A stretch of 64,000 nt of DNA, from the NCBI RefSeq assembly GCF_040730185.1, contig NZ_CP160402.1, positions 5,022,001 through 5,086,000 of the forward strand, given 5' to 3'. Of the stretch, positions 1 to 64,000 are shown piece after piece. Position 1 is the first letter of the stretch. Each line of letters starts with the position of its first letter. A model generated the notes under the pieces. The model did no database searches. It had not been told where the DNA came from and saw nothing but the letters and a program-made list of their open reading frames with translations. The translations under genes were made by a program, and so were the position numbers. Source of the DNA: Streptomyces sp. Je 1-332 (GTDB lineage: Bacteria; Actinomycetota; Actinomycetes; Streptomycetales; Streptomycetaceae).

Positions 1-1
1 G

Positions 2-934
2 GAGACCTTCGCCCACACCTGCGCGGTGATGCAGACGAAGGACGCCCTCAAGCGCGTGGCCGCCGAGTGCGCCGAGGACCTCGCCGAGGACGGCGTCGTC
101 TACGCCGAGATCCGGTACGCCCCCGAGCAGCACCTGGAGCAGGGCCTCACCCTCGAAGAGGTCGTCGAGGCCGTCAACGAAGGCTTCCGGGAGGGCGAGC
201 GGCGCGCGAAGGCCAACGGCCACCGCATCCGGGTGGGCGCGCTGCTGACCGCCATGCGGCACGCGGCCCGCGCCCTGGAGATCGCCGAACTCGCCAACCG
301 CTACCGCGATCTGGGCGTCGTCGGCTTCGACATCGCGGGCGCGGAGGCGGGCTTCCCGCCCACCCGGCACCTCGACGCGTTCGAGTACCTCAAGCGCGAG
401 AACAACCACTTCACCATCCACGCGGGCGAGGCCTTCGGTCTGCCGTCCATCTGGCAGGCCCTGCAGTGGTGCGGCGCCGACCGCCTCGGCCACGGCGTGC
501 GGATCATCGACGACATCCAGGTCGCCGACGACGGCACCGTGAAGCTCGGCCGCCTCGCCAGCTATGTGCGCGACAAGCGCATCCCCCTGGAGATGTGCCC
601 CAGCTCCAACCTCCAGACGGGCGCGGCGAGCTCGTACGCCGAGCACCCCATCGGCCTGCTGCGCAAGCTGCACTTCCGCGCCACGGTGAACACCGACAAC
701 CGCCTGATGTCGGGCACCAGCATGAGCCGCGAATTCGAGCACCTGGTCGAGACTTTCGGTTACACGCTCGACGACATGCAGTGGTTCACAGTCAATGCGA
801 TGAAATCAGCGTTCATTCCTTTCGATGAACGCCTTGCCATGATCAGTGACGTGATCAAGCCCGGATATGCCGAGCTGAAGTCCGAATGGCTGTTCCGTCA
901 GACCGCCTCCACCAGGGCTTCTGTCGACGTGTAA
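2..934 (+). CDS. add: adenosine deaminase, 5'-truncated by the window edge
   Basis: Purine-salvage enzyme that deaminates adenosine and deoxyadenosine to inosine and deoxyinosine in the cytoplasm. The frame is open from the first complete codon, so the true start and the first metal-binding His-x-His lie before the window; about 310 residues are present. Seen: the HAGE box with the catalytic Glu (codons from base 419), an SSNLQT segment and a VNTDN turn, all typical of the family. The last 50 codons use more A/T at third positions than the rest. A hairpin with a T run follows the stop. deoC and a purine nucleoside phosphorylase downstream give a nucleoside-salvage context. Identity is very likely. 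Confidence 0.95.
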
Positions 935-955
935 CAGAAATCGAAGCATTGTGGG

Positions 956-985
956 CGCGGCCGGGAACATTAATTCCCGGTCGCG
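956..985 (+). terminator. rho-independent terminator after add
   Basis: A 12-bp stem (956-967 with 974-985, one G-T pair) closes a six-base loop, CATTAA, and is followed at once by TTTTG and a further T-rich stretch. It lies 22 bases after the add stop codon, so it most likely ends the add transcript. Confidence 0.75.
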
Positions 986-1067
986 TTTTGCTGTTTGCGG
1001 ACCGCCCCTTCACATGTTTACGGTCATGGGCCGCTCAAAAGTCCCCGTCATCAAGGACGCATTGAAG

Positions 1068-1487
1068 ATGAAGCAGTCTGCAGCCAAGACCCTCGGTGTC
1101 GCCGCTCTCGGCGCCGCCTTCGCCGCCGCAGGCGCGGGTGCCGCCAACGCCGCGCCGGCCCTGCCCGACGCCACGGGCGCCCTGGGTTCCGCCACCGCCA
1201 TGCTGCCCACGGAGCAGCTCGGCGAGAACCTGCCCGCGGGTGGCCCCGAGGCGGTCTCCGCCGGCCAGAACGTGGTCGGCAGCACCCTGCAGGCCTCCGC
1301 GCCGACCGTCGGCAAGCTCGGCGAGAGCATGAAGCACGCCGACGACCGGGGCAAGCCCGCTCCGGCCGACCCGGTCACCGGTCTGCTCGGCGGCCTGCCG
1401 CTGGCCGGCGCCCTGCCCGTGCAGGGGCTGCCCCTGCAGGGACTCCCCCTGGAGGGCCTGCCCGTGAACGGTGTGCCGCTCGGCTGA
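1068..1487 (+). CDS. small secreted alanine/proline-rich protein
   Basis: Predicted exported protein of 139 residues, function unknown. ATG 1068 is chosen because it gives a clean Sec signal peptide: Lys near residue 2, a hydrophobic Ala-rich core (about residues 8-24) and an ANA-A type cleavage site near residue 27. The frame extends upstream without an obvious start signal. The mature part has no cysteine and ends in LPLQGLPLEGLPVNGVPLG-like short repeats built on GLPL. It resembles the second small secreted protein at 7266 in size and style (Ala-rich leader, Pro/Leu-rich mature part). A strong hairpin follows. Possibly a surface-associated structural peptide; this is a guess. Confidence 0.7.
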   Translation: MKQSAAKTLGVAALGAAFAAAGAGAANAAPALPDATGALGSATAMLPTEQLGENLPAGGPEAVSAGQNVVGSTLQASAPTVGKLGESMKHADDRGKPAPADPVTGLLGGLPLAGALPVQGLPLQGLPLEGLPVNGVPLG

Positions 1488-1506
1488 TCAGCACGGTCTC
1501 CGCACA

Positions 1507-1550
1507 CGCCGATGGGGCGCACCCCCGCTCAAGGGTGCGCCCCATCGGCG
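1507..1550. terminator. bidirectional terminator hairpin
   Basis: Perfect 18-bp inverted repeat (1507-1524 with 1533-1550) around an eight-base loop. It lies between the convergent ends of the secreted protein gene (stop 1487) and the pspC-like gene (stop 1579), so it can serve both strands. No T run; typical of GC-rich actinobacterial terminators. Confidence 0.8.
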
Positions 1551-1578
1551 TACGTGTGTGGCAGCAAGGGCCGCCGAT

Positions 1579-1782
1579 TCACCAGGCTGCCTGCCTGGCC
1601 TTGCTGTCGGAGGGCAACAGGACCCAGAGCGCGATGTAGAGCAGGAACTGCGGGCCGGGCAGCAGACACGACACCACGAAGATCACGCGCATCGTGGTCG
1701 CCGATGTGCCGAAACGCTTGGCGAGGGCGGCGCACACTCCGCCGATCATCCGGCCGTTGGTGGGGCGGGCAAGGGCGGTCAT
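1579..1782 (-). CDS. PspC-domain membrane protein
   Basis: 67-residue protein consisting of one PspC domain: an N-terminal MIGGVCAALAKRFG motif, then a hydrophobic segment (about residues 30-55) ending in LPSDSK. PspC proteins sit in the membrane and in other bacteria sense or relay envelope stress; in actinobacteria most short copies are uncharacterised. ATG 1782 is preceded by GAAGGAG with a good spacing. The cation-poor, single-domain form suggests a small membrane partner rather than the full two-component-like PspC/ToxR fusions. Transcribed toward the secreted protein gene, separated by a hairpin. Confidence 0.85.
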   Translation of the reverse strand: MTALARPTNGRMIGGVCAALAKRFGTSATTMRVIFVVSCLLPGPQFLLYIALWVLLPSDSKARQAAW

Positions 1783-1872
1783 GGTGGCTCCTTCGTGAAC
1801 CGTCGGTACGAGCTCCGGGGCGTGTACCCCGATGTCTCAAAGCTACGTTCGCGAAGCGGGCAAAGCGTCGCT

Positions 1873-2463
1873 CTAGGGTGCGATACCGACCCTGGGAATC
1901 GTCGGGGTCGACCCCTGAGAAGCGTCCTCCCGTGGGAGGGGCGCGCGGTGCTCCACATCAGTACGGCGACGGAGCCTGGCCCTGAGCGCGGGCACCACCG
2001 CGACATGCGCGAGAGCCACACCCACGGCGTTCAGGAACAGCGAGTCGACATCGACGACCTGCCCGGGGACCCCGGTCTGCAGCAGTTCGATGCCCAGCGA
2101 GATCAGCGCGCCCGCCGCGACCGTCCGCACCAGCGAACCCAGCGGCGACACATGGACCCGACCGCCGGCGAGCGGAAGCAGCACACCGAGCGGGGCGAGC
2201 AGCAGCAGACTGCCGCCTATCTGCCGGGCTGCCTGCGCGGGACCGAGCGCCAGATCCGCCTTGATGCCGGCGAACGGCTGCAGATTCGCCGCGCTGACCC
2301 ACGGCACGTCCAGTGGACGCAGAGTGAGCCAGCCGACGAACAGAAGATGCGCGACGAGGAGGAATCCTCCTGCCGCACGGAAGCGGATGGCGGCCCCGTG
2401 GCCGCCCGAGCCTTGACGCACGCACCCCAAGACGCGCCTAGCGGCAGGATCGGTTCCGCGCAT
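1873..2463 (-). CDS. VanZ-family membrane protein
   Basis: 196-residue integral membrane protein of the VanZ family. Four hydrophobic segments are visible (about 29-48, 81-101, 108-130, 140-158), with the family's LRP near residue 49 and an N/GIELLQ...D-x-x-LN motif near residues 120-140 (SLGIELLQ, VVDVDSLFLNAVG). VanZ was named from a low-level teicoplanin resistance gene, but most chromosomal copies in Streptomyces have no known role. ATG at 2463. Lies 71 bp after the lipoprotein gene of the afsQ operon and on the same strand, so it may be read through from it. Confidence 0.85.
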   Translation of the reverse strand: MRGTDPAARRVLGCVRQGSGGHGAAIRFRAAGGFLLVAHLLFVGWLTLRPLDVPWVSAANLQPFAGIKADLALGPAQAARQIGGSLLLLAPLGVLLPLAGGRVHVSPLGSLVRTVAAGALISLGIELLQTGVPGQVVDVDSLFLNAVGVALAHVAVVPALRARLRRRTDVEHRAPLPREDASQGSTPTIPRVGIAP

Positions 2464-2534
2464 TCACTCCCGGTGCGCGGCAGTGTCCTGATCGCACACC
2501 GTGACTGTCCTGATCGGCCGCTTCACCGGCTCGG

Positions 2535-3134
2535 TCACTTCACCGTCTCCGTGGGCGGAGCCACCGTCCCGGGGCGCTGGCGGACCTCCTGGGTGCATTC
2601 GTAGCGGCGCAGGGGGGCGTCGCCGGGGCCGCCCATGATGACCTCGCGGTCGTCGCCCGCCGCCGCGCTGTCCGCGAACGTGCAAACGACCTGGGCGAGC
2701 GCGAACGCCGACAGGTCCTCCGGAGACGTGCTGAACCGCAGCGCGTCCTCGGGGTCCCCCTTCCCGGGGCCGCCGACCACCGTGCCACCCCGTACGTCCG
2801 TGGCGAAGCCCGCCTGCTTCTCCTGGTCCGATGGCGTGTGCGACAGCTCGTCGAGGAGCGCCTGCGCGATACGGACCCGGTCCGTCGTCGCCTTCTCGGT
2901 GGGGATCCGCACCGACCGGTCGACGGTCACCAGCTGCGCCGCGCACACCAGGAAGACCTGCACCGGGACCCCGCTGGACTGCGAGGCGATGCTCGACCCG
3001 GACATCACGCAGGGCACCCGTGACGGGCCGGGGCCGAAGTCCGTCGGCACCTCCGTCGAGCGGATGCCGCAGCCCGCGAGAAGCGTGGTCAGCGCGGTGG
3101 CGAGGAGTGCGGCGCGCAGCCGTGGGCGGCTCAT
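2535..3134 (-). CDS. lipoprotein of the afsQ operon
   Basis: 199-residue exported lipoprotein: signal peptide with lipobox LLAGC (Cys near residue 22). ATG 3134 is chosen because it overlaps the afsQ2 stop in ATGA (3131-3134), and a longer upstream frame is only Arg-rich shadow. The mature part carries four further cysteines and a region (roughly residues 65-130) like the GerMN-type domain seen in actinobacterial lipoproteins next to sensor kinases, although that assignment is weak. Position and coupling to the AfsQ kinase suggest an extracytoplasmic accessory to signal input or turnover, comparable to LpqB beside MtrB; this is inference. The S. coelicolor counterpart I recall is SCO4905. Confidence 0.85.
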   Translation of the reverse strand: MSRPRLRAALLATALTTLLAGCGIRSTEVPTDFGPGPSRVPCVMSGSSIASQSSGVPVQVFLVCAAQLVTVDRSVRIPTEKATTDRVRIAQALLDELSHTPSDQEKQAGFATDVRGGTVVGGPGKGDPEDALRFSTSPEDLSAFALAQVVCTFADSAAAGDDREVIMGGPGDAPLRRYECTQEVRQRPGTVAPPTETVK

Positions 3135-4711
3135 CGCTTCTCTCCCTCGACGGCGGCGTCGCCGTCCGTGCCCTCCGCGGCCTCGTCGTCGGGCAGCAGC
3201 TCCGACGGATCGCGCGGCAGCCACAGCGTGAACACCGCGCCGCCCTTGGGCGAGTTCGCGGCGGTGATCTCACCGCCGTGGATATGGGCGTTCTCCAAGG
3301 CGATGGAGAGCCCGAGCCCGCTGCCCTCCGACCGCGGCCGGGACGCGCTCGCCTTGTAGAAGCGGTCGAAGACGTGCGGCAGTACGTCCTCGGGGATGCC
3401 GGGGCCGCCGTCCCGCACCGCGATGAGGAGCTTCTCGCCCGCGAGCCGTACGGAGACCTCCACCGGGGAGCCACCGTGCTTGAGCGCGTTGCCGATGAGG
3501 TTCGCCAGGATGACGTCGAGGCGGCGCGGGTCGAGCCGCACCGTGATGCCGCGCTCCGCGTCGAGCTCGACCGCGTCGAGCCAGGCACGGGCGTCGATGC
3601 AGGCCGTGATCTGGTCGGCGATGTCCACGTCGTCCAGGACGAGCCGCGCCGTGCCCGCGTCGAAGCGGGTGACCTCCATCAGGTTCTCCACCAGGTCGTT
3701 GAGGCGGCGGGTCTCGCTGACCACAAGACGCACGGCGGGCTCGATCATCGGGTCGACGCTGCCGGTCTCCGCGTCGAGCTCCTCCTCCAGGACCTCGGTC
3801 ACCGCGGTGATCGCGGTCAGCGGCGTACGCAGCTCGTGCGACATGTCGGCGACGAAGCGCCGCGACGCCTCGTCACGGGCGCTCATGTCGTCGACCTTCT
3901 TCTCCAGGCTCTCCGCGGTCCGGTTGAACGTCCGTGACAGGTCGGCCAGTTCATCCGTGCCCGACACCCGAAGCCGCGTGTCCAGCTTGCCCTCGCCGAG
4001 CCGCCGCGCGGCAACCCCCAGCCGGTGCACCGGTTTGAGCACGGTGGTCGCCGCGGCCTGCGCGAGCAGGGCGGAACCGATGAGCGCGAGCCCGGTGGCG
4101 ATCGCGAGTGACCAGCCGAGCGAACTGAGGTCCTTCGCCTCCGGCTCCAGGGACTTGAGCATGTAACCGGTCGGCCCGCCACCGATGACCTTGGCGCCAC
4201 CCACGAGATACGGGGCGCCGTCGTCGACGGTCCGCTGCCAGTACAGGTGGTACGGGCTCTTGTTGCTGGAGGTGAGCGGCTGCTCCTTGTTCACCGTCTT
4301 GCGCAGCGACTTGGGCACGTCGGCGAGCGTGAAGGCGTCCAGGTCCGAGTAGCCGACGATCGTGTCACCGTCGGTGTTCTCCCCGATCAGGAGCACGCTG
4401 TAGCGCTGGCTGCTGTTGGCCATCGTCCCCGCGGCCTGCTGCAGTTCGTCCTGGGTCGGATTGGGCGGCAGGGCGCCGGCGCGCGTCTGCATCTCCTGCT
4501 GGAAGTCCTTCAGGGCCGCGTCCTGCGCGCGCGTCAGGACGGCCTCGCGGTTGAGCCAGTACGCGATTCCGGAAGCCGTCACGGCGGCGGTGAGCGCCAC
4601 CAGACCGAACACCACGACGAGCCGGAGCCTGAGGCTCGTGAAGCGCAGCCCCGCCATGATCGCCTTGCGCGCCGCGGCCCAACCGCGGAGCTTGTCCTGC
4701 GGTTTGGTCAC
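3131..4711 (-). CDS. afsQ2: sensor histidine kinase AfsQ2
   Basis: Membrane sensor kinase of the AfsQ system, which in S. coelicolor controls antibiotic production and nitrogen/carbon metabolism. 526 residues from GTG 4711, chosen because it overlaps the afsQ1 stop (GTGA). Order: transmembrane helix about 31-53, extracytoplasmic sensor domain about 54-198, second helix about 200-223, HAMP linker, dimerisation/phosphoacceptor box DMSHELRTPLT with His292, then the ATPase with ANLIGNALKHG (N box), RDGGPGIPED (G1) and GSGLGLSIA (G2). All catalytic elements look intact. The stop overlaps the lipoprotein start, so response regulator, kinase and lipoprotein are probably translated as one coupled unit. 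Confidence 0.95.
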   Translation of the reverse strand: MTKPQDKLRGWAAARKAIMAGLRFTSLRLRLVVVFGLVALTAAVTASGIAYWLNREAVLTRAQDAALKDFQQEMQTRAGALPPNPTQDELQQAAGTMANSSQRYSVLLIGENTDGDTIVGYSDLDAFTLADVPKSLRKTVNKEQPLTSSNKSPYHLYWQRTVDDGAPYLVGGAKVIGGGPTGYMLKSLEPEAKDLSSLGWSLAIATGLALIGSALLAQAAATTVLKPVHRLGVAARRLGEGKLDTRLRVSGTDELADLSRTFNRTAESLEKKVDDMSARDEASRRFVADMSHELRTPLTAITAVTEVLEEELDAETGSVDPMIEPAVRLVVSETRRLNDLVENLMEVTRFDAGTARLVLDDVDIADQITACIDARAWLDAVELDAERGITVRLDPRRLDVILANLIGNALKHGGSPVEVSVRLAGEKLLIAVRDGGPGIPEDVLPHVFDRFYKASASRPRSEGSGLGLSIALENAHIHGGEITAANSPKGGAVFTLWLPRDPSELLPDDEAAEGTDGDAAVEGEKR

Positions 4712-5385
4712 TGAGGAGTGTCCAGCCGGTAGCCCACTCCACGCACCGTACGGATCAGCGTCGGCGAGGACGGCACGTCCTCCACCTTCGCGCGAAGCCG
4801 CTGCACACAGGCGTCGACGAGCCGGGAGTCGCCGAGGTAGTCGTGCTCCCACACCAGACGCAGCAACTGCTGCCGCGACAGGGCCTGTCCGGGCCTGCGG
4901 CTCAGCTCCAGGAGCAGCCGCAGCTCGGTCGGCGTGAGCTGCAGATCCTCGCCGTTCTTCGTGACGGTCATCGCGGCGCGGTCGATGACGAGCGAACCGA
5001 ACGTCGCCGCGTCGTTGGCCTCGCGCTCACCGCGGCGAAGGACCGCGCGGATACGGGCGTCGAGCACCCGTCCCTGCACGGGTTTCACGACATAGTCGTC
5101 GGCACCGGACTCGAGCCCGACGACCACGTCGATGTCGTCACTGCGCGCGGTCAGCAGGATGATCGGCAACTGGTCGGTGCGCCGGATGCGACGGCACACC
5201 TCGAAGCCGTCGATGCCCGGCAGCATCACATCCAGCACGATCAGGTCCGGCCGCTGCTCACTGAGCAGCTTCAGGCCGTCCTCGCCGGTGGCAGCAGTAG
5301 CCACCCGATGCCCTTGGCGGGTGAGCGAAAGCTCAAGGGCCGTACGGATGGCGTCGTCGTCCTCGATCAGCAACAGGGAAGGCAC
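4708..5385 (-). CDS. afsQ1: response regulator AfsQ1 (OmpR/PhoB type)
   Basis: DNA-binding partner of AfsQ2. Receiver domain with acidic pocket EDDD at residues 8-11, phosphoacceptor Asp52 in VLDVMLPG, Thr and Lys of the TAR and VKPV motifs, then a winged-helix domain with SRLVDACVQRLRAK and a terminal RTVRGVGYR. GTG 5385 gives 225 residues and places the acceptor at Asp52, as reported for S. coelicolor AfsQ1; an ATG nine bases upstream (5394) is an equally possible start. The protein is nearly identical to what I recall of the S. coelicolor sequence. Divergent from sigQ, one of its known targets there. Confidence 0.95.
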   Translation of the reverse strand: MPSLLLIEDDDAIRTALELSLTRQGHRVATAATGEDGLKLLSEQRPDLIVLDVMLPGIDGFEVCRRIRRTDQLPIILLTARSDDIDVVVGLESGADDYVVKPVQGRVLDARIRAVLRRGEREANDAATFGSLVIDRAAMTVTKNGEDLQLTPTELRLLLELSRRPGQALSRQQLLRLVWEHDYLGDSRLVDACVQRLRAKVEDVPSSPTLIRTVRGVGYRLDTPQ

Positions 5386-5566
5386 GGACGTCATTCTGTC
5401 CCATGGCAAGGCCACAGTTCGACTGTTGGAGCGCTCCCACACCTACCCCCTACAACTAGAAGCGCTGTTGCAGGCCTGTGACAGTCGGCGGACACCGTCA
5501 TGAAGTGGGTCCGGCAGAGTTTTGGTCACACGGAAAAGGCCGGACTCCACCGACGGGGGGCGCGAG
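5386..5566. promoter_or_regulatory. divergent afsQ1/sigQ promoter region
   Basis: 181-bp gap holding the promoters of the afsQ operon and sigQ. In S. coelicolor AfsQ1 binds here at a GTnAC-n6-GTnAC direct repeat. I see good half sites GTGAC (5478-5482) and GTCAC (5525-5529), but neither has a proper second half at the right spacing, so the exact site is not assigned. Possible start points cannot be fixed by eye. Confidence 0.45.
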
Positions 5567-6334
5567 ATGAACACACTGCACAGCACCAGCTCAAGCGCAG
5601 TAATCACGCGTCTCCATGACGTGATCCGACCTGCCGAGAGGCACGAGAAGTCCGGTGCCGTGAGCGGGCGGGGGTGCGCTCGCGGCACCGGGCGTCAGCA
5701 CACCACGTACATGACGGTGGTTGACGCGTTCCGGGGGGAGACCCGCGGAGACGATGGGGGGGCTCACGGGGGAGCCGCGTACAGGGAGGGCACGGGGGAG
5801 CGCACTTCGGTGTCGGAGGCGGAGTTCACCGCCTACGTCCAGGAGCGTCGTGCCTCCCTGTACGCAACCGCCTATCACCTGACCGGTGACCGTTTCGAGG
5901 CCGAGGACCTGCTCCAGAGCGCCCTCTTCTCGACGTATCGCGCCTGGGACAGGATCAGCGACAAGGCCGCGGTCGGCGGTTACCTCCGCCGCACCATGAC
6001 CAACCTGCACATCAGCGCCTGGCGGCGCCGCAAGCTCAACGAATACCCGACCGAGGAGCTGCCGGAGACGGCGGGCGACACGGACGCGATGCGTGGCACC
6101 GAACTCCGCGCGGTTCTCTGGCAGGCCCTGGCCCGCCTCCCCGAACTGCAGCGGACGATGCTGGTCCTGCGTTACTACGAGGGCCGCACGGATCCCGAGA
6201 TCGCGGACATCCTCGACATCAGCGTGGGCACGGTGAAGTCCAGCATCTGGCGCTCCCTGCGTCGGCTGCGCGAGGACGAGGTCCTCAGCTTCGGCCGTGA
6301 CCAGGAAGAGTCCTTCGGCGAGTTGGTCGCCTAG
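5567..6334 (+). CDS. sigQ: ECF-type sigma factor SigQ (SigE family)
   Basis: Sigma factor that redirects RNA polymerase; in S. coelicolor SigQ is an AfsQ1 target and acts against the AfsQ effect on antibiotics. 255 residues from ATG 5567, which follows a run of six G's as ribosome site. About 75 N-terminal residues are low-complexity; the conserved part begins near SEAEFTAYV, so a later GTG (5813) is possible. Region 2 is seen at FEAEDLLQSALFSTYRAW and region 4 at EGRTDPEIADILDISVGTVKS, a normal helix-turn-helix. No anti-sigma gene follows. A hairpin ends the unit. Confidence 0.9.
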   Translation: MNTLHSTSSSAVITRLHDVIRPAERHEKSGAVSGRGCARGTGRQHTTYMTVVDAFRGETRGDDGGAHGGAAYREGTGERTSVSEAEFTAYVQERRASLYATAYHLTGDRFEAEDLLQSALFSTYRAWDRISDKAAVGGYLRRTMTNLHISAWRRRKLNEYPTEELPETAGDTDAMRGTELRAVLWQALARLPELQRTMLVLRYYEGRTDPEIADILDISVGTVKSSIWRSLRRLREDEVLSFGRDQEESFGELVA

Positions 6335-6437
6335 GGATCATGGGGGGCCGCCGCTCCCGGGGGGAGGCGGCGGTGGCAGGGGGGGGACACGGGGGAAGAC
6401 GGGGATCACGGGGGATCCACGGGGGAAACAAGTGGCG

Positions 6438-6468
6438 GGACCGGAAGGCCGGGGGGTCTTTCCGGTCC
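6438..6468 (+). terminator. terminator hairpin after sigQ
   Basis: 11-bp stem (6438-6448 with 6458-6468, one G-T pair) with a nine-base G-rich loop, followed by TTCTGCTTTTGC. It lies between the convergent ends of sigQ and the kinase gene. The bases between sigQ and the hairpin (6335-6437) are strings of G4-6 runs separated by one to three bases, with no gene seen. Confidence 0.65.
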
Positions 6469-6503
6469 TTCTGCTTTTGCTACGGAATTGCTCCCCGGCG
6501 GAG

Positions 6504-7142
6504 TTACGCGGCTTCCGCGCGGGCCTTCGCGCACCGGCCGGCGGCGGCTGCCGCGAGCCGTCCGAGGGCCTCGTCCTTGCCGCAGGGGTGACAGCCGAGC
6601 GCGGTCTGCCGGGCGACGATCACGCGCTCGGCCCGCATCAGCCGCCACCCGCGCCGCAGCAGGAACGCCACGGACTTGCGTCCCTCGCGCAGATCCCGCA
6701 GGAGCCGCCGCCGGAAGGTGGTGGAGGGGCGGCCCCGGAGGCAGATCGCGTCGGCGAGCACGCCGATCTCCCGGCACCGGTCCACGATGTCCGCCGCGAA
6801 GATGCCCTCGGCGATGAACAGGGGTGTCCGCTCGATGTCCATCGCCGTCTCGCCCGTACGCGAGCTGGTGGCGATGTCGTAGACGGGGATGCGCGTACGT
6901 CCCGTGCGGCACAGCTGCTCGATGGCGGCGACGGCGACGTCCGTGTCCCAGGATTCGGGGGAGTCCCAGTCGATGTCCGTGCTGCCGGGGACCTGCGGCA
7001 GTGTCGGGTCGTCGCATTCCTTGTAGAAGTCGTCGAGGCACAGGACGGGCAGTCCGGAGCGGGCGGCGAACGACGACTTGCCTGAGCCCGAGGGGCCGGC
7101 GAGCAGCACGACTCGGGTGGGTATCGGGGGATGGGAACTCAC
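6504..7142 (-). CDS. uridine kinase-like P-loop kinase
   Basis: 212-residue nucleoside-kinase-type protein. Walker A GPSGSGKSS near residues 15-23, then LCLDDFYK (substrate/Mg region), a DIDWDSPESWD segment typical of uridine kinase-like phosphotransferases, and a lid with repeated Arg residues. GTG 7142 is chosen because VSSHPPIPTR precedes the first beta strand exactly as in relatives; longer frames add unlikely sequence. The likely reaction is ATP-dependent phosphorylation of uridine/cytidine or a related small molecule, but the substrate is unproven. Neighbouring nucleoside genes (add, deoC, PNP) support a salvage role. Confidence 0.8.
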   Translation of the reverse strand: MSSHPPIPTRVVLLAGPSGSGKSSFAARSGLPVLCLDDFYKECDDPTLPQVPGSTDIDWDSPESWDTDVAVAAIEQLCRTGRTRIPVYDIATSSRTGETAMDIERTPLFIAEGIFAADIVDRCREIGVLADAICLRGRPSTTFRRRLLRDLREGRKSVAFLLRRGWRLMRAERVIVARQTALGCHPCGKDEALGRLAAAAAGRCAKARAEAA

Positions 7143-7265
7143 GAGAGAACAGTTTGCTGCATTGAGCCGCCCAGGCGACCCGACGGGTAGGGCTTTGGTG
7201 CCCGCAACCCACCTCAACTACGCTGTGTGCGCATCTGATTACCCAAGAGGATTAGGGCGGAACCC

Positions 7266-7661
7266 ATGGCACGGCACGCAACAGCCTCCAAGCACCTCTC
7301 CCGCGTCCTGCTGCGGGCGGGTCTGACGGTCACCGTCGCGGGCACGGCGCTCGGTATCGGCGGCGCGGCGACGGCGAGCGCCGCTCCGGAGCCCTCGGCG
7401 TCCGAGAATCTCCCGGCGGCCGGTGCGGGCGTACTCCGGGCCGTCGAGGAGGTCGCCGCGGGTGGCCTCGGGCCGACCAAGGAGCTGAAGCTCAACCCGC
7501 TCGCGGGCACGGGGTCCGACCCGCTGGACAACGCCCTCGGCACCCAGATCGCGGACTTCAAGCCGGTCTCGACGGCCCCGCTGACCGCTCCGCTGACGCA
7601 GGGCGCGGCGCTGAAGGACCTGCCGCTGGTGAGCCAGGCCACCGGCGTGCTGCCCGGCTAG
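7266..7661 (+). CDS. small secreted protein
   Basis: 131-residue predicted exported protein, function unknown. Signal peptide: KHLSRVLLRAG then an apolar stretch to residue 38 with cleavage ASA-AP near residue 40. The mature part (about 92 residues) lacks cysteine and is rich in Ala, Leu, Pro. It resembles the product at 1068 in plan. ATG 7266 is preceded by GGCGGAACC. Such small secreted proteins are common in Streptomyces and may be developmental or wall-associated; no evidence here. Confidence 0.75.
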   Translation: MARHATASKHLSRVLLRAGLTVTVAGTALGIGGAATASAAPEPSASENLPAAGAGVLRAVEEVAAGGLGPTKELKLNPLAGTGSDPLDNALGTQIADFKPVSTAPLTAPLTQGAALKDLPLVSQATGVLPG

Positions 7662-7684
7662 GGGCTGCTGACGCGGGGCCCCTG

Positions 7685-8145
7685 TCACCCCTTCCGCAGG
7701 GGGACTTCCCGCACCAGCCACGCCACCGCGAAGGCCGCCGCACCGAGCATCGCGGCGCCGAGAGCCACGCCGTGCATGCCGCCGGTGACCGCCGTGCGCA
7801 CCGTCTCGCGCACTCCCTCCGGCATGTTCCTGACCGCATCGGGTGTCCACGAACTGCCGCCCTCCGGCATGCCGCCCGATGTCAGGCGGCTCGCGTAGAC
7901 GGCGCCCAGGACGGCGATGCCCAGTGAGCCGCCGATCGTGCGCAGGAGTGTGGTGGTGCCGGTGGCGGCGCCCATGTCGCGCGGCTCCGCGCTGTTGATG
8001 GTGATGAGCAGGGTGCTCTGGATCAGGAAGCCCATGCCCGTGCCGAGCACGAGCGTCAGCGCGGAGGTCACCGCGGTGGGGGTGTCCGCGCCGACCGCGA
8101 GGAGCGCGAGGCCGCCGACGGCCGTCAACGCGCCCCCGTGGACGG
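7685..8145 (-). pseudogene. 3' remnant of a DHA2-type MFS drug transporter
   Basis: About 150 codons matching the C-terminal third of a 14-TM MFS exporter: GMGFLIQSTLLITINSA, then GAATGTTTLLRTIGGSLGIAVLG (antiporter-type repeat), a periplasmic loop and a last membrane helix ending in VREVPLRKG. The N-terminal two thirds, including promoter and start, are absent. The frame continues to 8233 but beyond about 8145 the translation no longer looks like a transporter. It abuts, tail outward, a TetR tail on the other strand; see the following entry. A nonfunctional deletion relic. Confidence 0.75.
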
Positions 8146-8165
8146 AGTCGGAGGGCTGGTCGTCC

Positions 8166-8342
8166 GGTGACGAGACCAGGATGGGCCTCGCGCCGCAGAT
8201 GACGTACCTCATGGACACCGGCCGCTGCCCCACCTACCAGCGCTACGGGAGGAAGTCGCGCCGCAAGGACGACGCCACCTGGATGTACGAGACGGGCCTC
8301 GAATGTGTCCTGGACGGGATCGCGGCACGGCTCGGCATCTGA
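8166..8342 (+). pseudogene. 3' remnant of a TetR/AcrR-family regulator
   Basis: About 55 codons with the hallmark of TetR C-terminal domains: a YLMDTGRCPTYQRY segment (cf. the FPxLxR stretch) followed by YETGLECVLDGIAARLGI at the end. No DNA-binding domain, promoter or start remains. The adjacent MFS tail points away on the other strand, so an ancestral divergent tetR/MFS pair has apparently lost both 5' halves and the shared promoter in one deletion of well over 1 kb with a junction near 8145-8180. Confidence 0.7.
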
Positions 8343-8358
8343 CCGAGCCGCTGAGAAG

Positions 8359-8406
8359 GGCGAAGCCCCGGCGCCTCCTGGACGGAGGGGGTGCCGGGGC
8401 TTCGCC
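8359..8406. terminator. bidirectional terminator hairpin
   Basis: Inverted repeat of 14-15 bp (8359-8373 with 8392-8406) reading GGCGAAGCCCCGGC on the left, with a loop of about 18 bases. Lies between the tetR remnant (stop 8342) and the aldehyde dehydrogenase operon end (8448), convergent. Confidence 0.7.
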
Positions 8407-8447
8407 GTGCGGAGTGGCTCGGTGTGCTGTGGTCGGGCGGCGGGGCC

Positions 8448-9338
8448 TCAGTACGAGGAGCCGGACGCGCCCAGAGAACCCGTGGGGTGCCAGACGGTCT
8501 TGGTCTCCAGGAAGGCGGTCAGGCGGTGCGTGCCCGGGTCCGCCGACCAGTCCACAGGCTGTGGACGGACGACGCGCTTGAGGTTGTCCGCCGCGGCGAC
8601 CTCCAGCTCCTTGGCCAGTACGTCGTCCTCGACGCCCGCGAGGTCGATCGCGTTCACGTCCTGGTGCGCGGCGAGCGACGGGGTGATCTCCGCCGTACGG
8701 CCCGAGAGGATGTTGACCACGCCGCCGGGCAGGTCGGAGGTGGCGAGCACCTCGCCCAGCGAGAGCGCCGGGAGCGGGGAGTCCTCGCTCGCGATCACCA
8801 CGGCCGTGTTGCCCGTCGCGATCACCGGGGCGATGACCGACACCAGGCCGAGGAACGAGGACTTCTGCGGGGCGACGACCGTCACCACGCCCGTCGGCTC
8901 CGGCGAGGAGAGGTTGAAGAAGGGGCCCGCGACCGGGTTTCCGCCGCCGACGAGCTGGGCGATCTTGTCGGTCCAGCCCGCGTACCAGACCCAGCGGTCG
9001 ATCGCCGCGTCCACCACCGCGGCGGCCTTCGACTTGGACAGGCCCTCCGCCTCGGCGACCTCGCGGACGAACTGCTCCCTGCGGCCCTCCAGCATCTCCG
9101 CGACGCGGTAGAGGATCTGGCCGCGGAGGTAGGCCGTCTTGCCCGCCCAGCCACCCTGCGCCTTGCGCGCGGCGGAGACGGCGTCACGCGCGTCCTTGCG
9201 GGAGGAGAGCGGGGCGTTGGCCAGCCACTTGTTCTTCGAGTCAGTCACCTCGTACACCCGGCCGCTCTCGGAACGCGGGAACTTCCCGCCCACGTACAGC
9301 TTGTAGGTCTTGAAGACGCTCAAACGCTGCTCAGACAT
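8448..9338 (-). CDS. aldehyde dehydrogenase homologue without catalytic Cys
   Basis: 296 residues matching only the N-terminal (NAD-binding) part of the aldehyde dehydrogenase fold: KLYVGGKFPRSESGR, AVSAARKAQGGWAGKTAYLRGQ, DRWVWYAGWTDK. The protein has no cysteine at all, the usual PWNFP is replaced by APQKSSFLG, and the catalytic domain is missing, so it cannot work as an aldehyde dehydrogenase. ATG 9338 overlaps the end of the full-length gene by 8 bp (its stop is 9331-9333), so the two are likely made together. S. coelicolor has a comparable short partner as I recall. A regulatory or scaffold subunit is my guess; calling it a pseudogene is less likely because its codons and frame are clean. 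Confidence 0.8.
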   Translation of the reverse strand: MSEQRLSVFKTYKLYVGGKFPRSESGRVYEVTDSKNKWLANAPLSSRKDARDAVSAARKAQGGWAGKTAYLRGQILYRVAEMLEGRREQFVREVAEAEGLSKSKAAAVVDAAIDRWVWYAGWTDKIAQLVGGGNPVAGPFFNLSSPEPTGVVTVVAPQKSSFLGLVSVIAPVIATGNTAVVIASEDSPLPALSLGEVLATSDLPGGVVNILSGRTAEITPSLAAHQDVNAIDLAGVEDDVLAKELEVAAADNLKRVVRPQPVDWSADPGTHRLTAFLETKTVWHPTGSLGASGSSY

Positions 9339-10770
9339 CGAGGTAAGCCTCCAGGCCGTGGCGGCCGCCCTCGCGGCCGTAACCCGATTCCTTGTAGCCG
9401 CCGAAGGGCGAGGTCGGGTCGAACTTGTTGAACGTGTTGGCCCAGATGACGCCCGCCCGCAGGCGGTCGGCGACCGCGAGGATGCGCGAGCCCTTCTCCG
9501 TCCAGATGCCGGCGGAGAGGCCGTACTGCGTGTTGTTGGCCTTGGCGACGGCCTCTTCCGGCGTGCGGAAGGTCAGCACCGAGAGCACCGGGCCGAAGAT
9601 CTCGTCGCGCGCGACGGTGTGCGCCTGCGTGACGTTCGTGAACAGCGTCGGCGCGAACCAGTAGCCGGAGGAGGGCAGTTCGCACGGGGCGGACCAGCGC
9701 TCGGCGCCCTCCGCCTCGCCGGTCTCGGTCAGGGCCTTGATGCGGGCGAGCTGCTCGGCGGAGTTGATCGCGCCGATGTCCGTGTTCTTGTCCAGCGGGT
9801 CACCGAGGCGCAGGGTGGTCAGGCGCCGCTTCAGGGCGTCGAGCACCTCGTCCTTGACCGACTCCTGTACGAGGAGGCGCGAGCCCGCGCAGCAGACCTG
9901 GCCCTGGTTGAAGAAGATGCCCGTGACGATGCCCTCGACGGCCTGGTCGATGGGGGCGTCGTCGAAGACGATGTTGGCGCCCTTGCCGCCCAGTTCGAGC
10001 GTGACCTTCTTGTCCGTGCCCGCGACCTGGCGCGCGATGGCCTTGCCGACGGCGGTCGAGCCGGTGAAGGCGACCTTGTTCACGTCCGGGTGCGCGGTGA
10101 GGGCCGCGCCCGCGTCGCCGTACCCGGGAAGGATGTTGACGACGCCCTTGGGCAGGCCCGCCTGGCGGCAGATGTCCGCGAAGAACAGGGCGCTCAGGGG
10201 CGTGGTCTCGGCGGGCTTCAGGACGACGGTGTTGCCCGTCGCGAGGGCGGGGGCGATCTTCCACGCGAGCATCAGGAGCGGGAAGTTCCAGGGGATGACC
10301 TGGCCCGCGACGCCGAGCGGCTTCGGGTCCGCGCCATAGCCCGCGTGGTCGAGCTTGTCGGCCCAGCCCGCGTAGTAGAAGAAGTGCGCGGCGACCAGCG
10401 GGAGGTCGGCGTCGCGCGTCTCCTTGATGGGCTTTCCGTTGTCGAGGGTCTCCAGGACGGCCAGTTCGCGGCTGCGCTCCTGGATGATCCGCGCGATGCG
10501 GAAGAGGTACTTGGCGCGCTCGGCGCCCGGCAGCGCGGACCACTTCTCGAAGGCCCTGCGGGCGGCCTTGACCGCGCGGTCGACGTCTTCGGACGAGGCC
10601 TGCGCGACCTCGGAGAGGACCTCTTCGGTGGAGGGCGAGACGGTCTTGAAGACCTTGCCGTCGGCGGCCTCCACGAACTCGCCGTCGATGAACAGGCCGT
10701 ACGACGGCGCGATGTCGACGACCGCGCGGGACTCCGGCGCGGGAGCGTACTCGAAGCGTGGGGAAGTCAT
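9331..10770 (-). CDS. NAD-dependent aldehyde dehydrogenase
   Basis: 479-residue full-length enzyme oxidising an aldehyde to the acid. Seen: PWNFPLLML, KPAETTPLSA, FTGSTAVGKAIA (cofactor site), LELGGKGANIVF with the general-base Glu, FFNQGQVCCAGSR with the catalytic Cys, and a C-terminal FGGYKESGYGREGG. Three bases after the deoC stop, so the natural substrate is probably acetaldehyde released by deoxyribose-phosphate aldolase; that is inference from the operon. ATG 10770. Confidence 0.92.
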   Translation of the reverse strand: MTSPRFEYAPAPESRAVVDIAPSYGLFIDGEFVEAADGKVFKTVSPSTEEVLSEVAQASSEDVDRAVKAARRAFEKWSALPGAERAKYLFRIARIIQERSRELAVLETLDNGKPIKETRDADLPLVAAHFFYYAGWADKLDHAGYGADPKPLGVAGQVIPWNFPLLMLAWKIAPALATGNTVVLKPAETTPLSALFFADICRQAGLPKGVVNILPGYGDAGAALTAHPDVNKVAFTGSTAVGKAIARQVAGTDKKVTLELGGKGANIVFDDAPIDQAVEGIVTGIFFNQGQVCCAGSRLLVQESVKDEVLDALKRRLTTLRLGDPLDKNTDIGAINSAEQLARIKALTETGEAEGAERWSAPCELPSSGYWFAPTLFTNVTQAHTVARDEIFGPVLSVLTFRTPEEAVAKANNTQYGLSAGIWTEKGSRILAVADRLRAGVIWANTFNKFDPTSPFGGYKESGYGREGGRHGLEAYLDV

Positions 10771-10773
10771 GGG

Positions 10774-11733
10774 TCAGTCCACCGTCACGTAGTCGGGGCC
10801 GGAGTAGCGGCCCGTGGCCAGCTTCTGGCGCTGCATCAGCAGGTCGTTGAGGAGCGATGAGGCGCCGAAGCGGAACCAGTGGTTGTCCAGCCAGTCCTCG
10901 CCCGCGGTCTCGTTCACCAGGACGAGGAACTTGATCGCGTCCTTGGAGGTGCGGATGCCGCCCGCGGGCTTCACCCCGACCTGTACGCCGGTCTGCTCGC
11001 GGAAGTCGCGCACGGCCTCCAGCATCAGGAGGGTGTTCGCGGGGGTGGCGTTGACGCCGACCTTGCCGGTCGAGGTCTTGATGAAGTCCGCGCCCGCGAG
11101 CATGCCGATCCAGGAGGCGCGGCGGATGTTGTCGTACGTGGACAGCTCGCCGGTCTCGAAGATGACCTTGAGCCGGGCCTCGCCGGAGGCTTCCTTCACG
11201 GCGCGGATCTGCTCGAACACCGTCATGTAGTCGCCGGCGAGGAAGGCGCCGCGGTCGATGACCATGTCGATCTCGTCGGCACCCGCCGCGACGGCCTCGC
11301 GGACGTCGCCGAGCTTCACGTCGATGGCGGCGCGGCCCGCGGGGAAGGCGGTCGCGACGGAGGCGACCTTGACGCCGCTGTCGCCGACGGCTTCCTTGGC
11401 GGTGGCCACCATGTCCGGATAGACGCAGACCGCGGCGGTCCTCGGGGTGCCGCGGTCGGTCGGATCGGGGTGCACGGCCTTCGCGCCGAGCGCCCGGACC
11501 TTGCCCGGGGTGTCGGCGCCCTCCAGCGTCGTCAGGTCGATCATCGAGATGGCGAGATCGATGGCGTACGCCTTCGCCGTCGTCTTGATCGAACGGGTGC
11601 CGAGCGCTGAGGCGCGTGCCTCCAGGCCGACCGTGTCGACGCCGGGCAGCCCGTGGAGGAAGCGGCGCAGCGTGCGGTCCGACGCTGTGGCGTCCGTCAG
11701 CGCGTGTGCGGTGGGGGCGGATGCAGGGGGCAT
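10774..11733 (-). CDS. deoC: deoxyribose-phosphate aldolase
   Basis: Splits 2-deoxyribose 5-phosphate, the product of deoxynucleoside breakdown, into glyceraldehyde 3-phosphate and acetaldehyde. 319 residues; the Schiff-base Lys lies in ADFIKTSTGK and the second active-site Lys in VGVKPAGGIRT; DEIDMVIDRG is also conserved. ATG 11733 is chosen since the upstream frame is repetitive promoter DNA. First gene of a three-gene operon with two aldehyde dehydrogenase homologues. A perfect 12-bp palindrome sits 19 bp before the start and recurs in front of the purine nucleoside phosphorylase gene, so it is probably controlled by nucleosides. Confidence 0.95.
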   Translation of the reverse strand: MPPASAPTAHALTDATASDRTLRRFLHGLPGVDTVGLEARASALGTRSIKTTAKAYAIDLAISMIDLTTLEGADTPGKVRALGAKAVHPDPTDRGTPRTAAVCVYPDMVATAKEAVGDSGVKVASVATAFPAGRAAIDVKLGDVREAVAAGADEIDMVIDRGAFLAGDYMTVFEQIRAVKEASGEARLKVIFETGELSTYDNIRRASWIGMLAGADFIKTSTGKVGVNATPANTLLMLEAVRDFREQTGVQVGVKPAGGIRTSKDAIKFLVLVNETAGEDWLDNHWFRFGASSLLNDLLMQRQKLATGRYSGPDYVTVD

Positions 11734-11752
11734 GGTCACGAGGGGAGCATAT

Positions 11753-11764
11753 CTACGCGCGTAG
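11753..11764. promoter_or_regulatory. putative nucleoside operator, copy 1
   Basis: Perfect palindrome CTACGCGCGTAG, ending 20 bases before the deoC start codon. The identical 12-mer lies at 17471-17482 before the purine nucleoside phosphorylase gene. Two identical palindromes at the same relative place before two genes of one pathway point to a shared repressor site. The regulator is not identified. Confidence 0.7.
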
Positions 11765-11957
11765 CGGCTGTACAGGGGGCGGGTTGCTCCGGGGGTGGCT
11801 CCGTGGGTTGCTCTGCGGGTGGCTCCTGGGTGGCTCCCGGGTGGCTCCCCCTTTGGCAGGGCGCCGTCTTCCTCTCGAGGCCCGCCGCTTCGTGGCGGAT
11901 TTCTCCCACCCGCCCACCCGATCACCCCGCAGTGAAGCGCTCAGGCAGAATCAACCC

Positions 11958-12608
11958 ATGAGTGAGCCCCAGCACCCCCAGGCTGAGCCCGAGTACAAGG
12001 ACCGGACCTACCGGTCGTCCGGCGGTATCGCCGGAGGCGTCCTGCTGCTCGCCCTCGGCGGCTGGCTCGGCATCGACGCGATGATCCGGGGGGAGGGCCG
12101 CACCCCGTGGCTCGCGCTCGCCGGGCTGCTCCTGGCGGTGCCGCTCGTCGTCGCCTTCACCCTGCGCCCCGCCGTGTACGCCAACGACGACCGGCTCCGC
12201 GTCCGCAACCCGTTCCGCACGATCACGCTCCCGTGGGCGTCGGTCTCGGGGCTGCGTTCCGGGTACTCGAACGAGGTCCTCACCCAGTCCGGCACCAAGT
12301 ACCAGCTCTGGGCCATCCCGGTCTCCCTGCGCGGCCGCAAGAAGGCGGCGCGGCGGAGGTCGCAGGCGATGGCCGCCGGTGATCCGAGCGTCGGCGGCCC
12401 CGGTCTGCGTGCTTCGACGCGGCCCGGTCAGCCGCCGTCCCAGCGCGCCGCCGGTGACCAGGTCATGGACGACCTGCGCGACCTGTCCGAGCAGCGCGCC
12501 GCCGCGAAGTCCGCGCAGGGCGAGCCCGAGGTCCGCTGGGGCTACGAGATCCTCGCCCCGGCGGTGGCCGGGGTGGTGCTGCTCGCGGTGATCCTCGCCG
12601 TTGGCTAG
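11958..12608 (+). CDS. PH-domain membrane protein
   Basis: 216 residues. Two N-terminal transmembrane helices (about 20-40 and 49-68), then a bacterial PH-like domain (VYANDDRLRVRNPFRTITLPWASVSGLR, about residues 74-125), a flexible Arg/Ala-rich stretch and a C-terminal helix (LAPAVAGVVLLAVILAVG). Common in actinobacteria with unknown role; membrane-associated scaffolding is likely. ATG 11958. The last 26 codons form the first copy of a 178-bp unit repeated three times at the 3' end. Divergent from deoC. Confidence 0.8.
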   Translation: MSEPQHPQAEPEYKDRTYRSSGGIAGGVLLLALGGWLGIDAMIRGEGRTPWLALAGLLLAVPLVVAFTLRPAVYANDDRLRVRNPFRTITLPWASVSGLRSGYSNEVLTQSGTKYQLWAIPVSLRGRKKAARRRSQAMAAGDPSVGGPGLRASTRPGQPPSQRAAGDQVMDDLRDLSEQRAAAKSAQGEPEVRWGYEILAPAVAGVVLLAVILAVG

Positions 12609-13064
12609 AGGCCGCGCTCACGGCGGGCCCGTCCACGCGAGCAGCGTGTGGCCCCCGAACGCTGCCGATGTCGTCGCCGCTACCACCGTCACCGTCACGG
12701 CCACGTGCGTCCGTTGGGGCTTTGAGAGTCTCGCGCCGGCGGTGGCCGGGGTGGTGCTGCTCGCGGTGATCCTTGCCGTTGGTTAGAGGCCGCGCTCACG
12801 GCGGGCCCATCCAGGCGAGCAGCATGTGGCCCCCGAACGCTGCCGATGTCGTCGCCGCTACCACCGTCACCGTCACGGCCACGTGCGTCCGTTGGGGCTT
12901 TGAGAGTCTCGCGCCGGCGGTGGCCGGGGTGGTGCTGCTCGCGGTGATCCTCGCCGTTGGTTAGAGGCCGCGCTCACGGCGGGCCCATCCAGGCGAGCAG
13001 CATGTGGCCCCCGAACGCTGCCGATGTCGTCGCCGCCGCCACCATCACCGTCACGGCCACGTGC
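12531..13064. repeat. three tandem copies of a 178-bp convergent gene-end junction
   Basis: Copies at 12531-12708, 12709-12886 and 12887-13064, exactly 178 bp each. Every unit contains the last codons of the PH-domain gene (+ strand, stop codons at 12606, 12784, 12962) and the last codons of the mannosyltransferase gene (- strand). Copy 1 carries the genuine 3' end of the former, copy 3 that of the latter. Copies 2 and 3 share identical changes in the PH-gene tail, and copies 1 and 2 share changes in the other tail. 178 is not a multiple of three, so the extra tails are out of frame with each other and are probably untranslated. Confidence 0.9.
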
Positions 13065-14221
13065 GTCCGTGCGCGGGCCAGTGTCGCCGCGAGCGGCAGC
13101 AGCAAGGGGAAGCCGGGGAGCAGGAAGCGGGCGCGGGGGAAGTAGACCCCCTTGCTGCCGAGCACGATCAGGAGCAGCAGGCCCGTGAAGACCAGCAGCG
13201 GCAGCGGCTGCCGGTCGCCCACCGACAGGACGAACAGCGCCACCGACGCGAGCAGCGTCGCGGTCACCATGATCAGGAACAGCTGCGGACGCTGCGCCGC
13301 GAGCAGGTCGTACATCGTCCGCAGGGTGGCCACCCCGCCGTCCCACTCGTTGCGCCACAGCTTCTGCACGGCGAAGTAACCGTCCCAGCGGCCGAGCCGC
13401 AGCCCCACCCAGCCGACGTACGAGAGCCAGCCGAGCGGGGCGAGCAGGGCGCCCAGAAGCGTGTGTACGCGCGCCTTGCCGTCGCCCTTCGCCCGGCGCG
13501 TGCGCCACAGCGTGAGCAGGGCCGTCAGGGACACCGCCGCCGCGAGCGCCACCCCCGTAGGGCGGGTCAGGCCCGCGAGTGCGGCCAGCGAACCCGCCCA
13601 GATCCAGCGGCCGGTGAGCACGGCGTACAGGGACCACGCCGTGAGTGCCGTGAAGAGCGACTCCGTGTAGCCCATCCACTGCACGAGCGCGATGGGCAGC
13701 GAACCCCAGAGCGCGGCGAGCAGGACGCCCGCCCTGCGCCCGTACAGATGGTCGCCCACCGCGAAGATCCCCCACGCCGCGAGCAACGAGCAGAGGACGG
13801 AGACCGTGAGACCCACGGCGCCGCGCGGCTCCGGGACGAGCACGCTGCCCGCCCTGATGAGCAGCGGGTGCAGCGGGAAGAAGGCGAGGTTGTTCGCGTC
13901 GATCTGGGTGCCCAGGGTGTTCGCGTACCCCTTGTCGGCGATCCTCAGATACCAGTCGCAGTCCCACGACTCCGCAAGAAGATGCCAGACGTCCCGGTGC
14001 TCCCTGCGGGCCCACAGGGCGAAGACGACGGCCCCGAAGAGGCGTACGGCGGCGTACGCGAGGAGTGCGGGCGACGCGTGGCGCAGGGCGCGGGTGGCGC
14101 GTGCCCTGCGGTCCGTGCTGAGGTTCCGCGCGCTGCCGGGGCGGCCGGCCGGGGGAACGATCCGGGGTGCGGCGGCGGACGCCGGGGCGGTCGAGGTCTC
14201 TGGGGTCGGTCCGTACGGCAC
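12974..14221 (-). CDS. PIG-V-type mannosyltransferase, membrane glycosyltransferase
   Basis: 415-residue GT-C fold membrane protein. At least eight hydrophobic segments; the first extracytoplasmic loop has the acidic WDCDWYLRIADKGY motif typical of PIG-V/PMT-like transferases, followed by FFPLHPLLIR and, later, WMGYTESLF and LTRPTGVALA. It likely transfers mannose from a polyprenyl-phosphate donor outside the cell; acceptor unknown. GTG 14221 is the only start that leaves the first helix complete. The first 45 residues are a cytoplasmic Ala/Pro-rich tail. Lies just after the phosphohexomutase gene, which may supply mannose phosphate, but a strong hairpin separates them. Confidence 0.85.
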   Translation of the reverse strand: MPYGPTPETSTAPASAAAPRIVPPAGRPGSARNLSTDRRARATRALRHASPALLAYAAVRLFGAVVFALWARREHRDVWHLLAESWDCDWYLRIADKGYANTLGTQIDANNLAFFPLHPLLIRAGSVLVPEPRGAVGLTVSVLCSLLAAWGIFAVGDHLYGRRAGVLLAALWGSLPIALVQWMGYTESLFTALTAWSLYAVLTGRWIWAGSLAALAGLTRPTGVALAAAVSLTALLTLWRTRRAKGDGKARVHTLLGALLAPLGWLSYVGWVGLRLGRWDGYFAVQKLWRNEWDGGVATLRTMYDLLAAQRPQLFLIMVTATLLASVALFVLSVGDRQPLPLLVFTGLLLLIVLGSKGVYFPRARFLLPGFPLLLPLAATLARARTHVAVTVMVAAATTSAAFGGHMLLAWMGPP

Positions 14222-14244
14222 TGCGGCAGCTCCCGGAACGTGAT

Positions 14245-14287
14245 CGTGCGCTGCCGGTCACCCTTCCTGGGGGACCGGCAGCGCACG
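14245..14287 (-). terminator. terminator hairpin after the phosphohexomutase gene
   Basis: Perfect 15-bp stem (14245-14259 with 14273-14287) with a 13-base loop. It lies 76 bp past the phosphomutase stop and only 23 bp before the mannosyltransferase start, so the latter must be transcribed from within or just after it, or by partial read-through. Confidence 0.7.
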
Positions 14288-14362
14288 GGGTCGCTGCGGC
14301 AGCTGCGCCGGCGGAACCACCCGGACGGGTGGCCCCCCGCCGCTGTCCGCGTCGGCTATCGG

Positions 14363-16009
14363 CTAGATGCCGGCGGCCGCCGAAAGGTCGCGCTTGATCG
14401 CCGCGAGGAGTTCCGTGGCCTCGGTGCGGGCGGCGGGCAGGCCGGACTTCTCCGACACCGGGACCACCACCTCCAGGTAGCACTTCAGCTTCGGCTCCGT
14501 GCCGCTCGGGCGCACGATGACGCGGGCCCCGTCGAGCGTGTAGCGCAGGCCGTCCGTGGGCGGCAGCGTGTCCGTGCCCCGCGTGAGGTCCTCGGCCCTG
14601 GTCACGGGCAGACCCGCGAGCACGGTCGGCGGCTGCTCGCGCAGGCGGCGCATCGCGTCCGCGATCACGGAGAGGTCCTCCACGCGGACCGAAAGCTGGT
14701 CGGTGGCGTGCAGCCCGTGCTCCACGGCGAGGTCTTCCAGAAGGTCGAGCAGGGTGCGCCCCTGCTCCTTCAGCTCGGACGCCAGCTCGGTCAGGAGCAG
14801 CGCCGCCGTGATGCCGTCCTTGTCGCGTACGCCTTCGGGGTCCACGCAGTAGCCGAGGGCCTCTTCGTAGCCGTAGCGCAGGTCCTCCACGCGGGCGATC
14901 CACTTGAAGCCGGTGAGGGTCTCCTCGTAACCGAGGCCCGCCTTCTGCGCGATCCGGCCCAGCAGGGAGGAGGACACGATCGACTCGGCGAACGTGCCGC
15001 GGGCGCCCCGACGCACGAGGTGGGCCGCCAGGAGCGCGCCGACCTCGTCGCCCCGGAGCATGCGCCAGTCAGCGCCGCCGGGGCCGTCCTTGACCGCCGC
15101 GGCGCAGCGGTCCGCGTCCGGGTCGTTGGCGATGATCAGGTCCGGGTCCGCCTCGCGGGCCTTGGCGAAGGAGAGGTCCATCGCGCCCGGCTCCTCCGGG
15201 TTGGGGAACGCGACGGTCGGGAAGTCCGGGTCGGGCTCCGCCTGCTCGGCGACGAGCTCCGGGGCGGGGAAGCCCGCCCGCTCGAACGCCGCGAGGAGCA
15301 TGTCCTTGCCGACGCCGTGCATCGCCGTATAGACGGTGCGGGCCGTGCGGGGGGAGCCGGGGGACAGGACGGCGTCGGTACGGGCGAGGTAGGCGTCGAG
15401 GACGTCGTCGCCGAGGGTCTGCCAGCCGGACTCGGGGCGGGGCACGTCGTGCAGGCTCGCGACGGCGTCGATCTGCGCCGCGATCTCCGCGTCGGCGGGC
15501 GGGACGATCTGGGAGCCGTCGCCGAGGTAGACCTTGTAGCCGTTGTCGCGCGGGGGGTTGTGGCTCGCCGTCACCTCCACGCCGGCGACCGCGCCGAGGT
15601 GCCTTATGGCGAAGGCGAGTACGGGGGTGGGGAGCGGGCGGGGGAGCACCGCCGCCCTGAGTCCGGCGCCGGTCATCACGGCGGCCGTGTCGCGCGCGAA
15701 GTCGGCCGACTTGTGGCGGGCGTCGTAGCCGACGACGACCAGACCGCCGGTCTGTCCCTTGGCCTTGAGGTACGCGGCGAGGCCCGCCGCCGCGCGGATG
15801 ACCACGGAGCGGTTCATGCGCATGGGGCCCGCGCCGAGCTCCCCGCGGAGGCCGGCGGTGCCGAACTGGAGGGTGCCGCTGAAACGGGCGGTCAGCTCTG
15901 CGGTGTCCTCGGCGTCGATGAGCTTCGCGAGTTCCTCGCGGGTCTCGCTGTCCGGGTCCTCGGCCAGCCAGGCCTGGGCCCGCGCGATGAGTTCAGAGTC
16001 GTCCAGCAC
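14363..16009 (-). CDS. phospho-sugar mutase (phosphomannomutase/phosphopentomutase-like)
   Basis: 548-residue alpha-D-phosphohexomutase. Four-domain landmarks in order: phosphoserine loop VTASHNPPRDNGYK with Ser149, Mg loop NDPDADR, sugar-binding EEALGY and phosphate-binding RPSGTEPK. Interconverts 1- and 6-phosphates of mannose or glucose, or ribose 1/5-phosphate. The location between deoC and the purine nucleoside phosphorylase would fit phosphopentomutase activity, needed to feed deoC, whereas sequence labels usually say phosphomannomutase; I cannot decide. GTG 16009. Confidence 0.9.
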   Translation of the reverse strand: MLDDSELIARAQAWLAEDPDSETREELAKLIDAEDTAELTARFSGTLQFGTAGLRGELGAGPMRMNRSVVIRAAAGLAAYLKAKGQTGGLVVVGYDARHKSADFARDTAAVMTGAGLRAAVLPRPLPTPVLAFAIRHLGAVAGVEVTASHNPPRDNGYKVYLGDGSQIVPPADAEIAAQIDAVASLHDVPRPESGWQTLGDDVLDAYLARTDAVLSPGSPRTARTVYTAMHGVGKDMLLAAFERAGFPAPELVAEQAEPDPDFPTVAFPNPEEPGAMDLSFAKAREADPDLIIANDPDADRCAAAVKDGPGGADWRMLRGDEVGALLAAHLVRRGARGTFAESIVSSSLLGRIAQKAGLGYEETLTGFKWIARVEDLRYGYEEALGYCVDPEGVRDKDGITAALLLTELASELKEQGRTLLDLLEDLAVEHGLHATDQLSVRVEDLSVIADAMRRLREQPPTVLAGLPVTRAEDLTRGTDTLPPTDGLRYTLDGARVIVRPSGTEPKLKCYLEVVVPVSEKSGLPAARTEATELLAAIKRDLSAAAGI

Positions 16010-16623
16010 GGTTCTTCAGCCTCTCGTATGCGGGGTTCTGTGCGGGCCGGGTATGGCTACCCGAGCCCGGGGCGGGTGCGGGGTGGGTACCCGGGCGGTT
16101 CGGTTCCGGGGCGGCCCCCGGTGCGTCTACCCGTTGCGGGTCGGGGGGCTTGCCCGGCTTGGGCCGCGGGTGCGTCTGTCTTTGGTGCGGCCCCCCCGGT
16201 GGGGCCTTTCTGTCCCACCGCTTCGCGGTGGATCTTTCCCGCCCACCCACCCGTTCACCCCGCGGCGGCAATGGCTTACGCACCCGCCCGACGCTCCGGG
16301 GCAAACGGGTGGGTGGGCGGAAAAGCCCGTGCGGCAACAGGCCTGACGCTCCGGGGCAAACGGGTGGGCGGGAGGGAAGGCCTGTACGGCAACAGGCCCG
16401 ACGCTCCGGGGTAAACGGGTGGGTGGGAGGGAAGGCCTGTACGGCAACCAGCGCTCCGGGCCACCAAGGCACAGTGCAGGGGCGCTCCCCCGGGGAGAGA
16501 AGCCCCAGGCCGACCGAAGCGCTCCCGGAGCAACGCACCCCGCCGGGCAAGTCGCCCCGCCGGGCAAGGGCACCCGCTAAGCAAGACGGCCCCCGCCAGG
16601 CCGGAGTCCCCCGCAGGGAAAAA
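16010..16623. other. 614-bp intergenic region with G-rich repeats, no gene
   Basis: No coding feature is convincing. It holds a 55-bp tandem repeat array on the right and, at about 16235-16260, the reverse-complement of the repeat core (CCCGCCCACCCACCCGTT). Similar cores are found at 11905-11930 and 28300-28385, so the element is dispersed. The left part has short CGGGTG-rich tracts. Confidence 0.7.
16290..16454. repeat. three 55-bp tandem repeats with G-quadruplex cores
   Basis: Units begin at 16290, 16345 and 16400 (GACGCTCCGGGG...), period 55 bp, with a broken fourth copy after 16450. Each has four short G runs separated by single bases: 16307-16320 (last run only GG), 16362-16376 and 16417-16431 (GGGTGGGTGGGAGGG). 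Single-base loops of this kind form very stable parallel quadruplexes in vitro. Confidence 0.85.
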
Positions 16624-17445
16624 TTAAATGCGGCCCAAGACGTCGCCCAGCAGCTCGCCCATGCGGGTAGCGCTGTCGCGGCCCGCCTGGAGGACTTCCT
16701 CGTGGTTCAGGGGCTCACCCGTCATGCCCGCGGCGAGGTTCGTCACCAGGGAGATGCCGAGCACCTCCGCACCCGCCTCACGCGCGGCGATCGCCTCGAG
16801 GACCGTCGACATGCCCACCAGGTCCGCACCGATCGTGCGGGCCATGCGGATCTCCGCCGGAGTCTCGTAGTGCGGGCCGGGGAACTGCGCGTAGACGCCC
16901 TCTTCGAGGGAGGGGTCGATCTCCTTGCAGAGGGCGCGCAGCCGCGGCGAGTACAGGTCCGTGAGGTCCACGAAGTTCGCGCCGACGATCGGCGACGTGG
17001 CCGTCAGGTTGAGGTGGTCGTTGATCAGGACCGGCTGGCCGGGACGCATGCCGTCGCGCAGACCGCCACAGCCGTTCGTCAGCACGATCGTCTTGCAGCC
17101 CGCGGCCACCGCGGTACGCACGCCGTGCGCGACGGCGGCGACGCCACGGCCCTCGTAGTAGTGGGTGCGGCCCAGGAAGACCAGGGCGCGCTTCTCCCCG
17201 ATCGAGATGGAGCGGATACGCCCCCCGTGTCCTTCCACGGCCGGCATCGGGAAGCCGGGCAGCTCGGTGACGGGGAACTCGGCGTCGGGCTCGCCGAGCG
17301 CGTCCACCGCCGGCGCCCAGCCGGAGCCCATCACAAGGGCTACGTCATGGGTCTCGGCGCCCGTCAGCTCACGCAGACGCGTGGCGGCGGCGTCGGCGGC
17401 GACGTAGGGGTCGCCCTGGTCATCCGAAATAACTGAAGCGTTCAC
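16624..17445 (-). CDS. punA: purine nucleoside phosphorylase
   Basis: Phosphorolysis of (deoxy)inosine and (deoxy)guanosine to base plus (deoxy)ribose 1-phosphate. 273 residues of the trimeric class: VMGSGW phosphate loop, [32 protein letters not shown] and [10 protein letters not shown] with the substrate-binding Met/Ser, and a late VTNLAAG with the purine-binding Asn. GTG 17445 avoids an Arg-rich leader and leaves the operator palindrome 25 bp upstream. Works after adenosine deaminase and before phosphosugar mutase/deoC in nucleoside catabolism. Confidence 0.93.
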
Positions 17446-17470
17446 GCGGACGAGAGTAGCCGCTCTCGCC

Positions 17471-17482
17471 CTACGCGCGTAG
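17471..17482. promoter_or_regulatory. putative nucleoside operator, copy 2
   Basis: Perfect palindrome CTACGCGCGTAG, 25 bases before the phosphorylase start codon and identical to the site before deoC (11753-11764). Apart from this site, the 133-bp gap to the next gene shows nothing recognised. Confidence 0.7.
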
Positions 17483-17578
17483 ATGACGATGCTCACGGGA
17501 TTCGGATCGTTGTCTTGTCGTTTCCGACGAGAGCCCGCCGGGGCATGCCGCGAGCGCCCCCGCGCATCCCGCGAGCGC

Positions 17579-18016
17579 CTAGCAGGGCCGCTTCCGCAGC
17601 TCCATCACATAGTCGTGCGGCGCCCCCGCGGTCTCCGCCGCGTCGGCGATCTCCCCCAGATAGCGCGCGGACGGCAGGCCACCCTCGTAACCATTGAGGA
17701 CGTACACCCAAGCGGGTTCCTCGCCGTCGAGGGTGTCCACGCGCACCCGCATCCTGCGGTAGATGTCGAGCCCCACGCCCTCCCACCGGTCCATGGAGTC
17801 CTCGTCCATGGGGGCGACGTCGTAGAGCGTCACGAAGACCTGCGAGCGCGGTGCCTCGACGAGAGTGGCGAGTGCGCCCTCCCACCCCATGTGCTCCCCG
17901 CCGAACGTCAGCCGCCAGCCGTTCAGCCAGCCCGTCTGGCGCAGCGGCGAGTGCGGGGCGCGGCGTGACATGAGCCGCGGATCCAGATTGCCGGCGTACG
18001 CGGCGTAGAGCGACAT
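17579..18016 (-). CDS. gamma-glutamylcyclotransferase-fold (AIG2-like) protein
   Basis: 145-residue protein with the family start [13 protein letters not shown] (substrate-loop YAAYxGNLxP) followed by [13 protein letters not shown] and a central VTLYDV-to-DRWEGV segment bearing acidic residues. Related proteins remove gamma-glutamyl groups as 5-oxoproline, but most bacterial members have no proven substrate. ATG 18016 is set by the conserved N terminus. Divergent from lpdA; the promoter gap has 22-bp direct repeats. Confidence 0.85.
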
Positions 18017-18046
18017 GTGATCGAGGGTACGGCAGGTGACGCGTGC

Positions 18047-18121
18047 GCCCCTCCGGTGCGCACCGGCCCCTCCAGTGGTGCGCGCAGGCCCCTCCAGCGG
18101 TGCGCGCAGGCCCCTCCAGTA
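18047..18121. repeat. 22-bp direct repeats in a divergent promoter gap
   Basis: Units built on GGTGCGCGCAGGCCCCTCCA: two near-identical 22-bp units at about 18074-18095 and 18096-18117, preceded by a diverged one (about 18055-18073). They lie between the GGCT-fold gene (start 18016) and lpdA (start 18177). They could be slippage products or regulator-binding iterons. Confidence 0.7.
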
Positions 18122-18176
18122 GGGAGAACGTCCGGATGGCGCCCCCGGGGCGAAGCACCTTGAAGCGTGCGGGACA

Positions 18177-19625
18177 ATGGAGTACGTGACTCGGATCGTG
18201 ATCATTGGCGGCGGACCCGGCGGATACGAGGCGGCACTCGTTGCCGCCCAGCTCGGCGCGGAGGTGACCGTCGTCGACTGCGACGGTCTTGGCGGGGCGT
18301 CGGTGCTCACCGACTGCGTCCCGTCGAAGACTCTGATCGCCACGGCCGAGGTGATGACCACCTTCGACTCCTCCTATGAGGAGCTCGGCATCATCGTCGC
18401 GGACGACACCCCGCACATCGACACCCCCGCCCGCGTGGTCGGCGTGGACCTGGGCAAGGTCAACCGCCGTGTGAAGCGCCTCGCGCTCGCGCAGTCCCAC
18501 GACATCACCGCGTCCGTCACGCGCGCCGGCGCCCGCGTGCTGCGCGGCCGTGGCCGTCTGGAGGGCCAGCAGGACACCGACGGCTCGCGCAAGGTCGTCG
18601 TGCGCGCGGCCGACGGGACCGAGGAGACCCTCGTCGCCGACGCCGTGCTGATCGCGACCGGCGGGCACCCGCGCGAGGTTCCCGACGCGCAGCCCGACGG
18701 CGAGCGGATCCTCAACTGGACGCAGGTGTACGACCTGGACGAGCTCCCCGAGGAGCTCATCGTGGTCGGATCCGGTGTCACCGGTGCCGAGTTCGCCGGC
18801 GCCTACCAGGCGCTCGGGTCGAACGTCACGCTCGTCTCCAGCCGCGACCGCGTGCTGCCCGGCGAGGACCCGGACGCCGCCGCCGTCCTGGAGGACGTCT
18901 TCCGCCGCCGTGGCATGAACGTGATGTCGCGCTCCCGCGCCGCCTCCGCCAAGCGCGTGGGCGACCGCGTCGAGGTGACGCTCAACGACGGCCGTGTCAT
19001 CTCCGGTACGCACTGTCTGATGGCCGTGGGTGCCATCCCGAACAGCAGCGGCATGGGCCTGGAGGAGGCCGGGGTCAAGCTCAAGGACTCCGGGCACATC
19101 TGGACCGACAAGGTCTCCAGGACGTCCGCTCCCGGTGTGTACGCCGCCGGTGACGTGACCGGGATCTTCGCGCTGGCCTCCGTCGCCGCCATGCAGGGGC
19201 GCATCGCGATGTACCACTTCCTCGGCGACGCGGTGACGCCGCTGAACCTGAAGACCGTCTCGTCGAACGTCTTCACCGACCCCGAGATCGCGACCGTCGG
19301 CTACAGCCAGTCCGACGTCGACGGCGGCAAGATCGACGCCCGTGTCGTCAAGCTGCCGCTCCTGCGCAACCCGCGCGCGAAGATGCAGGGCATCCGCGAC
19401 GGCTTCGTCAAGATCTTCTGCCGTCCCGGTACGGGCATCGTGGTGGGCGGTGTGGTCGTCGCGCCGCGCGCTTCGGAACTGATCCACCCCATCTCGATCG
19501 CGGTCGACAACAATCTGACGGTCGAGCAGATCGCGAATGCGTTCACCGTGTATCCATCCCTTTCGGGCTCGATCGCCGAGGTCGCGCGTCAACTGCACAC
19601 GCGGAAGTCGGCGGGCGAAGCCTGA
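18177..19625 (+). CDS. lpdA: NAD(P)H:quinone reductase LpdA-type flavoprotein
   Basis: 482-residue FAD protein of the pyridine nucleotide-disulfide reductase fold. FAD loop VIIGGGPGGYEAAL, NAD loop VVGSGVTGAEFAGAY, FAD-ribose site VYAAGDVTG and C-terminal interface VYPSLSGSIAEVAR. The redox-disulfide segment reads GGASVLTDCVPSK instead of GGTCLNVGCIPSK, so only one of the two cysteines is left, and the His-x-x-x-x-Glu dyad at the end is absent. This matches M. tuberculosis LpdA (Rv3303c), which reduces quinones rather than lipoamide. ATG 18177. Confidence 0.88.
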   Translation: MEYVTRIVIIGGGPGGYEAALVAAQLGAEVTVVDCDGLGGASVLTDCVPSKTLIATAEVMTTFDSSYEELGIIVADDTPHIDTPARVVGVDLGKVNRRVKRLALAQSHDITASVTRAGARVLRGRGRLEGQQDTDGSRKVVVRAADGTEETLVADAVLIATGGHPREVPDAQPDGERILNWTQVYDLDELPEELIVVGSGVTGAEFAGAYQALGSNVTLVSSRDRVLPGEDPDAAAVLEDVFRRRGMNVMSRSRAASAKRVGDRVEVTLNDGRVISGTHCLMAVGAIPNSSGMGLEEAGVKLKDSGHIWTDKVSRTSAPGVYAAGDVTGIFALASVAAMQGRIAMYHFLGDAVTPLNLKTVSSNVFTDPEIATVGYSQSDVDGGKIDARVVKLPLLRNPRAKMQGIRDGFVKIFCRPGTGIVVGGVVVAPRASELIHPISIAVDNNLTVEQIANAFTVYPSLSGSIAEVARQLHTRKSAGEA

Positions 19626-19835
19626 TCGCGGGCCGATGGTCGGTTGAACGCCGACTGACCGGGATTCGCGCGGTGTGGCAACTCCGCGCAGGTCACAGGC
19701 TGTTGTCGCCCATTCTCCCGGCATAGGCGTGGCGAGTAGGCGCCTATACCACTTCGCGCCCAGCTGTGCGAACAACTTCTGTAATTCGGCGCAAACTGCT
19801 GAAAGCAGACGGTCGTTGGGGTTACTGTCAGTTTC

Positions 19836-20813
19836 GTGTTCGCTGCAGAACGTCGCCAATTGATCCTCGAAATGGTGCGGGCCAACGGAGCGGTATCGCT
19901 CCGGGAGCTCGCCCGCGTCGTCCAGACCTCCGAAGTGACCGTACGGCGGGACGTGCGCGCGCTGGAGGCAGAAGGACTCCTCGACCGCAGACATGGCGGT
20001 GCGGTATTGCCGGGCGGATTCACGCGGGAGTCCGGCTTTCCGCAGAAATCACATCTCGCGACCGCCGAGAAGACGGCTATCGCCGATCTCGCGGCGGGAC
20101 TCGTCGAAGAAGGCGAAGCCATCGTCGTCGGGGCGGGTACGACCACGCAGGAGCTGGCCCGACGGCTCGCGCGGGTACCCGGTCTGACCGTCGTCACCAA
20201 CTCCCTGTTGGTGGCACAGGCGCTGGCCCATGCCAACCGCGTCGAGGTCGTCATGACCGGCGGCACCCTGCGCGGGTCCAACTACGCGCTCGTGGGCAGC
20301 GGGGCCGAACAGTCCCTGCAGGGCCTGCGGGTCTCACGCGCCTTTCTGTCGGGCAGTGGTCTGACCGCCGAACGCGGGCTCTCCACGTCCAACATGCTCT
20401 CGGCGAGCGTGGACCGTGCGCTCGTGCAGGCCGCGGCCGAGGTGGTGGTCCTCGCCGATCACACCAAGCTCGGCACCGACACGATGTTCCAGACGGTGCC
20501 GACGGACGTCATCACGCGCCTGGTCACGGACGAACCGCCCACGCACGACGACCGCGCGGCCACCGAGCTGCAGGCCCTGGCCGACCAGGGAGTGCAGATC
20601 GCCGTCGCCGGCGGGACAGTGAGCCCCAACTCCGGGCCGGGGGTGGATTCCGTCCCGGCGCGGCAGCCGCGCCGGGACGTGCCACTGCCGGGACAGCGCC
20701 GTAACCACGGCGGTCACGGGTCGGGCCCCGGGGCGCAGTTGCGCAGTGCGGTGCTCGGGGAGCAGCAGCCCGGGGAGCGGGCCGCGCGGGTGGCGGATCT
20801 ACGCCGCCGCTGA
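19836..20813 (+). CDS. DeoR/GlpR-family transcriptional regulator
   Basis: 325 residues. N-terminal winged helix (RRQLILEMVRANGAVSLRELARVVQTSEVTVRRD, ending RRHGGAVL) and a DeoR C-terminal effector domain with VVVGAGTTTQELARRL and MTGGTLRGSNYALVG, the sugar-phosphate-isomerase-like pocket. The last 60 residues are Arg/Gly-rich and not part of the fold. GTG 19836. Its 3' end overlaps the convergent tetR gene by 15 bp. DeoR proteins usually answer to phosphorylated sugars; whether it reads the CTACGCGCGTAG sites is unknown. Confidence 0.85.
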   Translation: MFAAERRQLILEMVRANGAVSLRELARVVQTSEVTVRRDVRALEAEGLLDRRHGGAVLPGGFTRESGFPQKSHLATAEKTAIADLAAGLVEEGEAIVVGAGTTTQELARRLARVPGLTVVTNSLLVAQALAHANRVEVVMTGGTLRGSNYALVGSGAEQSLQGLRVSRAFLSGSGLTAERGLSTSNMLSASVDRALVQAAAEVVVLADHTKLGTDTMFQTVPTDVITRLVTDEPPTHDDRAATELQALADQGVQIAVAGGTVSPNSGPGVDSVPARQPRRDVPLPGQRRNHGGHGSGPGAQLRSAVLGEQQPGERAARVADLRRR

Positions 20814-21446
20814 ACCGGCAGCCGCCGCCGGGGCCGGACCGCGGTCTTCGGGTGCCGATCCTTCGGGCTTCAGGCCGCGCAGGGTCAGCGTCAGGAGACG
20901 GTCGGCCAACTCGGGGTCGTCCGGGGTCTCTTCGGCGGCCAGCGCGATCGCGTTGGTCAGCTGCAACAGATCGCCGATCGAGACACCGGGGCGTACGGCA
21001 CCGGCCTGCTGGGCCCGTACGAGCAGGGCTGTGCCCGCCTCACGCATGGGCCTGCTGCACTGCGAGAGTGCCGAACTGTCGTCGTGCGACGCCGACATGA
21101 GGGCGCGCGACAGCCCGCGGTACTCACCCGCATGAGTGATGATGGCGCGCAGCCAGGTCACCAGAGCCGAGCAGGGCTGCGGGTCTTCGAGCAGCGCTCG
21201 GGAGCGGACGAGCAGATCGCTCAACGCCTCTTCGAAGACCGCGTTCATCAGGGCGTGGCGGTTGGGGAAGTGGCGGTAGAGGGTGCCGATGCCTACGTTC
21301 GCGTGGCGGGCGATTTCTTCTAGCGAGGCGCTTGTGCCGTGCTCTGCGAAGGCGGCGCGGGCCTCTGCGAGGAGCTTGTCGTAGTTGCGGCGCGCGTCCG
21401 CCCTTTTCGAGCGGGGGCGCTCTTGCGGGCTCTCTGCCTCTGCCAT
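20799..21446 (-). CDS. TetR-family transcriptional regulator
   Basis: 215 residues. Helix-turn-helix at about residues 35-65 (ASLEEIARHANVGIGTLYRHFPNR), then an all-helical ligand domain of the TetR_C SbtR-like type (GLSRALMSASHDDSSAL). ATG 21446. C terminus ends in an Ala/Pro tract. Target unknown; the neighbouring accA2 gene is on the same strand upstream but separated by a terminator hairpin, so the regulator is probably independent. Confidence 0.85.
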   Translation of the reverse strand: MAEAESPQERPRSKRADARRNYDKLLAEARAAFAEHGTSASLEEIARHANVGIGTLYRHFPNRHALMNAVFEEALSDLLVRSRALLEDPQPCSALVTWLRAIITHAGEYRGLSRALMSASHDDSSALSQCSRPMREAGTALLVRAQQAGAVRPGVSIGDLLQLTNAIALAAEETPDDPELADRLLTLTLRGLKPEGSAPEDRGPAPAAAAGSAAA

Positions 21447-21555
21447 GGCGTGCCTCCCTGGACGTACGCGTGCTTCAAGTCTGCCCGAAGCGTGCGTGCC
21501 GTTCATCACCGGCTTCGCCGAGTTCGTCCTCAAACGCCGGACGGGCTGGATACTC

Positions 21556-21590
21556 CGCTGGCCGGGCTGGAAGCTCCAGCCCGGCCAGCG
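21556..21590 (-). terminator. terminator hairpin after accA2
   Basis: Perfect 16-bp stem (21556-21571 with 21575-21590) with a three-base loop, 21 bp beyond the accA2 stop codon. The arm CGCTGGCCGGGCTGGA is typical of Streptomyces intergenic hairpins. Confidence 0.8.
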
Positions 21591-21611
21591 TACGAGCAAA
21601 CGCTCTGCGGG

Positions 21612-23384
21612 TCAGTCCTTGATCTCGCAGATCACCGCGCCGGAAGTCAGGCTCGCGCCGACCTCCGCCGTGAGGCCCTTGATCGTGCCCGAGCGGTGCG
21701 CGTTCAGGGGCTGTTCCATCTTCATGGCCTCCAGGACGACGACCAGGTCGCCCTCCTGCACCTCCTGGCCCTCCTCGACAGCGATCTTGACGATCGTGCC
21801 CTGCATGGGGGACGCCAGGGTGTCGCCGGAGGCCGCGGGGCCCGACTTCTTCGCCGCGCGGCGCTTGGGGCGGGCGCCGCCCGCGGCGGCCGTGCGGGCG
21901 ATGGTCATGCCCAGCGAGGAGGGGAGCGAGACTTCGAGGCGCTTGCCGCCTACCTCGACGACGACCGTCTCGCGGCCCGGCTCCTCGTCCGTCTCGGCGT
22001 CGGCCGTCGCGGAGAACGCGGGGATCTCGTTGACGAACTCGGTCTCGATCCAGCGCGTGTGGACCGTGAACGGGTCGGTGGAGCCGGTCAGTTCGGGGGC
22101 GAATGCCGGGTCCTTGACGACCGCGCGGTGGAACGGGATGGCCGTGGCCATGCCCTCCACGTTGAACTCCGCAAGGGCGCGCGCGGCCCGCTGCAGCGCC
22201 TGCTGACGCGTGGCGCCGGACACGATCAGCTTGGCGAGGAGCGAGTCCCACGCCGGGCCGATGACGCTGCCGGACTCCACGCCCGCGTCCAGGCGCACGC
22301 CCGGACCCGACGGCGGGTCGAACACGGTCACGGTGCCGGGCGCCGGCAGGAAGCCGCGGCCCGGGTCCTCGCCGTTGATGCGGAACTCGAAGGAGTGGCC
22401 GCGCATCTCCGGGTCGCCGTAACCCAGTTCCTCGCCGTCGGCGATGCGGAACATCTCACGGACCAGGTCGATGCCGGTGATCTCTTCGGTGACCGGGTGC
22501 TCCACCTGGAGACGGGTGTTGACCTCCAGGAAGGAGATCGTCCCGTCGGTGCCGACGAGGAACTCGACGGTGCCCGCGCCCTCGTAACCGGCTTCCTTCA
22601 GGATCGCCTTCGAGGCCGCGTACAGCTCGGCGTTCTGGGCCTCGCTCAGGAACGGCGCGGGCGCCTCCTCCACCAGCTTCTGGTGGCGGCGCTGGAGCGA
22701 GCAGTCGCGGGTCGAGACGACGACCACGTTGCCGTGCTTGTCGGCCAGGCACTGCGTCTCCACGTGCCGCGGCTTGTCGAGGTAGCGCTCCACGAAGCAC
22801 TCGCCGCGGCCGAAGGCGGCAACAGCCTCGCGCACCGCGGAGTCGTACAGCTCGGGCACCTCTTCGAGGGTCCTTGCCACCTTCAGACCGCGCCCGCCGC
22901 CACCGAAGGCGGCCTTGATCGCGATCGGCAGACCGTGCTCCTCGGCGAAGGCGACGACCTCGTCGGAACCGCTGACGGGGTCCGGCGTACCGGCCACCAG
23001 GGGGGCACCCGCGCGCTGCGCGATGTGCCGGGCCGCGACCTTGTCACCGAGGTCACGGATGGCGTGGGGCGGCGGGCCGATCCAGATCAGGCCCGCGTCC
23101 AGGACGGCCTGCGCGAAGTCGGCGTTCTCCGAAAGGAATCCGTAACCGGGGTGGACCGCGTCCGCCCCCGCGTCCTTGGCCGCAGCAAGCACCTTGGAAA
23201 TGTCCAGGTAGCTGGTGGCCGGAGTGTCACCGCCCAGCGCGAACGCCTCATCTGCCGCACGTACATGCAGAGCATCCCGGTCAGGATCTGCGTAGACGGC
23301 TACGCTCGCGATCCCTGCATCCCGGCATGCCCGAGCAACGCGGACAGCGATTTCGCCACGGTTGGCGATGAGCACCTTGCGCAC
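21612..23384 (-). CDS. accA2: acyl-CoA carboxylase alpha subunit (biotin carboxylase + biotin carrier)
   Basis: 590-residue biotinylated subunit shared by acetyl- and propionyl-CoA carboxylases. N-terminal biotin carboxylase ([21 protein letters not shown]-grasp loop AFGGGGRG, catalytic [16 protein letters not shown]), a linker from about residue 460, and a C-terminal biotinyl domain with [11 protein letters not shown] (Lys about 555 is the biotin site). GTG 23384 has an excellent AAGGAGG site. Partners in this window: pccB and the epsilon subunit (25.1-27.0 kb), and BirA (27.1 kb) that loads biotin. Provides methylmalonyl-CoA/malonyl-CoA for lipids and polyketides. Confidence 0.95.
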
Positions 23385-23733
23385 GATGGCTCCCTCCTTG
23401 AAACAAGCCGAGTTTAGGGACTGCCGACACGACCTTTCGACCCGTCCCCAATGGTGAGCTTGCCCACACGGAGCGTGATCCGGGCCTGCCCGTACCGCGA
23501 AATCCCTTGTCGCACCACGGTACGCAGGGTCCCTTACCGGCAGACTAACGTCCCGGTGTGGCCAAGGTCTCTGTGAGAGCGTGCTGCGGCAGAGGGCCAA
23601 TCTTTGTGGAGTCCCTACGAATGGCCCAATGATTCTTTGCCTTCGGTCAGCCCCTTGTCCCCCGGTTTACCCGTTAGTAGCGTTCGCGATGTGTGGCACG
23701 TACTGGCGGTAACAGTGGAAGAGGGTGGGCGCC
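23385..23733. other. 349-bp divergent promoter region
   Basis: Non-coding gap between accA2 and a membrane protein gene. It must hold two promoters. A TACCCGTTAGTAGCG stretch near 23667 is the least GC-rich part and a plausible promoter or operator element, but no known box is matched with confidence. Confidence 0.4.
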
Positions 23734-24192
23734 GTGGCGCGTAGACCGGTGGCCTGGGTGGGCGCGATCGTGCTTCTCGTGGAGGCGGTCGGCATCGCAC
23801 TCCTCAACTGGTTCCTCGGACTTGTGGTCAACAAGCAGGACATGTCCCTCGCCGGGCTCGACCCGCACGCGATGTCCGTCTCGACGTGGATCGCGGGCGG
23901 CGTCTTCGGCCTCTACCTCGCGCTGTGCGGCGTCGTCATGCTGCGCTCGGCGATCACGGACCGCGCGCCGGGCCGCTTCGGCCGCCTGCTCCTGATCAGC
24001 GCCGCCGTGGTGCACGCGCTGCTCGGGGCGTTCTCGGTGGGCCTGGTGGGCTGGCCCGCCTTCGCCTTCATGATGATCGTGCTCGGCCTGATCGTCCTGA
24101 CGCTGGTCGCGTACGACCGGCAGGGGGCGGCGGCGGACGGCGACGCCCCGGAGAGCGACGCCCCCGGGAACGGCGCCCCTCAGCCCGCCTGA
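23734..24192 (+). CDS. four-helix membrane protein of unknown function
   Basis: 152 residues, four predicted membrane helices (about 7-30, 50-72, 87-107, 112-130) and a hydrophilic acidic/Pro tail. No catalytic motif. GTG 23734 is chosen because GAGGG lies eight bases before it; a GTG nine bases upstream is too close to that site. Conserved next to accA2 in streptomycetes as I recall, but no role is known. Confidence 0.75.
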   Translation: MARRPVAWVGAIVLLVEAVGIALLNWFLGLVVNKQDMSLAGLDPHAMSVSTWIAGGVFGLYLALCGVVMLRSAITDRAPGRFGRLLLISAAVVHALLGAFSVGLVGWPAFAFMMIVLGLIVLTLVAYDRQGAAADGDAPESDAPGNGAPQPA

Positions 24193-24230
24193 GCCCTTCG
24201 GGCCCGCGTCCGAGCCCTCGACCGTCCTGC

Positions 24231-24848
24231 CTACTGCGCCCACAACTCCGTGATGCCGACGCCCAGTTCGGACAGCAGGCGGCGCAGCAGCGGCAGCGAG
24301 AGGCCGATGACGTTTCCGTGGTCGCCCTCGATCGAGTCGACGAAGGGGGCCGAGCGGCCGTCGAGCGTGAACGCGCCCGCCACGTGCAGCGGTTCACCGC
24401 TCGCCACGTACGCGGCGATCTCCTCGTCCGACGGCTCCCCGAAGCGCACGACGGTCGACGCGACCGCCGACACATGGCGGCCCGCCACGGTGTCGTACAC
24501 GCAGTGGCCGGTCTGCAGGACGCCCGCGCGCCCGCGCATCGACTTCCAGCGGGCCGTGGCCTCCTCGGCGTCGGCGGGCTTGCCGAGCGCCTGGCCGTCC
24601 AGTTCGAGGACCGAGTCGCAGCCGACGACCAGCGCGCCCTTCACGTCCGGGCGCGCGGAGACGACCGACGCCTTGGCCTCGGCGAGAGCGAGGGCGAGTT
24701 CGGCGGGGGTCGGTGCGGAGATCGCGTCCTCGTCGACCCCGCTGACGATCACCTCGGGGGCGAGACCGGCCTGGCGCAGGAGGCCGAGCCGGGCGGGGGA
24801 CTTGGAGGCGAGGACGAGACGGCGGGGCTGTCGGGGCTGATCACTCAT
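24231..24848 (-). CDS. maf: Maf-family nucleoside triphosphate pyrophosphatase
   Basis: 205 residues. Start [18 protein letters not shown] (SxSPRR signature in variant SKSPAR), [16 protein letters not shown] in the middle with the catalytic Asp/Glu, and [14 protein letters not shown] near the end. Hydrolyses non-canonical or canonical NTPs to NMP plus pyrophosphate; Maf proteins are linked to house-cleaning and to septum arrest. ATG 24848. Downstream of mmpB in the same direction (21-bp gap) and part of the pccB-pccE-mmpB-maf run. Confidence 0.9.
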
Positions 24849-24868
24849 GCGGGCCAGGTTAGCGAGCC

Positions 24869-24997
24869 TCAGTGGATGCCGAGGACGAACATCGCGACGA
24901 CCATGGCCAGGGCGAGGACGAGTCCCGCACGGCGCATCTTCGCCTGCATGTCCCGCATGTCCTTGGGCGGGTTGTTCTCCGGGTCCGACCACAGCAT
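24869..24997 (-). CDS. mmpB: morphogenic membrane protein MmpB (42 residues)
   Basis: Short gene found by translating the gap: 42 residues starting [20 protein letters not shown] and ending in one hydrophobic helix (about residues 24-41) and His. The sequence matches the small MmpB family that I recall as a morphogenic membrane protein in Streptomyces. ATG 24997, TGA 24869-24871. One helix with a positively charged cap (KMRR) at the cytoplasmic side suggests N-in topology. Behind a 34-bp perfect palindrome, between pccE and maf. Confidence 0.75.
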
Positions 24998-25023
24998 GTA
25001 ACCGATACTGCTCGCGGTGACGG

Positions 25024-25057
25024 CGGGGCGCCTGAGTACGCGTACTCAGGCGCCCCG
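25024..25057. terminator. 34-bp perfect palindrome before mmpB
   Basis: Sequence reads the same on both strands for 17 + 17 bases around ACG|CGT, with no intervening loop, and contains CTGAGTACGCGTACTCAG. It lies 27 bp before mmpB and 37 bp after the pccE stop. It may be a terminator/attenuator of the carboxylase operon or a protein-binding operator; the A/T-containing core is unusual for a pure terminator. Confidence 0.6.
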
Positions 25058-25093
25058 GCCCGTCTCACTCATTCTCGCGCCGCGCGGCCCCGC

Positions 25094-25300
25094 TCACCCG
25101 GGCCAGTAGGTGCGGCCCCACGACGTCGGCCCCGGTGCGGGCAGCCGGTGACGGGCCACGCGCGCGGGGTCCGCCCAGGCGTCGAGGGCCCGGGGCGCGC
25201 CGGACGGCTGGTCCGCGACCGCCGCGGCGCGCGCTTGGACCACCGCGAGTGCGGCGGCCAGCTCCTCCGGGGTCGGATTGCCCCGTACGACCTTGATCAT
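25094..25300 (-). CDS. pccE: acyl-CoA carboxylase epsilon subunit
   Basis: 68 residues. N-terminal MIKVVRGNPTPEELAALA-like helix (VRGNPTPEELAALxAV is the family motif) and a C-terminal W-rich end (SWGRTYWPG). Stabilises the alpha-beta carboxylase complex of actinomycetes and raises its activity. ATG 25300, 26 bp after the pccB stop, same strand; clearly an operon with pccB. Confidence 0.9.
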   Translation of the reverse strand: MIKVVRGNPTPEELAAALAVVQARAAAVADQPSGAPRALDAWADPARVARHRLPAPGPTSWGRTYWPG

Positions 25301-25326
25301 GAACGGTCTCCTCTCGGGGGCGGGGT

Positions 25327-26973
<1,647 letters not shown>

Positions 26974-27101
26974 AGGGATATGGCTCCCTGCCTGCTCAAA
27001 GGGGCGACTGGCTGCTTGCGGCTGGCTTGCTACTGACTCGTAGGGTATCGGCGCGCATACGGTTCGGCAGTGCGGCGTTTACCACACCTAAGGTGGCTTG
27101 C

Positions 27102-27995
27102 ATGACGCCGCGAGATGCTTCAGACGACTCCTCCGACCTCCCTGAGGGCAACCGCTGGTCCGACCTGGAAAGGCCGCCCCTGAACGTGGCGTCGCTGCGG
27201 CGAGCGCTCGTGCGGGACGGGGGGCTCTGGACCTCTCTGGACGTGGTGCCCACGACGGGGTCGACCAACACGGACCTGGCCGCCCGCGCGGACGAACTGC
27301 CCGAGGGGGCGGTCCTGGTGGCCGAGGAGCAGAGCTCGGGCCGCGGCCGCCTCGACCGCCGCTGGTCCGCGCCGGCGCGCTCTGGTCTCTTCTTCTCCGT
27401 ACTCCTCAAGCCGGGGGCCGCGGTGCCGGTCGAGCGGTGGGGGTGGCTGCCGCTGCTGACCGGGGTCGCCGTGGCCACGGGGCTTTCGCGGGCGGCCGGG
27501 GTGGATACGGCGCTCAAGTGGCCGAACGACCTGTTGGTGACGGTGGGCGGAGAGGAGCGCAAGGCCGGGGGAATTCTGGCGGAACGGGCGGGTTCCGGTT
27601 CCGGCGCCGGGGGCGGGGTGGTGGTGGGCGTCGGCATCAACGTGACCCTGCGCGAGGACGAACTGCCGGTGCCGGGAGCGGGGTCGCTCGCGCTGGCGGG
27701 GGCGGCTTCGACGGACCGGGACACGGTGTTGCGGGCCGTGCTGCGTTCCCTGGAGCAGTGGTACGGGGACTGGCGCACCGCGGAGGGCGACCCACTGGCG
27801 TCCCGCCTCCAGGAAACGTACGCGGCGGGCTGCGCGACGCTGGGCCGCAAGGTCAGGGCGGAGCTGCCGGGCGACCGCTCGATCACGGGGGAGGCGGTGG
27901 CGGTGGACGGCGACGGCCGCCTCGTCCTGGCTACGGAGGATGGGGTGCAGGAGCCTGTGGGGGCGGGGGATGTTGTGCATTTGCGGGGGGCGTAG
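27102..27995 (+). CDS. birA: biotin--[acetyl-CoA-carboxylase] ligase BirA
   Basis: 297-residue class I biotin protein ligase, attaching biotin to the AccA2 carrier Lys. Seen: TGSTNTDLAARA, SGRGRLDRRW (biotinyl-AMP loop GRGRxxR), LKWPNDLLV, RKAGGILAE, GVGINV, and a C-terminal SH3-like domain (TGEAVAVDGDGRLVLAT). No N-terminal helix-turn-helix, so it is a ligase without repressor function. ATG 27102. Divergent from pccB, logical for its substrate supply. Confidence 0.93.
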   Translation: MTPRDASDDSSDLPEGNRWSDLERPPLNVASLRRALVRDGGLWTSLDVVPTTGSTNTDLAARADELPEGAVLVAEEQSSGRGRLDRRWSAPARSGLFFSVLLKPGAAVPVERWGWLPLLTGVAVATGLSRAAGVDTALKWPNDLLVTVGGEERKAGGILAERAGSGSGAGGGVVVGVGINVTLREDELPVPGAGSLALAGAASTDRDTVLRAVLRSLEQWYGDWRTAEGDPLASRLQETYAAGCATLGRKVRAELPGDRSITGEAVAVDGDGRLVLATEDGVQEPVGAGDVVHLRGA

Positions 27996-28516
27996 GGGGG
28001 CGTAGGGGGGGGCGGTGCGGGTGCGGTGCGTGGGTTGCGGGCCTGGTCCGCCTTCGGGTGCGGGTGCGGGTGCGGGTGCGTGGGGCTGCGGGTCCGGTCC
28101 GTGTGTGGGTGCGGGGCCGCGCCGGTATGTCCGTCCTCGCTATCGTCCGGTGGCCGCTGGGGTGCTTCGGCTCCGGAGCGCCGCGAACCGTGCTCCGGGC
28201 AGACATACCGACACGTCCCCTCCCGTCTCGTCGCCGACTGCGGGTGCGCGCGGGCTGCCGACCGCGCGCGGAGGCTGCCCTGCGGACCCCTGTAAACACC
28301 CCGGGGTAATCGGGTGGGTGGGTGGGAGAGGTTTGTTCGTTCAGGTGAGGATGCGGGGCAAACGGGCGGGTGCGTGGGGAAGAGGTGTTCGGCGGGGCGA
28401 CTGCGGGGGACCCAGTCCAAGGCGCCCCGCCAGAGAAAGGCGTGAGCTGCGGCACACCTGCCGTAAAGTTGGCGCCGGTCGATACCTGACCGCGGCAGAT
28501 CGGAAGGGCAGCAGGC
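27996..28516. other. 521-bp repeat-rich gap, no gene
   Basis: Left part is G-rich ((GTGCGG)n at about 28055-28110). The middle has an 8-bp inverted repeat GGTATGTC/GACATACC (about 28122 and 28199). The right part has two copies of the dispersed G-quadruplex element: 28312-28326 reads GGGTGGGTGGGTGGG, and about 28355-28375 is a degenerate one (GGGGCAAACGGGCGGGTG). No coding feature is supported. Confidence 0.6.
28312..28326 (+). repeat. G-quadruplex motif, copy of the dispersed element
   Basis: Four GGG runs separated by single T's, in the same context (CCGGGGTAAtCGGGTGGG) as the 55-bp units at 16290-16454. Among the most stable quadruplex-forming patterns known. Confidence 0.8.
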
Positions 28517-29692
28517 GTGACCGTCGACGACACGGGCTCCGGAGCGGGTGCATCCCCCGGCCCCGACGGTGAGCCCGGACGTACCGCCGGGCCCGTCGAT
28601 GCGTTCGACTCGATGGACTCCGGGGACGAGAAGCCGGGAGACCCGGAGAAGGACCCCCTCGCCCTGCGCCTCGAAGGGCTGATCCTCGGCGCGGACCGCC
28701 GCTACACCCCGTTCCAGGCGGCCCGCAGCGCCGGCGTATCCATGGAGCTGGCCTCCCGCTTCTGGCGGGCCATGGGCTTTCCCGACATCGGCCAGGCGAA
28801 GGCCCTGACCGAGGCGGACGTCCTCGCGCTGCGCCGCCTCGCCGGCCTCGTCGAGGCGGGACTGCTCAGCGAGGCGATGGCGGTACAGGTGGCCCGGTCC
28901 ACCGGACAGACCACCGCCCGCCTGGCCGAATGGCAGATCGACTCCTTCCTGGAGGGTCTGACGGAGCCGCCCGAGCCGGGCATGACGCGGACCGAAGTCA
29001 CGTATCCGCTGATAGAGCTGCTGCTGCCGGAGCTGGAGGAATTCCTCGTCTACGTGTGGCGCAGGCAGCTCGCCGCCGCCACCGGACGCGTCGTACAGGC
29101 CGCCGACGACGAGGAAATGGTCGACCGGCGCCTCGCCGTCGGATTCGCCGACCTCGTCGGCTTCACGCGGCTCACCCGCCGTATGGAGGAAGAGGAACTC
29201 GGCGAGCTCGTCGAGGCCTTCGAGACCACGGCGGCGGACCTGGTCGCCGCGCACGGCGGACGGCTCATCAAGACGCTGGGCGACGAAGTGCTGTACGCCG
29301 CCGAGAACGCGGGCGTCGCCGCGGAGATCGCCCTGCGGCTGATCGAGACCATGGCCAACGACGAGACGATGCCGGAGCTGCGCGTCGGCATCGCGTTCGG
29401 CACGGTCACGACGCGGATGGGCGACGTCTTCGGTACGACGGTGAACCTCGCGAGCCGCCTCACGTCGATAGCGCCCAAGGACGCGGTCCTGGTGGACGGC
29501 GCGCTCGCCGAGGAGCTGACGCGGACGGGCGATGCGCCGGCCTCCGAGACCGAGGCGGCGGAGGCCGCGGAGCTGGCCGAGAAGGAGGGCTCCGAGCCGC
29601 CCTCCTACCGCTTTGCCCTGCAGCCGATGTGGCAGCGGCCCGTACGAGGCCTCGGTGTCGTCGAGCCCTGGCTGCTTGCCCGGCGTAGCTGA
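28517..29692 (+). CDS. cya: class III adenylate cyclase
   Basis: 391-residue cytoplasmic cAMP synthase. N-terminal alpha-helical domain about 50-190 resembling the wHTH/AC-associated region, then the cyclase homology domain: VGFADLVGFTRLT with metal Asp212, LIKTLGDEVLY with Asp256, FGTTVNLASRLTS with the transition-state Asn/Arg. All catalytic residues appear present. GTG 28517. In S. coelicolor cya loss affects germination and aerial growth on unbuffered media. Followed by echA. Confidence 0.92.
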   Translation: MTVDDTGSGAGASPGPDGEPGRTAGPVDAFDSMDSGDEKPGDPEKDPLALRLEGLILGADRRYTPFQAARSAGVSMELASRFWRAMGFPDIGQAKALTEADVLALRRLAGLVEAGLLSEAMAVQVARSTGQTTARLAEWQIDSFLEGLTEPPEPGMTRTEVTYPLIELLLPELEEFLVYVWRRQLAAATGRVVQAADDEEMVDRRLAVGFADLVGFTRLTRRMEEEELGELVEAFETTAADLVAAHGGRLIKTLGDEVLYAAENAGVAAEIALRLIETMANDETMPELRVGIAFGTVTTRMGDVFGTTVNLASRLTSIAPKDAVLVDGALAEELTRTGDAPASETEAAEAAELAEKEGSEPPSYRFALQPMWQRPVRGLGVVEPWLLARRS

Positions 29693-29790
29693 CCCGGAAT
29701 TTTCCCCGCCCGCCCTCGTGGCGCTCCGTGACGGTGACATGATCCTCGTACGAAGAGGTAACGGTCGTTAACCTGACGTGGAGGAATGCG

Positions 29791-30588
29791 ATGAGTGGCG
29801 AGCAGCGGTTCGGGGATTTCGTCGGCGTCAGGCGGCACGCCTATGTCGCCGAGCTCGTTCTCGACCGGCCCAAGGCCATGAACGCCGTGTCCACGGACAT
29901 GGCCCGCTCCATCGGCTCCGCCTGCGACGCCCTGGCTCAGGACCCCGACGCCCGCGTCGTGGTCCTCACCTCCACCCATGAGCGGGCCTTCTGTGTCGGC
30001 GCCGACCTGAAGGAGCGCAATTCCTTCTCCGACGCCGAGTTGGTGCGGCAGCGGCCCACCGCGCGGGCCGCCTACACCGGCGTACTCGAACTGCCCATGC
30101 CGACCGTCGCGGCCCTGCACGGCTTCGCGCTCGGCGGCGGGTTCGAGCTCGCGCTCGCCTGCGACCTCATCGTCGCCGACCCGACCGCCGTGGTCGGGCT
30201 CCCCGAGGTGTCGGTCGGCGTGATCCCGGGCGGCGGCGGTACGCAGCTGCTTCCGCGCCGGGTCGGCGCGGCGCGGGCCGCCGAGCTGATCTTCACCGCG
30301 CGGCGTCTGGAGGCGGGCGAGGCGCGGGAGTTGGGGCTTGTCGACCAGCTGGTGGGCGAGGGCGAGGACCGTACGGAGGCGCTCGCGCTCGCCGAGCGGA
30401 TCGCCGCCAACTCGCCCGTCGGGCTGCGCGCCGCCAAGCGGGCCCTGCGGCTCGGGCACGGGCTCGACCTGCGGGCCGGCCTCGAGGTCGAGGACGCCGC
30501 CTGGCGCTCGGTGGCCTTCTCCGGTGACCGGGCGGAGGGCGTCGCGGCGTTCAACGAGAAGCGGAAGCCGCAGTGGCCGGGGGAGTGA
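29791..30588 (+). CDS. enoyl-CoA hydratase/isomerase family protein
   Basis: 265-residue crotonase fold. Oxyanion loops at CVGADLKER and HGFALGGGFELAL; the two acidic catalytic residues of hydratases appear as Glu in GGGFELALACDL and Glu in LPEVSVGVIPG, so hydratase activity is plausible. ATG 29791 follows a strong GGAGGAA site. Fatty or branched acid breakdown; exact substrate unknown. 98 bp after cya, same strand. Confidence 0.9.
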   Translation: MSGEQRFGDFVGVRRHAYVAELVLDRPKAMNAVSTDMARSIGSACDALAQDPDARVVVLTSTHERAFCVGADLKERNSFSDAELVRQRPTARAAYTGVLELPMPTVAALHGFALGGGFELALACDLIVADPTAVVGLPEVSVGVIPGGGGTQLLPRRVGAARAAELIFTARRLEAGEARELGLVDQLVGEGEDRTEALALAERIAANSPVGLRAAKRALRLGHGLDLRAGLEVEDAAWRSVAFSGDRAEGVAAFNEKRKPQWPGE

Positions 30589-30625
30589 GGGGCACGGTGC
30601 TCCGGGGTCACTGGAACAGGTAACC

Positions 30626-30640
30626 CACACGCTGCGTAAT
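30626..30640. promoter_or_regulatory. candidate BldD box before the GGDEF gene
   Basis: CACACGCTGCGTAAT agrees with the published BldD consensus nTnACnC(A/T)GnGTnAn at all but the second position. It lies 43 bp before the start of the diguanylate cyclase gene. BldD with c-di-GMP represses many c-di-GMP metabolism genes, so feedback would make sense. An overlapping GGAAC/GTTCC inverted pair flanks it. Confidence 0.55.
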
Positions 30641-30683
30641 GTTCCAAACGCCCAAATTGTCGTAAATCTCCTAGCCTAGGGAG

Positions 30684-31850
30684 ATGGGAGAGGATGTCAG
30701 GCTGCGGGCCGTGGTCGTGCTGGCGCAGGGGATGGCCGCCGCGCACACTCCGCGTGAGTCCTGGCGGGCGGCAGCGCGCGGCGCGTGCCGTGCGCTGTCC
30801 GGGAGTTTCGCTGCGCTGTCCGTCTGGGAGCGTGACCTCGGGCGGCTGAGGGTGCTCGTGAACGTGGGCGAACGGGCCGAGGGGGAGGAAGAGTTCCCGG
30901 AGCGCGAGGCGTATCCCGTGAACGAGTTCCCGGAGATCACCGAGTTTCTGCACGAGCGGTGGGCGGGCGGCGGTGAGCCGCACGCCTGGGTGGAGACGGC
31001 GCGGGGGCCCGATGAGGCCACGGCGCCCGGTTACTGCCATCAGCGGGTCGCGGCCCTGCGCAGGCGGGGGCGCGGCTGCTGTGTGGTCGCGCCGATCGTG
31101 CTGCACGGGCGGGCGTGGGGCGAGCTGTATGTGGCGCGTCCGGTGGGGGCGCTGCCCTTCGGCCGCGCGGACGCGGACTTCGCGACGGTGCTCGCCTCGG
31201 TGGTCGCGGCGGGCATCGCGCAGACCGAACGCCTGGAGGAGGCCCGTCGCCTCGCCTTCACCGACGCGCTGACGGGCCTCGCCAACCGGCGTGCGGTCGA
31301 TCTGCGTCTCGAGGAGGCGGTGGAGCGGCACCGGGCGGAGGGGACGGTGGTGAGTCTGGTCGTGTGCGACGTGAACGGCCTCAAGTGGGTCAACGACACC
31401 CAGGGCCACGCGGTCGGCGACCGCCTCCTCGAACGCTTCGGTTCGGTGCTCTCGCTGTGCGGGGCGATGCTGCCGGGGACGCTGGCGGCGCGGCTCGGTG
31501 GGGACGAGTTCTGCCTGCTCTCGGTGGGGCCTTCCGCGGATGAGGTGGTGCGGGTGGCGGACGAACTGTGCGTACGGGCGGCCGAGTTGGAGCAGGGGGA
31601 GGGGGTCGCGTGCGGGGTCGCCTCCACGGAGGATCCGATCGGCGAGGTGCGCTCGGCCCGCCGCCTGTTCCGCCTCGCGGACGCGGCACAGTACCGCGCG
31701 AAGGCCGCGCGTGCGGCGAAGCCGGTGGTTGCGGGGCGCGAGGGGGTGGACGATCCGGTGGTCCGCCTCGCGGACTCCGCGGGGGCGTTGCCCGCGGGGG
31801 CGTTGCCCGCGGGGGAGCGGCGGCGGTTTCGGGGGCGGGGGCGGAGGTAG
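30684..31850 (+). CDS. cdgE: GAF-GGDEF diguanylate cyclase
   Basis: 388 residues. GAF-like sensor about 25-180, then a GGDEF domain starting TDALTGLANRRAVD (195-206), with VCDVNGLKWVNDTQGHAVGD (Mg and guanine site) and the signature RLGGDEF (272-276). The product inhibition site RxxD, five residues ahead of GGDEF, is replaced by LPGT, so it should not be feedback-inhibited that way. Last 60 residues are disordered. Makes c-di-GMP, the signal that holds BldD on DNA. Assignment to CdgE rests on gene order between enoyl-CoA hydratase and hutH. Start ATG 30684; GTGs downstream are alternatives. Confidence 0.85.
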   Translation: MGEDVRLRAVVVLAQGMAAAHTPRESWRAAARGACRALSGSFAALSVWERDLGRLRVLVNVGERAEGEEEFPEREAYPVNEFPEITEFLHERWAGGGEPHAWVETARGPDEATAPGYCHQRVAALRRRGRGCCVVAPIVLHGRAWGELYVARPVGALPFGRADADFATVLASVVAAGIAQTERLEEARRLAFTDALTGLANRRAVDLRLEEAVERHRAEGTVVSLVVCDVNGLKWVNDTQGHAVGDRLLERFGSVLSLCGAMLPGTLAARLGGDEFCLLSVGPSADEVVRVADELCVRAAELEQGEGVACGVASTEDPIGEVRSARRLFRLADAAQYRAKAARAAKPVVAGREGVDDPVVRLADSAGALPAGALPAGERRRFRGRGRR

Positions 31851-32180
31851 GGGGGCGGGGGGCTGGGGGGTGTCTTCCCCTGCGGGCCGGTGGGGGCTTG
31901 TCGCGCAGTTCCTCGCGCCCCTGGTGGGGCTGGGCGTGTATGTCCCCGTGCGGGCCGGTGGGGGCTTGTCGCGCAGTTCCTCGCGCTCCTGCTGCGGGCC
32001 GGTGTGATCGGGCCCCGTCAGGGGCGCGGGGAACTGCGCGGGCGGCCCCCACCGGGCCGCAGGGGAGGTGCGGGCTCAGCCGTTCCGTCCGCCCCGGCGG
32101 GGGCTGGGGCAAGGGCCGGTAAGTGGCTCAGTCCCGCTTCGGTCGTGACACTTTGGGATTCAGTCCGTACGCTGCTGAAT
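31851..32180. other. 330-bp gap before hutH
   Basis: Mostly the large inverted repeat listed separately. The last 100 bases before hutH should hold its promoter. No gene is seen. Confidence 0.6.
31879..32063. repeat. Streptomyces intergenic repeat: two direct and one inverted copy
   Basis: A unit of about 45 bp (TGCGGGCCGGTGGGGGCTTG... to ...CCTG) occurs at 31879-31923 and 31948-31991, and its reverse complement at 32019-32063 (CAGGGGCGCGGGGAACTGCG...). The first and last can fold into a very long hairpin. I recall this element as common in Streptomyces intergenic regions. Confidence 0.8.
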
Positions 32181-33725
32181 ATGGATATGCACACCGTGGT
32201 CCTGGGGACGTCCGGGACAACCGCGGCGGACGTCATCGCCGTCGCCCGCGGCAACGCCCGCATCGACCTCTCGGCCGAAGCCGTGACCGCCCTCGCCGCC
32301 TCGCGCGAGATCGTCGACGCGCTCGCCGCCAAGCCCGACCCCGTCTACGGCGTGTCGACCGGCTTCGGCGCCCTCGCCACCCGGCACATCGGCCCGGACC
32401 TCCGCGCCCAGCTGCAGCGCAACATCGTCCGCTCGCACGCGGCGGGGATGGGCCCGCGCGTCGAGCGCGAGGTGGTGCGCGCGCTGATGTTCCTGCGGCT
32501 GAAGACGGTCTGCTCGGGGCGCACCGGCGTACGCCCCGAGGTCGCCCAGACCATGGCCGACGTGCTCAACGCGGGGATCACCCCCGTCGTGCACGAGTAC
32601 GGCTCGCTCGGCTGCTCCGGCGACCTCGCCCCGCTCAGCCACTGCGCACTCACGCTCATGGGCGAGGGCGACGCGGAGGGCCAGGACGGCGAGCTGAAGC
32701 CCGCGGGCGAGCTGCTCGCCGCGCACGGCATCACCCCCGTGGAGCTGCGCGAGAAGGAGGGCCTCGCCCTCCTGAACGGCACCGACGGCATGCTCGGCAT
32801 GCTGGTCATGGCCCTCGCCGACCTCGACGCCCTCTACAAGTCCGCCGACATCACCGCCGCCCTCACCCTGGAGGCGCTCCTCGGCACCGCCAAGGTCCTC
32901 GCCCCCGAGCTGCACGCCATCCGCCCGCACCCGGGCCAGGGGGCCTCCGCCGCCAACATGCTCGCCGTTCTCGAAGGGTCGGAGCTGACCGGCCACCACC
33001 AGGACGACGCGCCGCGCGTCCAGGACGCGTACTCGGTGCGGTGCGCCCCGCAGGTGGCAGGCGCGGGCCGGGACACGATGGCGCACGCGCGCCTCGTCGC
33101 CGAGCGCGAGCTCGCCGCCGCCGTCGACAACCCCGTCGTCCTGCCCGACGGCCGCGTCGAGTCGAACGGCAACTTCCACGGGGCACCGGTCGCGTACGTC
33201 CTGGACTTCCTCGCGATCGCCGCCGCCGACCTCGGCTCGATCGCCGAGCGCCGCACCGACCGGCTGCTCGACAAGAACCGCTCGCACGGCCTGCCGCCGT
33301 TCCTCGCGGACGACGCGGGCGTCGACTCCGGCCTCATGATCGCCCAGTACACGCAGGCGGCCCTTGTCAGCGAGATGAAGCGGCTCGCCGTCCCGGCGTC
33401 CGCCGACTCCATCCCGTCCTCCGCGATGCAGGAGGACCACGTCTCGATGGGCTGGTCCGCCGCCCGCAAGCTGCGTACGGCCGTCGACAACCTGACCCGC
33501 ATCGTCGCGATCGAGCTGTACGCGGCGACCCGCGCGGTCGAACTCCGAGCCGGTCTCACCCCGGCCCCCGCGACGCGGGCGGTCATCGAGGCGGTCCGCA
33601 AGGCGGGCGTCCAGGGACCGGGCCCCGACCGCTTCCTCGCACCGGACCTCGCGGCGGCCGACGCGTTCGTGCGCTCCGGCGCGCTGCTCGCCGCGGTCGA
33701 GCCGGTGACGGGCCCGCTGGCCTAG
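32181..33725 (+). CDS. hutH: histidine ammonia-lyase
   Basis: First step of histidine use: histidine to urocanate plus ammonia. 514 residues. The self-made MIO cofactor arises from Cys145-Ser146-Gly147 in GSLGCSGDLAPLSH; Cys replaces the usual Ala, as known for streptomycete enzymes. Also present: TGFG near residue 60, ALLNGTDGM, and a final SMQEDHVSMG-like segment (SSAMQEDHVSMG). ATG 32181 (MDMHTVV), alternatively 32187. Other hut genes are not adjacent. Ends at a 22-bp-stem terminator. Confidence 0.95.
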   Translation: MDMHTVVLGTSGTTAADVIAVARGNARIDLSAEAVTALAASREIVDALAAKPDPVYGVSTGFGALATRHIGPDLRAQLQRNIVRSHAAGMGPRVEREVVRALMFLRLKTVCSGRTGVRPEVAQTMADVLNAGITPVVHEYGSLGCSGDLAPLSHCALTLMGEGDAEGQDGELKPAGELLAAHGITPVELREKEGLALLNGTDGMLGMLVMALADLDALYKSADITAALTLEALLGTAKVLAPELHAIRPHPGQGASAANMLAVLEGSELTGHHQDDAPRVQDAYSVRCAPQVAGAGRDTMAHARLVAERELAAAVDNPVVLPDGRVESNGNFHGAPVAYVLDFLAIAAADLGSIAERRTDRLLDKNRSHGLPPFLADDAGVDSGLMIAQYTQAALVSEMKRLAVPASADSIPSSAMQEDHVSMGWSAARKLRTAVDNLTRIVAIELYAATRAVELRAGLTPAPATRAVIEAVRKAGVQGPGPDRFLAPDLAAADAFVRSGALLAAVEPVTGPLA

Positions 33726-33757
33726 CGACAGCAGTTCGTATGGAGGGTGCGTCGCGT

Positions 33758-33805
33758 ACGCGGAAGGGGGCGCCGTCACAAAGGTGACGGCGCCCCCTTC
33801 CGCGT
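33758..33805. terminator. bidirectional terminator, 22-bp perfect stem
   Basis: 33758-33779 pairs without mismatch with 33784-33805 around the loop AAAG. It sits between convergent hutH (stop 33725) and the lipoprotein gene (stop 33818). Confidence 0.9.
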
Positions 33806-33817
33806 GGTGACGGAGTG

Positions 33818-34588
33818 TCAGTCGCGGTCGACGTGCTCGCGGGTGATGTTGCCCTTGACCGCGTCGATGTCGAAGTCGGTCTTGTTCCAGTCGTCGGTGA
33901 CGACGTCGACGGACCAGACGAGCGCCTTGTTGTCGTTGTCGTCGAGGCCGATCGACGTGACCGTGCCCTTCTTCTTGTCCGTCGCGGTCTTGGCCGCCTG
34001 CTCCGGCGTCTGCTTGACGCGGGAGAGCCAGTCGGCCGTCTCCTTCTTGTCCTCGGCGTCCTGGTCGCTGTCGGGCGCGGAGCTGATCACCTTGCCCGAG
34101 ACCGCGTCGATGCGGACGTGGTGCACGGTGCCGTCCTTCTCGGCGACCTCGGCGACCCACTGCGGGGTGCCCGCGCTGCCGCTCGGGCTGGGGCTGCCAC
34201 TCGGGCTCGCGCTCGCGTCGTCATCGTCGGTGTCGTCGTCACCGTCGTCCACGCCATCGAGGTCGAGGTCGGTCAGCTTGCCGCCCGAGACCTTCCCCAC
34301 CGCCGTGGTGGCGGCCTTGTCGTAGGTGACCTTGGTGGTGGCGAGCAGCGCCTTGCGCTCCTGCTGGTCCTGCGTGAGGGACGCGCTGCCCGTGGGGCTC
34401 TCTGTCGGCGCCTCCTTCGGAACGGACTTCGCCGCCTTCGAGGTCGCCTCCGAGGACGCCTTGCCGCTGTCCTCACCGCACCCTGTCACCAGGGCCGCCG
34501 AGGCCACGAGGGCGCACATGGCGCCGACGAGACGGAGGTTGCGGGCGCGCGGGGCGCCGCTCTTGCTGAAACGGGGCTCGAATCTCAT
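33818..34588 (-). CDS. PepSY-domain lipoprotein
   Basis: 256 residues. Signal peptide with lipobox LVTGC (Cys about 37), a Ser/Thr-rich linker, then two PepSY-like halves separated by an acidic stretch (DDGDDDTDDDD about residues 110-122) and a Ser/Pro/Gly tract. Each half has the KTAxD..KxG..W/V pattern with ...VHHVRIDAVSGKVI and DFDIDAVKGNI. PepSY proteins are thought to restrain proteases or bind ligands outside the membrane; the role here is unknown. ATG 34588. Confidence 0.8.
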   Translation of the reverse strand: MRFEPRFSKSGAPRARNLRLVGAMCALVASAALVTGCGEDSGKASSEATSKAAKSVPKEAPTESPTGSASLTQDQQERKALLATTKVTYDKAATTAVGKVSGGKLTDLDLDGVDDGDDDTDDDDASASPSGSPSPSGSAGTPQWVAEVAEKDGTVHHVRIDAVSGKVISSAPDSDQDAEDKKETADWLSRVKQTPEQAAKTATDKKKGTVTSIGLDDNDNKALVWSVDVVTDDWNKTDFDIDAVKGNITREHVDRD

Positions 34589-34642
34589 ACCCGCATGCCT
34601 AGCCCCAGCCCCGTATCAGGCGCAGTTGCCGCGCGGCCAGGG

Positions 34643-35377
34643 TCACCCGATCGCGCGGCGCGCGAGCCCCTCCAGCAGCACATCCACGGCGAACTCGAAG
34701 ACGGCGTCCGAGGATTCGGCCGCCAGCTCATCGGTCGCCCTGCGCAGATACGGCAGGTCGTCACCGGACCCGGAGCGCAGCCATGGCGGCGGGACCTGCT
34801 CCAGGTCGGCGCGGTCGACGTCCGGGGGCGGCCGGTCGTACGCCCGGTCCTGCAGCTCGACGAAACCGACGACGAACCGGATGGCCTCCATGCACGCGAG
34901 GTAGGCGTCGCGCAGGGGCAGCCCGACCTCGGTGAAGAAGCCGATGAGCCCGTCGACGTTGCGCAGCATGGCCGGATGGCGGGCCGTGGTGATGTTCTCG
35001 CTCAGCGCGAGGGTGGTCATGCCCGGATGACGCCGGTAGTGGGCCCGCAGACCCCGGAGGTAGGCCCGCAGGGAGTCGCGCCACCGGTCGGGGTCGAGCC
35101 CCGGCGGTGACCACCGTGCCTCGAACACCTCTGCGGCGACGGTGATCAGGTCCCGCCGGTCCTCCACGTAGTTGTAGAGCGCCCGCGGTGAGACGCCGAG
35201 CTCGCCCGCGAGGGAGCGCATGGTCAGCTCGGCGGCCCCATGGCTGCCGAGGAATTCCAGCGCGGCACCGCCCACACCCTCGCGGGTGAGGGTGGCACGG
35301 CCTTTGCGGTGGGTGGGCCGCCGCCGGGAACTTGTGGCCGCGGGCGGGGAATCGGGGTCCGGAGTCTCGCTGTGCAT
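34643..35377 (-). CDS. TetR-family regulator (TetR_C actinobacterial type)
   Basis: 244 residues. HTH at about 40-70 (AAELTMRSLAGELGVSPRALYNYVEDR), ligand domain of the TetR class C kind (GLRAHYRRHPGMTTLALSENITTARHPAMLRNVDG). ATG 35377. Divergent from the MFS exporter gene, which is therefore the likely target. Ligand unknown. Confidence 0.87.
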   Translation of the reverse strand: MHSETPDPDSPPAATSSRRRPTHRKGRATLTREGVGGAALEFLGSHGAAELTMRSLAGELGVSPRALYNYVEDRRDLITVAAEVFEARWSPPGLDPDRWRDSLRAYLRGLRAHYRRHPGMTTLALSENITTARHPAMLRNVDGLIGFFTEVGLPLRDAYLACMEAIRFVVGFVELQDRAYDRPPPDVDRADLEQVPPPWLRSGSGDDLPYLRRATDELAAESSDAVFEFAVDVLLEGLARRAIG

Positions 35378-35447
35378 TGCCCTGAAGGTATCGCCCACTT
35401 GAACTTCACACCCGTTGACTTTAGTGGACCGGCACGACAGAGTGGCG

Positions 35448-35466
35448 CGAAGTAAGGCAGACCTAA
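35448..35466. promoter_or_regulatory. candidate iron box (DmdR1/IdeR) before the MFS gene
   Basis: CGAAGTAAGGCAGACCTAA matches 13 of 19 positions of the IdeR/DmdR consensus TTAGGTTAGGCTAACCTAA, including the complete right half ACCTAA and central AGGC. It lies 42 bp before the exporter start. Suggests iron repression of the exporter. Confidence 0.5.
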
Positions 35467-35507
35467 CCCGACACCCGACACCCCGTGCCCGCCTCTTGGA
35501 GTCGCCC

Positions 35508-36815
35508 GTGCCCCGCCTGTCCGGCCTCGCCATGGATCTCACGCCGCTGCGCGAGCACCGCGATTTCCGTCTTCTCTACGCCGGGTTCCTCGGCGCCCTG
35601 CTCGGCACCCTGATGACGAGCGTCGCCGTGGCCGTGCAGATCTACGAACTCACCGGATCGCCGTTGCAGATCGGTCTGGTCAGCCTGGCCAGGGCGCTGC
35701 CGCTCGTGGTCGGCGTACTGATCGGCGGTGTCCTCGCGGACCGCACGGACCGCCGCCTCCTGATGCTGGTGACCCGGCTCCCCCTGGCGCTCGTGGCCGC
35801 CGGGCTCATGCTCAACGCGCTCCTGCCGCACCCCCAGCTGTGGGTGATCTACACGGCGACCGCTCTCACCGGGCTCTTCGCAGGGCTGGGCGGCCCGGCG
35901 ATGATGGCGGCGATCCCCGCCCTCGTCGGCACCGAACGGCTGGCGGCGGCCGGTGCGTTGACGGCAGCGTCCACGCAGCTCGCCGCGCTGCTCGGGCCCG
36001 CGCTCGGCGGCATCCTCATCGCGGGACCCGGGATCGCGGCCTGCTTCGCGGTCGACGCGGCGGGCTTCCTGGTCTTCGGCGTGGCCCTGTTCTTCGTGCG
36101 CCCTCTGCCGCCGGCGACGGCCGCCGGGGGCAAAGGGGTCCGGCAGGCCTTCGCCGCCGTGGCGGACGGCGTGCGCTTCGTGCGGGGGCACCGGCTCATC
36201 GTCGGGCTGCTGCTCGTCGACGCGGCGGCGATGGTCTTCACGATGCCGCAGGCGCTGTACCCGGTCCTCGCGGACGAGCAGTTCGGCGGCGGGCCCACCG
36301 TGGTCGGCCTGCTCTACGCCGCTCCCGCGCTGGGCGCCCTCGTCGGGGCGGCGACCAGTGGCTGGACGGCACGGGCGGGCGGGCACGCGCTGATCGGGGC
36401 GGTGCTCGTGTGGGGTCTGTCGCTGACGGGCTTCGGACTGACGACGTATCTGCCGCTGGCGCTCGCCCTGCTGGCCCTGGCGGGCCTCGGCGACCTGATC
36501 TCGGAGACCCTGCGTTCGGCTCTGCTCCAGCACGGCACCCCCGACGCGCTGCGCGGCAGGGTCAGCAGCCTCTGGATGGTGCAGGCGACGGTCTCCCCGG
36601 CCCTGGGCAACGCGGCGGTCGGGTTCCTCGCCGAACTGAGCGGCGCACGGTCCGCGGTGACCGTGGGCGGACTCGTGTGCGTGGTGGCGACGCTCCTGGT
36701 GGCCGCGGGATCCCCCGCGCTGCGGGCCGCGCGCCTGGGCACCCCGGCACCGGCCGGGGCCGCGGCCCCGGGGCGCCCCGAGGAGCATGCCCCCCGGTCA
36801 AGCGCCCCTCAGTAA
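35508..36815 (+). CDS. MFS exporter, EntS (enterobactin exporter)-like
   Basis: 435 residues, 10-12 hydrophobic segments, MFS_3 type. The N terminus PLREHRDFRLLYAGFL and a loop GVLADRTDRRLLM match the EntS/siderophore exporter group. GTG 35508 follows TTGGAG by six bases; ATG 35532 is an alternative. Likely proton-driven efflux of a siderophore or a drug; the iron-box candidate supports the first. Divergent from a TetR gene. Its end overlaps the convergent LAXTG gene by 7 bp. Confidence 0.87.
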   Translation: MPRLSGLAMDLTPLREHRDFRLLYAGFLGALLGTLMTSVAVAVQIYELTGSPLQIGLVSLARALPLVVGVLIGGVLADRTDRRLLMLVTRLPLALVAAGLMLNALLPHPQLWVIYTATALTGLFAGLGGPAMMAAIPALVGTERLAAAGALTAASTQLAALLGPALGGILIAGPGIAACFAVDAAGFLVFGVALFFVRPLPPATAAGGKGVRQAFAAVADGVRFVRGHRLIVGLLLVDAAAMVFTMPQALYPVLADEQFGGGPTVVGLLYAAPALGALVGAATSGWTARAGGHALIGAVLVWGLSLTGFGLTTYLPLALALLALAGLGDLISETLRSALLQHGTPDALRGRVSSLWMVQATVSPALGNAAVGFLAELSGARSAVTVGGLVCVVATLLVAAGSPALRAARLGTPAPAGAAAPGRPEEHAPRSSAPQ

Positions 36816-37162
36816 GCCGGCCCCTGCCGCTCCCTGCGTACCGAGAACGCGACGAACCCCGCCCCGAGGCCGAGGAACGCCGTCCCGCCGATCAAGTACG
36901 GGGTCGTGTCGACCCCGGCGCCCGTGTCGGCGAGGCGGTCCTCCGCGGCGGCGGTGTTCTTGGCGGCGGCGGTGCTCTCCGAGGTGGCGGCGCTCTGCGA
37001 GTTCAGCGTCGCGCGGCGCTGTTCGGTGTGGACGACCCGGGGGGCGTCGGGGGCCTCCGGGGATCTGAAAGTCGCCGTCGCGTTCGCGGAGGGAACGAAC
37101 CACAGGGCGCCGAGGAGGGCCCCTGCGGCGGTGGCGGTCAGCAACGATCGACGTGCGGACAC
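36809..37162 (-). CDS. LAXTG sortase-anchored surface protein
   Basis: 117 residues: signal peptide (cleavage near ANA-TAT, about residue 28), a short Ala/Ser/Thr-rich stretch, and a C-terminal sorting signal: LADTG near residue 78, a hydrophobic segment (about 88-107) and RRER at the end. Class E sortases of Streptomyces cut at LAXTG, so the mature product would be a 50-residue peptide linked to the wall. Function unknown. ATG 37162. Confidence 0.8.
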   Translation of the reverse strand: MSARRSLLTATAAGALLGALWFVPSANATATFRSPEAPDAPRVVHTEQRRATLNSQSAATSESTAAAKNTAAAEDRLADTGAGVDTTPYLIGGTAFLGLGAGFVAFSVRRERQGPAY

Positions 37163-37272
37163 GGAATCGGATCCCCCTTGTGGCGCTGGCGAATTGGCCG
37201 TGTGGGGCGATGGTAATGAAAGGCGCGGGTCGCGGGAAAGTCGCGGGGGCCATGGGTCGTACGCTCCGACTC

Positions 37273-37641
37273 ATGAGCACACCTGAGACATCACGTTTTG
37301 TACGGCTCCGCGTCGAATTGGTGGTGGAGGTCGACGGATCCGGCGAGCTGGCGTCCTCGGCCCTGCGCCGGATCGCGGAGGACGAGCACATGCCCGCCGA
37401 GGAGCGAGTGCACGCCGAGACGGCCGTCAAGGAGGACGACGCGGAGGCGCTCGCCTATCTGGTGGACCCGTTCGACCTGGTCAGCGGCGTGCCGGGAGTG
37501 GAGCTCACGCAGGCCTCCTGGAGCAGCGAGCAGATCGACTACGACCCCGATTCGCCGGACTGGGGCCCGGACGAGGATGATGACGACGACGAGGCCGATG
37601 AGGACATGGCCCGGGACGGTGCTGGTGGCCGTGGGCTGTAG
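37273..37641 (+). CDS. acidic hypothetical protein
   Basis: 122 residues with a small alpha/beta part (FVRLRVELVVEVDGSGELASSALRRIAED) and a strongly acidic tail (DEDDDDDEADED). No signal or membrane helix. Not recognised beyond streptomycete conserved proteins. ATG 37273; the frame upstream is not plausible. Confidence 0.7.
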   Translation: MSTPETSRFVRLRVELVVEVDGSGELASSALRRIAEDEHMPAEERVHAETAVKEDDAEALAYLVDPFDLVSGVPGVELTQASWSSEQIDYDPDSPDWGPDEDDDDDEADEDMARDGAGGRGL

Positions 37642-37687
37642 ACGGTAGACGGTGGGCGAGAGGTCTTACGTCTAACCGGACGGAAAA

Positions 37688-37732
37688 ACGGAACCCGCAG
37701 CCCCGGACGGCAACCGCCGCCCGGGGTTCCGT
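37688..37732 (+). terminator. weak terminator hairpin
   Basis: 9-bp arms ACGGAACCC (37688-37696) and GGGTTCCGT (37724-37732), with further inner CCCCGG/CCGGGG pairing. It lies between two genes of the same strand. Confidence 0.55.
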
Positions 37733-37899
37733 CGTCTCAGAGGTGCACGGCTGTCACCGGCGCACCGCATGACGTGGTGTTCCCCACATCTTCCGCGGAA
37801 GTGGAACGGGACGAACCGGGCAGGACGTTATGCGGGATTACGGGGACTCCCGGCGTTCTTGGCGTGTTGGGGATTTCGGCAACGATGGAGAAGCGTGTG

Positions 37900-39162
37900 A
37901 TGACGGACAGTAGGCGTCGGCGCGGACGGCGCAAGGGTCTTGCGGCCGTGTCCGCTCTGGTCGGCGGCGTCCTTGTGCTCTCGGCCTGTAGCGGCGACGA
38001 CGGCGACAAGAACAGTGCCGGTGGCGGCAAGGAGTCGCAGAACCAGGTCGACGAAGCCGCCGCCAAGAAGACGTCCGAGGCCGACATCAAGATCGCGCCC
38101 AAGGACGGCTCCGACAACGCGAGCATCAACAGCGCGGCCAAGGTCACGGTGAGCAAGGGTTCGCTCACGGATGTCACGATGACGACCGAGACCGGCACCG
38201 CGGTCGAGGGGCAGATAGCTGCCGACAAGAAGAGCTGGAAGCCCAGCGGCCAGCTGGAGCGTGCGACCACGTACAAGATCTCCGCGACCGCCAAGGACTC
38301 CGACGGCCGCAAGGCGCACGAGAACTCGAAGTTCACGACGGTCTCGCCGGACAACAGCTTCATCGGGAACTTCACGCCCGAGGACGGCTCCACGGTCGGC
38401 GTGGGCATGCCGGTGTCGATCAACTTCGACAAGGCGATCACGAACAAGAAGGACGTCCAGTCCCACATCAAGGTGTCGTCGAGCAGCGGCCAGGAAGTCG
38501 TCGGCCACTGGTTCGGCAACAACCGCCTGGACTTCCGCCCCGAGGACTACTGGCAGGGCAACTCCACGGTCACCATGAAGCTGGCCCTGGACGGTGTCGA
38601 GGGCGCGGACGGCGTCACCGGCGTCCAGGAGAAGACGGTCCAGTTCAAGATCGGCCGTAACCAGGTCTCCGTGGTCGACGCCAAGACCAAGCAGATGAAG
38701 GTCATGCGGGACGGCAAGGTCGTCAAGACCATCCCGATCTCCGCGGGCTCCCCGGAGAACAAGACGTACAACGGCAAGATGGTGATCTCCGAGAAGTTCA
38801 AGGAGACCCGGATGAACGGCGCGACGGTCGGCTTCACGGACGACGACGGCAAGGGCGAGTACGACATCAAGGACGTGCCGCACGCCATGCGTCTGTCGAA
38901 CTCCGGCACGTTCATCCACGGCAACTACTGGGGCGCGAAGTCCATCTTCGGCGGCGCCAACACCAGCCACGGCTGTGTCGGCCTCGAGGACGCCAAGGGC
39001 GCGGGCGACAAGAGCACCCCGGGCGCCTGGTTCTACGACAACTCGATGGTCGGTGACGTCGTGGACGTCCGGAACACCGGCGACAAGACGGTCCAGCCCG
39101 ACAACGGCTTCAACGGCTGGGTCATGGACTGGGCCCAGTGGAAGGCCGGTTCGGCCGTCTAG
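37900..39162 (+). CDS. L,D-transpeptidase lipoprotein (Ig-like + YkuD)
   Basis: 420-residue wall enzyme making 3-3 peptidoglycan cross-links. Lipobox LVLSAC (Cys about 26), two Ig-like domains about 60-270 (the second with FTPEDGSTVGVGMPVSINFD), a YkuD domain about 275-395 with HGNYW and the catalytic SHGCVGLEDA, and a Trp-rich tail. The layout equals M. tuberculosis LdtB. ATG 37900 is preferred because GGAGAAG stands seven bases before it; ATG 37885 is in frame. Terminator follows. Confidence 0.92.
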   Translation: MTDSRRRRGRRKGLAAVSALVGGVLVLSACSGDDGDKNSAGGGKESQNQVDEAAAKKTSEADIKIAPKDGSDNASINSAAKVTVSKGSLTDVTMTTETGTAVEGQIAADKKSWKPSGQLERATTYKISATAKDSDGRKAHENSKFTTVSPDNSFIGNFTPEDGSTVGVGMPVSINFDKAITNKKDVQSHIKVSSSSGQEVVGHWFGNNRLDFRPEDYWQGNSTVTMKLALDGVEGADGVTGVQEKTVQFKIGRNQVSVVDAKTKQMKVMRDGKVVKTIPISAGSPENKTYNGKMVISEKFKETRMNGATVGFTDDDGKGEYDIKDVPHAMRLSNSGTFIHGNYWGAKSIFGGANTSHGCVGLEDAKGAGDKSTPGAWFYDNSMVGDVVDVRNTGDKTVQPDNGFNGWVMDWAQWKAGSAV

Positions 39163-39181
39163 GACGCCGAGCACGCGACGA

Positions 39182-39227
39182 ACGGCGGCGGCCCGCACCC
39201 CTCGACGGGGGTGCGGGCCGCCGCCGT
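39182..39227 (+). terminator. terminator hairpin, 20-bp perfect stem
   Basis: 39182-39201 pairs with 39208-39227 around TCGACG. It begins 20 bp after the L,D-transpeptidase stop. Confidence 0.85.
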
Positions 39228-39347
39228 CGTGGCTTCTCATCCTTCTCTCAAGCCGCCCTTACCCGACGATCAGGGGGCGTACCTAGCTTCGCGTACACGC
39301 ACGCTCGCCGACGGCCCTCGCCGTGGCCGTACCGCAGGAGTCACCGC

Positions 39348-40031
<684 letters not shown>

Positions 40032-40050
40032 CCCACTCACGCCCGCGGCG

Positions 40051-40171
40051 GACGCCGAGGACCGCCACGGCCACGGCACCCACGTCGCGTCCGTCGCGGC
40101 CGGCTCCGGCGCGAAGTCGGGCGGGGAACAAGTCGACGCTGTCGATCTACAACGCCTACTACGGCAAGTAG
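40051..40171 (+). pseudogene. scrap of a subtilisin-like (S8) protease gene
   Basis: The first frame gives DRHGHGTHVASVAAGSGAKSG, the catalytic-His block of secreted subtilases. About 25 codons later a different frame gives NKSTLSIYNAYYGK and a stop, which looks like a protease C terminus. Everything between (Asn and Ser blocks) and the 5' part are gone, so it is an internal-deletion relic of at least 600 bp. Confidence 0.6.
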
Positions 40172-40195
40172 ACCGCGGGCAGGTCATCGCGTGAG

Positions 40196-40573
40196 CTAGC
40201 CGCTCACGCCGGGCGCGGCGCCGAACGGACTGTCGATCACGTATCGCCAGTACCCGTCGGCGCCGCGTCTCGCCACGTCCGTGGCGGTGGACTTCACGAC
40301 GCCCTCGATCTCCCAGTCGACGACGAGCAGCGCGATGTCGCCGGAGACGTGCACATGGCGGGGGTGCACGGAGATGGGCAGTCCGATCGCGAGGAACGGG
40401 CCGTTCTCCCGCGCGATGGCCGCGAGGCCGTGCACCGCGTCCCCCGACTCCGGCACGAACGCGGCACTCTCCTCGTACAGTTCGTGCACCGCCCCCGGGT
40501 CCCCGCTGTTGAACCGCTCGGCGAAGGCCGCGGGGACGTCGGCGGCGCGCGTGGGCAGGGGAATGTTCGGCAT
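40196..40573 (-). CDS. SnoaL/NTF2-like small protein
   Basis: 125 residues of the cone-shaped NTF2 fold: AAFAERFNSGDPGAVHELYEE at the start, FVPESGDAVHG, then strand-rich HVSGDIALLVVDWEIEGV and GYWRYVIDSPFG. Members include ketosteroid-isomerase-like enzymes and proteins of unknown role. ATG 40573 with AGAAGGG site. Divergent from an HxlR regulator, with a CCGCACAG(A/T) direct repeat (about 40604-40620) in the 59-bp gap. Confidence 0.82.
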   Translation of the reverse strand: MPNIPLPTRAADVPAAFAERFNSGDPGAVHELYEESAAFVPESGDAVHGLAAIARENGPFLAIGLPISVHPRHVHVSGDIALLVVDWEIEGVVKSTATDVARRGADGYWRYVIDSPFGAAPGVSG

Positions 40574-40632
40574 GGGCAACCCTTCTGGCACGGCTCGACA
40601 ACCGCACAGACCGCACAGTAGGAGGCGCCCTC

Positions 40633-41025
40633 GTGACTCACCGAACGGTAAGCCAGGGCGCGGGCCAGGGGCTCCCCGACGACCCCCGGGCCCGCGTCGA
40701 GGCACCCACCCCCGGCTGCCCCGTGGAGATCACCCTCGCCGCCCTGCGCGGACGCTGGACCACCCTGATCGTCCGTGAACTGCTGCGGACCGGTTCCTAC
40801 ACGTACAGCGAACTGGCGTCCACACTGCCGGAGTTGTCGGACAAGGTGCTCACGGAGCGGCTGGGCCAGCTGGTCGCCGCGGGTGTCGTCCTGCGTACCA
40901 GGACACCTGCCTGGCCCTCCACGGTCACCTACGAACTCACCCCCCACGGGAAAGAACTCGGCCCGGTCCTGCAGGCGTTGTGGGACTGGGGAGCGAGCGT
41001 GCCGGCACCACCCACCGCAGAGTAA
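40633..41025 (+). CDS. HxlR-family transcriptional regulator
   Basis: 130 residues. Conserved redox-type GCPVEITLAALRGRWTTLIVRELL start, winged helix SELASTLPELSDKVLTERLGQLVAAGVV and C-terminal LTPHGKELGPVLQALWDWG. GTG 40633 has AGGAGG upstream. Probably controls the divergent NTF2-like gene. HxlR proteins often sense aldehydes, quinones or disulfide stress through the N-terminal Cys, here Cys29. Confidence 0.9.
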   Translation: MTHRTVSQGAGQGLPDDPRARVEAPTPGCPVEITLAALRGRWTTLIVRELLRTGSYTYSELASTLPELSDKVLTERLGQLVAAGVVLRTRTPAWPSTVTYELTPHGKELGPVLQALWDWGASVPAPPTAE

Positions 41026-41179
41026 GCCGACGTCAGCGGACGTCAGCGGACGAAGCGGGCCTTCTCGGCGGACGCCGAGTTCCGCTCCGCTTTCCGCGCC
41101 TGCATAGAGTGGTGCACCCGCGTGGCGGTCCACTTCTCGTCCCCGACAGCAGCCCATCAACGCACCGGTAGGTTTTCCC

Positions 41180-41632
41180 ATGCCCGACAATGATCCGCGC
41201 GTCTACGAGGCCACGTTCCTCCGCACTCCTTTCCAACTGCTGTTCGGCGCGGGATGGAAGAAGCTGGTGGCCTTTCGGGTGGACAGTGAAGGTGTCCTGC
41301 TCGGTGGCGCCCCGGCTCAGTACAAGAAGCAAACGGCCTTCGCGCCATGGGAAGACATCGAGTCGGTGGTCCTCTGGTACCAGAAAACGGCCGGTCAAGG
41401 AATCAACCACATAGGCCTCAGGCGCCGACCGGGGGCTCCTCGCCTTGCCGGACCGAACAGCAAGATGACGCCACAATCGGCGGAGAGAGTCGCTCCGCAC
41501 GTGGAGTACGACCTTCTCCTCGCCAGCCGCCCGATCACCTTCTGGCGCGTGGACCCAGAGGCGCTTCACGCGGCGGTCACCGCGTTCGCACCGAACGTGC
41601 CGGTACTGGTCCACCAACAAGCAGCGCAGTAG
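41180..41632 (+). CDS. hypothetical protein
   Basis: 150 residues, no signal peptide. EDIESVVLWYQ in the middle and a C-terminal FWRVDPEALHAAVTAFAPNVPV suggest a PH-like fold of the kind in small streptomycete proteins (W-x-DI-x-x-V motif). Not recognised by name. ATG 41180. Confidence 0.7.
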   Translation: MPDNDPRVYEATFLRTPFQLLFGAGWKKLVAFRVDSEGVLLGGAPAQYKKQTAFAPWEDIESVVLWYQKTAGQGINHIGLRRRPGAPRLAGPNSKMTPQSAERVAPHVEYDLLLASRPITFWRVDPEALHAAVTAFAPNVPVLVHQQAAQ

Positions 41633-41654
41633 GCCCGGCGGGCGCCCGGGAGAG

Positions 41655-42590
41655 CTAGCTCCCCGCCCCCGCCGCTCCGGCGCGCGTGGCGTCCGCTCCC
41701 CAGTTGGCGAGGAGGCGTAGCGCGTCCGCCGACGCCGAGTCCGGCTCCGCGTGGTACGTGATCAGTGACTGGTCGTGGTCGTCGGGGAGGCGGAGCGTCT
41801 CGTACGACAGGGTCAGATCGCCCACCAGGGAGTGATGCAGGCGCTTGACGCCGTGGCCCTTCTCCCGCACGTCATGCGTGGCCCACAGGCTCCGGAACTC
41901 CTCGCTCTTCACGGAGAGCTCGCCGACCAGGGCCGAGAGCAGCGGGTCGTTCGGATAGCAGCCCGCGTCCATCCGCAGGAAGCTCACGATGTCCGACGCC
42001 TTCTGGTCCCAGTCCCGGAACAGGACGCGCGACTCGGGCCGCAGAAAACAGATCCGGGCCCAGTTCCGCTCCTCCGGCGGCAGCGCACCCCAGTCGCCGA
42101 AGAGCGCGGCGGCCATGCGGTTCCAGCCGAGGATGTCCGTGCGGCGTCCTGCCACATAGGCGGGGACGCCGTCCAGCGCGTCGACGAGCTGGAGCAGCGC
42201 GGGCCGCACACGCTGCGGGCGTGCCGCGCGCTTCTTCTTGTGCTGCTTCGGCTTGGCCAGATGCGTCAGGTGGGCGTGCTCGGCGTCCGTCAGACGCAGG
42301 GCACGGGCGATCGCGTCCAGGACCTCGCCCGATACGTTGCGGCCGTTGCCCTGCTCAAGACGCGTGTAGTACGCCACGGACACCCCCGCGAGCTGCGCGA
42401 GCTCCTCGCGGCGCAGCCCCGGCACCCTCCGGTGACGCCCGAAGTTCGGCAGGCCGACATCCTCCGGCTGCAGCCGGGCCCTGCGGGTGCGCAGGAACTC
42501 GCTGAGCTCGGCGCGCCCGTCGAGGGGCTCCGGCGGCTCGGGGGCGGTGGAGTGCGCGGCGGGGGAGTGCGCTGGCTGGTCGGCGTCCAT
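41655..42590 (-). CDS. XRE-family regulator with MmyB-like ligand domain
   Basis: 311 residues. HTH about 30-95 ([21 protein letters not shown] then [38 protein letters not shown]), C-terminal MLTR_LBD-type ligand domain (about 130-290; [19 protein letters not shown]). Fatty acids are the suspected ligands in this class. ATG 42590. Divergent from an alcohol dehydrogenase, its probable target, over 118 bp. Confidence 0.9.
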
Positions 42591-42708
42591 ACAGTCCAGT
42601 ATCCGGGGTCGTACGCAGCTGAGCCTGTCCCCACCAGTAGTAGGACCACTGGACGTACGCAAAGCCGTGACCTGGGTAGATGCCCGCAAGGCTGGCACGG
42701 TGGATGGC

Positions 42709-43767
42709 ATGACCGCACAGACCAGCACCACCACCGTCTCCGCTTACGCCGCGCCCTCCGCCAAGGCCCCCCTGGAGCGGACCACCGTCCCGCGCCGCCC
42801 CGTGGGCGCGTCCGACGTACTGATCGACATCAAGTACGCCGGCATCTGCCACTCGGACATCCACCAGGCGCGCGACGGCTGGGGCGAGGGCATCTTCCCG
42901 ATGGTGCCGGGCCACGAGATCGCCGGCGTCGTCACCGAGGTCGGCTCCGCCGTCACCAAGTTCGCGGTCGGCGACCGCGTCGGCGTCGGCTGCATGGTCG
43001 ACTCCTGCCGCGAGTGCGACAACTGCAAGGCAGGCCTTGAGCAGTACTGCGCCCAGGGCAACATCCAGACGTACAACGCCCTCGACAAGAGCGGCGAGCC
43101 CACCTACGGCGGCTACTCCACGCACATCGTCGTCGACGAGGCCTTCACCCTGCGCATCCCCGACGGCCTGTCCCTGGACGTCGCCGCGCCGCTCCTGTGC
43201 GCCGGCATCACCACGTACTCCCCGCTCCACCGCTGGAACGCGGGCCCCGGCAAGAAGGTCGCCGTCGTCGGCCTCGGCGGTCTCGGCCACATGGGCGTCA
43301 AGATCGCGCACGCCATGGGCGCGGAGGTCACCGTCCTCTCGCAGACCCTGCGTAAGAAGGACGACGGCCTGAAGCTGGGCGCCGACCACTACTACGCGAC
43401 CAGCGACGAGTCGACGTTCGAACAGCTCGCCGGTTCCTTCGACCTGATCCTCTCGACGGTCTCCGCGCCGCTGCCCCTGGACAAGTACCTGGGCCTGCTG
43501 CGCCCGGAGGGTTCCTTCGTGAACGTCGGCGCCCCCGAGGAGCCGGTCTCGCTCAACCTGTTCTCCGTGATCGGCGGCGGCAAGACCCTCGCGGGCTCCA
43601 TGATCGGCGGCATCCGCGAGACCCAGGACATGCTGGACTTCTGCGCCGAGCACGGCCTGGGTTCGGAGATCGAGCTGATCGACGCCGACCAGATCAACGA
43701 GGCGTACGAGCGCGTGCTCGCCAGTGACGTGCGCTACCGCTTCGTGATCGACGCGTCGACGATCTGA
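42709..43767 (+). CDS. zinc-dependent alcohol dehydrogenase (cinnamyl-type)
   Basis: 352 residues of the MDR superfamily. Catalytic Zn: GICHSDIHQ and GHEIAGVV; structural Zn: [15 protein letters not shown]; cofactor loop [15 protein letters not shown]. AdhC/YahK-like, NADP(H)-dependent aldehyde reductases by resemblance. ATG 42709. Stop codon lies in the first unit of a 15-bp tandem repeat, followed by a hairpin. Confidence 0.92.
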
Positions 43768-43824
43768 GCAGGCCCGCTCTGAGCAGGCCCGCTCTGAGCA
43801 GGCCCGCTCTGAGCACGCCCGCTC
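43765..43824 (+). repeat. four 15-bp tandem repeats
   Basis: TGAGCAGGCCCGCTC x4 (last copy with one change), starting exactly at the alcohol dehydrogenase stop codon. A multiple of three, so every unit carries an in-frame TGA. Confidence 0.9.
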
Positions 43825-43831
43825 CAGCCTG

Positions 43832-43868
43832 GGGCCGCATGGCCGGAACTCGACTCGGCCTGCGGCCC
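43832..43868 (+). terminator. terminator hairpin after the alcohol dehydrogenase
   Basis: GGGCCGCA-T-GGCC (43832-43844) pairs with GGCC-TGCGGCCC (43857-43868) with one bulged T; loop of 12 bases. Confidence 0.65.
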
Positions 43869-43985
43869 TAGGCCGCATTGCGCACCAGGTGGGGGGCCAT
43901 GTGACCGATGCCGGGGGCAGGGCGCGTGCCTAGGGTGGTGGACATCAGCACGGCACTTCAGACGAAGCAGGGAAGAGGTCGCACG

Positions 43986-44369
43986 ATGTCCATCGCGCTC
44001 AACCACACCATCGTCGCCGCCAAGGACAAGAAGGCGTCCGCTCAGTTCCTCGCCGACATCCTGGGCCTCGAAGTGAGCCCCCAGTACGGGCCGTTCATCC
44101 CCGTCGAGATCCCGAACGGCGTCACGCTCGACTACATGGAGAGCGGCGAACCGATCACCCCGCAGCACTACGCCTTCCTGGTCTCCGAGGACGACTTCGA
44201 CGCCATCTTCGGCCGCATCAAGGACGCGGGGCTCACCTACTGGGCCGACCCGCACCACACGGTCGTGGGCGAGATCAACACCAACGACGGCGGCCGGGGC
44301 GCGTACTGGGACGACCCGGACGGCCACAGCCTGGAGATCCTCACCAGGCCGTACGGCAGCGGAAGCTAG
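43986..44369 (+). CDS. VOC/glyoxalase-fold protein
   Basis: 127 residues: LNHTIVAAKDKKASAQFLADILGL at the start, LDYMES, HYAFLVSEDDFDAIFGRIK and a final YWDDPDGHSLEILTRPY, one vicinal-oxygen-chelate module set. Metal ligands His7 and the late Glu are in place. Substrate unknown. ATG 43986. Its 3' end overlaps the convergent hydrolase by 4 bp. Confidence 0.88.
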   Translation: MSIALNHTIVAAKDKKASAQFLADILGLEVSPQYGPFIPVEIPNGVTLDYMESGEPITPQHYAFLVSEDDFDAIFGRIKDAGLTYWADPHHTVVGEINTNDGGRGAYWDDPDGHSLEILTRPYGSGS

Positions 44370-45178
44370 GACCCGACCTCCGCCAGGAAACCCAGCACGA
44401 GCGGCGTCGCGACCTCCGCGAACTCCTCGAAGTACGCGTGCCGCGCACCGGAGATGAGCCGCATCCGCGCCCCGGGGACACGTTCCGCGAGCAAGGGCGC
44501 GTTGGCGGCCGGGTTGAACGCGTCGTCGGCCCCGTGCACGACGAGGGTCGGCGCCGCGATCCGCGGCAGCGCGTCCCAGGCGTCGTGCCGCGCGCTGGCC
44601 CGCAGATGGCGCCGACGGGCGTGCGGGGGCATGTCCGGATCGCCGAGGGTGTGAAACACCTGCCGTTCCCCCTGCCGGGCGAGCCAGCCGGGGGTGTACA
44701 TCAGCTCCAGCAGGGCCCGCCGCGCTGCCGCCGCGTCGCCCTGCCCGAGCGCGGCGCGCACCTCCGGCCCGCGTTCGACGCCGTGCGGCGCCCCCGGCGA
44801 CGTACAGCCGAGGACGAGCCGGTCCACCCGCTCCGGATGGTCGGCGGCCAGCCACTGGGCGACCCGGCCGCCCATCGACGTTCCGTACACATGCGCGCGG
44901 TCGATACCCGCGTGGTCGAGCACGGCGACGACGTCGCGGGCGAAGCCGGGCGTGCTGTAGCTGTCGGTGTCGGGGCGGCCGCTCTCGCCGGTGCCGCGCC
45001 AGTCCAGTACGACGGTCGTGTACGCGGCATCGAAGCCACCCCGCACCGGGTCCCACCAGCGGCGGCTGTTGGACTGCCCGCTGAGCAGGACCAGGGGGCG
45101 GCCGGAGCCGTGGACCTCGTAGTGCAGGGCGGTGCCGTCGGCGGCTTCAGCGAAGGGCATGGGGTGAACCGTAGCCAT
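44366..45178 (-). CDS. alpha/beta hydrolase
   Basis: 270 residues. Oxyanion GQSNSRRWW, nucleophile elbow GTSMGG, acid VHGADDAFN and His in SGARHAYFEEF. Resembles 3-oxoadipate enol-lactonase/peroxidase-like hydrolases; substrate not known. ATG 45178, alternatively 45160. Divergent from the phosphotransferase gene with only 25 bp between starts. Confidence 0.9.
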   Translation of the reverse strand: MATVHPMPFAEAADGTALHYEVHGSGRPLVLLSGQSNSRRWWDPVRGGFDAAYTTVVLDWRGTGESGRPDTDSYSTPGFARDVVAVLDHAGIDRAHVYGTSMGGRVAQWLAADHPERVDRLVLGCTSPGAPHGVERGPEVRAALGQGDAAAARRALLELMYTPGWLARQGERQVFHTLGDPDMPPHARRRHLRASARHDAWDALPRIAAPTLVVHGADDAFNPAANAPLLAERVPGARMRLISGARHAYFEEFAEVATPLVLGFLAEVGS

Positions 45179-45203
45179 CCGCCGTCCTCGCTAGGGTGCC
45201 GGG

Positions 45204-46190
45204 ATGACCGGGACACCCATCGAGGTACCAGAGAGCTTCGCGCTGAGCACGGTCCAGCGGGAGGGCGAGCGGGGCAGGGCCTGGCTCGCGACACTTCCCG
45301 AGCTGGCCGGTGATCTGCTCCGGCGCTGGAAGTGCGAGCCGACGGAGGCGGTCACGCACGGGCAGGTCGGCATCATCGTCCCCGTGAGACGGACGCACGA
45401 CGGGATGCCCGCCGTCCTGAAGATCTCCTTCCCGCACCCCGGCAACGTGCACGAGCCGGACGCCTTCGCGGTGTGGTCGGGCCGGGGCGCGGTCCGGCTG
45501 TACGAGCGGGACGACGCGCGGTTCGCGATGCTCCTTGAGCGGGCCGGGGCTGCGGCCGGAGCGGGCGGGGGTTCGTTGGCCGACGTGGAGGACACCGACG
45601 AGGCGGTGGCCGTGGTCGGGCGCCTGGCGCGCCGCCTCGCCGTGCCCGCGCCGCCGGGGCTGCCGCGGATGAGCTCGCTCGTGGCCGAGTGGGAGTGTGA
45701 ACTGCGGGACGAGGACCGGGAGTTGGGGTCACCGCTGCCGGCCCGCGTGGTGGCCGCCGCGATCGGGACCGTGCGGGAACTGGGCCGGGATCAGCCCGAC
45801 ACCCTCATCCACGGGGACCTGCACTTCACCAACGTACTGAGGTCGGAGAGGCCGGAGGGGTCGGAGGGGGCGGAGAGGTCGGAGGGGTCCGAAGGGCCGG
45901 AGCGAGACCCCTGGCTCGCCATCGACCCCAAGGGCTACGTCGGCGACCCGGCGTACGACTCGATCACGCTGCTCCGCAGCCGTTTCGAGCCCTTGCTCAC
46001 CGCGCCCGATCCACGGGCCGCGGCCCTGCGCAGACTCGCCGTCTTCGCCGACGCGGCGGAGGTCGACCGCGAACGGGCCAGGCGGTGGGCGCAGGCGCGG
46101 GCGGTGACGGCGGCGCACTGGGGGATGCGGCACGGCGACCCCGCGTGGATGGTCAAGGCGACGGAGGCGCTCGCGGAGGCGCTGACGTGA
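45204..46190 (+). CDS. aminoglycoside/hydroxyurea phosphotransferase-like kinase
   Basis: 328 residues, APH(6)-type. Nucleotide Lys in AVLKISFPH, catalytic HGDLHFTN, metal Asp in IDPKGYVGDPAYD. Between the catalytic loop and the DPKG block is an extra Ser/Glu/Gly-rich stretch of about 20 residues made by a DNA repeat. Could modify an aminoglycoside-like drug or hydroxyurea; resistance cannot be concluded. ATG 45204. Confidence 0.85.
   Translation: MTGTPIEVPESFALSTVQREGERGRAWLATLPELAGDLLRRWKCEPTEAVTHGQVGIIVPVRRTHDGMPAVLKISFPHPGNVHEPDAFAVWSGRGAVRLYERDDARFAMLLERAGAAAGAGGGSLADVEDTDEAVAVVGRLARRLAVPAPPGLPRMSSLVAEWECELRDEDRELGSPLPARVVAAAIGTVRELGRDQPDTLIHGDLHFTNVLRSERPEGSEGAERSEGSEGPERDPWLAIDPKGYVGDPAYDSITLLRSRFEPLLTAPDPRAAALRRLAVFADAAEVDRERARRWAQARAVTAAHWGMRHGDPAWMVKATEALAEALT
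45840..45905 (+). repeat. short-repeat insert inside the phosphotransferase gene
   Basis: Degenerate units of GGTCGGAGGGG/GGCCGGAG; six copies in 66 bp, encoding RSERPEGSEGAERSEGSEG. In frame and between two active-site motifs. Confidence 0.8.
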
Positions 46191-46306
46191 CGCGCTGACG
46201 GGAGGCCTCCGCACGGGGTGTTCGCCGGGGCGTTCGCGCGGGGCGTTCGCGGGGGGCGGAACGCCGATCACTGCCCGCAGGGCCGGGCGGCTCCTACGCT
46301 GAGAGG

Positions 46307-46765
46307 GTGAGCAGCCAAGAGCGGTACCACGAACCGGAGCAGGGCCGGCAGAGCGAGCAGCAGGCCCGCGTCATCCCGTTGCGCCCGCGCCCGCGCTCGG
46401 AGCGGCCCGCGCCGCAGCGCCCCGCCCCCGTGCGTACGACTCCCGTGCCAACTCCCGTGACACCGGCGGCGAAAGAGCCCCTGTGGCGTGACGTGGTCGG
46501 TGACGTGCTGCGCCGCGAGCGCCTCGCCCAGGAACGTACGCTCAAGGACGTCGCGGAGGCGGCCCGCATCTCGATGCCGTACCTCTCCGAGCTGGAGCGC
46601 GGCCGCAAGGAGGCTTCCTCCGAAGTCCTCGCGGCCGGCGCCCGTGCGCTCGGCCTGAGCCTGGCTGACCTGCTCTCCCTGGCCCAGACCGAGTTGATCC
46701 GGCACGCCGCCCCGCAGCCGACGCGCACGAGCCCGCGCCAGGGAGACATCCGACTGGCGGCCTGA
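46307..46765 (+). CDS. popR: PopR-like activator of clpP3-clpP4
   Basis: 152-residue XRE protein of the ClgR/PopR group: a 55-residue Arg/Pro-rich lead, then HTH WRDVVGDVLRRERLAQE, TLKDVAEAARISMPYLSELERGRKEASSEVL. It ends in IRLAA; in S. lividans the terminal Ala-Ala of PopR is its degradation signal for ClpP1/P2. Placed tail-to-tail (9 bp apart) with clpP3-clpP4, the operon PopR activates. GTG 46307. In S. coelicolor this cluster lies elsewhere as I recall, so it may have moved. Confidence 0.8.
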   Translation: MSSQERYHEPEQGRQSEQQARVIPLRPRPRSERPAPQRPAPVRTTPVPTPVTPAAKEPLWRDVVGDVLRRERLAQERTLKDVAEAARISMPYLSELERGRKEASSEVLAAGARALGLSLADLLSLAQTELIRHAAPQPTRTSPRQGDIRLAA

Positions 46766-46774
46766 CTGACGGGA

Positions 46775-47380
46775 TCAGGCCGCGGCGAGCATCCGCCGAC
46801 TGAGGACCTCGTCGGCGAGTCCGTACGCCACCGCGTCCTCGGCGGTGAAGACCTTGTCACGGTCCATGTCCGCGCGCAGCGTGGCGACATCGTGTCCCGA
46901 GTGCCGGGACAGGACGTCCTCCACCTGCGAGCGGATCCGCAGCATCTCCTTGGCCTGGAGAGCGAGGTCGGAGACGGTGCCCTGCTGCCCGCCGCTCGCG
47001 GGCTGCCCGAGCAGGACGCGCGAGTGCTCCAGGACGAACCGCCGACCGGGGTCGCCTCCGGCGAGGAGCACGGCGGCGGTGGAAGCGGCCTGCCCGACGC
47101 AGAACGTCGAGATCGGGGCGCTGACGAAGCTCATGGTGTCGTAGATGGCCATGAGCGAAGTGAACGATCCTCCGGGCGAGTTGATGTAGATGGCGACCTC
47201 GCGCTCCGGGTTCGAGGACTCCAGGTGCAGCAGCTGCGCGATGACGACGTTGGCCACACCGTCGTCGATCTCGGTCCCGAGGAAGATGATCCGCTCCGAG
47301 AGGAGGCGGCTGTAGACGTCGTAGGCACGCTCGCCCTGGGGGGTGCGCTCGACGACGGTCGGAATCGTGTACTGGCTCAT
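46775..47380 (-). CDS. clpP4: ClpP4-like subunit lacking the catalytic His
   Basis: 201 residues of the ClpP fold. Ser100 (GQAASTAAV) and Asp175 (MDRDKVF) of the triad are present, but the His position reads [10 protein letters not shown], Gly125 instead of His (normal R-I-M-x-HQP). The protein should thus be inactive alone and act with ClpP3. ATG 47380, 5 bp after the clpP3 stop, so translationally coupled. Confidence 0.88.
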
Positions 47381-47385
47381 CTCGG

Positions 47386-48030
47386 TCAGACCCCCAGTCC
47401 CATACGCGGCTTCGACGCGGCAGGCCGTACATCGGCGAGCGAATCGAGCACCCGGTCGACCATCCCGTACTCCTTGGCCTGCTCGGCGGTGAACCACCGG
47501 TCGCGATCCCCGTCACGCGAGATGGTCTCCGGTGACTGACCGGTGTGCTCGGCGGTGATCCGTTCGACGGACTTCTTCGTGAACTCCAGGTTCTCGGCCT
47601 GGATGGCGATGTCGGCGGTGGTGCCGCCGATGCCGGCGGACGGCTGGTGCATCATGATCCGCGCGTTGGGCAGGGCGTACCGCTTGCCCGCGGTGCCGAC
47701 GGTCACCAGGAACTGCCCCATGCTGGCGGCGAATCCCATGGCGAGGGTCGAGACGTCGTTCGGGATCAGCCGCAGGGTGTCGTAGATGGCGAGCCCCGCG
47801 GTGACGGACCCGCCCGGGCTGTTGATGTAGAGGCTGATGTCGGTCCGCGGGTCCTCGGCGGAAAGCAGCAGCATCTGCGCGCACACGCGGTTCGCGGACA
47901 CCTCGTCGACCTGGGTCCCGAGGAAGATGATCCGCTGGGTCAGCAGCTGCGCGGCCAGATGATCGTCGAACCGCGTCGAGGGCGTCTCGCCCTCGGAGGC
48001 TGCTCGCGGGGCACTGACGACGGTCGGCAT
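47386..48030 (-). CDS. clpP3: ATP-dependent Clp protease subunit ClpP3
   Basis: 214 residues. Complete triad: Ser103 in GFAASMGQ, His128 in IMMHQP, Asp177 in [23 protein letters not shown] is the oligomer interface. First gene of the clpP3-clpP4 operon. In S. lividans this backup pair is made when ClpP1/P2 is missing, via PopR. ATG 48030 with a good AGGAGGACC site. A 48-bp leader with a weak inverted repeat precedes it. Confidence 0.92.
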
Positions 48031-48133
48031 CGTTGGTCCTCCTGACGGTGGGTCTTTCCTGTCCCACCACCTTCGGCCGCCCCCTCCCGCCGCGTAAGAC
48101 TTCTTGGCCTGCGGCAGATTCGCTGACGGCAGA

Positions 48134-48173
48134 GGGCCCGGAAGGGCCCGGAAGGGCCCGGAAGGGCCCGGAT
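48134..48173 (+). repeat. four 10-bp tandem repeats
   Basis: GGGCCCGGAA x4, near the middle of the 223-bp divergent gap of clpP3 and the MBL-fold gene. Each unit has the palindrome GGGCCC. Confidence 0.85.
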
Positions 48174-48253
48174 GCGGGGGTCGTCGGATGGGCCGACGAT
48201 GGAGAGGTAGGCCGCGGCGCGATCACCACCCCTGGGGGGCTCGGAGGTGCGTC

Positions 48254-49066
48254 ATGGTCGTGCGCAAGGTTCGCCCGGACGTCAGCGTCCTGAGCGACAG
48301 TCTCGAGGTTCCGGGGATCGGGCACATCCCGGTCAACGCCTTCGTGCTGCACGCCGCCCAGCCCGTCGTCGTCGACACCGGCCTCGGGCTGCCCGACCGG
48401 AACTTCCTGGACGAGGTCGCGTCCGTCATCGACCCCGCCGACGTGCGCTGGATCTGGCTGACCCACCCGGACCGTGATCACACGGGCGCGATCTTCGACC
48501 TGCTGGCCGCTGCGCCCGAGGCCCGTCTCGTGACCACGTTCCTGGCCTGCGGAATCATGTCCTGCGAGCGGCCGGTGCCGCTGGATCGCGTCTATCTGCT
48601 CAACCCGGGCCAGACCCTGGACGTGGGCGACCGCACCCTCACCGGGGTCCGGCCACCGCTGTTCGACAACCCGGCCACCGTTGGCTTCTTCGACGACCTC
48701 TCGGGAGCCTGCTTCAGCTCGGACTGCTTCGGAGGCCCGCTGCCCAGCGCCGAACTGGCCCAGGCCGACGACGTCCGTGCCGTCGCCCCGGAGGACCTGC
48801 GTGCGGCGCAGCTGCTGTGGGCCACGGTCGACAGCCCGTGGGTGCACAACGTGGACCCACAGAAGTTCCTCGGCAGCTTCCAGCAACTACGGGACAGAGG
48901 ACCCGAGTTCATCTTCTCCACGCATCTGCCACCGGCGGTGGGAATCGCCGGACCGATGATCGACACCCTGGGCTCGGCAGCCGGCGAAACGGCCTTCGTG
49001 GGCCCGGACCAGGCGGCTCTGGAACAGATGCTGACGCAATTCGAGCCCAGCGGCGGCGGCCACTAG
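48254..49066 (+). CDS. MBL-fold (flavodiiron-like) metallohydrolase
   Basis: 270 residues. Metal motif LTHPDRDHTG, i.e. H-x-D-x-D-H where hydrolases have HxHxDH and flavodiiron proteins HxExDH. The later metal ligands are Asp in CFSSDCFGG and His in FSTHLPP. Diiron oxygen-binding in type is thus possible; no flavodoxin domain follows. ATG 48254 follows GGAGG. Faces clpP3. Confidence 0.83.
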   Translation: MVVRKVRPDVSVLSDSLEVPGIGHIPVNAFVLHAAQPVVVDTGLGLPDRNFLDEVASVIDPADVRWIWLTHPDRDHTGAIFDLLAAAPEARLVTTFLACGIMSCERPVPLDRVYLLNPGQTLDVGDRTLTGVRPPLFDNPATVGFFDDLSGACFSSDCFGGPLPSAELAQADDVRAVAPEDLRAAQLLWATVDSPWVHNVDPQKFLGSFQQLRDRGPEFIFSTHLPPAVGIAGPMIDTLGSAAGETAFVGPDQAALEQMLTQFEPSGGGH

Positions 49067-49216
49067 CCGCGGCGCCGGGCACCGGCCTCGAAGAGGCGAC
49101 TGACGCAGGAAAAAACGGATGCCCAAGGCGACGTCGCCGTACACAGGAACAACTCGTGGTGTCAGCGCATCACGGCCCATATCGCCGACCTGCAGGGTCA
49201 GATCAACCGCTTCGGC

Positions 49217-49768
49217 ATGCAGGCCGCCGAGAACTCACCGCAGGACGCGGAGATCCTCCGGAAAGCCGCGATGCAACTCAAGGCGGCCAGGGATTCCCTG
49301 CAGGAGAGCAGCCTCTGGTCGCGGACCACCGGCGGGGCGACCGACCGGGCGCTGGCCAATGTTCACGAGGCCGAGGTCGCCCTCCTGCGCATCGCGCCGC
49401 AGGAGGAACTGCGCTGGAAGGGGCTGTCCGTCCTCGTACAGGCCCGCTCTGGTATGCCCTTCGGGACCACGCCGACCTGGCGAAGCGTGTGCCTCATCGA
49501 GTTCATCGGGCTGTTCTCGGCAGCGGTCGCCGGAGCGGTCTCACTGCGAAGGGTGCGCGGAAGCTCCGGCCTCTACCACGTGGCGACCAGCCTGCTCCTG
49601 CTCCGGCTTCCGGTCGGGGCGCTGACCGCGGTCATCGGAATCATCCTGCTCAGCGGCAGTTCTTTCGACAAGAAGAACCGGGGCCGCAGCGGCAGACCGG
49701 GGGAACTAGCGCCTACCGCTCTCCCCTTCCAGGCCAGGAGCGTCGAACCGGCGGAACTGGCGCAGTGA
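49217..49768 (+). CDS. hypothetical membrane protein, possibly 5'-truncated
   Basis: 183 residues with two membrane helices (about 90-108 and 120-148) and a coiled first part. The same frame is open and protein-like back to the MBL stop (SWCQRITAHIADLQGQINRF lies directly upstream) but contains no ATG, GTG or TTG before 49217. So either the gene starts here or its real start was lost. Not recognised. Confidence 0.5.
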   Translation: MQAAENSPQDAEILRKAAMQLKAARDSLQESSLWSRTTGGATDRALANVHEAEVALLRIAPQEELRWKGLSVLVQARSGMPFGTTPTWRSVCLIEFIGLFSAAVAGAVSLRRVRGSSGLYHVATSLLLLRLPVGALTAVIGIILLSGSSFDKKNRGRSGRPGELAPTALPFQARSVEPAELAQ

Positions 49769-49883
49769 CGCCACGCCAGCCCCGCCCTGCACTACGTCGG
49801 CGAGCCCGCCTCACCCAAGGCAGGATGGGTGATCGTGGCACTGAAGAACTGAACCGCCGACAGCTCGAATCCGGTGTGGTGCG

Positions 49884-50078
49884 TCATGCCTGCGTGCCGG
49901 AGACACCACAACTGCACCTCATCCGGGTCAGCTGCACCTCATCCGGGTCAGCCAAATCCACCGAGTGCTCACTACAGACGAGGCACTTACCTACGTGGCG
50001 CACGGCCGTCCCTGGCATGGCCGCCAGCGTCCATTCGAGCGGCACGAAACGGCCTCGTGGCAAGCCGCCCTCACTCAC
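49884..50078 (-). CDS. small Cys-rich hypothetical protein
   Basis: 64 residues with KCLVCSE and RCSCG, a possible zinc knuckle. GTG 50078 overlaps the stop of the preceding gene (GTGA), which supports it being translated. The C-terminal part crosses the 20-bp duplication, so the original end was probably different (such proteins usually run on after the first CxxC). Low certainty. Confidence 0.5.
   Translation of the reverse strand: MSEGGLPRGRFVPLEWTLAAMPGTAVRHVGKCLVCSEHSVDLADPDEVQLTRMRCSCGVSGTQA
49912..49951. repeat. 20-bp tandem duplication
   Basis: CTGCACCTCATCCGGGTCAG twice without spacer, inside the small Cys-rich gene on the other strand, where it duplicates residues D-E-V-Q-L-like codons out of phase (20 is not a multiple of 3). 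Confidence 0.85.
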
Positions 50079-50422
50079 TCGACCGCCCCTGCCGGATGCT
50101 GCGGATCGTCGTCGTCCTCGTCGCTGTCGTCCACATCGGATGGGTCGAAAGCGGACAAGCGATCTCCCCGGCTCTCCGCGATCCGGTGGACCTCCCGAAG
50201 CGACTCGGTCAGCCGGGCAGCCACGAAGCGGAGTTCCTCAGGCGTGGCCTTGCGGTCAGCGATCGTGTCCGCCGCATGCCCGAGCAGATCACCTGCCATG
50301 CCCAGTTGCACGCTCTCGATGTTGTCGGCCATCCGCGCCATGAAGCCGGTGCCCGGACCCACGAGAACGCAAGGGTTCCCATCTAGCGTCGACCAAGGCA
50401 GCACCCTCACCTGATTCGTCAT
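50075..50422 (-). CDS. hypothetical protein paired with an XRE regulator
   Basis: 115 residues: a helical central part (MARMADNIESVQLGMAGDLLGHAADTIADRKATPEELRFVAARL) and an acidic tail (DVDDSDEDDDD). ATG 50422 follows GGAGGTG; the frame is open to 50596 and would add 58 Pro-rich residues. Divergent from the XRE gene at 50723, the usual plan of regulator plus small partner in Streptomyces. Role unknown. Confidence 0.65.
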   Translation of the reverse strand: MTNQVRVLPWSTLDGNPCVLVGPGTGFMARMADNIESVQLGMAGDLLGHAADTIADRKATPEELRFVAARLTESLREVHRIAESRGDRLSAFDPSDVDDSDEDDDDPQHPAGAVE

Positions 50423-50668
50423 GCCGTCACCTCCATCCTGTGCAGCAGGCGGGGCCAGATGGCCCGGGCCAGGGGCAGGTGAGGCCACGTCGAAGGCCCA
50501 GTGGTGCTCCGGATGAGGAGGCAGAGGCCGTGACGACGGCTTGGCGACCCGGGTGAAGAGTCCGGCATGTTGACGCTCCTTATCAGCGTTGACCATGCCC
50601 CGGGGCCGGTCGCACGGTCGCCGGGGTCTGTCTCGCCATCCTTGCCATTAGGCCTGCGCTAGCGGGAG

Positions 50669-50686
50669 TTGACAGCCGTTGACAGC
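50669..50686 (+). promoter_or_regulatory. TTGACAGC direct repeat before the XRE gene
   Basis: TTGACAGC at 50669-50676 and 50679-50686, ten bases apart (one helical turn), 37 bases before the XRE start. TTGACA also equals a -35 box, so this may be promoter, operator or both. Confidence 0.5.
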
Positions 50687-50722
50687 TAAGGTGGAGGCCA
50701 CGGTCAACACCAGGGGAAGCCC

Positions 50723-51844
50723 ATGAGCGCCGACTTCGGAATCAAGCTCCGCGCACTCCTCACGGAGAGAGGGATGAGCCTGCGCGGCACTGCTCGTGCG
50801 CTCAACTACAACGTGGCCTATCTGTCTCGTGTTTCCAACAGCCGTCAGCGCCCCTCCGTCCAGTTGGCCGAAATGCTGGATGATTTCCTTCAGGCTGGCG
50901 GGGAATTAGCGCAATTGGCCGCGCCGAAAAGCGCACTCGCGGCAGTCGAGTTCAGTGGTCCGGATTCGGATATCTCGCACATGAAAGAGAGTGCGGCGTT
51001 CACTCTTCGGCACGCTGACCAGCACGGCGGGGATTCTGTGGCTCCCGTCGCAGTTCAAGTTTGGCGCTCTGCCCAACGCAAGCTTGATGCCGGAGAAATC
51101 CCGGAAGCGGCGCAGCGACGCTACCTGGCCGCCGTGTCGGAAGCCGCCGAAGTCGCTGGATGGCTTCTGTTCGATGCTGGGGCACACGACGCCGCCCGCA
51201 GCGCGTTCCTCGAATCGCACATGCTGGCCCGTCACGCAGGTGAGCGCCCCCTTGAGTGGTTTGCCCTGGACATGCTCGCCATGCTCGACACGGAGCGAGA
51301 CCGGCCCGGAGGAGTCCTCCGTATTGCTGAAGAGGTCTTGTCGCGGCGCCGAATTCCTCCCCGCGTCGCACTACTCGCTCGCGTCAGGCGCGGCAGGGCA
51401 CTGGCGCAGATAGGGGAACGACAGCGCGCCTTGATTGACCTGAGTGCGGCACGTGGAGGGCTTGAGGATTCTCTAGATCCGCGAGACCCAGAGTGGACAT
51501 GGTGGGTGAACCAGCAAGAGGTCAGAGGGCATTCGGGGCATGCCTTCTTGAGTCTCAGCGATCTGGGTTCGGCTATCCACATTTTTCACGAGGCGCTCGA
51601 ACGCGCCACACCGAGGGGTGCCATGCTCTACCGCATTGGGCTTGTGCGTAGTTACGCGCAAGGGAAAGCATGGAAAGAGGTCGAGGAGGAAATCCACAAG
51701 ATCTTGCCACTCCTGAACACCATCAGCTCAGGCCGGAATCGCCCCCTGTTGCGGCATGCACTGCAAGTGGTTGATCAAGCGACTTCGGTACCCGCAGGCC
51801 TCTCGGCCCTTGCCAGGGACACAGTCGCGACGATCGCTCCCTGA
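50723..51844 (+). CDS. XRE regulator with TPR-like domain, contains a TTA codon
   Basis: 373 residues. HTH at 5-60 (GIKLRALLTERGMSLRGTARALNYNVAYLSRVSN), then helical repeats to the end, the plan of ligand/peptide-controlled regulators. Codon 62 is TTA (50906-50908), rare in Streptomyces and read by the developmental tRNA of bldA. Its codon use is clearly less GC3-rich than core neighbours, a sign of transfer. ATG 50723. Confidence 0.82.
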   Translation: MSADFGIKLRALLTERGMSLRGTARALNYNVAYLSRVSNSRQRPSVQLAEMLDDFLQAGGELAQLAAPKSALAAVEFSGPDSDISHMKESAAFTLRHADQHGGDSVAPVAVQVWRSAQRKLDAGEIPEAAQRRYLAAVSEAAEVAGWLLFDAGAHDAARSAFLESHMLARHAGERPLEWFALDMLAMLDTERDRPGGVLRIAEEVLSRRRIPPRVALLARVRRGRALAQIGERQRALIDLSAARGGLEDSLDPRDPEWTWWVNQQEVRGHSGHAFLSLSDLGSAIHIFHEALERATPRGAMLYRIGLVRSYAQGKAWKEVEEEIHKILPLLNTISSGRNRPLLRHALQVVDQATSVPAGLSALARDTVATIAP

Positions 51845-52028
51845 GGCGTTCGCCTGATCACTCATCGGTGCCTAGATTCCAAGGCGTTGATCATGCGATC
51901 CGGGATGGCAACACATGATGAGAATCTTCAGCTTCGGCTGGCTGGTGGAAACGTCGAAGAAGGGTGTCGCTGTGGCATTGATGGCGCGACTGAAAGCGCG
52001 GTGTTGGTCAAGGCCAAAGAAGCCTATG

Positions 52029-52717
52029 TCACGCGAGACGTAGTCTCGTGATCCAACGAGTCGGCTTCCGTGAGGTGTCCTGCACATAGAGGGGAGTAGC
52101 GACGATCAGACGCGGAACGTAATTGCCCTCCGGGATGTTGAGATCTACGCGTGCCAAACCTTGTACGCGGGCGCGATGGGCAGGTGCATGTGCCGGGCGA
52201 TCATATCGAACACCCAACGTGCAACCTGGTTGGGCTGGTTCACGCGAGGTACTGCCAGGGCTTGCCGATCCAGGTCCTCGGGAATCTCCATGCTGCCCCG
52301 CGCGTCGGACCCGTTGATCTTGAGGATGAGACTGTGCGGCCACCCGGTTCCTGAACCCATCCGTCCGGCGGTCGCCGTCTTCTCTAGGAGATGTTCTGTC
52401 GAGCCGCAAAGCATGAGATCGACAGGAGTGCCGCCGCGTCCGCGTTCGTTTGGCAAGGAACCGAAGAACAACAGGACGTCATCGAGGTCGGGAAGCGCGC
52501 TGTCTTCGTGAGACGTGCTCCATCCCATCCTGAGATCGAAGTAGATCCAGTCCCCTGTAGTCAGATCGGGCGCATAGAAGTGAGCTGCTTCGCGCTCGAT
52601 GTCCCGTCGCACTTGGTGCAGTTTGTGTAACTCGGCTTCAGTGGGCGTTCGCGCAGCTGGAGGCGCCAGTTCCACCGCAGCGACTTGGAAGCCAACGGAG
52701 GCAGCTACGGTTGGCAT
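52029..52717 (-). pseudogene. frameshifted hypothetical gene, SAVMC3_10250-like
   Basis: Frame one (52717 to 52145) has GDWIYFDLRMGW, VDLMLCGSTEHLLEK, ends ...APAYKVWHA-stop. A second frame continues with RVDLNIPEGNYVPRLIVATPLYVQ to 52029. One missing G near 52153 (GTTTGG|CACGC) would join them into one protein of about 229 residues whose end fits the family I recall. The 5' side stops 4 bases from an IS end (52722), so the N terminus may also be lost. Family name is tentative. Confidence 0.6.
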
Positions 52718-52725
52718 GCGCCTAG

Positions 52726-52762
52726 TACTCCAGCCGTAGATCGTGATCTCGATGGTGAGTGG
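52726..52762. mobile_element. solo IS701-type terminal repeat
   Basis: CTAG (52722-52725) followed by TACTCCAGCCGTAGATCGTGATCT, matching the right end of the IS at 55962-57365 in about 30 of 36 positions. No transposase remains next to it. It adjoins the 5' end of the preceding broken gene. Confidence 0.65.
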
Positions 52763-52773
52763 CGCCTCTCCGC

Positions 52774-53105
52774 CTACCCGGGTTCACCGAGACGGAGGGC
52801 ACCCTCAATCTCGCTGAGCTTCGCGGAGGACAAGACGCCCGCCCGCTCGATCAAGTCGCCCCGGGACACAGTGGTCAGCCACGTGCAGGGGGAAAAGCCC
52901 GGGCGCGGGAACACGAACCGCAGCACGCCTTCAAAGGGCGATCCTTCCATGGCACCTACTTGCACTTCGACGCCCGGACCGCTGGTGTCGACGCCGCAGG
53001 AGTGACGACCTGCATCGCCCGGGTCCTGGACGCGTCATCTGCCGCCAGCAGTACGACCAACCGCCGCTCGTCGAACTTCACCCACCAGACTTCGCCACGT
53101 TGCAC
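52774..53105 (-). pseudogene. frameshifted PemK/MazF-family toxin
   Basis: GTG 53105 (AGGAGG five bases ahead) opens VQRGEVWWVKFDERR and LVVLLAADDASRTRAMQVVTPA. Then the frame runs off to a stop. In another frame GVDTSGPGVEVQVGAMEG, SPFEGVLRFVFPRPGFSPCTW, LTTVSRGDLIERAGVLS follow to 52774. A single lost G near 52993 explains it. Restored length is about 110 residues, full for the family (ribosome-independent mRNA interferase). No antitoxin gene is visible next to it. Confidence 0.75.
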
Positions 53106-53177
53106 ATGTCCTCCTGACTCAGGACGGCAGGCGGAACTGCGCGACCCTGACGCGTTGATCGCGGTACCTGGCAGGGC

Positions 53178-53768
53178 TCAACTGCGGGTTCCGTACGCAG
53201 CGAGGAACATCTCGATCAGCGCGTCGACCTCGGCTGTGCCGACGGGCCGGTTCGAGAGCAGGTAGCGGTAGTAGAGGGCGCCGCAGAGGACTTCGGTGGG
53301 GAAGGTCAGGTCCGCGTCAGCGGCCAGTTCGCCGGTGCGCTGCGCGCGCGTGGTGCGTTCGAGGGTGCGCTGTTCGACGGTGGCCAGGAAGCGTTGGTGC
53401 AGTTCTGCCCGTAGGTCGGGATCCGCCTGCGCTTCGGCGATCACTGCACGGTAGAGAGGCCCGAGAGGTGGCTCGCTGAGCGCTGCGGTGGAGCGCAGGA
53501 ACTGTTCGCGCAGGTCCGCGCGGACATTCCCGGTATCGCGGTAGTCCAGATCAGTGGTCCACACATGGCTGAGCGCATCGAAGATCAGGGCGGATTTGGA
53601 CGGCCAGCGGCGGTAGACCGTGTGCTTGCCCACGCCTGCCCGGCGGGCGAGCGCCTCGATGCTCAGGCCGGCATAACCGTCCCGGGCGGCGATATCGATC
53701 GTCACGCTGAGCAGTTCCTGGGTGCGCACTGTGCCGCGGCGTCGTGGGGTGGCGGGCGTGTCAGGCAT
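53178..53768 (-). CDS. TetR-family repressor of the DoxX gene
   Basis: 196 residues. HTH about 30-60 (LSIEALARRAGVGKHTVYRRWPSK), TetR_C_16-like ligand domain. ATG 53768; a GTG at 53789 lies inside an operator. Two copies of CGGCAC-N5-GTGCCG lie between it and doxX, so it is likely self-regulated and represses doxX. Confidence 0.87.
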   Translation of the reverse strand: MPDTPATPRRRGTVRTQELLSVTIDIAARDGYAGLSIEALARRAGVGKHTVYRRWPSKSALIFDALSHVWTTDLDYRDTGNVRADLREQFLRSTAALSEPPLGPLYRAVIAEAQADPDLRAELHQRFLATVEQRTLERTTRAQRTGELAADADLTFPTEVLCGALYYRYLLSNRPVGTAEVDALIEMFLAAYGTRS

Positions 53769-53783
53769 GCCTCCATCGTATAT

Positions 53784-53800
53784 CGGCACAGGGCGTGCCG
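53784..53800. promoter_or_regulatory. TetR operator 1
   Basis: CGGCAC-AGGGC-GTGCCG, perfect 6-bp arms, directly before a TTGACA -35 box (53801-53806) for the DoxX gene and just upstream of the tetR start. Confidence 0.7.
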
Positions 53801-53842
53801 TTGACAGGCTTGGGTGGATGCAGGCACGATTCAGCCATGGAT

Positions 53843-53859
53843 CGGCACGAGCCGTGCCG
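53843..53859. promoter_or_regulatory. TetR operator 2
   Basis: CGGCAC-GAGCC-GTGCCG, flanked by GAT/ATC to make 9-bp arms. It lies 59 bp from operator 1, just past the expected DoxX transcription start. Same arms as operator 1. Confidence 0.7.
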
Positions 53860-53921
53860 ATCCAGGCCCCGTCGCTGCCCTAAGGACTGCCGGGGCCCGC
53901 CATGGAATCAGGAGAATCGTC

Positions 53922-54308
53922 ATGACTACTGCCCTGTGGATTGTCGCCGGGCTGCTCGCGGCCGCCTACTTGATCGGCGGCGGCGGCAAGTTGCTCCTAG
54001 CGAGGGAGAGGATCGCCGCCGTCGGAGCGAGTTCGCGATGGGTTGAAGACTTCAGCAGAGGCGGCGTGAAGGCCATCGGAGCTGTCGAGGTCCTGGCCGC
54101 GGTGGGTCTGATCCTTCCCGCGACGCTCGACATCGCGCCGATTCTGGTGCCGATGGCCGCCCTCGGCTTGATGATCCTTATGGTCGGCGCCGTGGCCACC
54201 CGCATCCGGCGCAACGAGCTCAAGTTCATGGCCGTGGACCTGATTTACGTCGCCCTTGCCGGTTTCGTCGCGTGGGGACGCTTCGGCCCCGAGTCCTTCG
54301 CCCACTAA
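53922..54308 (+). CDS. DoxX-family membrane protein
   Basis: 128 residues, four helices (about 5-24, 47-67, 73-93, 105-122). DoxX-like proteins act in redox or detoxification complexes. ATG 53922 after AGGAGAA. Under the two TetR operators. Confidence 0.85.
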   Translation: MTTALWIVAGLLAAAYLIGGGGKLLLARERIAAVGASSRWVEDFSRGGVKAIGAVEVLAAVGLILPATLDIAPILVPMAALGLMILMVGAVATRIRRNELKFMAVDLIYVALAGFVAWGRFGPESFAH

Positions 54309-54642
54309 GAGCCCGTCCTTGGACCCTGGCGCCTGTTCAACCGCTACGGCCTGGGCGATGCCCACCTGCGACGCCGAAGGCAACCGCACCAACACCTGAG
54401 CCTGCCCCACACATGGCTGTGATGTTGTACAGCGACCCCGGCATGTTGGCTTCCGACGGCCCCCTGTGTTTCGCTTCCGTAGCCTTCGGACGTCCTGAAG
54501 CGGAGCTGACCACTAGGCAAGTGCGTGTTTGAGTACCTGGGAAAGCCAGGTCGGAGCGGGTGCGTGACGCGTGGAGCAAGAGTCCTGCGCGAGCGTCACG
54601 GTCGGTCCGACCGAGCCCTTCGTAGACGACGAAGTCGCCTTG
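54309..54642. other. 334-bp gap without a recognised gene
   Basis: After DoxX come short stretches that translate into fragments (for example an Ala/Thr/Cys-rich piece ending with TGA at 54400) but none is a supported gene. An inverted pair GGTCGG/CCGACC occurs near 54601-54615. Confidence 0.5.
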
Positions 54643-54688
54643 AGAACCCGTCTCGGAACCCTCGAATCAGGGTTCCGAGACGGGTTCT
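54643..54688 (-). terminator. terminator, 20-bp perfect stem
   Basis: 54643-54662 pairs with 54669-54688 around CGAATC. It starts 11 bp beyond the stop of the two-gene operon on the minus strand. Confidence 0.88.
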
Positions 54689-54698
54689 GACAGTACGG

Positions 54699-55079
54699 TT
54701 AGCGTCCGCTGAGTCGGGTGCTCAACTCCGTGACGAGGTGGTAGCCGCCGGCGAGGTCGATGTCGGTCCGCTCTCGGAGGAGCCTGATGGCGGCGTCGCG
54801 ATTGCCGCCGTTCAGGAGAGCCGTCATCTCGGTCACCAGCTGGGTGTCGAGTCCCTGCAGGGTGTCCAGTGCCTGGCTATAGGTAGTGGGCAGCGTGTTG
54901 CCCTCGGTGAGGAGACTCAAGGCCACAGGGGCTTCGCCCAGTCCTAGGCCCGAGCCCTTTCGCAGGCGTCGTACGGCCTTGGCCGTGCGGCCATCACCTG
55001 CCAAAGCCTTCGCCTCGTCCTGGGCTTCCTGGTCGACTGGTGTGATCAGCGCGGTCGTGCGTGCCTTGGCAGTCGTCAT
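54699..55079 (-). CDS. small cytosolic protein with two L7/L12-C-like repeats
   Basis: 126 residues. Two similar helix-turn segments, AVRRLRKGSGLGLGEAPVALSL and, 48 residues later, AIRLLRERTDIDLAGGYHL, recall the ribosomal bL12 C-terminal motif (x-x-LR-x-x-TGLGLKEAK). Not a ribosomal protein. ATG 55079, 15 bp after the secreted-peptide gene; the operon suggests a partner or immunity role, unproven. Confidence 0.65.
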   Translation of the reverse strand: MTTAKARTTALITPVDQEAQDEAKALAGDGRTAKAVRRLRKGSGLGLGEAPVALSLLTEGNTLPTTYSQALDTLQGLDTQLVTEMTALLNGGNRDAAIRLLRERTDIDLAGGYHLVTELSTRLSGR

Positions 55080-55094
55080 GGTGCGGACCTCCGG

Positions 55095-55658
55095 TCAGCT
55101 GCAGTGCTTTTTGATCATGTCGACACCGAGGATGGCTCCCGCCAAGCCGCCGAGGGTCGCGCCCAGTTCGCTGAGCTTCTCCTCGCCCTTGGAGACGCGG
55201 ATCAGGAGGGAGGCTGCCTCCTTGACGGAGCCCACCTTCTTGATGAATGCCTTGAGCTTGAGGAGCTTCGCAACCGGAATCGCGGCTGACGCGAGAGCGC
55301 CCGCGACGGCGGTGACGCACTTGGCCTTCTGCCACCAGCCGAAGGCCACCGCTGCGTTCTTGCTGTTCTTGCTGTCGGCAAGGTGTTCGTCCAGGTATGC
55401 CTGTACTGCGGCGTCTCCTTGCTTCGTCACGCTGTCGGGCATCGCGTCGATCACGGTCAGCGCTGCAATCAGCCGCTGGCCATCGGGCGTGTCCAGCTCC
55501 TCCTGGGCTGTCATGGGCCGGTCTGCAGCGGCGGCTACGGTGCGGGCCGCAGGGCCATGCTCGGCTGCTGAAGCGGCGTAGGAGAGCCCGGTGCTGAAGA
55601 TTGCGGCTGCAGCTATCACAGCAGTGGCGGTGGTCACTCTGGTGAACTTCACGTTCAT
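55095..55658 (-). CDS. secreted protein with apolar C-terminal domain and Cys pair
   Basis: 187 residues. Signal peptide (cleavage ASA-AE near residue 32), a polar pro-like stretch with TAQEELDTPDGQRLIAAL, then from about residue 105 WWQKAKCVTAVAGALASAA, cationic KLLKLKAFIKKVG and a Gly/Ala-rich end with ...DMIKKHCS. The only two Cys (113 and 186) could form a disulfide closing the apolar cationic domain. This layout resembles secreted antimicrobial or pore-forming peptides, but no family is recognised. ATG 55658. Confidence 0.65.
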   Translation of the reverse strand: MNVKFTRVTTATAVIAAAAIFSTGLSYAASAAEHGPAARTVAAAADRPMTAQEELDTPDGQRLIAALTVIDAMPDSVTKQGDAAVQAYLDEHLADSKNSKNAAVAFGWWQKAKCVTAVAGALASAAIPVAKLLKLKAFIKKVGSVKEAASLLIRVSKGEEKLSELGATLGGLAGAILGVDMIKKHCS

Positions 55659-55961
55659 TCCCCTGATTGCATGGAACCCAGTTGGTCATGGCTGGGCGGC
55701 ACACAGCGCTTCCGGTGGTCCTACGGAACGCGTGCGCCGGAGTGATCTTCTAAGGTCGACGCGTGTAGCACCAAGAGACTTGAGGATCTTCAGAGGAACT
55801 CCGGCGCAAGCGGGGAATTCGCCTCGGCCTCCACGCCGACTACCCACGCCACCTGATGCTGAGCACCCAGCGAGCGGGGGCGGCCCTCGGGCGCCGATTC
55901 ATCCAACGAGACGCATGTACAAGATCAGCCGATGTTCAAGGACAAGCTCTAAGCGCCCTAA
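55659..55961. other. 303-bp gap before the IS element
   Basis: Holds the promoter of the secreted-peptide operon. Lower GC than average; no gene is supported. Confidence 0.5.
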
Positions 55962-57365
55962 TGCTCCAGCTGTAGAGCGTGATCTTCACGTCATGGACGC
56001 GGCTTGTCGCCGGTAATGACTCGTTCGTGATCGCGCCTGGTGGCGGCGTCGCCAGTCAGACCAGCCGAGCCGGTGGGCCAGCCCGTGGAGGGGTCGGATG
56101 GCGACGGTGAGGAACAGTCGTTGGATCTCGTTGCAGGTGAGCGGGATGAGGTCGTCGGGTCCTGGTCGGCGGGTGTGTTCGTCGGCGCGGACGACGGCGA
56201 GGAAGGCGTGGGCGAGCATGGCGAGGGTGACCCAGCGGGCCCATGAGGGGTAGCGGCGGACCTGGTGCTCGTCGAGCCCCGCCAGCTCCTTCTCGGCCTG
56301 GAAGGTCTCCTCGACCCGCCACCTGGAGCCGGCCGTCTTGACCAGGGTCCTGAGCGGTGCCGGGTGGATGGAGTGGCAGCGACAGTAGGCCAGTTCGCCG
56401 GCGGTCCGGTTGCGGCGAATCAGCAGTTGGCGGTGGCCGGGTGCGGGGTCGGTGAGGTCGATGACGGCCCAGTCGTAGAACCGCTGCCCCTTCGCCCCAC
56501 GTCCGGCGGAGAGCGTCTGCCATGCCCTCTTGGGCAGTTTCCCCGCCAGGTTGTCTGCGCGAAACTTCCCTGCTGGGGTGGTCACCTCACTCGAGCACGC
56601 CACTGCCAGCACGTAGCCCATCCCACGTTCCTCCAAGGCGGAGCGCAGTCTCGGGTTCCCGCCGTAGACCTCATCGCCGGTCACCCACTCGACGCGGTGT
56701 CCGGCGTCCAGGAATCGTTCGATCATCGCCGCGGCCAGTTCCGGCTTGGTCGCGAAGACGGTCTCCTGGCTCAGCCCGGCTGCCCGGCAACGTTCGGGGT
56801 CGTCACGTACAACTCCCGGTCCACCGCGGCGTGCCCGCGGGCGCCGGCGTAGACGAGGTAGACGGCGACCTGGGAGTTCTCGATCCGTCCGGCGGTGCCG
56901 GTGTACTGACGCTGAACCCCGACGGTGCGGGCGCCCTTCTTCACGTCCCCGGTCTCGTCCACGACCAGCACCGCAGCCTCGTCGTTCAGATGCTCCGCGA
57001 CGTACGCGCGGACATCGTCGCGGACGGCATCGGCGTCCCAGGATGCCCGTGACAGGAGGTGCTGCATGCCATACGGAGTCCCTTCCCCAGCCCACTCCGC
57101 GCGAGCGTCCAGCAGTTCTTGCGCGGCAGGTCCGACAACAGCCCCCGCACCAACCGCCCAGCGCGCAGCCGGGGTTCGACCCGGGCGAACCGTCCCGCGA
57201 TACGGCCCATGGGCACCTCGAACGCCTCCCGCCAACGGCCGGGATCTATGCCGTGACCTGCGGCCACCGTCTGATCGTTTGTCTTCACACACTGATGATC
57301 ACCGGTGGCCGCACCCATGTCCGGACCGGCCCCCACCAGCAAGGTCACGATCTACAGCTGGAGTA
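55962..57365 (-). mobile_element. IS701-family insertion sequence, 1404 bp, defective
   Basis: Ends TGCTCCAGCTGTAGAGCGTG (left) and TACTCCAGCTGTAGATCGTG (right, inverted) give imperfect 24-bp terminal repeats. Flanks CTAA (55958-55961) and CTAG (57366-57369) fit the YTAR four-base target duplications of the IS701 family. Contains one broken transposase gene. A further end of the same element lies at 52726. Confidence 0.85.
55986..57288 (-). pseudogene. IS701-family transposase, two frameshifts
   Basis: From GTG 57288, [16 protein letters not shown] to NCWTLA is in frame one. An extra GC pair near 57100 moves it to frame two ([28 protein letters not shown] with the DDE Asp). Around 56790 about 16 bp are missing, and frame three continues with [40 protein letters not shown]. 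The gene cannot make a whole transposase. Confidence 0.88.
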
Positions 57366-57540
57366 CTAGGCGGGCGATCCGGGAAAAATGCCTCCAGCCG
57401 CCGCCGAGAGAAATAGATCATGTTGTTGAAGCGCATGCCCTGCCCCCTCGTAGGTCATCCGATAGTCCGGCAACCGGGACGCTCAGAAGGTCAGTGCGAC
57501 CGACATAAAAAGAAGCCGCCCCTCCCGGCCACTAGCGCCC

Positions 57541-57957
57541 TCACTGGACGACGACGCCAGGTACCAACGCAACCAGACCTGATACGAAGCTGCCTGCCCC
57601 GGCCAGCGTGACGATGGCTGCCTTGCCGTCAGAGAACAGCCCTGAGCAGAAGGCGCGCACCTGCCGACGGACAATCAGCATCTTCAGCTTCTGCCAGCGG
57701 TGTTGGCGGATGTGGCACCCCAGCAGCAGACCCGAGGCGTTGTTGCGGCACCCGTCTACGCGCCCTCGAACCGCTGCGCCGCACGTCACGGGCGCCTGAA
57801 AGAAGCACCACAAGAGCACGACCGCGGACAGGATGACCACCACTGCCGGGCCAGCGGCAGAGTTGACCCACGCCGCGATCAGTAGCGCGCCAGCCAGGAC
57901 GCCCCACCATTGACCCAGTCCGCCGAAATGCTTCTTGCTCGCCCCCGAAGTCGCCAT
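57541..57957 (-). CDS. small membrane protein
   Basis: 138 residues: two N-terminal helices (about 15-50), a Cys/Arg-rich cytoplasmic part GCRNNASGLLLGCHIRQHRWQK, and a last helix (about 110-135). Similar RNN-x-x-GLL-x-GC proteins are found in streptomycetes with no role known to me. ATG 57957, or 57966. Confidence 0.65.
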   Translation of the reverse strand: MATSGASKKHFGGLGQWWGVLAGALLIAAWVNSAAGPAVVVILSAVVLLWCFFQAPVTCGAAVRGRVDGCRNNASGLLLGCHIRQHRWQKLKMLIVRRQVRAFCSGLFSDGKAAIVTLAGAGSFVSGLVALVPGVVVQ

Positions 57958-58059
57958 GAACAACATCGTGGCGACTAGGAAGCATGGTCATGCCGCCGAG
58001 GCCAACGTTGACTGAAAGTGACCTTCCGACGGCTGGCGGGTGGGGCTTTTGCCCTGCCG

Positions 58060-58767
58060 CTACTCCGTAGCCCCCGGGGCAGGAGCGATCCCCGTCGGGC
58101 AGGCGCGGCCCCAGTTCGTCTCCGACGGGCTGTCCAGCCGGAGGCCCGTGCCGCCGATTCCGCAGTAGCCGTCCGGGTTCTTGTCCAGGTACTGCTGGTG
58201 GTAGCCCTCGGCCGGCCAGAACGGGCGGGGGGCCGCCGGGAGGATCGTGGTGGTGATCTCGCCGTGGCCCGCCGCGGTGAGTACCTGCTGGTACGCGTCG
58301 CGGGACGCCACCGCGCCCGCTTCCTGGTCGGCGGAGTGGGTGTAGATCGCCGAGCGGTACTGCGTGCCCACGTCGTTGCCCTGGCGGAAGCCCTGCGTGG
58401 GGTTGTGGGACTCCCAGAAGAGCTTCAGGAGCGCGGCGTACGAGACCTGGGCCGGGTCGAAGACCACGCGGACCACCTCCGCGTGACCGGTCAGGCCCGA
58501 GCAGACCTCCTCGTAGGAGGGGTTTTCCGTGTAGCCGCCCTGATAGCCGACATACGTCGTCCAGACCCCTTGCGTCTGCCAGAACTTGCGCTCCGCTCCC
58601 CAGAAGCAGCCGAGCCCGAAGTCCGCCATCTGCAGGCCGTCGGGGTATGGGCCGAGGAGGGGGTTGCCGAGGACCGTGTGGCGGGAGGGGACCTCGAATT
58701 CGGGGGTCGCTCGGCCCTTCAGGGCCTGCTCGGGGGCGGGAAGCTCGGGCGTGCGGCCGAAGAGCAT
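58060..58767 (-). CDS. msrA: peptide-methionine (S)-S-oxide reductase
   Basis: 235 residues. Catalytic Cys54 in [39 protein letters not shown]; Tyr and Glu of the active site; GVDQEAG-like (HSADQEAGA). The resolving Cys is probably CGIGG near residue 212 or Cys223 near the end. Repairs oxidised Met. ATG 58767. Confidence 0.95.
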
Positions 58768-58883
58768 GGGGGCGTTCCTCCTGGGGCGGGATGAAGCGTG
58801 ATCGCGCGGCTCTCACGTCAACGTGCGCGGGGCGAGCCGCATTCCTCGGCCGGGCTCGGTACGCCCCTCGGGGGGGGCGGCGC

Positions 58884-60002
58884 TCAGTGCGACAGCGTCG
58901 CCGGGCTGCCGCCGTTCGCCTCGTACCCCGCGACCGCGAGCGCGCGGTACACCGCGTAGTCCGCGGCGGGGTCGAAGGACTCGGTCCAGGGCAGGGCGCC
59001 GATGTGGCCGTCCACGTGCACCAGCTGGTTCATCGCCTCCGCCCAGCGCTCGCTGCGGACCAGGAACCACAGCAGGAGGTGCCGCACATGGGCGAGCATC
59101 GGGTCGTCGGGGCGGGCCGAGTGCACCGCGTACAGCGCGCCCTCCATGGCCTTCGCGACGACCTCGCTCTCGTAGAAGCCGCGGACGAGATTCACCTCGG
59201 GCATGTGCTCGTACACCGCGAAGAGCGGGAGCGCGGACAGCAGCGAGCCCTTGGGGGCGCGGGCCGCCGCGGCCTCGGTGAAGTCGGTGGCCAGCTCGCG
59301 CGAGCCGTGCCACTTCTCGCACCAGTAGTGCAGGGCCGCCAGATGCGCCCCCATGTGCGCGGGCGCGCGGTCCAGGATCTTCAGCCACAGCTGCTCGAAC
59401 TCCTCGCGCGGGTACGCGAGGCCACGCGCGATGGAGAGCTCGATGATGTACGGGACGGGGTCGCCGGGGGAGAGGAGCGCCGCCTGTGCGCAGGCCGCCT
59501 TCGCCTCCTCCAGGATGATGCGGAACTCGTCGGTCCCGGGCTGGGACGAGCGCCAGGCCTGCTGGACCAGGAACTCGGCGTGCACCGCGGCGCCGCCCGC
59601 GTCCTTGGGCGCCTCGGCGCGCCACACCCGCAGCCACTGCCCGCCGGGCTGGTCGCCGACCCCGCCGGGCCGCTCCTTCAGCTCCAGGGATGCCGCGCCC
59701 GCGAACGCCTGCACGCGCTGCCAGCGCACCTCGCCGTGCACCTCCGTGCCCGCGAGCAGCTGCGAGGCCGCCTTCCAGCTCTGCGACTGCTGGACCACGT
59801 CGAGGACGTCCAGGAGGTCGTGGTCCGGGCCCGGCATGCGGATGTCCAGCTCCTCCTGGCGCGCGAAGCCGTAGTTCGCCGGGTCCGCGGCGTCCGGCGA
59901 ACCGGGGGCGACCTGGCGGATTCCGCCGCGCCTGCGCAGCAGGAACGGCCCCAGAACCGCGCCGATCATGATCGCCGCCATCAGCACCCAGAGAATCTCC
60001 AT
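58884..60002 (-). CDS. membrane-anchored TPR-like hypothetical protein
   Basis: 372 residues: one N-terminal helix (MEILWVLMAAIMIGAVLGPFLL), then a helical-repeat domain with LLSPGDPVPYIIELSIARGL and HYWCEKWHGS. ATG 60002 is preferred over GTG 60032 because the ten codons before it use A/T third bases unlike the rest. Next to msrA in S. coelicolor as well; no function known. Confidence 0.78.
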   Translation of the reverse strand: MEILWVLMAAIMIGAVLGPFLLRRRGGIRQVAPGSPDAADPANYGFARQEELDIRMPGPDHDLLDVLDVVQQSQSWKAASQLLAGTEVHGEVRWQRVQAFAGAASLELKERPGGVGDQPGGQWLRVWRAEAPKDAGGAAVHAEFLVQQAWRSSQPGTDEFRIILEEAKAACAQAALLSPGDPVPYIIELSIARGLAYPREEFEQLWLKILDRAPAHMGAHLAALHYWCEKWHGSRELATDFTEAAAARAPKGSLLSALPLFAVYEHMPEVNLVRGFYESEVVAKAMEGALYAVHSARPDDPMLAHVRHLLLWFLVRSERWAEAMNQLVHVDGHIGALPWTESFDPAADYAVYRALAVAGYEANGGSPATLSH

Positions 60003-60092
60003 GAGTACAAGCGAACCAGACTGCTCTGACACTTGGCGAACCAGTCCTGAACTCGTCTGCTCCCTCCCCGCCCCGGACTAGGCTCTGGCCAC

Positions 60093-61247
60093 ATGAGTGA
60101 CACGTTCAGGAGCCAGAGTTTCGAGACCGTCGCGATCCACGCGGGCAACACCGCCGACCCGCTCACCGGCGCGGTCGTCCCGCCGATCTATCAGGTGTCG
60201 ACGTACAAGCAGGACGGCGTCGGCGGGCTGCGCGGGGGCTACGAGTACAGCCGCAGCGCCAACCCCACCCGTACCGCCCTTGAGGAGAACCTGGCTGCCC
60301 TGGAGGGCGGCAGGCGCGGGCTCGCCTTCGCGTCGGGGCTGGCGGCGGAGGACTGCCTCCTGCGTACGCTGCTCGCTCCCGGTGACCACGTGGTCATCCC
60401 CGATGACGCGTACGGCGGCACGTTCCGGCTCTTCGCGAAGGTCGTCTCCCGGTGGGGCGTGGAGTGGTCGGTCGCCGACACCTCCGACCCGGCGGCGGTA
60501 CGGGCCGCGGTGACCGACCGTACGAAGGCGATCTGGGTGGAGACCCCCTCCAACCCGCTGCTCGGCATCACGGACATCGCCGCGATCGCGCAGGTCGCCA
60601 AGGAGACGGGGGTCAGGCTCGTCGTCGACAACACCTTCGCGAGCCCCTACCTCCAGCAGCCACTCGCGCTCGGCGCGGATGTCGTCGTGCACTCCCTGAC
60701 GAAGTACATGGGCGGGCACTCGGACGTCGTGGGCGGTGCGCTGGTCGTCGACGACGCCGAGCTCGGCGAGGAGTTGGCGTACCACCAGAACGCGATGGGC
60801 GCGGTGGCCGGGCCCTTCGACGCGTGGCTGGTGCTTCGCGGCATCAAGACGCTGGCCGTCCGGATGGACCGGCACAGCGAGAACGCGACGAAGATCGCCG
60901 AGATGCTGACGCGGCACGCGCGCGTGACGCGTGTTCTCTACCCCGGGCTTCCGGAGCACCCCGGTCACGAGACAGCGGCCAAGCAGATGAAGGCGTTCGG
61001 CGGGATGGTGTCCTTCCAGGTCGCCGGGGGCGAGGAGGCGGCGGTCGCCGTCTGCGACCGGGCGAAGCTGTTCACCCTGGGGGAGTCCCTGGGCGGTGTG
61101 GAGTCCCTGATCGAGCACCCGGGGCGGATGACGCACGCCTCCGTGGTGGGCTCGGCGCTCGAGGTTCCCGCGGATCTGGTGCGCCTCTCCGTGGGCATCG
61201 AGTCCGCCGACGACCTGCTGGCCGACCTGCAGCAGGCGCTGGGCTAG
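60093..61247 (+). CDS. metB: cystathionine gamma-synthase/lyase
   Basis: 384 residues, PLP-dependent. Seen: YSRSANPTR, ASGLAAED, DDAYGGTFRLF, ETPSNPLLGITDI, VDNTFASPYLQQP, Lys204 in HSLTKYMGGHSDVVGG, SLGGVESLIEHP. Joins O-succinylhomoserine (or acetyl) and Cys, or splits cystathionine; the family does both in Streptomyces. ATG 60093. No SAM riboswitch seen in the 90-bp leader. Confidence 0.93.
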   Translation: MSDTFRSQSFETVAIHAGNTADPLTGAVVPPIYQVSTYKQDGVGGLRGGYEYSRSANPTRTALEENLAALEGGRRGLAFASGLAAEDCLLRTLLAPGDHVVIPDDAYGGTFRLFAKVVSRWGVEWSVADTSDPAAVRAAVTDRTKAIWVETPSNPLLGITDIAAIAQVAKETGVRLVVDNTFASPYLQQPLALGADVVVHSLTKYMGGHSDVVGGALVVDDAELGEELAYHQNAMGAVAGPFDAWLVLRGIKTLAVRMDRHSENATKIAEMLTRHARVTRVLYPGLPEHPGHETAAKQMKAFGGMVSFQVAGGEEAAVAVCDRAKLFTLGESLGGVESLIEHPGRMTHASVVGSALEVPADLVRLSVGIESADDLLADLQQALG

Positions 61248-61266
61248 GCCGCGCCGCGGCCCCCGG

Positions 61267-61521
61267 TCACCAGCGGGTGAGGGGTGGAGTCGTCTCCGAC
61301 GGCGGTTCCACCCATGGCTGCTCGACCGACGCCCAGACCACGAAGGCGATCGCCGCTGCGAGCAGCAGCAGCCACAGCAGTCGGCGCAGGGCGTTTCTGC
61401 GGCGCAGCATGCGGCTGCCGCGCCGGACGGCTTCCTCATAGAGCTCCGGCGGGGCCGAGGGGGGTGTGCCGCCGTCCAGGAGTCGGCGGACGGCGTCGGC
61501 CCTTCGGTCGTACTGGTTCAT
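61267..61521 (-). CDS. small single-helix membrane protein
   Basis: 84 residues: N-terminal YDRRADAVRRLLDGG, helix about 47-66, short outer tail. ATG 61521 overlaps the sigma-like gene's stop (ATGA). Its size and coupling fit a short anti-sigma or membrane partner; no ZAS motif is present. Confidence 0.75.
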   Translation of the reverse strand: MNQYDRRADAVRRLLDGGTPPSAPPELYEEAVRRGSRMLRRRNALRRLLWLLLLAAAIAFVVWASVEQPWVEPPSETTPPLTRW

Positions 61522-62000
61522 GACGGGGCCGCCTCTCCCAGGGGCAGCGTCGGCGCCGGGCCGCGCGGCGGGTGCAGGACCGTCTCCATCGCGCGGACGC
61601 AGATCGCCTCCACCCGGTCGGCGGGCAGACCGAGCAGCGCCGCCGTCTGCTCCTCGGCGACGCCCTCGTAGAGCCGCAGTACGAGAATCAGCCGCTCCTG
61701 GGGCGTGAGGCGGGCCAGGATGCCGCCATGGCCGCGGTGGCGCCGCCAGGCCCCGCGTGCGAAGCGCAGGGCCAGCTGCTGGCGCGTGCGGTCGTACGGG
61801 TCCTCGCCGCGCATCCGGTCCCAGGTCGCGTACGAGTGGGCGAGGGACGCGGTGAGCAGGGCACGCGCGCGTGGGTTGGCGCCGGACGGTTCGGCGGTGA
61901 GCAGCGTCGCGGCATGCAGCAGCCGCCCTGCCGCGCCCGCGACGAACGCCTCGAACTCCCGGGCCCGGCGGGCGTTCAGGAACGCCTGCCGCTCGCGCAC
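61518..62000 (-). CDS. sigma-70-like protein (SigE family)
   Basis: 160 residues. Weak region 2 (SLAHSYATWDRMRGEDPYDRTRQQLA), clear region 4 LTPQERLILVLRLYEGVAEEQTAALLGLPADRVEAI. Shorter than true ECF factors, so it might be degenerate or an accessory. GTG 62000. Operon with the membrane protein. Confidence 0.75.
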   Translation of the reverse strand: MRERQAFLNARRAREFEAFVAGAAGRLLHAATLLTAEPSGANPRARALLTASLAHSYATWDRMRGEDPYDRTRQQLALRFARGAWRRHRGHGGILARLTPQERLILVLRLYEGVAEEQTAALLGLPADRVEAICVRAMETVLHPPRGPAPTLPLGEAAPS

Positions 62001-62096
62001 CGCGCCTCCCGCCTGGAGGGGACCGGGCCCCCGGTCTCATATGAGGCCAGGCACGTGTCCCGGGTCAAGAGGCGGGCGCCCCGGAGCTTTTCGGCC

Positions 62097-62600
62097 TTAC
62101 GAGGCGGGCGCGTCCGGGGCCGGCTGCGAGGCCTGGCGGGCGGAGAGCGCGGAATTGAAGCGCGTGAGGAGCGTGCAGAAGCTCTCGCGCTCCTCCGGGG
62201 ACCAGTCGCCGGTCAGCTCGGCCATGAGGTCACGCCGTGACGAGCGCACTTCGTTGAGGCGCGCCTCGCCGCGCGGCGACAGCTGGAGCACGACGGCGCG
62301 GCCGTCCTCGGGGTGCGAGGTGCGCTTGACGAGACCGGTGTCGACCAGCGGGGCGACCTGCCGGGTGACCGTCGAGGAGTCGATGCCCATGCTCGCCGCG
62401 AGCGCTTTGACACCCATCGGCCCCTCCTTGTCGAGGCGGTTGAGCAGCAGGTACGCGGCGCGGTCCATGGAGTTGCGGACCTGTCCTACGCCGCCGAGGC
62501 GGGTCTGCTCCGCACGGCGGGCGAACACGGCCACTTGGTGCTGCAGCGTGTCGAGGAGGCCGGGATCGCTGGCGGTCGTCATGTCCGGAGTTGTGGGCAT
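62097..62600 (-). CDS. MarR-family regulator
   Basis: 167 residues, winged helix GVKALAASMGIDSSTVTRQVAPLVDTGLVKRTSHPEDGRAVVLQLS. ATG 62600. Divergent from ilvA (145-bp gap), probably co-regulated; the ligand is unknown. Confidence 0.9.
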   Translation of the reverse strand: MPTTPDMTTASDPGLLDTLQHQVAVFARRAEQTRLGGVGQVRNSMDRAAYLLLNRLDKEGPMGVKALAASMGIDSSTVTRQVAPLVDTGLVKRTSHPEDGRAVVLQLSPRGEARLNEVRSSRRDLMAELTGDWSPEERESFCTLLTRFNSALSARQASQPAPDAPAS

Positions 62601-62745
62601 GGCCGGGGGCTCACTTCATGCGAGGGCGATGGGTTGGGGGACAGGGTACGCGGCCGGGACGCGGGGCGTACCGGCGCTGCGCAAACCAGTCTCGGCACGT
62701 GGGCACCGCAGGAGGACCCCGGTGTGAACTGGGAGACTTGCGGTC

Positions 62746-63975
62746 ATGAGCTACCGCACGCCTCACTCCTTGCCTTCGGTCACCCTCGACGACGTGCGCG
62801 GCGCCCAGAAGATGCTCTCGGGCGTGTCCCGGATGACGGCGATGGAAGGCAGCAGGCACCTGTCGCAGCTGGTGGGCGCGCCGGTGCACTTCAAGTGCGA
62901 GAACCTCCAGCGGACGGGTTCGTTCAAGCTGCGCGGCGCGTACGTACGGATCGCGGGCCTGCTCCCCGAGGAGCGCGCGGCCGGTGTGGTCGCCGCGAGC
63001 GCGGGCAACCACGCGCAGGGCGTGGCCCTCGCGTCCTCGCTGCTCGGCGTGCGGTCCACGGTGTTCATGCCGGTGGGCGCGCCGCTGCCCAAGGTCGCGG
63101 CGACCCGTGAGTACGGCGCGGAGGTGCGGCTGCACGGCCAGGTGGTCGACGAGACGCTTGCCGCGGCCCAGGAGTACGCCGACGAGACGGGCGCGGTCTT
63201 CATCCACCCCTTCGACCACCCCGACATCATCGCGGGGCAGGGCACGGTGGGCCTGGAGATCCTGGAGCAGTGCCCCGAGCTGCGCACCCTGGTCCTCGGC
63301 GTCGGCGGCGGCGGGCTCGCCGCTGGCATCGCGGTGGCCGTCAAGACGCTGCGCCCGGACGTCAAGGTGATCGGCGTGCAGGCCGCGGGCTCGGCGGCGT
63401 ATCCCCCCTCGCTCGCGGCGGGGCACCCGGTGGCGATCGAGAACCCGGCGACGATGGCCGACGGCATCAAGGTCGGGCGCCCCGGCGACGTGCCGTTCCG
63501 GATCATCGACGAGCTCCTGGACGGCATCGTCACCGTCTCCGAGGACGAGCTGTCCAGCGCGCTGCTGCTCTGCCTGGAGCGGGCCAAGATGGTCGTCGAG
63601 CCGGCGGGCGCGAGCCCCGTCGCGGCGCTCCTGAGCAGGCCGCGGGAGTTCGAGGGCCCGGTGGTCGCCCTCCTGTCGGGCGGCAATGTCGACCCGCTCC
63701 TGATGCAGCGGATCCTGCGCCACGGCATGGCGGCGGGGGGCCGCTATCTGTCGCTGCGCCTGCGCCTCACGGACCGGCCGGGAGCGCTGGCCACGCTGCT
63801 CGGGGTGTTGTCGGTGGTCGACGCCAACGTCCTGGACGTGGGCCATGTGCGGACCGATCCGCGGCTCGGACTCACGGAGGTGGAGGTGGAGTTGCACCTG
63901 GAGACCAAGGGGCCCGCGCACTGCACCGAGGTCGGCACGGCTCTGCGCGAGGCGGGTTACACCGTCATCGGCTGA
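62746..63975 (+). CDS. ilvA: threonine ammonia-lyase
   Basis: 409 residues, PLP enzyme turning Thr into 2-oxobutanoate. Lys61 in SFKLRGAY, SAGNHAQG, GVGGGGLAAGI, EPAGASPVAAL; one ACT-like domain from about 330 (LSLRLRLTDRPGALATLLGVLS). The single short ACT domain fits the catabolic/TdcB-like class more than the E. coli IlvA biosynthetic class with two. ATG 62746. Confidence 0.94.
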   Translation: MSYRTPHSLPSVTLDDVRGAQKMLSGVSRMTAMEGSRHLSQLVGAPVHFKCENLQRTGSFKLRGAYVRIAGLLPEERAAGVVAASAGNHAQGVALASSLLGVRSTVFMPVGAPLPKVAATREYGAEVRLHGQVVDETLAAAQEYADETGAVFIHPFDHPDIIAGQGTVGLEILEQCPELRTLVLGVGGGGLAAGIAVAVKTLRPDVKVIGVQAAGSAAYPPSLAAGHPVAIENPATMADGIKVGRPGDVPFRIIDELLDGIVTVSEDELSSALLLCLERAKMVVEPAGASPVAALLSRPREFEGPVVALLSGGNVDPLLMQRILRHGMAAGGRYLSLRLRLTDRPGALATLLGVLSVVDANVLDVGHVRTDPRLGLTEVEVELHLETKGPAHCTEVGTALREAGYTVIG

Positions 63976-64000
63976 CGGCTGCACCTCTCATCGGCCGACG

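Follow-up and report, generated by a model that had tools for sequence, protein, structure and literature searches.

A conserved 12-bp palindrome as the probable operator of a nucleoside regulon in Streptomyces and its relatives

Our analysis indicates that the perfect 12-bp palindrome CTACGCGCGTAG is very probably the operator of one nucleoside regulon in Streptomyces and its kin, as judged from its sites, gene context, spacing and conservation, all of which were observed directly. One conserved site lies before genes for transport, a deaminase, a phosphorylase and an aldolase, the combination by which we would recognize a deo-type regulon. We propose that a conserved repressor bound to CTACGCGCGTAG controls nucleoside uptake and breakdown throughout the Streptomyces family, and that RNA polymerase would be blocked by this repressor until a breakdown product appears. 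Perfect operators would lie beside or between the -10 and -35 elements of add, deoC (followed by aldehyde dehydrogenase genes) and pnp, and also before a nucleoside ABC-transporter ATPase gene and within codons 3-7 of a second add gene, with weaker, imperfect operators at the bmp lipoprotein genes, purSQL and a beta-ureidopropionase-like gene. For the repressor, the likeliest candidate is the DeoR-family product of a gene beside pnp, whose ligand would be a pentose phosphate, for instance deoxyribose- or ribose-phosphate.

In E. coli, the nucleoside uptake and catabolism genes of the deo regulon are repressed by DeoR and CytR through short palindromic operators. The system proposed here resembles it in that nucleoside uptake and catabolism genes carry short palindromic sites and a candidate regulator has a DeoRC domain, whereas it differs from the E. 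coli system in its operator sequence and in also taking in add, purSQL, a pyrimidine-breakdown gene and an ABC transporter of the Bmp type.

Sites, genes and promoter placement

Scanning the window (the whole 64,000-nucleotide stretch of Streptomyces sp. Je 1-332 DNA that was analysed) recovered CTACGCGCGTAG at 11753-11764 and 17471-17482, the two copies listed in the first-pass annotation, and nothing else closer to it than two mismatches. The distance of 19-25 bp to start codons given there also holds: the deoC ATG (11733) is 19 bp away and the pnp GTG (17445) is 25 bp away. The genes and sites of the cluster are the following.

1..934, plus strand: add, adenosine deaminase, 3' part (PF00962); its start and an exact palindrome fall shortly before window position 1
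8448..9338, minus strand: second aldehyde dehydrogenase-like gene, overlapping the first (PF00171, half-length match); own site in 0 of 11 cases
9331..10770, minus strand: aldehyde dehydrogenase gene directly behind deoC (PF00171); own site in 0 of 9 cases
10774..11739, minus strand: deoC, deoxyribose-phosphate aldolase (PF01791; TIGR00126 above cut-off)
11753..11764, no strand: palindrome, putative deoC operator, one base from a TATGCT -10-like element (11746-11751, minus strand)
14363..16009, minus strand: phosphomutase gene, co-oriented with pnp and downstream of it (PF02878/79/80); own site in 0 of 12 cases
16624..17445, minus strand: pnp, purine nucleoside phosphorylase (PF01048; TIGR01698 above cut-off), with a GTG start and probably leaderless
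17471..17482, no strand: palindrome, putative pnp operator, 12 bp upstream of a TACTCT -10-like element (17453-17458, minus strand)
19836..20813, plus strand: DeoR-family regulator gene (PF08220, HTH_DeoR, and PF00455, DeoRC), candidate binder of the palindrome

In the whole genome of 8,274,399 bases, exact CTACGCGCGTAG occurs four times, at 5010868, 5021737, 5033753 and 5039471, all within 28.6 kb, against 0.94 copies expected from the base composition of the window and none for the reversed pattern used as a control. The genes behind these four copies encode a nucleoside ABC-transporter ATPase, add, deoC and pnp. Two of the copies fall outside the window: that at 5010868 lies upstream of the ATPase gene of a Bmp-type ABC transporter, and that at 5021737-5021748, which is 253-264 bases left of window position 1, lies upstream of add. 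When one mismatch is allowed, the genome holds 23 places versus 30 for the reversed control, and there is no enrichment; a lone one-mismatch site therefore proves nothing, and it is context and conservation that count. Of 20,000 segments of 230 bp drawn at random from the window, none contained a site with up to one mismatch and 0.7% contained one with up to two, where draws close to the two known sites were skipped yet kept in the denominator.

The palindrome stands upstream of a -10-like hexamer by 1 bp at deoC, 4 bp at add, 12 bp at pnp and about 14 bp at purS, and in the second add gene it lies downstream of the start codon. This placement beside the -10 and -35 regions suggests repression, as a protein bound there would be able to block RNA polymerase, and a repressor is what we infer from it. 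The start codons of add, deoC and pnp fall 6-7 bases past the -10-like element (for deoC the GTG at 11739, probably leaderless, with the ATG at 11733 as an alternative), so that the three mRNAs are probably leaderless and the palindrome would lie outside the RNA. The same geometry bears on the reading in which CTACGCGCGTAG is no operator at all and represents a sigma-factor element, an RNA hairpin or a coincidence. A site whose spacing to the -10 element varies from gene to gene, and which may even follow the start codon, does not behave as a -35 element, and a palindrome upstream of starts that are probably leaderless would not be transcribed into a hairpin; the remaining possibility, coincidence, is addressed by conservation.

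Conservation in the family and its gene context

Exact CTACGCGCGTAG is present in all 121 sampled genomes of the same genus, where the reversed control has 0-3 copies per genome, and in 393 of 394 sampled genomes of the family, a sample overlapping with that of the genus, in 16 of 17 genera with 1-6 copies each (reversed control 0-5). The sole exception (G505) has copies with one or two mismatches at add, deoC and pnp. Of the genomes outside the family, 3 of the 15 sampled from the order and 5 of the 287 sampled from the phylum carry a single exact copy; two of the three order genomes have identical flanking sequence, which has a protein-coding look by eye, as expected of chance copies. The first-pass annotation had supposed a local regulon, and the data instead describe one that is family-wide and that also reaches the ABC transporter and the second add gene, with imperfect sites at purSQL and a pyrimidine-breakdown gene.

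Orthologous genes were compared in a panel of 12 genomes from 11 genera, scanned from 200 bp upstream to 30 bp downstream of the start, with genes omitted from the counts if they were missing from the sequence retrieved or fell short of the identity thresholds. Sites with no more than one mismatch were found before pnp in 11 of 12 cases (the twelfth has two mismatches) and in every case before deoC (11 of 11) and add (7 of 7), together 29 of 30; the earlier reading had named absence of the site before orthologous deoC or phosphorylase genes as grounds for its own rejection, and the site is there. It had also listed the genes that a scan should return, among which add was recovered and cdd was not returned (0/6); the low counts at the ABC-transporter ATPase gene (3/6) and at deoA (1/6) weigh against our reading. 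With up to two mismatches allowed, bmp1 has a site in 3 of 3 cases and bmp2 in 6 of 6, although both queries can match one and the same gene. Twelve neighbouring genes yielded no site with up to one mismatch in 105 cases: besides cdd, these are perm1 (0/6), aldh1 (0/9), aldh2 (0/11), pmm (0/12), an AIG2-like gene (0/12), lpd (0/12), deoR (0/11), accA (0/6), afsQ1 (0/10), sigQ (0/4) and udk (0/6). Two-mismatch sites occur at afsQ1 in 3 of 10 cases and at none of the other eleven. Of the members first proposed, add, pnp and deoC with its downstream aldehyde dehydrogenase genes are strongly supported, whereas the phosphomutase gene lacks its own site and would be reachable only via pnp. At pnp genes outside the family, second copies included, no site with up to two mismatches was found in 30 loci scanned to 150 bp before the aligned start.

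We then considered which genes accompany exact copies across the family, using 111 loci (109 distinct) that comprise mostly the first listed site of each genome plus chosen places and are hence a non-random set. At 101 of the 109 the gene is pnp (40), the ABC ATPase gene (27), add (17), the second add gene (10) or deoC (7), and one further locus each has a 5'-nucleotidase-like gene and a HAD-hydrolase gene; the query proteins for the second add, nucleotidase-like and HAD genes were drawn from such loci themselves, and the add and HAD assignments are based on Pfam while the nucleotidase-like one is based on the look of the sequence only. The palindrome lies 25-26 bp from the pnp start in 34 of the 40 pnp loci, and in the second add gene it occupies the identical position, codons 3-7, in all 10 loci. 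An automatic test left 6 of the 109 without a regulon gene; one of these (L045) looks like a pnp gene truncated at the end of its contig, and the remaining five fall elsewhere. These six loci, together with the chance copies in the order and phylum samples, are what a non-operator reading can draw on, but conservation and gene context exclude chance, and we reject this reading in each of its three forms as very improbable.

Imperfect sites beyond nucleoside breakdown

Imperfect versions of the palindrome extend the set of possible targets. The present genome carries a one-mismatch copy, CTATGCGCGTAG, upstream of deoA, and CTACGCGCGTTA upstream of both bmp lipoprotein genes. For purSQL we examined 81 loci, namely this genome and 80 named loci, those of the family including Streptomyces, Kitasatospora and Streptacidiphilus. 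A site near purS is present in all 36 family loci, with one mismatch in 32, two mismatches in four and an exact match in none; the variants are mostly CTACCCGCGTAG, CTACTCGCGTAG or CTACGCGAGTAG, usually with C or T at position 5. At the 45 loci outside the family no site with up to two mismatches was found. The beta-ureidopropionase-like gene (PF00795), which has genes for a dihydropyrimidinase-like amidohydrolase and an aminotransferase in its vicinity, occurs in 19 of the 23 family genomes searched, and a one-mismatch palindrome precedes 14 of the 20 best copies (this genome and 13 of those 19), with a two-mismatch site in one further best copy and no upstream palindrome at any of five second copies. 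The centres of these 14 sites read GG, TG or CA, and never CG.

As the beta-ureidopropionase-like sites never have a CG centre and the purSQL sites are never exact, these sites may belong to another regulator. On that account two related regulators would have the half-site CTACG in common, one acting at the nucleoside genes with their CG centre and the other at purSQL, the beta-ureidopropionase-like gene or both; the non-CG centres and the constant one or two mismatches at purSQL, usually involving position 5, speak for it. The division is blurred, however, by the single variants CTATGCGCGTAG and CTACGCGAGTAG, which are found at purSQL and also at deoA, pnp or deoC, and by one genome (G095) whose beta-ureidopropionase-like site has an exact copy 3.6 kb away, and we think it rather unlikely that two such proteins are at work. 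That a single regulator serves all sites is the assumption behind our own proposal, whose most extended form would place nucleoside uptake and breakdown, the degradation of pyrimidine bases and de novo purine synthesis under one DeoR-type repressor, its affinity being graded with the quality of the operator: perfect operators would mark the catabolic genes, and imperfection would have been selected at purSQL, bmp and the beta-ureidopropionase-like gene. We hold this graded version to be doubtful. If it were true, salvage and synthesis would open at different levels of the pentose-phosphate signal, and nucleoside salvage, purine synthesis and pyrimidine breakdown would be linked in one testable circuit across a bacterial family. 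A pentose-phosphate sensor offers no obvious explanation for purSQL or for pyrimidine-base breakdown.

The candidate regulator

The protein encoded at 19836-20813 combines an N-terminal DeoR-type winged helix-turn-helix (PF08220, 52.3 bits against a cut-off of 21) with a C-terminal DeoRC sensor domain (PF00455, 171.8 bits against 31.8). The only solved structure that its sequence matches is 7l6l, whose chain is named Deoxyribose operon repressor (E 1e-7). Its best NCBIfam match is AgaR, below the AgaR cut-off, and not DeoR; against the E. coli DeoR equivalog NF007961 it reaches 73.6 bits where the cut-off is 244, so that by this test it is not the ortholog of E. coli DeoR. The gene lies behind lpd, 2.4 kb from pnp, and this neighbourhood is stable: lpd adjoins deoR in 23 of 24 family loci, and deoR and pnp share one fetched stretch in 10 of 11 other genomes, the contig ending in the eleventh. 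An ortholog with 74-100% identity is present in all 24 family genomes tested, from 17 genera, and the best DeoR matches in all 13 outgroup genomes of the order are just 32-43% identical. Across the 24 sequences, only 2 of 60 positions in the N-terminal, helix-turn-helix part are variable, whereas 64 of the other 173 positions compared are; by way of reference, the DNA-binding domain of AfsQ1 varies at 13 of 80 positions among 10 sequences.

Other findings temper this picture. The deoR promoter itself holds no palindrome with up to two mismatches in any of 11 genomes; a site at the own promoter is common for such regulators and not obligatory. Relatives of the protein outside the family (52-71% identity) have no palindrome with up to one mismatch in 20 loci searched up to 20 kb, and the closest of them have nearly the same recognition helix. 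The seven closest adjoin ABC-transporter ATPase genes, which we take for parts of sugar transporters, and at three of these seven loci clustered TGATC words lie upstream of deoR. Owing to the missing site at its own promoter and to these relatives, which lack the palindrome and of which the closest sit beside ABC transporters, we put the DeoR-family protein at somewhat less than an even chance of being the regulator, and both its role and its ligand are named here as a proposal.

The same observations favour an unlinked regulator other than DeoR, perhaps a LacI, TetR or GntR protein, which would sense a purine, nucleoside or nucleotide while deoR controls something else. Sites at purSQL and a pyrimidine-breakdown gene would suit a base- or nucleotide-sensing protein, and a central CG suits LacI operators. 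Against it, no regulator other than DeoR was recognised as kept in the cluster except AfsQ1-like and SigQ-like genes, and AfsQ1 binds other repeats. The TetR gene at 20799-21599 was rejected as a candidate because it is not conserved at the locus, lying within the stretch of about 4 kb around deoR in just 4 of 24 family loci. Nor was a regulator gene, of LacI or GntR type included, recognised at the exact sites, and inspection by eye of the 18 one-mismatch sites outside the cluster in this genome (loci L007-L017 and L248-L254) recognised no autoregulated regulator gene starting there. Likewise, none was recognised at the CTACNNNCGTAG sites (11 places) or beside the beta-ureidopropionase-like gene. 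Weighing these points, we likewise give an unlinked regulator somewhat less than an even chance. Of the types initially suggested, DeoR, LacI and GntR, DeoR is the best supported as candidate binder, and no LacI or GntR gene was recognised at the exact or one-mismatch sites of this genome. Two of the one-mismatch sites have a BldC-like and a GntR-like gene in their surroundings, at a distance of over 1 kb and not at the site itself.

In Streptomyces, XdhR and AllR control purine breakdown, with xanthine dehydrogenase and the allantoin pathway as targets; the regulon proposed here likewise concerns purine breakdown in this genus, with other targets. When their mycelium lyses and during development, Streptomyces reuse nucleic acid; they also make nucleoside antibiotics and nucleotide-derived signals. 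With a defined 12-bp operator and few targets, the regulator should be identifiable by one pull-down. In Streptomyces coelicolor, SCO4920 is, by gene order, presumably the ortholog of the protein at 19836-20813. SCO4920 is described as a putative deoR family regulator in a network module tied to bldN and other regulatory genes (PMC3224704) and appears among the regulators of a glucose study (PMC4848846), and the excerpts of these two papers name no nucleoside target for it. In the same species, SCO4914 is given as deoxyribose-phosphate aldolase (PMC3293853) and SCO4901 as adenosine deaminase (PMC7244524). NupR of Bacillus thuringiensis, which mainly controls nucleoside transport according to the excerpt of its report (PMC9430930), is a regulator of nucleoside transport like the one proposed here but differs in family (GntR/HutC) and phylum. 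The first-pass annotation called the regulon undescribed, and we found no description of the regulon or its operator in excerpts of the openly licensed literature, including PMC3224704, PMC4848846, PMC3293853, PMC7244524 and PMC8510090, nor, by title, a Streptomyces paper for CTACGCGCGTAG or its 10-base core among the openly licensed excerpts retrieved. One of the papers matched by the palindrome or its core concerns a crystallised dodecamer used for docking.

An apparent AUC start codon

Behind the palindrome, the putative operator of the nucleoside genes, the start region of the nucleoside ABC ATPase gene reads AGGAG(A/T)-GTGCGCC-ATC in all 20 of the distinct sequences that have GTGCGCC-AT there, that of Streptomyces sp. 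Je 1-332 itself and 19 others. The apparent start in its own genome lies at:

L005 (own-genome locus), 10918-10920: ATC, apparent start of the nucleoside ABC ATPase gene

The nearest listed in-frame start of the gene in this genome is a GTG at 10795 (L005), upstream of the palindrome. The ATC may represent a conserved AUC start codon.

Palindromes at purSQL and other genes

At the purine-synthesis genes purSQL the palindrome is imperfect at all 36 purS promoters in family loci (L014, L328-L361 and L405), as though selection favoured weak binding. Adjoining the purS site of the own genome (L014, near 1501) is a second pair of CTACG half-sites in everted order, CGTAG-AAAC-CTACG.

Exact copies precede other genes. 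In G095, another genome of the family, one stands before a HAD-hydrolase gene (L311, 15170), 3.6 kb from the site of a beta-ureidopropionase-like gene; another (L058, 1501-1512) lies about 150 bp upstream of a 5'-nucleotidase-like gene, so named only from the look of its sequence.

Outside the family, TGATC(A/G) words cluster upstream of DeoR relatives adjoining ABC-transporter genes (L228-L230), and are possibly that group's own operators.

Tandem repeats at pnp and elsewhere

The phosphorylase gene pnp is flanked on both sides by tandem arrays:

window 16286-16448: 55 bp unit, 3.0 copies
window 18055-18120: 22 bp unit, 3.0 copies

A 178-bp unit also stands in three tandem copies (window 12531-13070, 95% match), which repeat one gene's 3' end together with the stretch towards a convergent mannosyltransferase-like gene.
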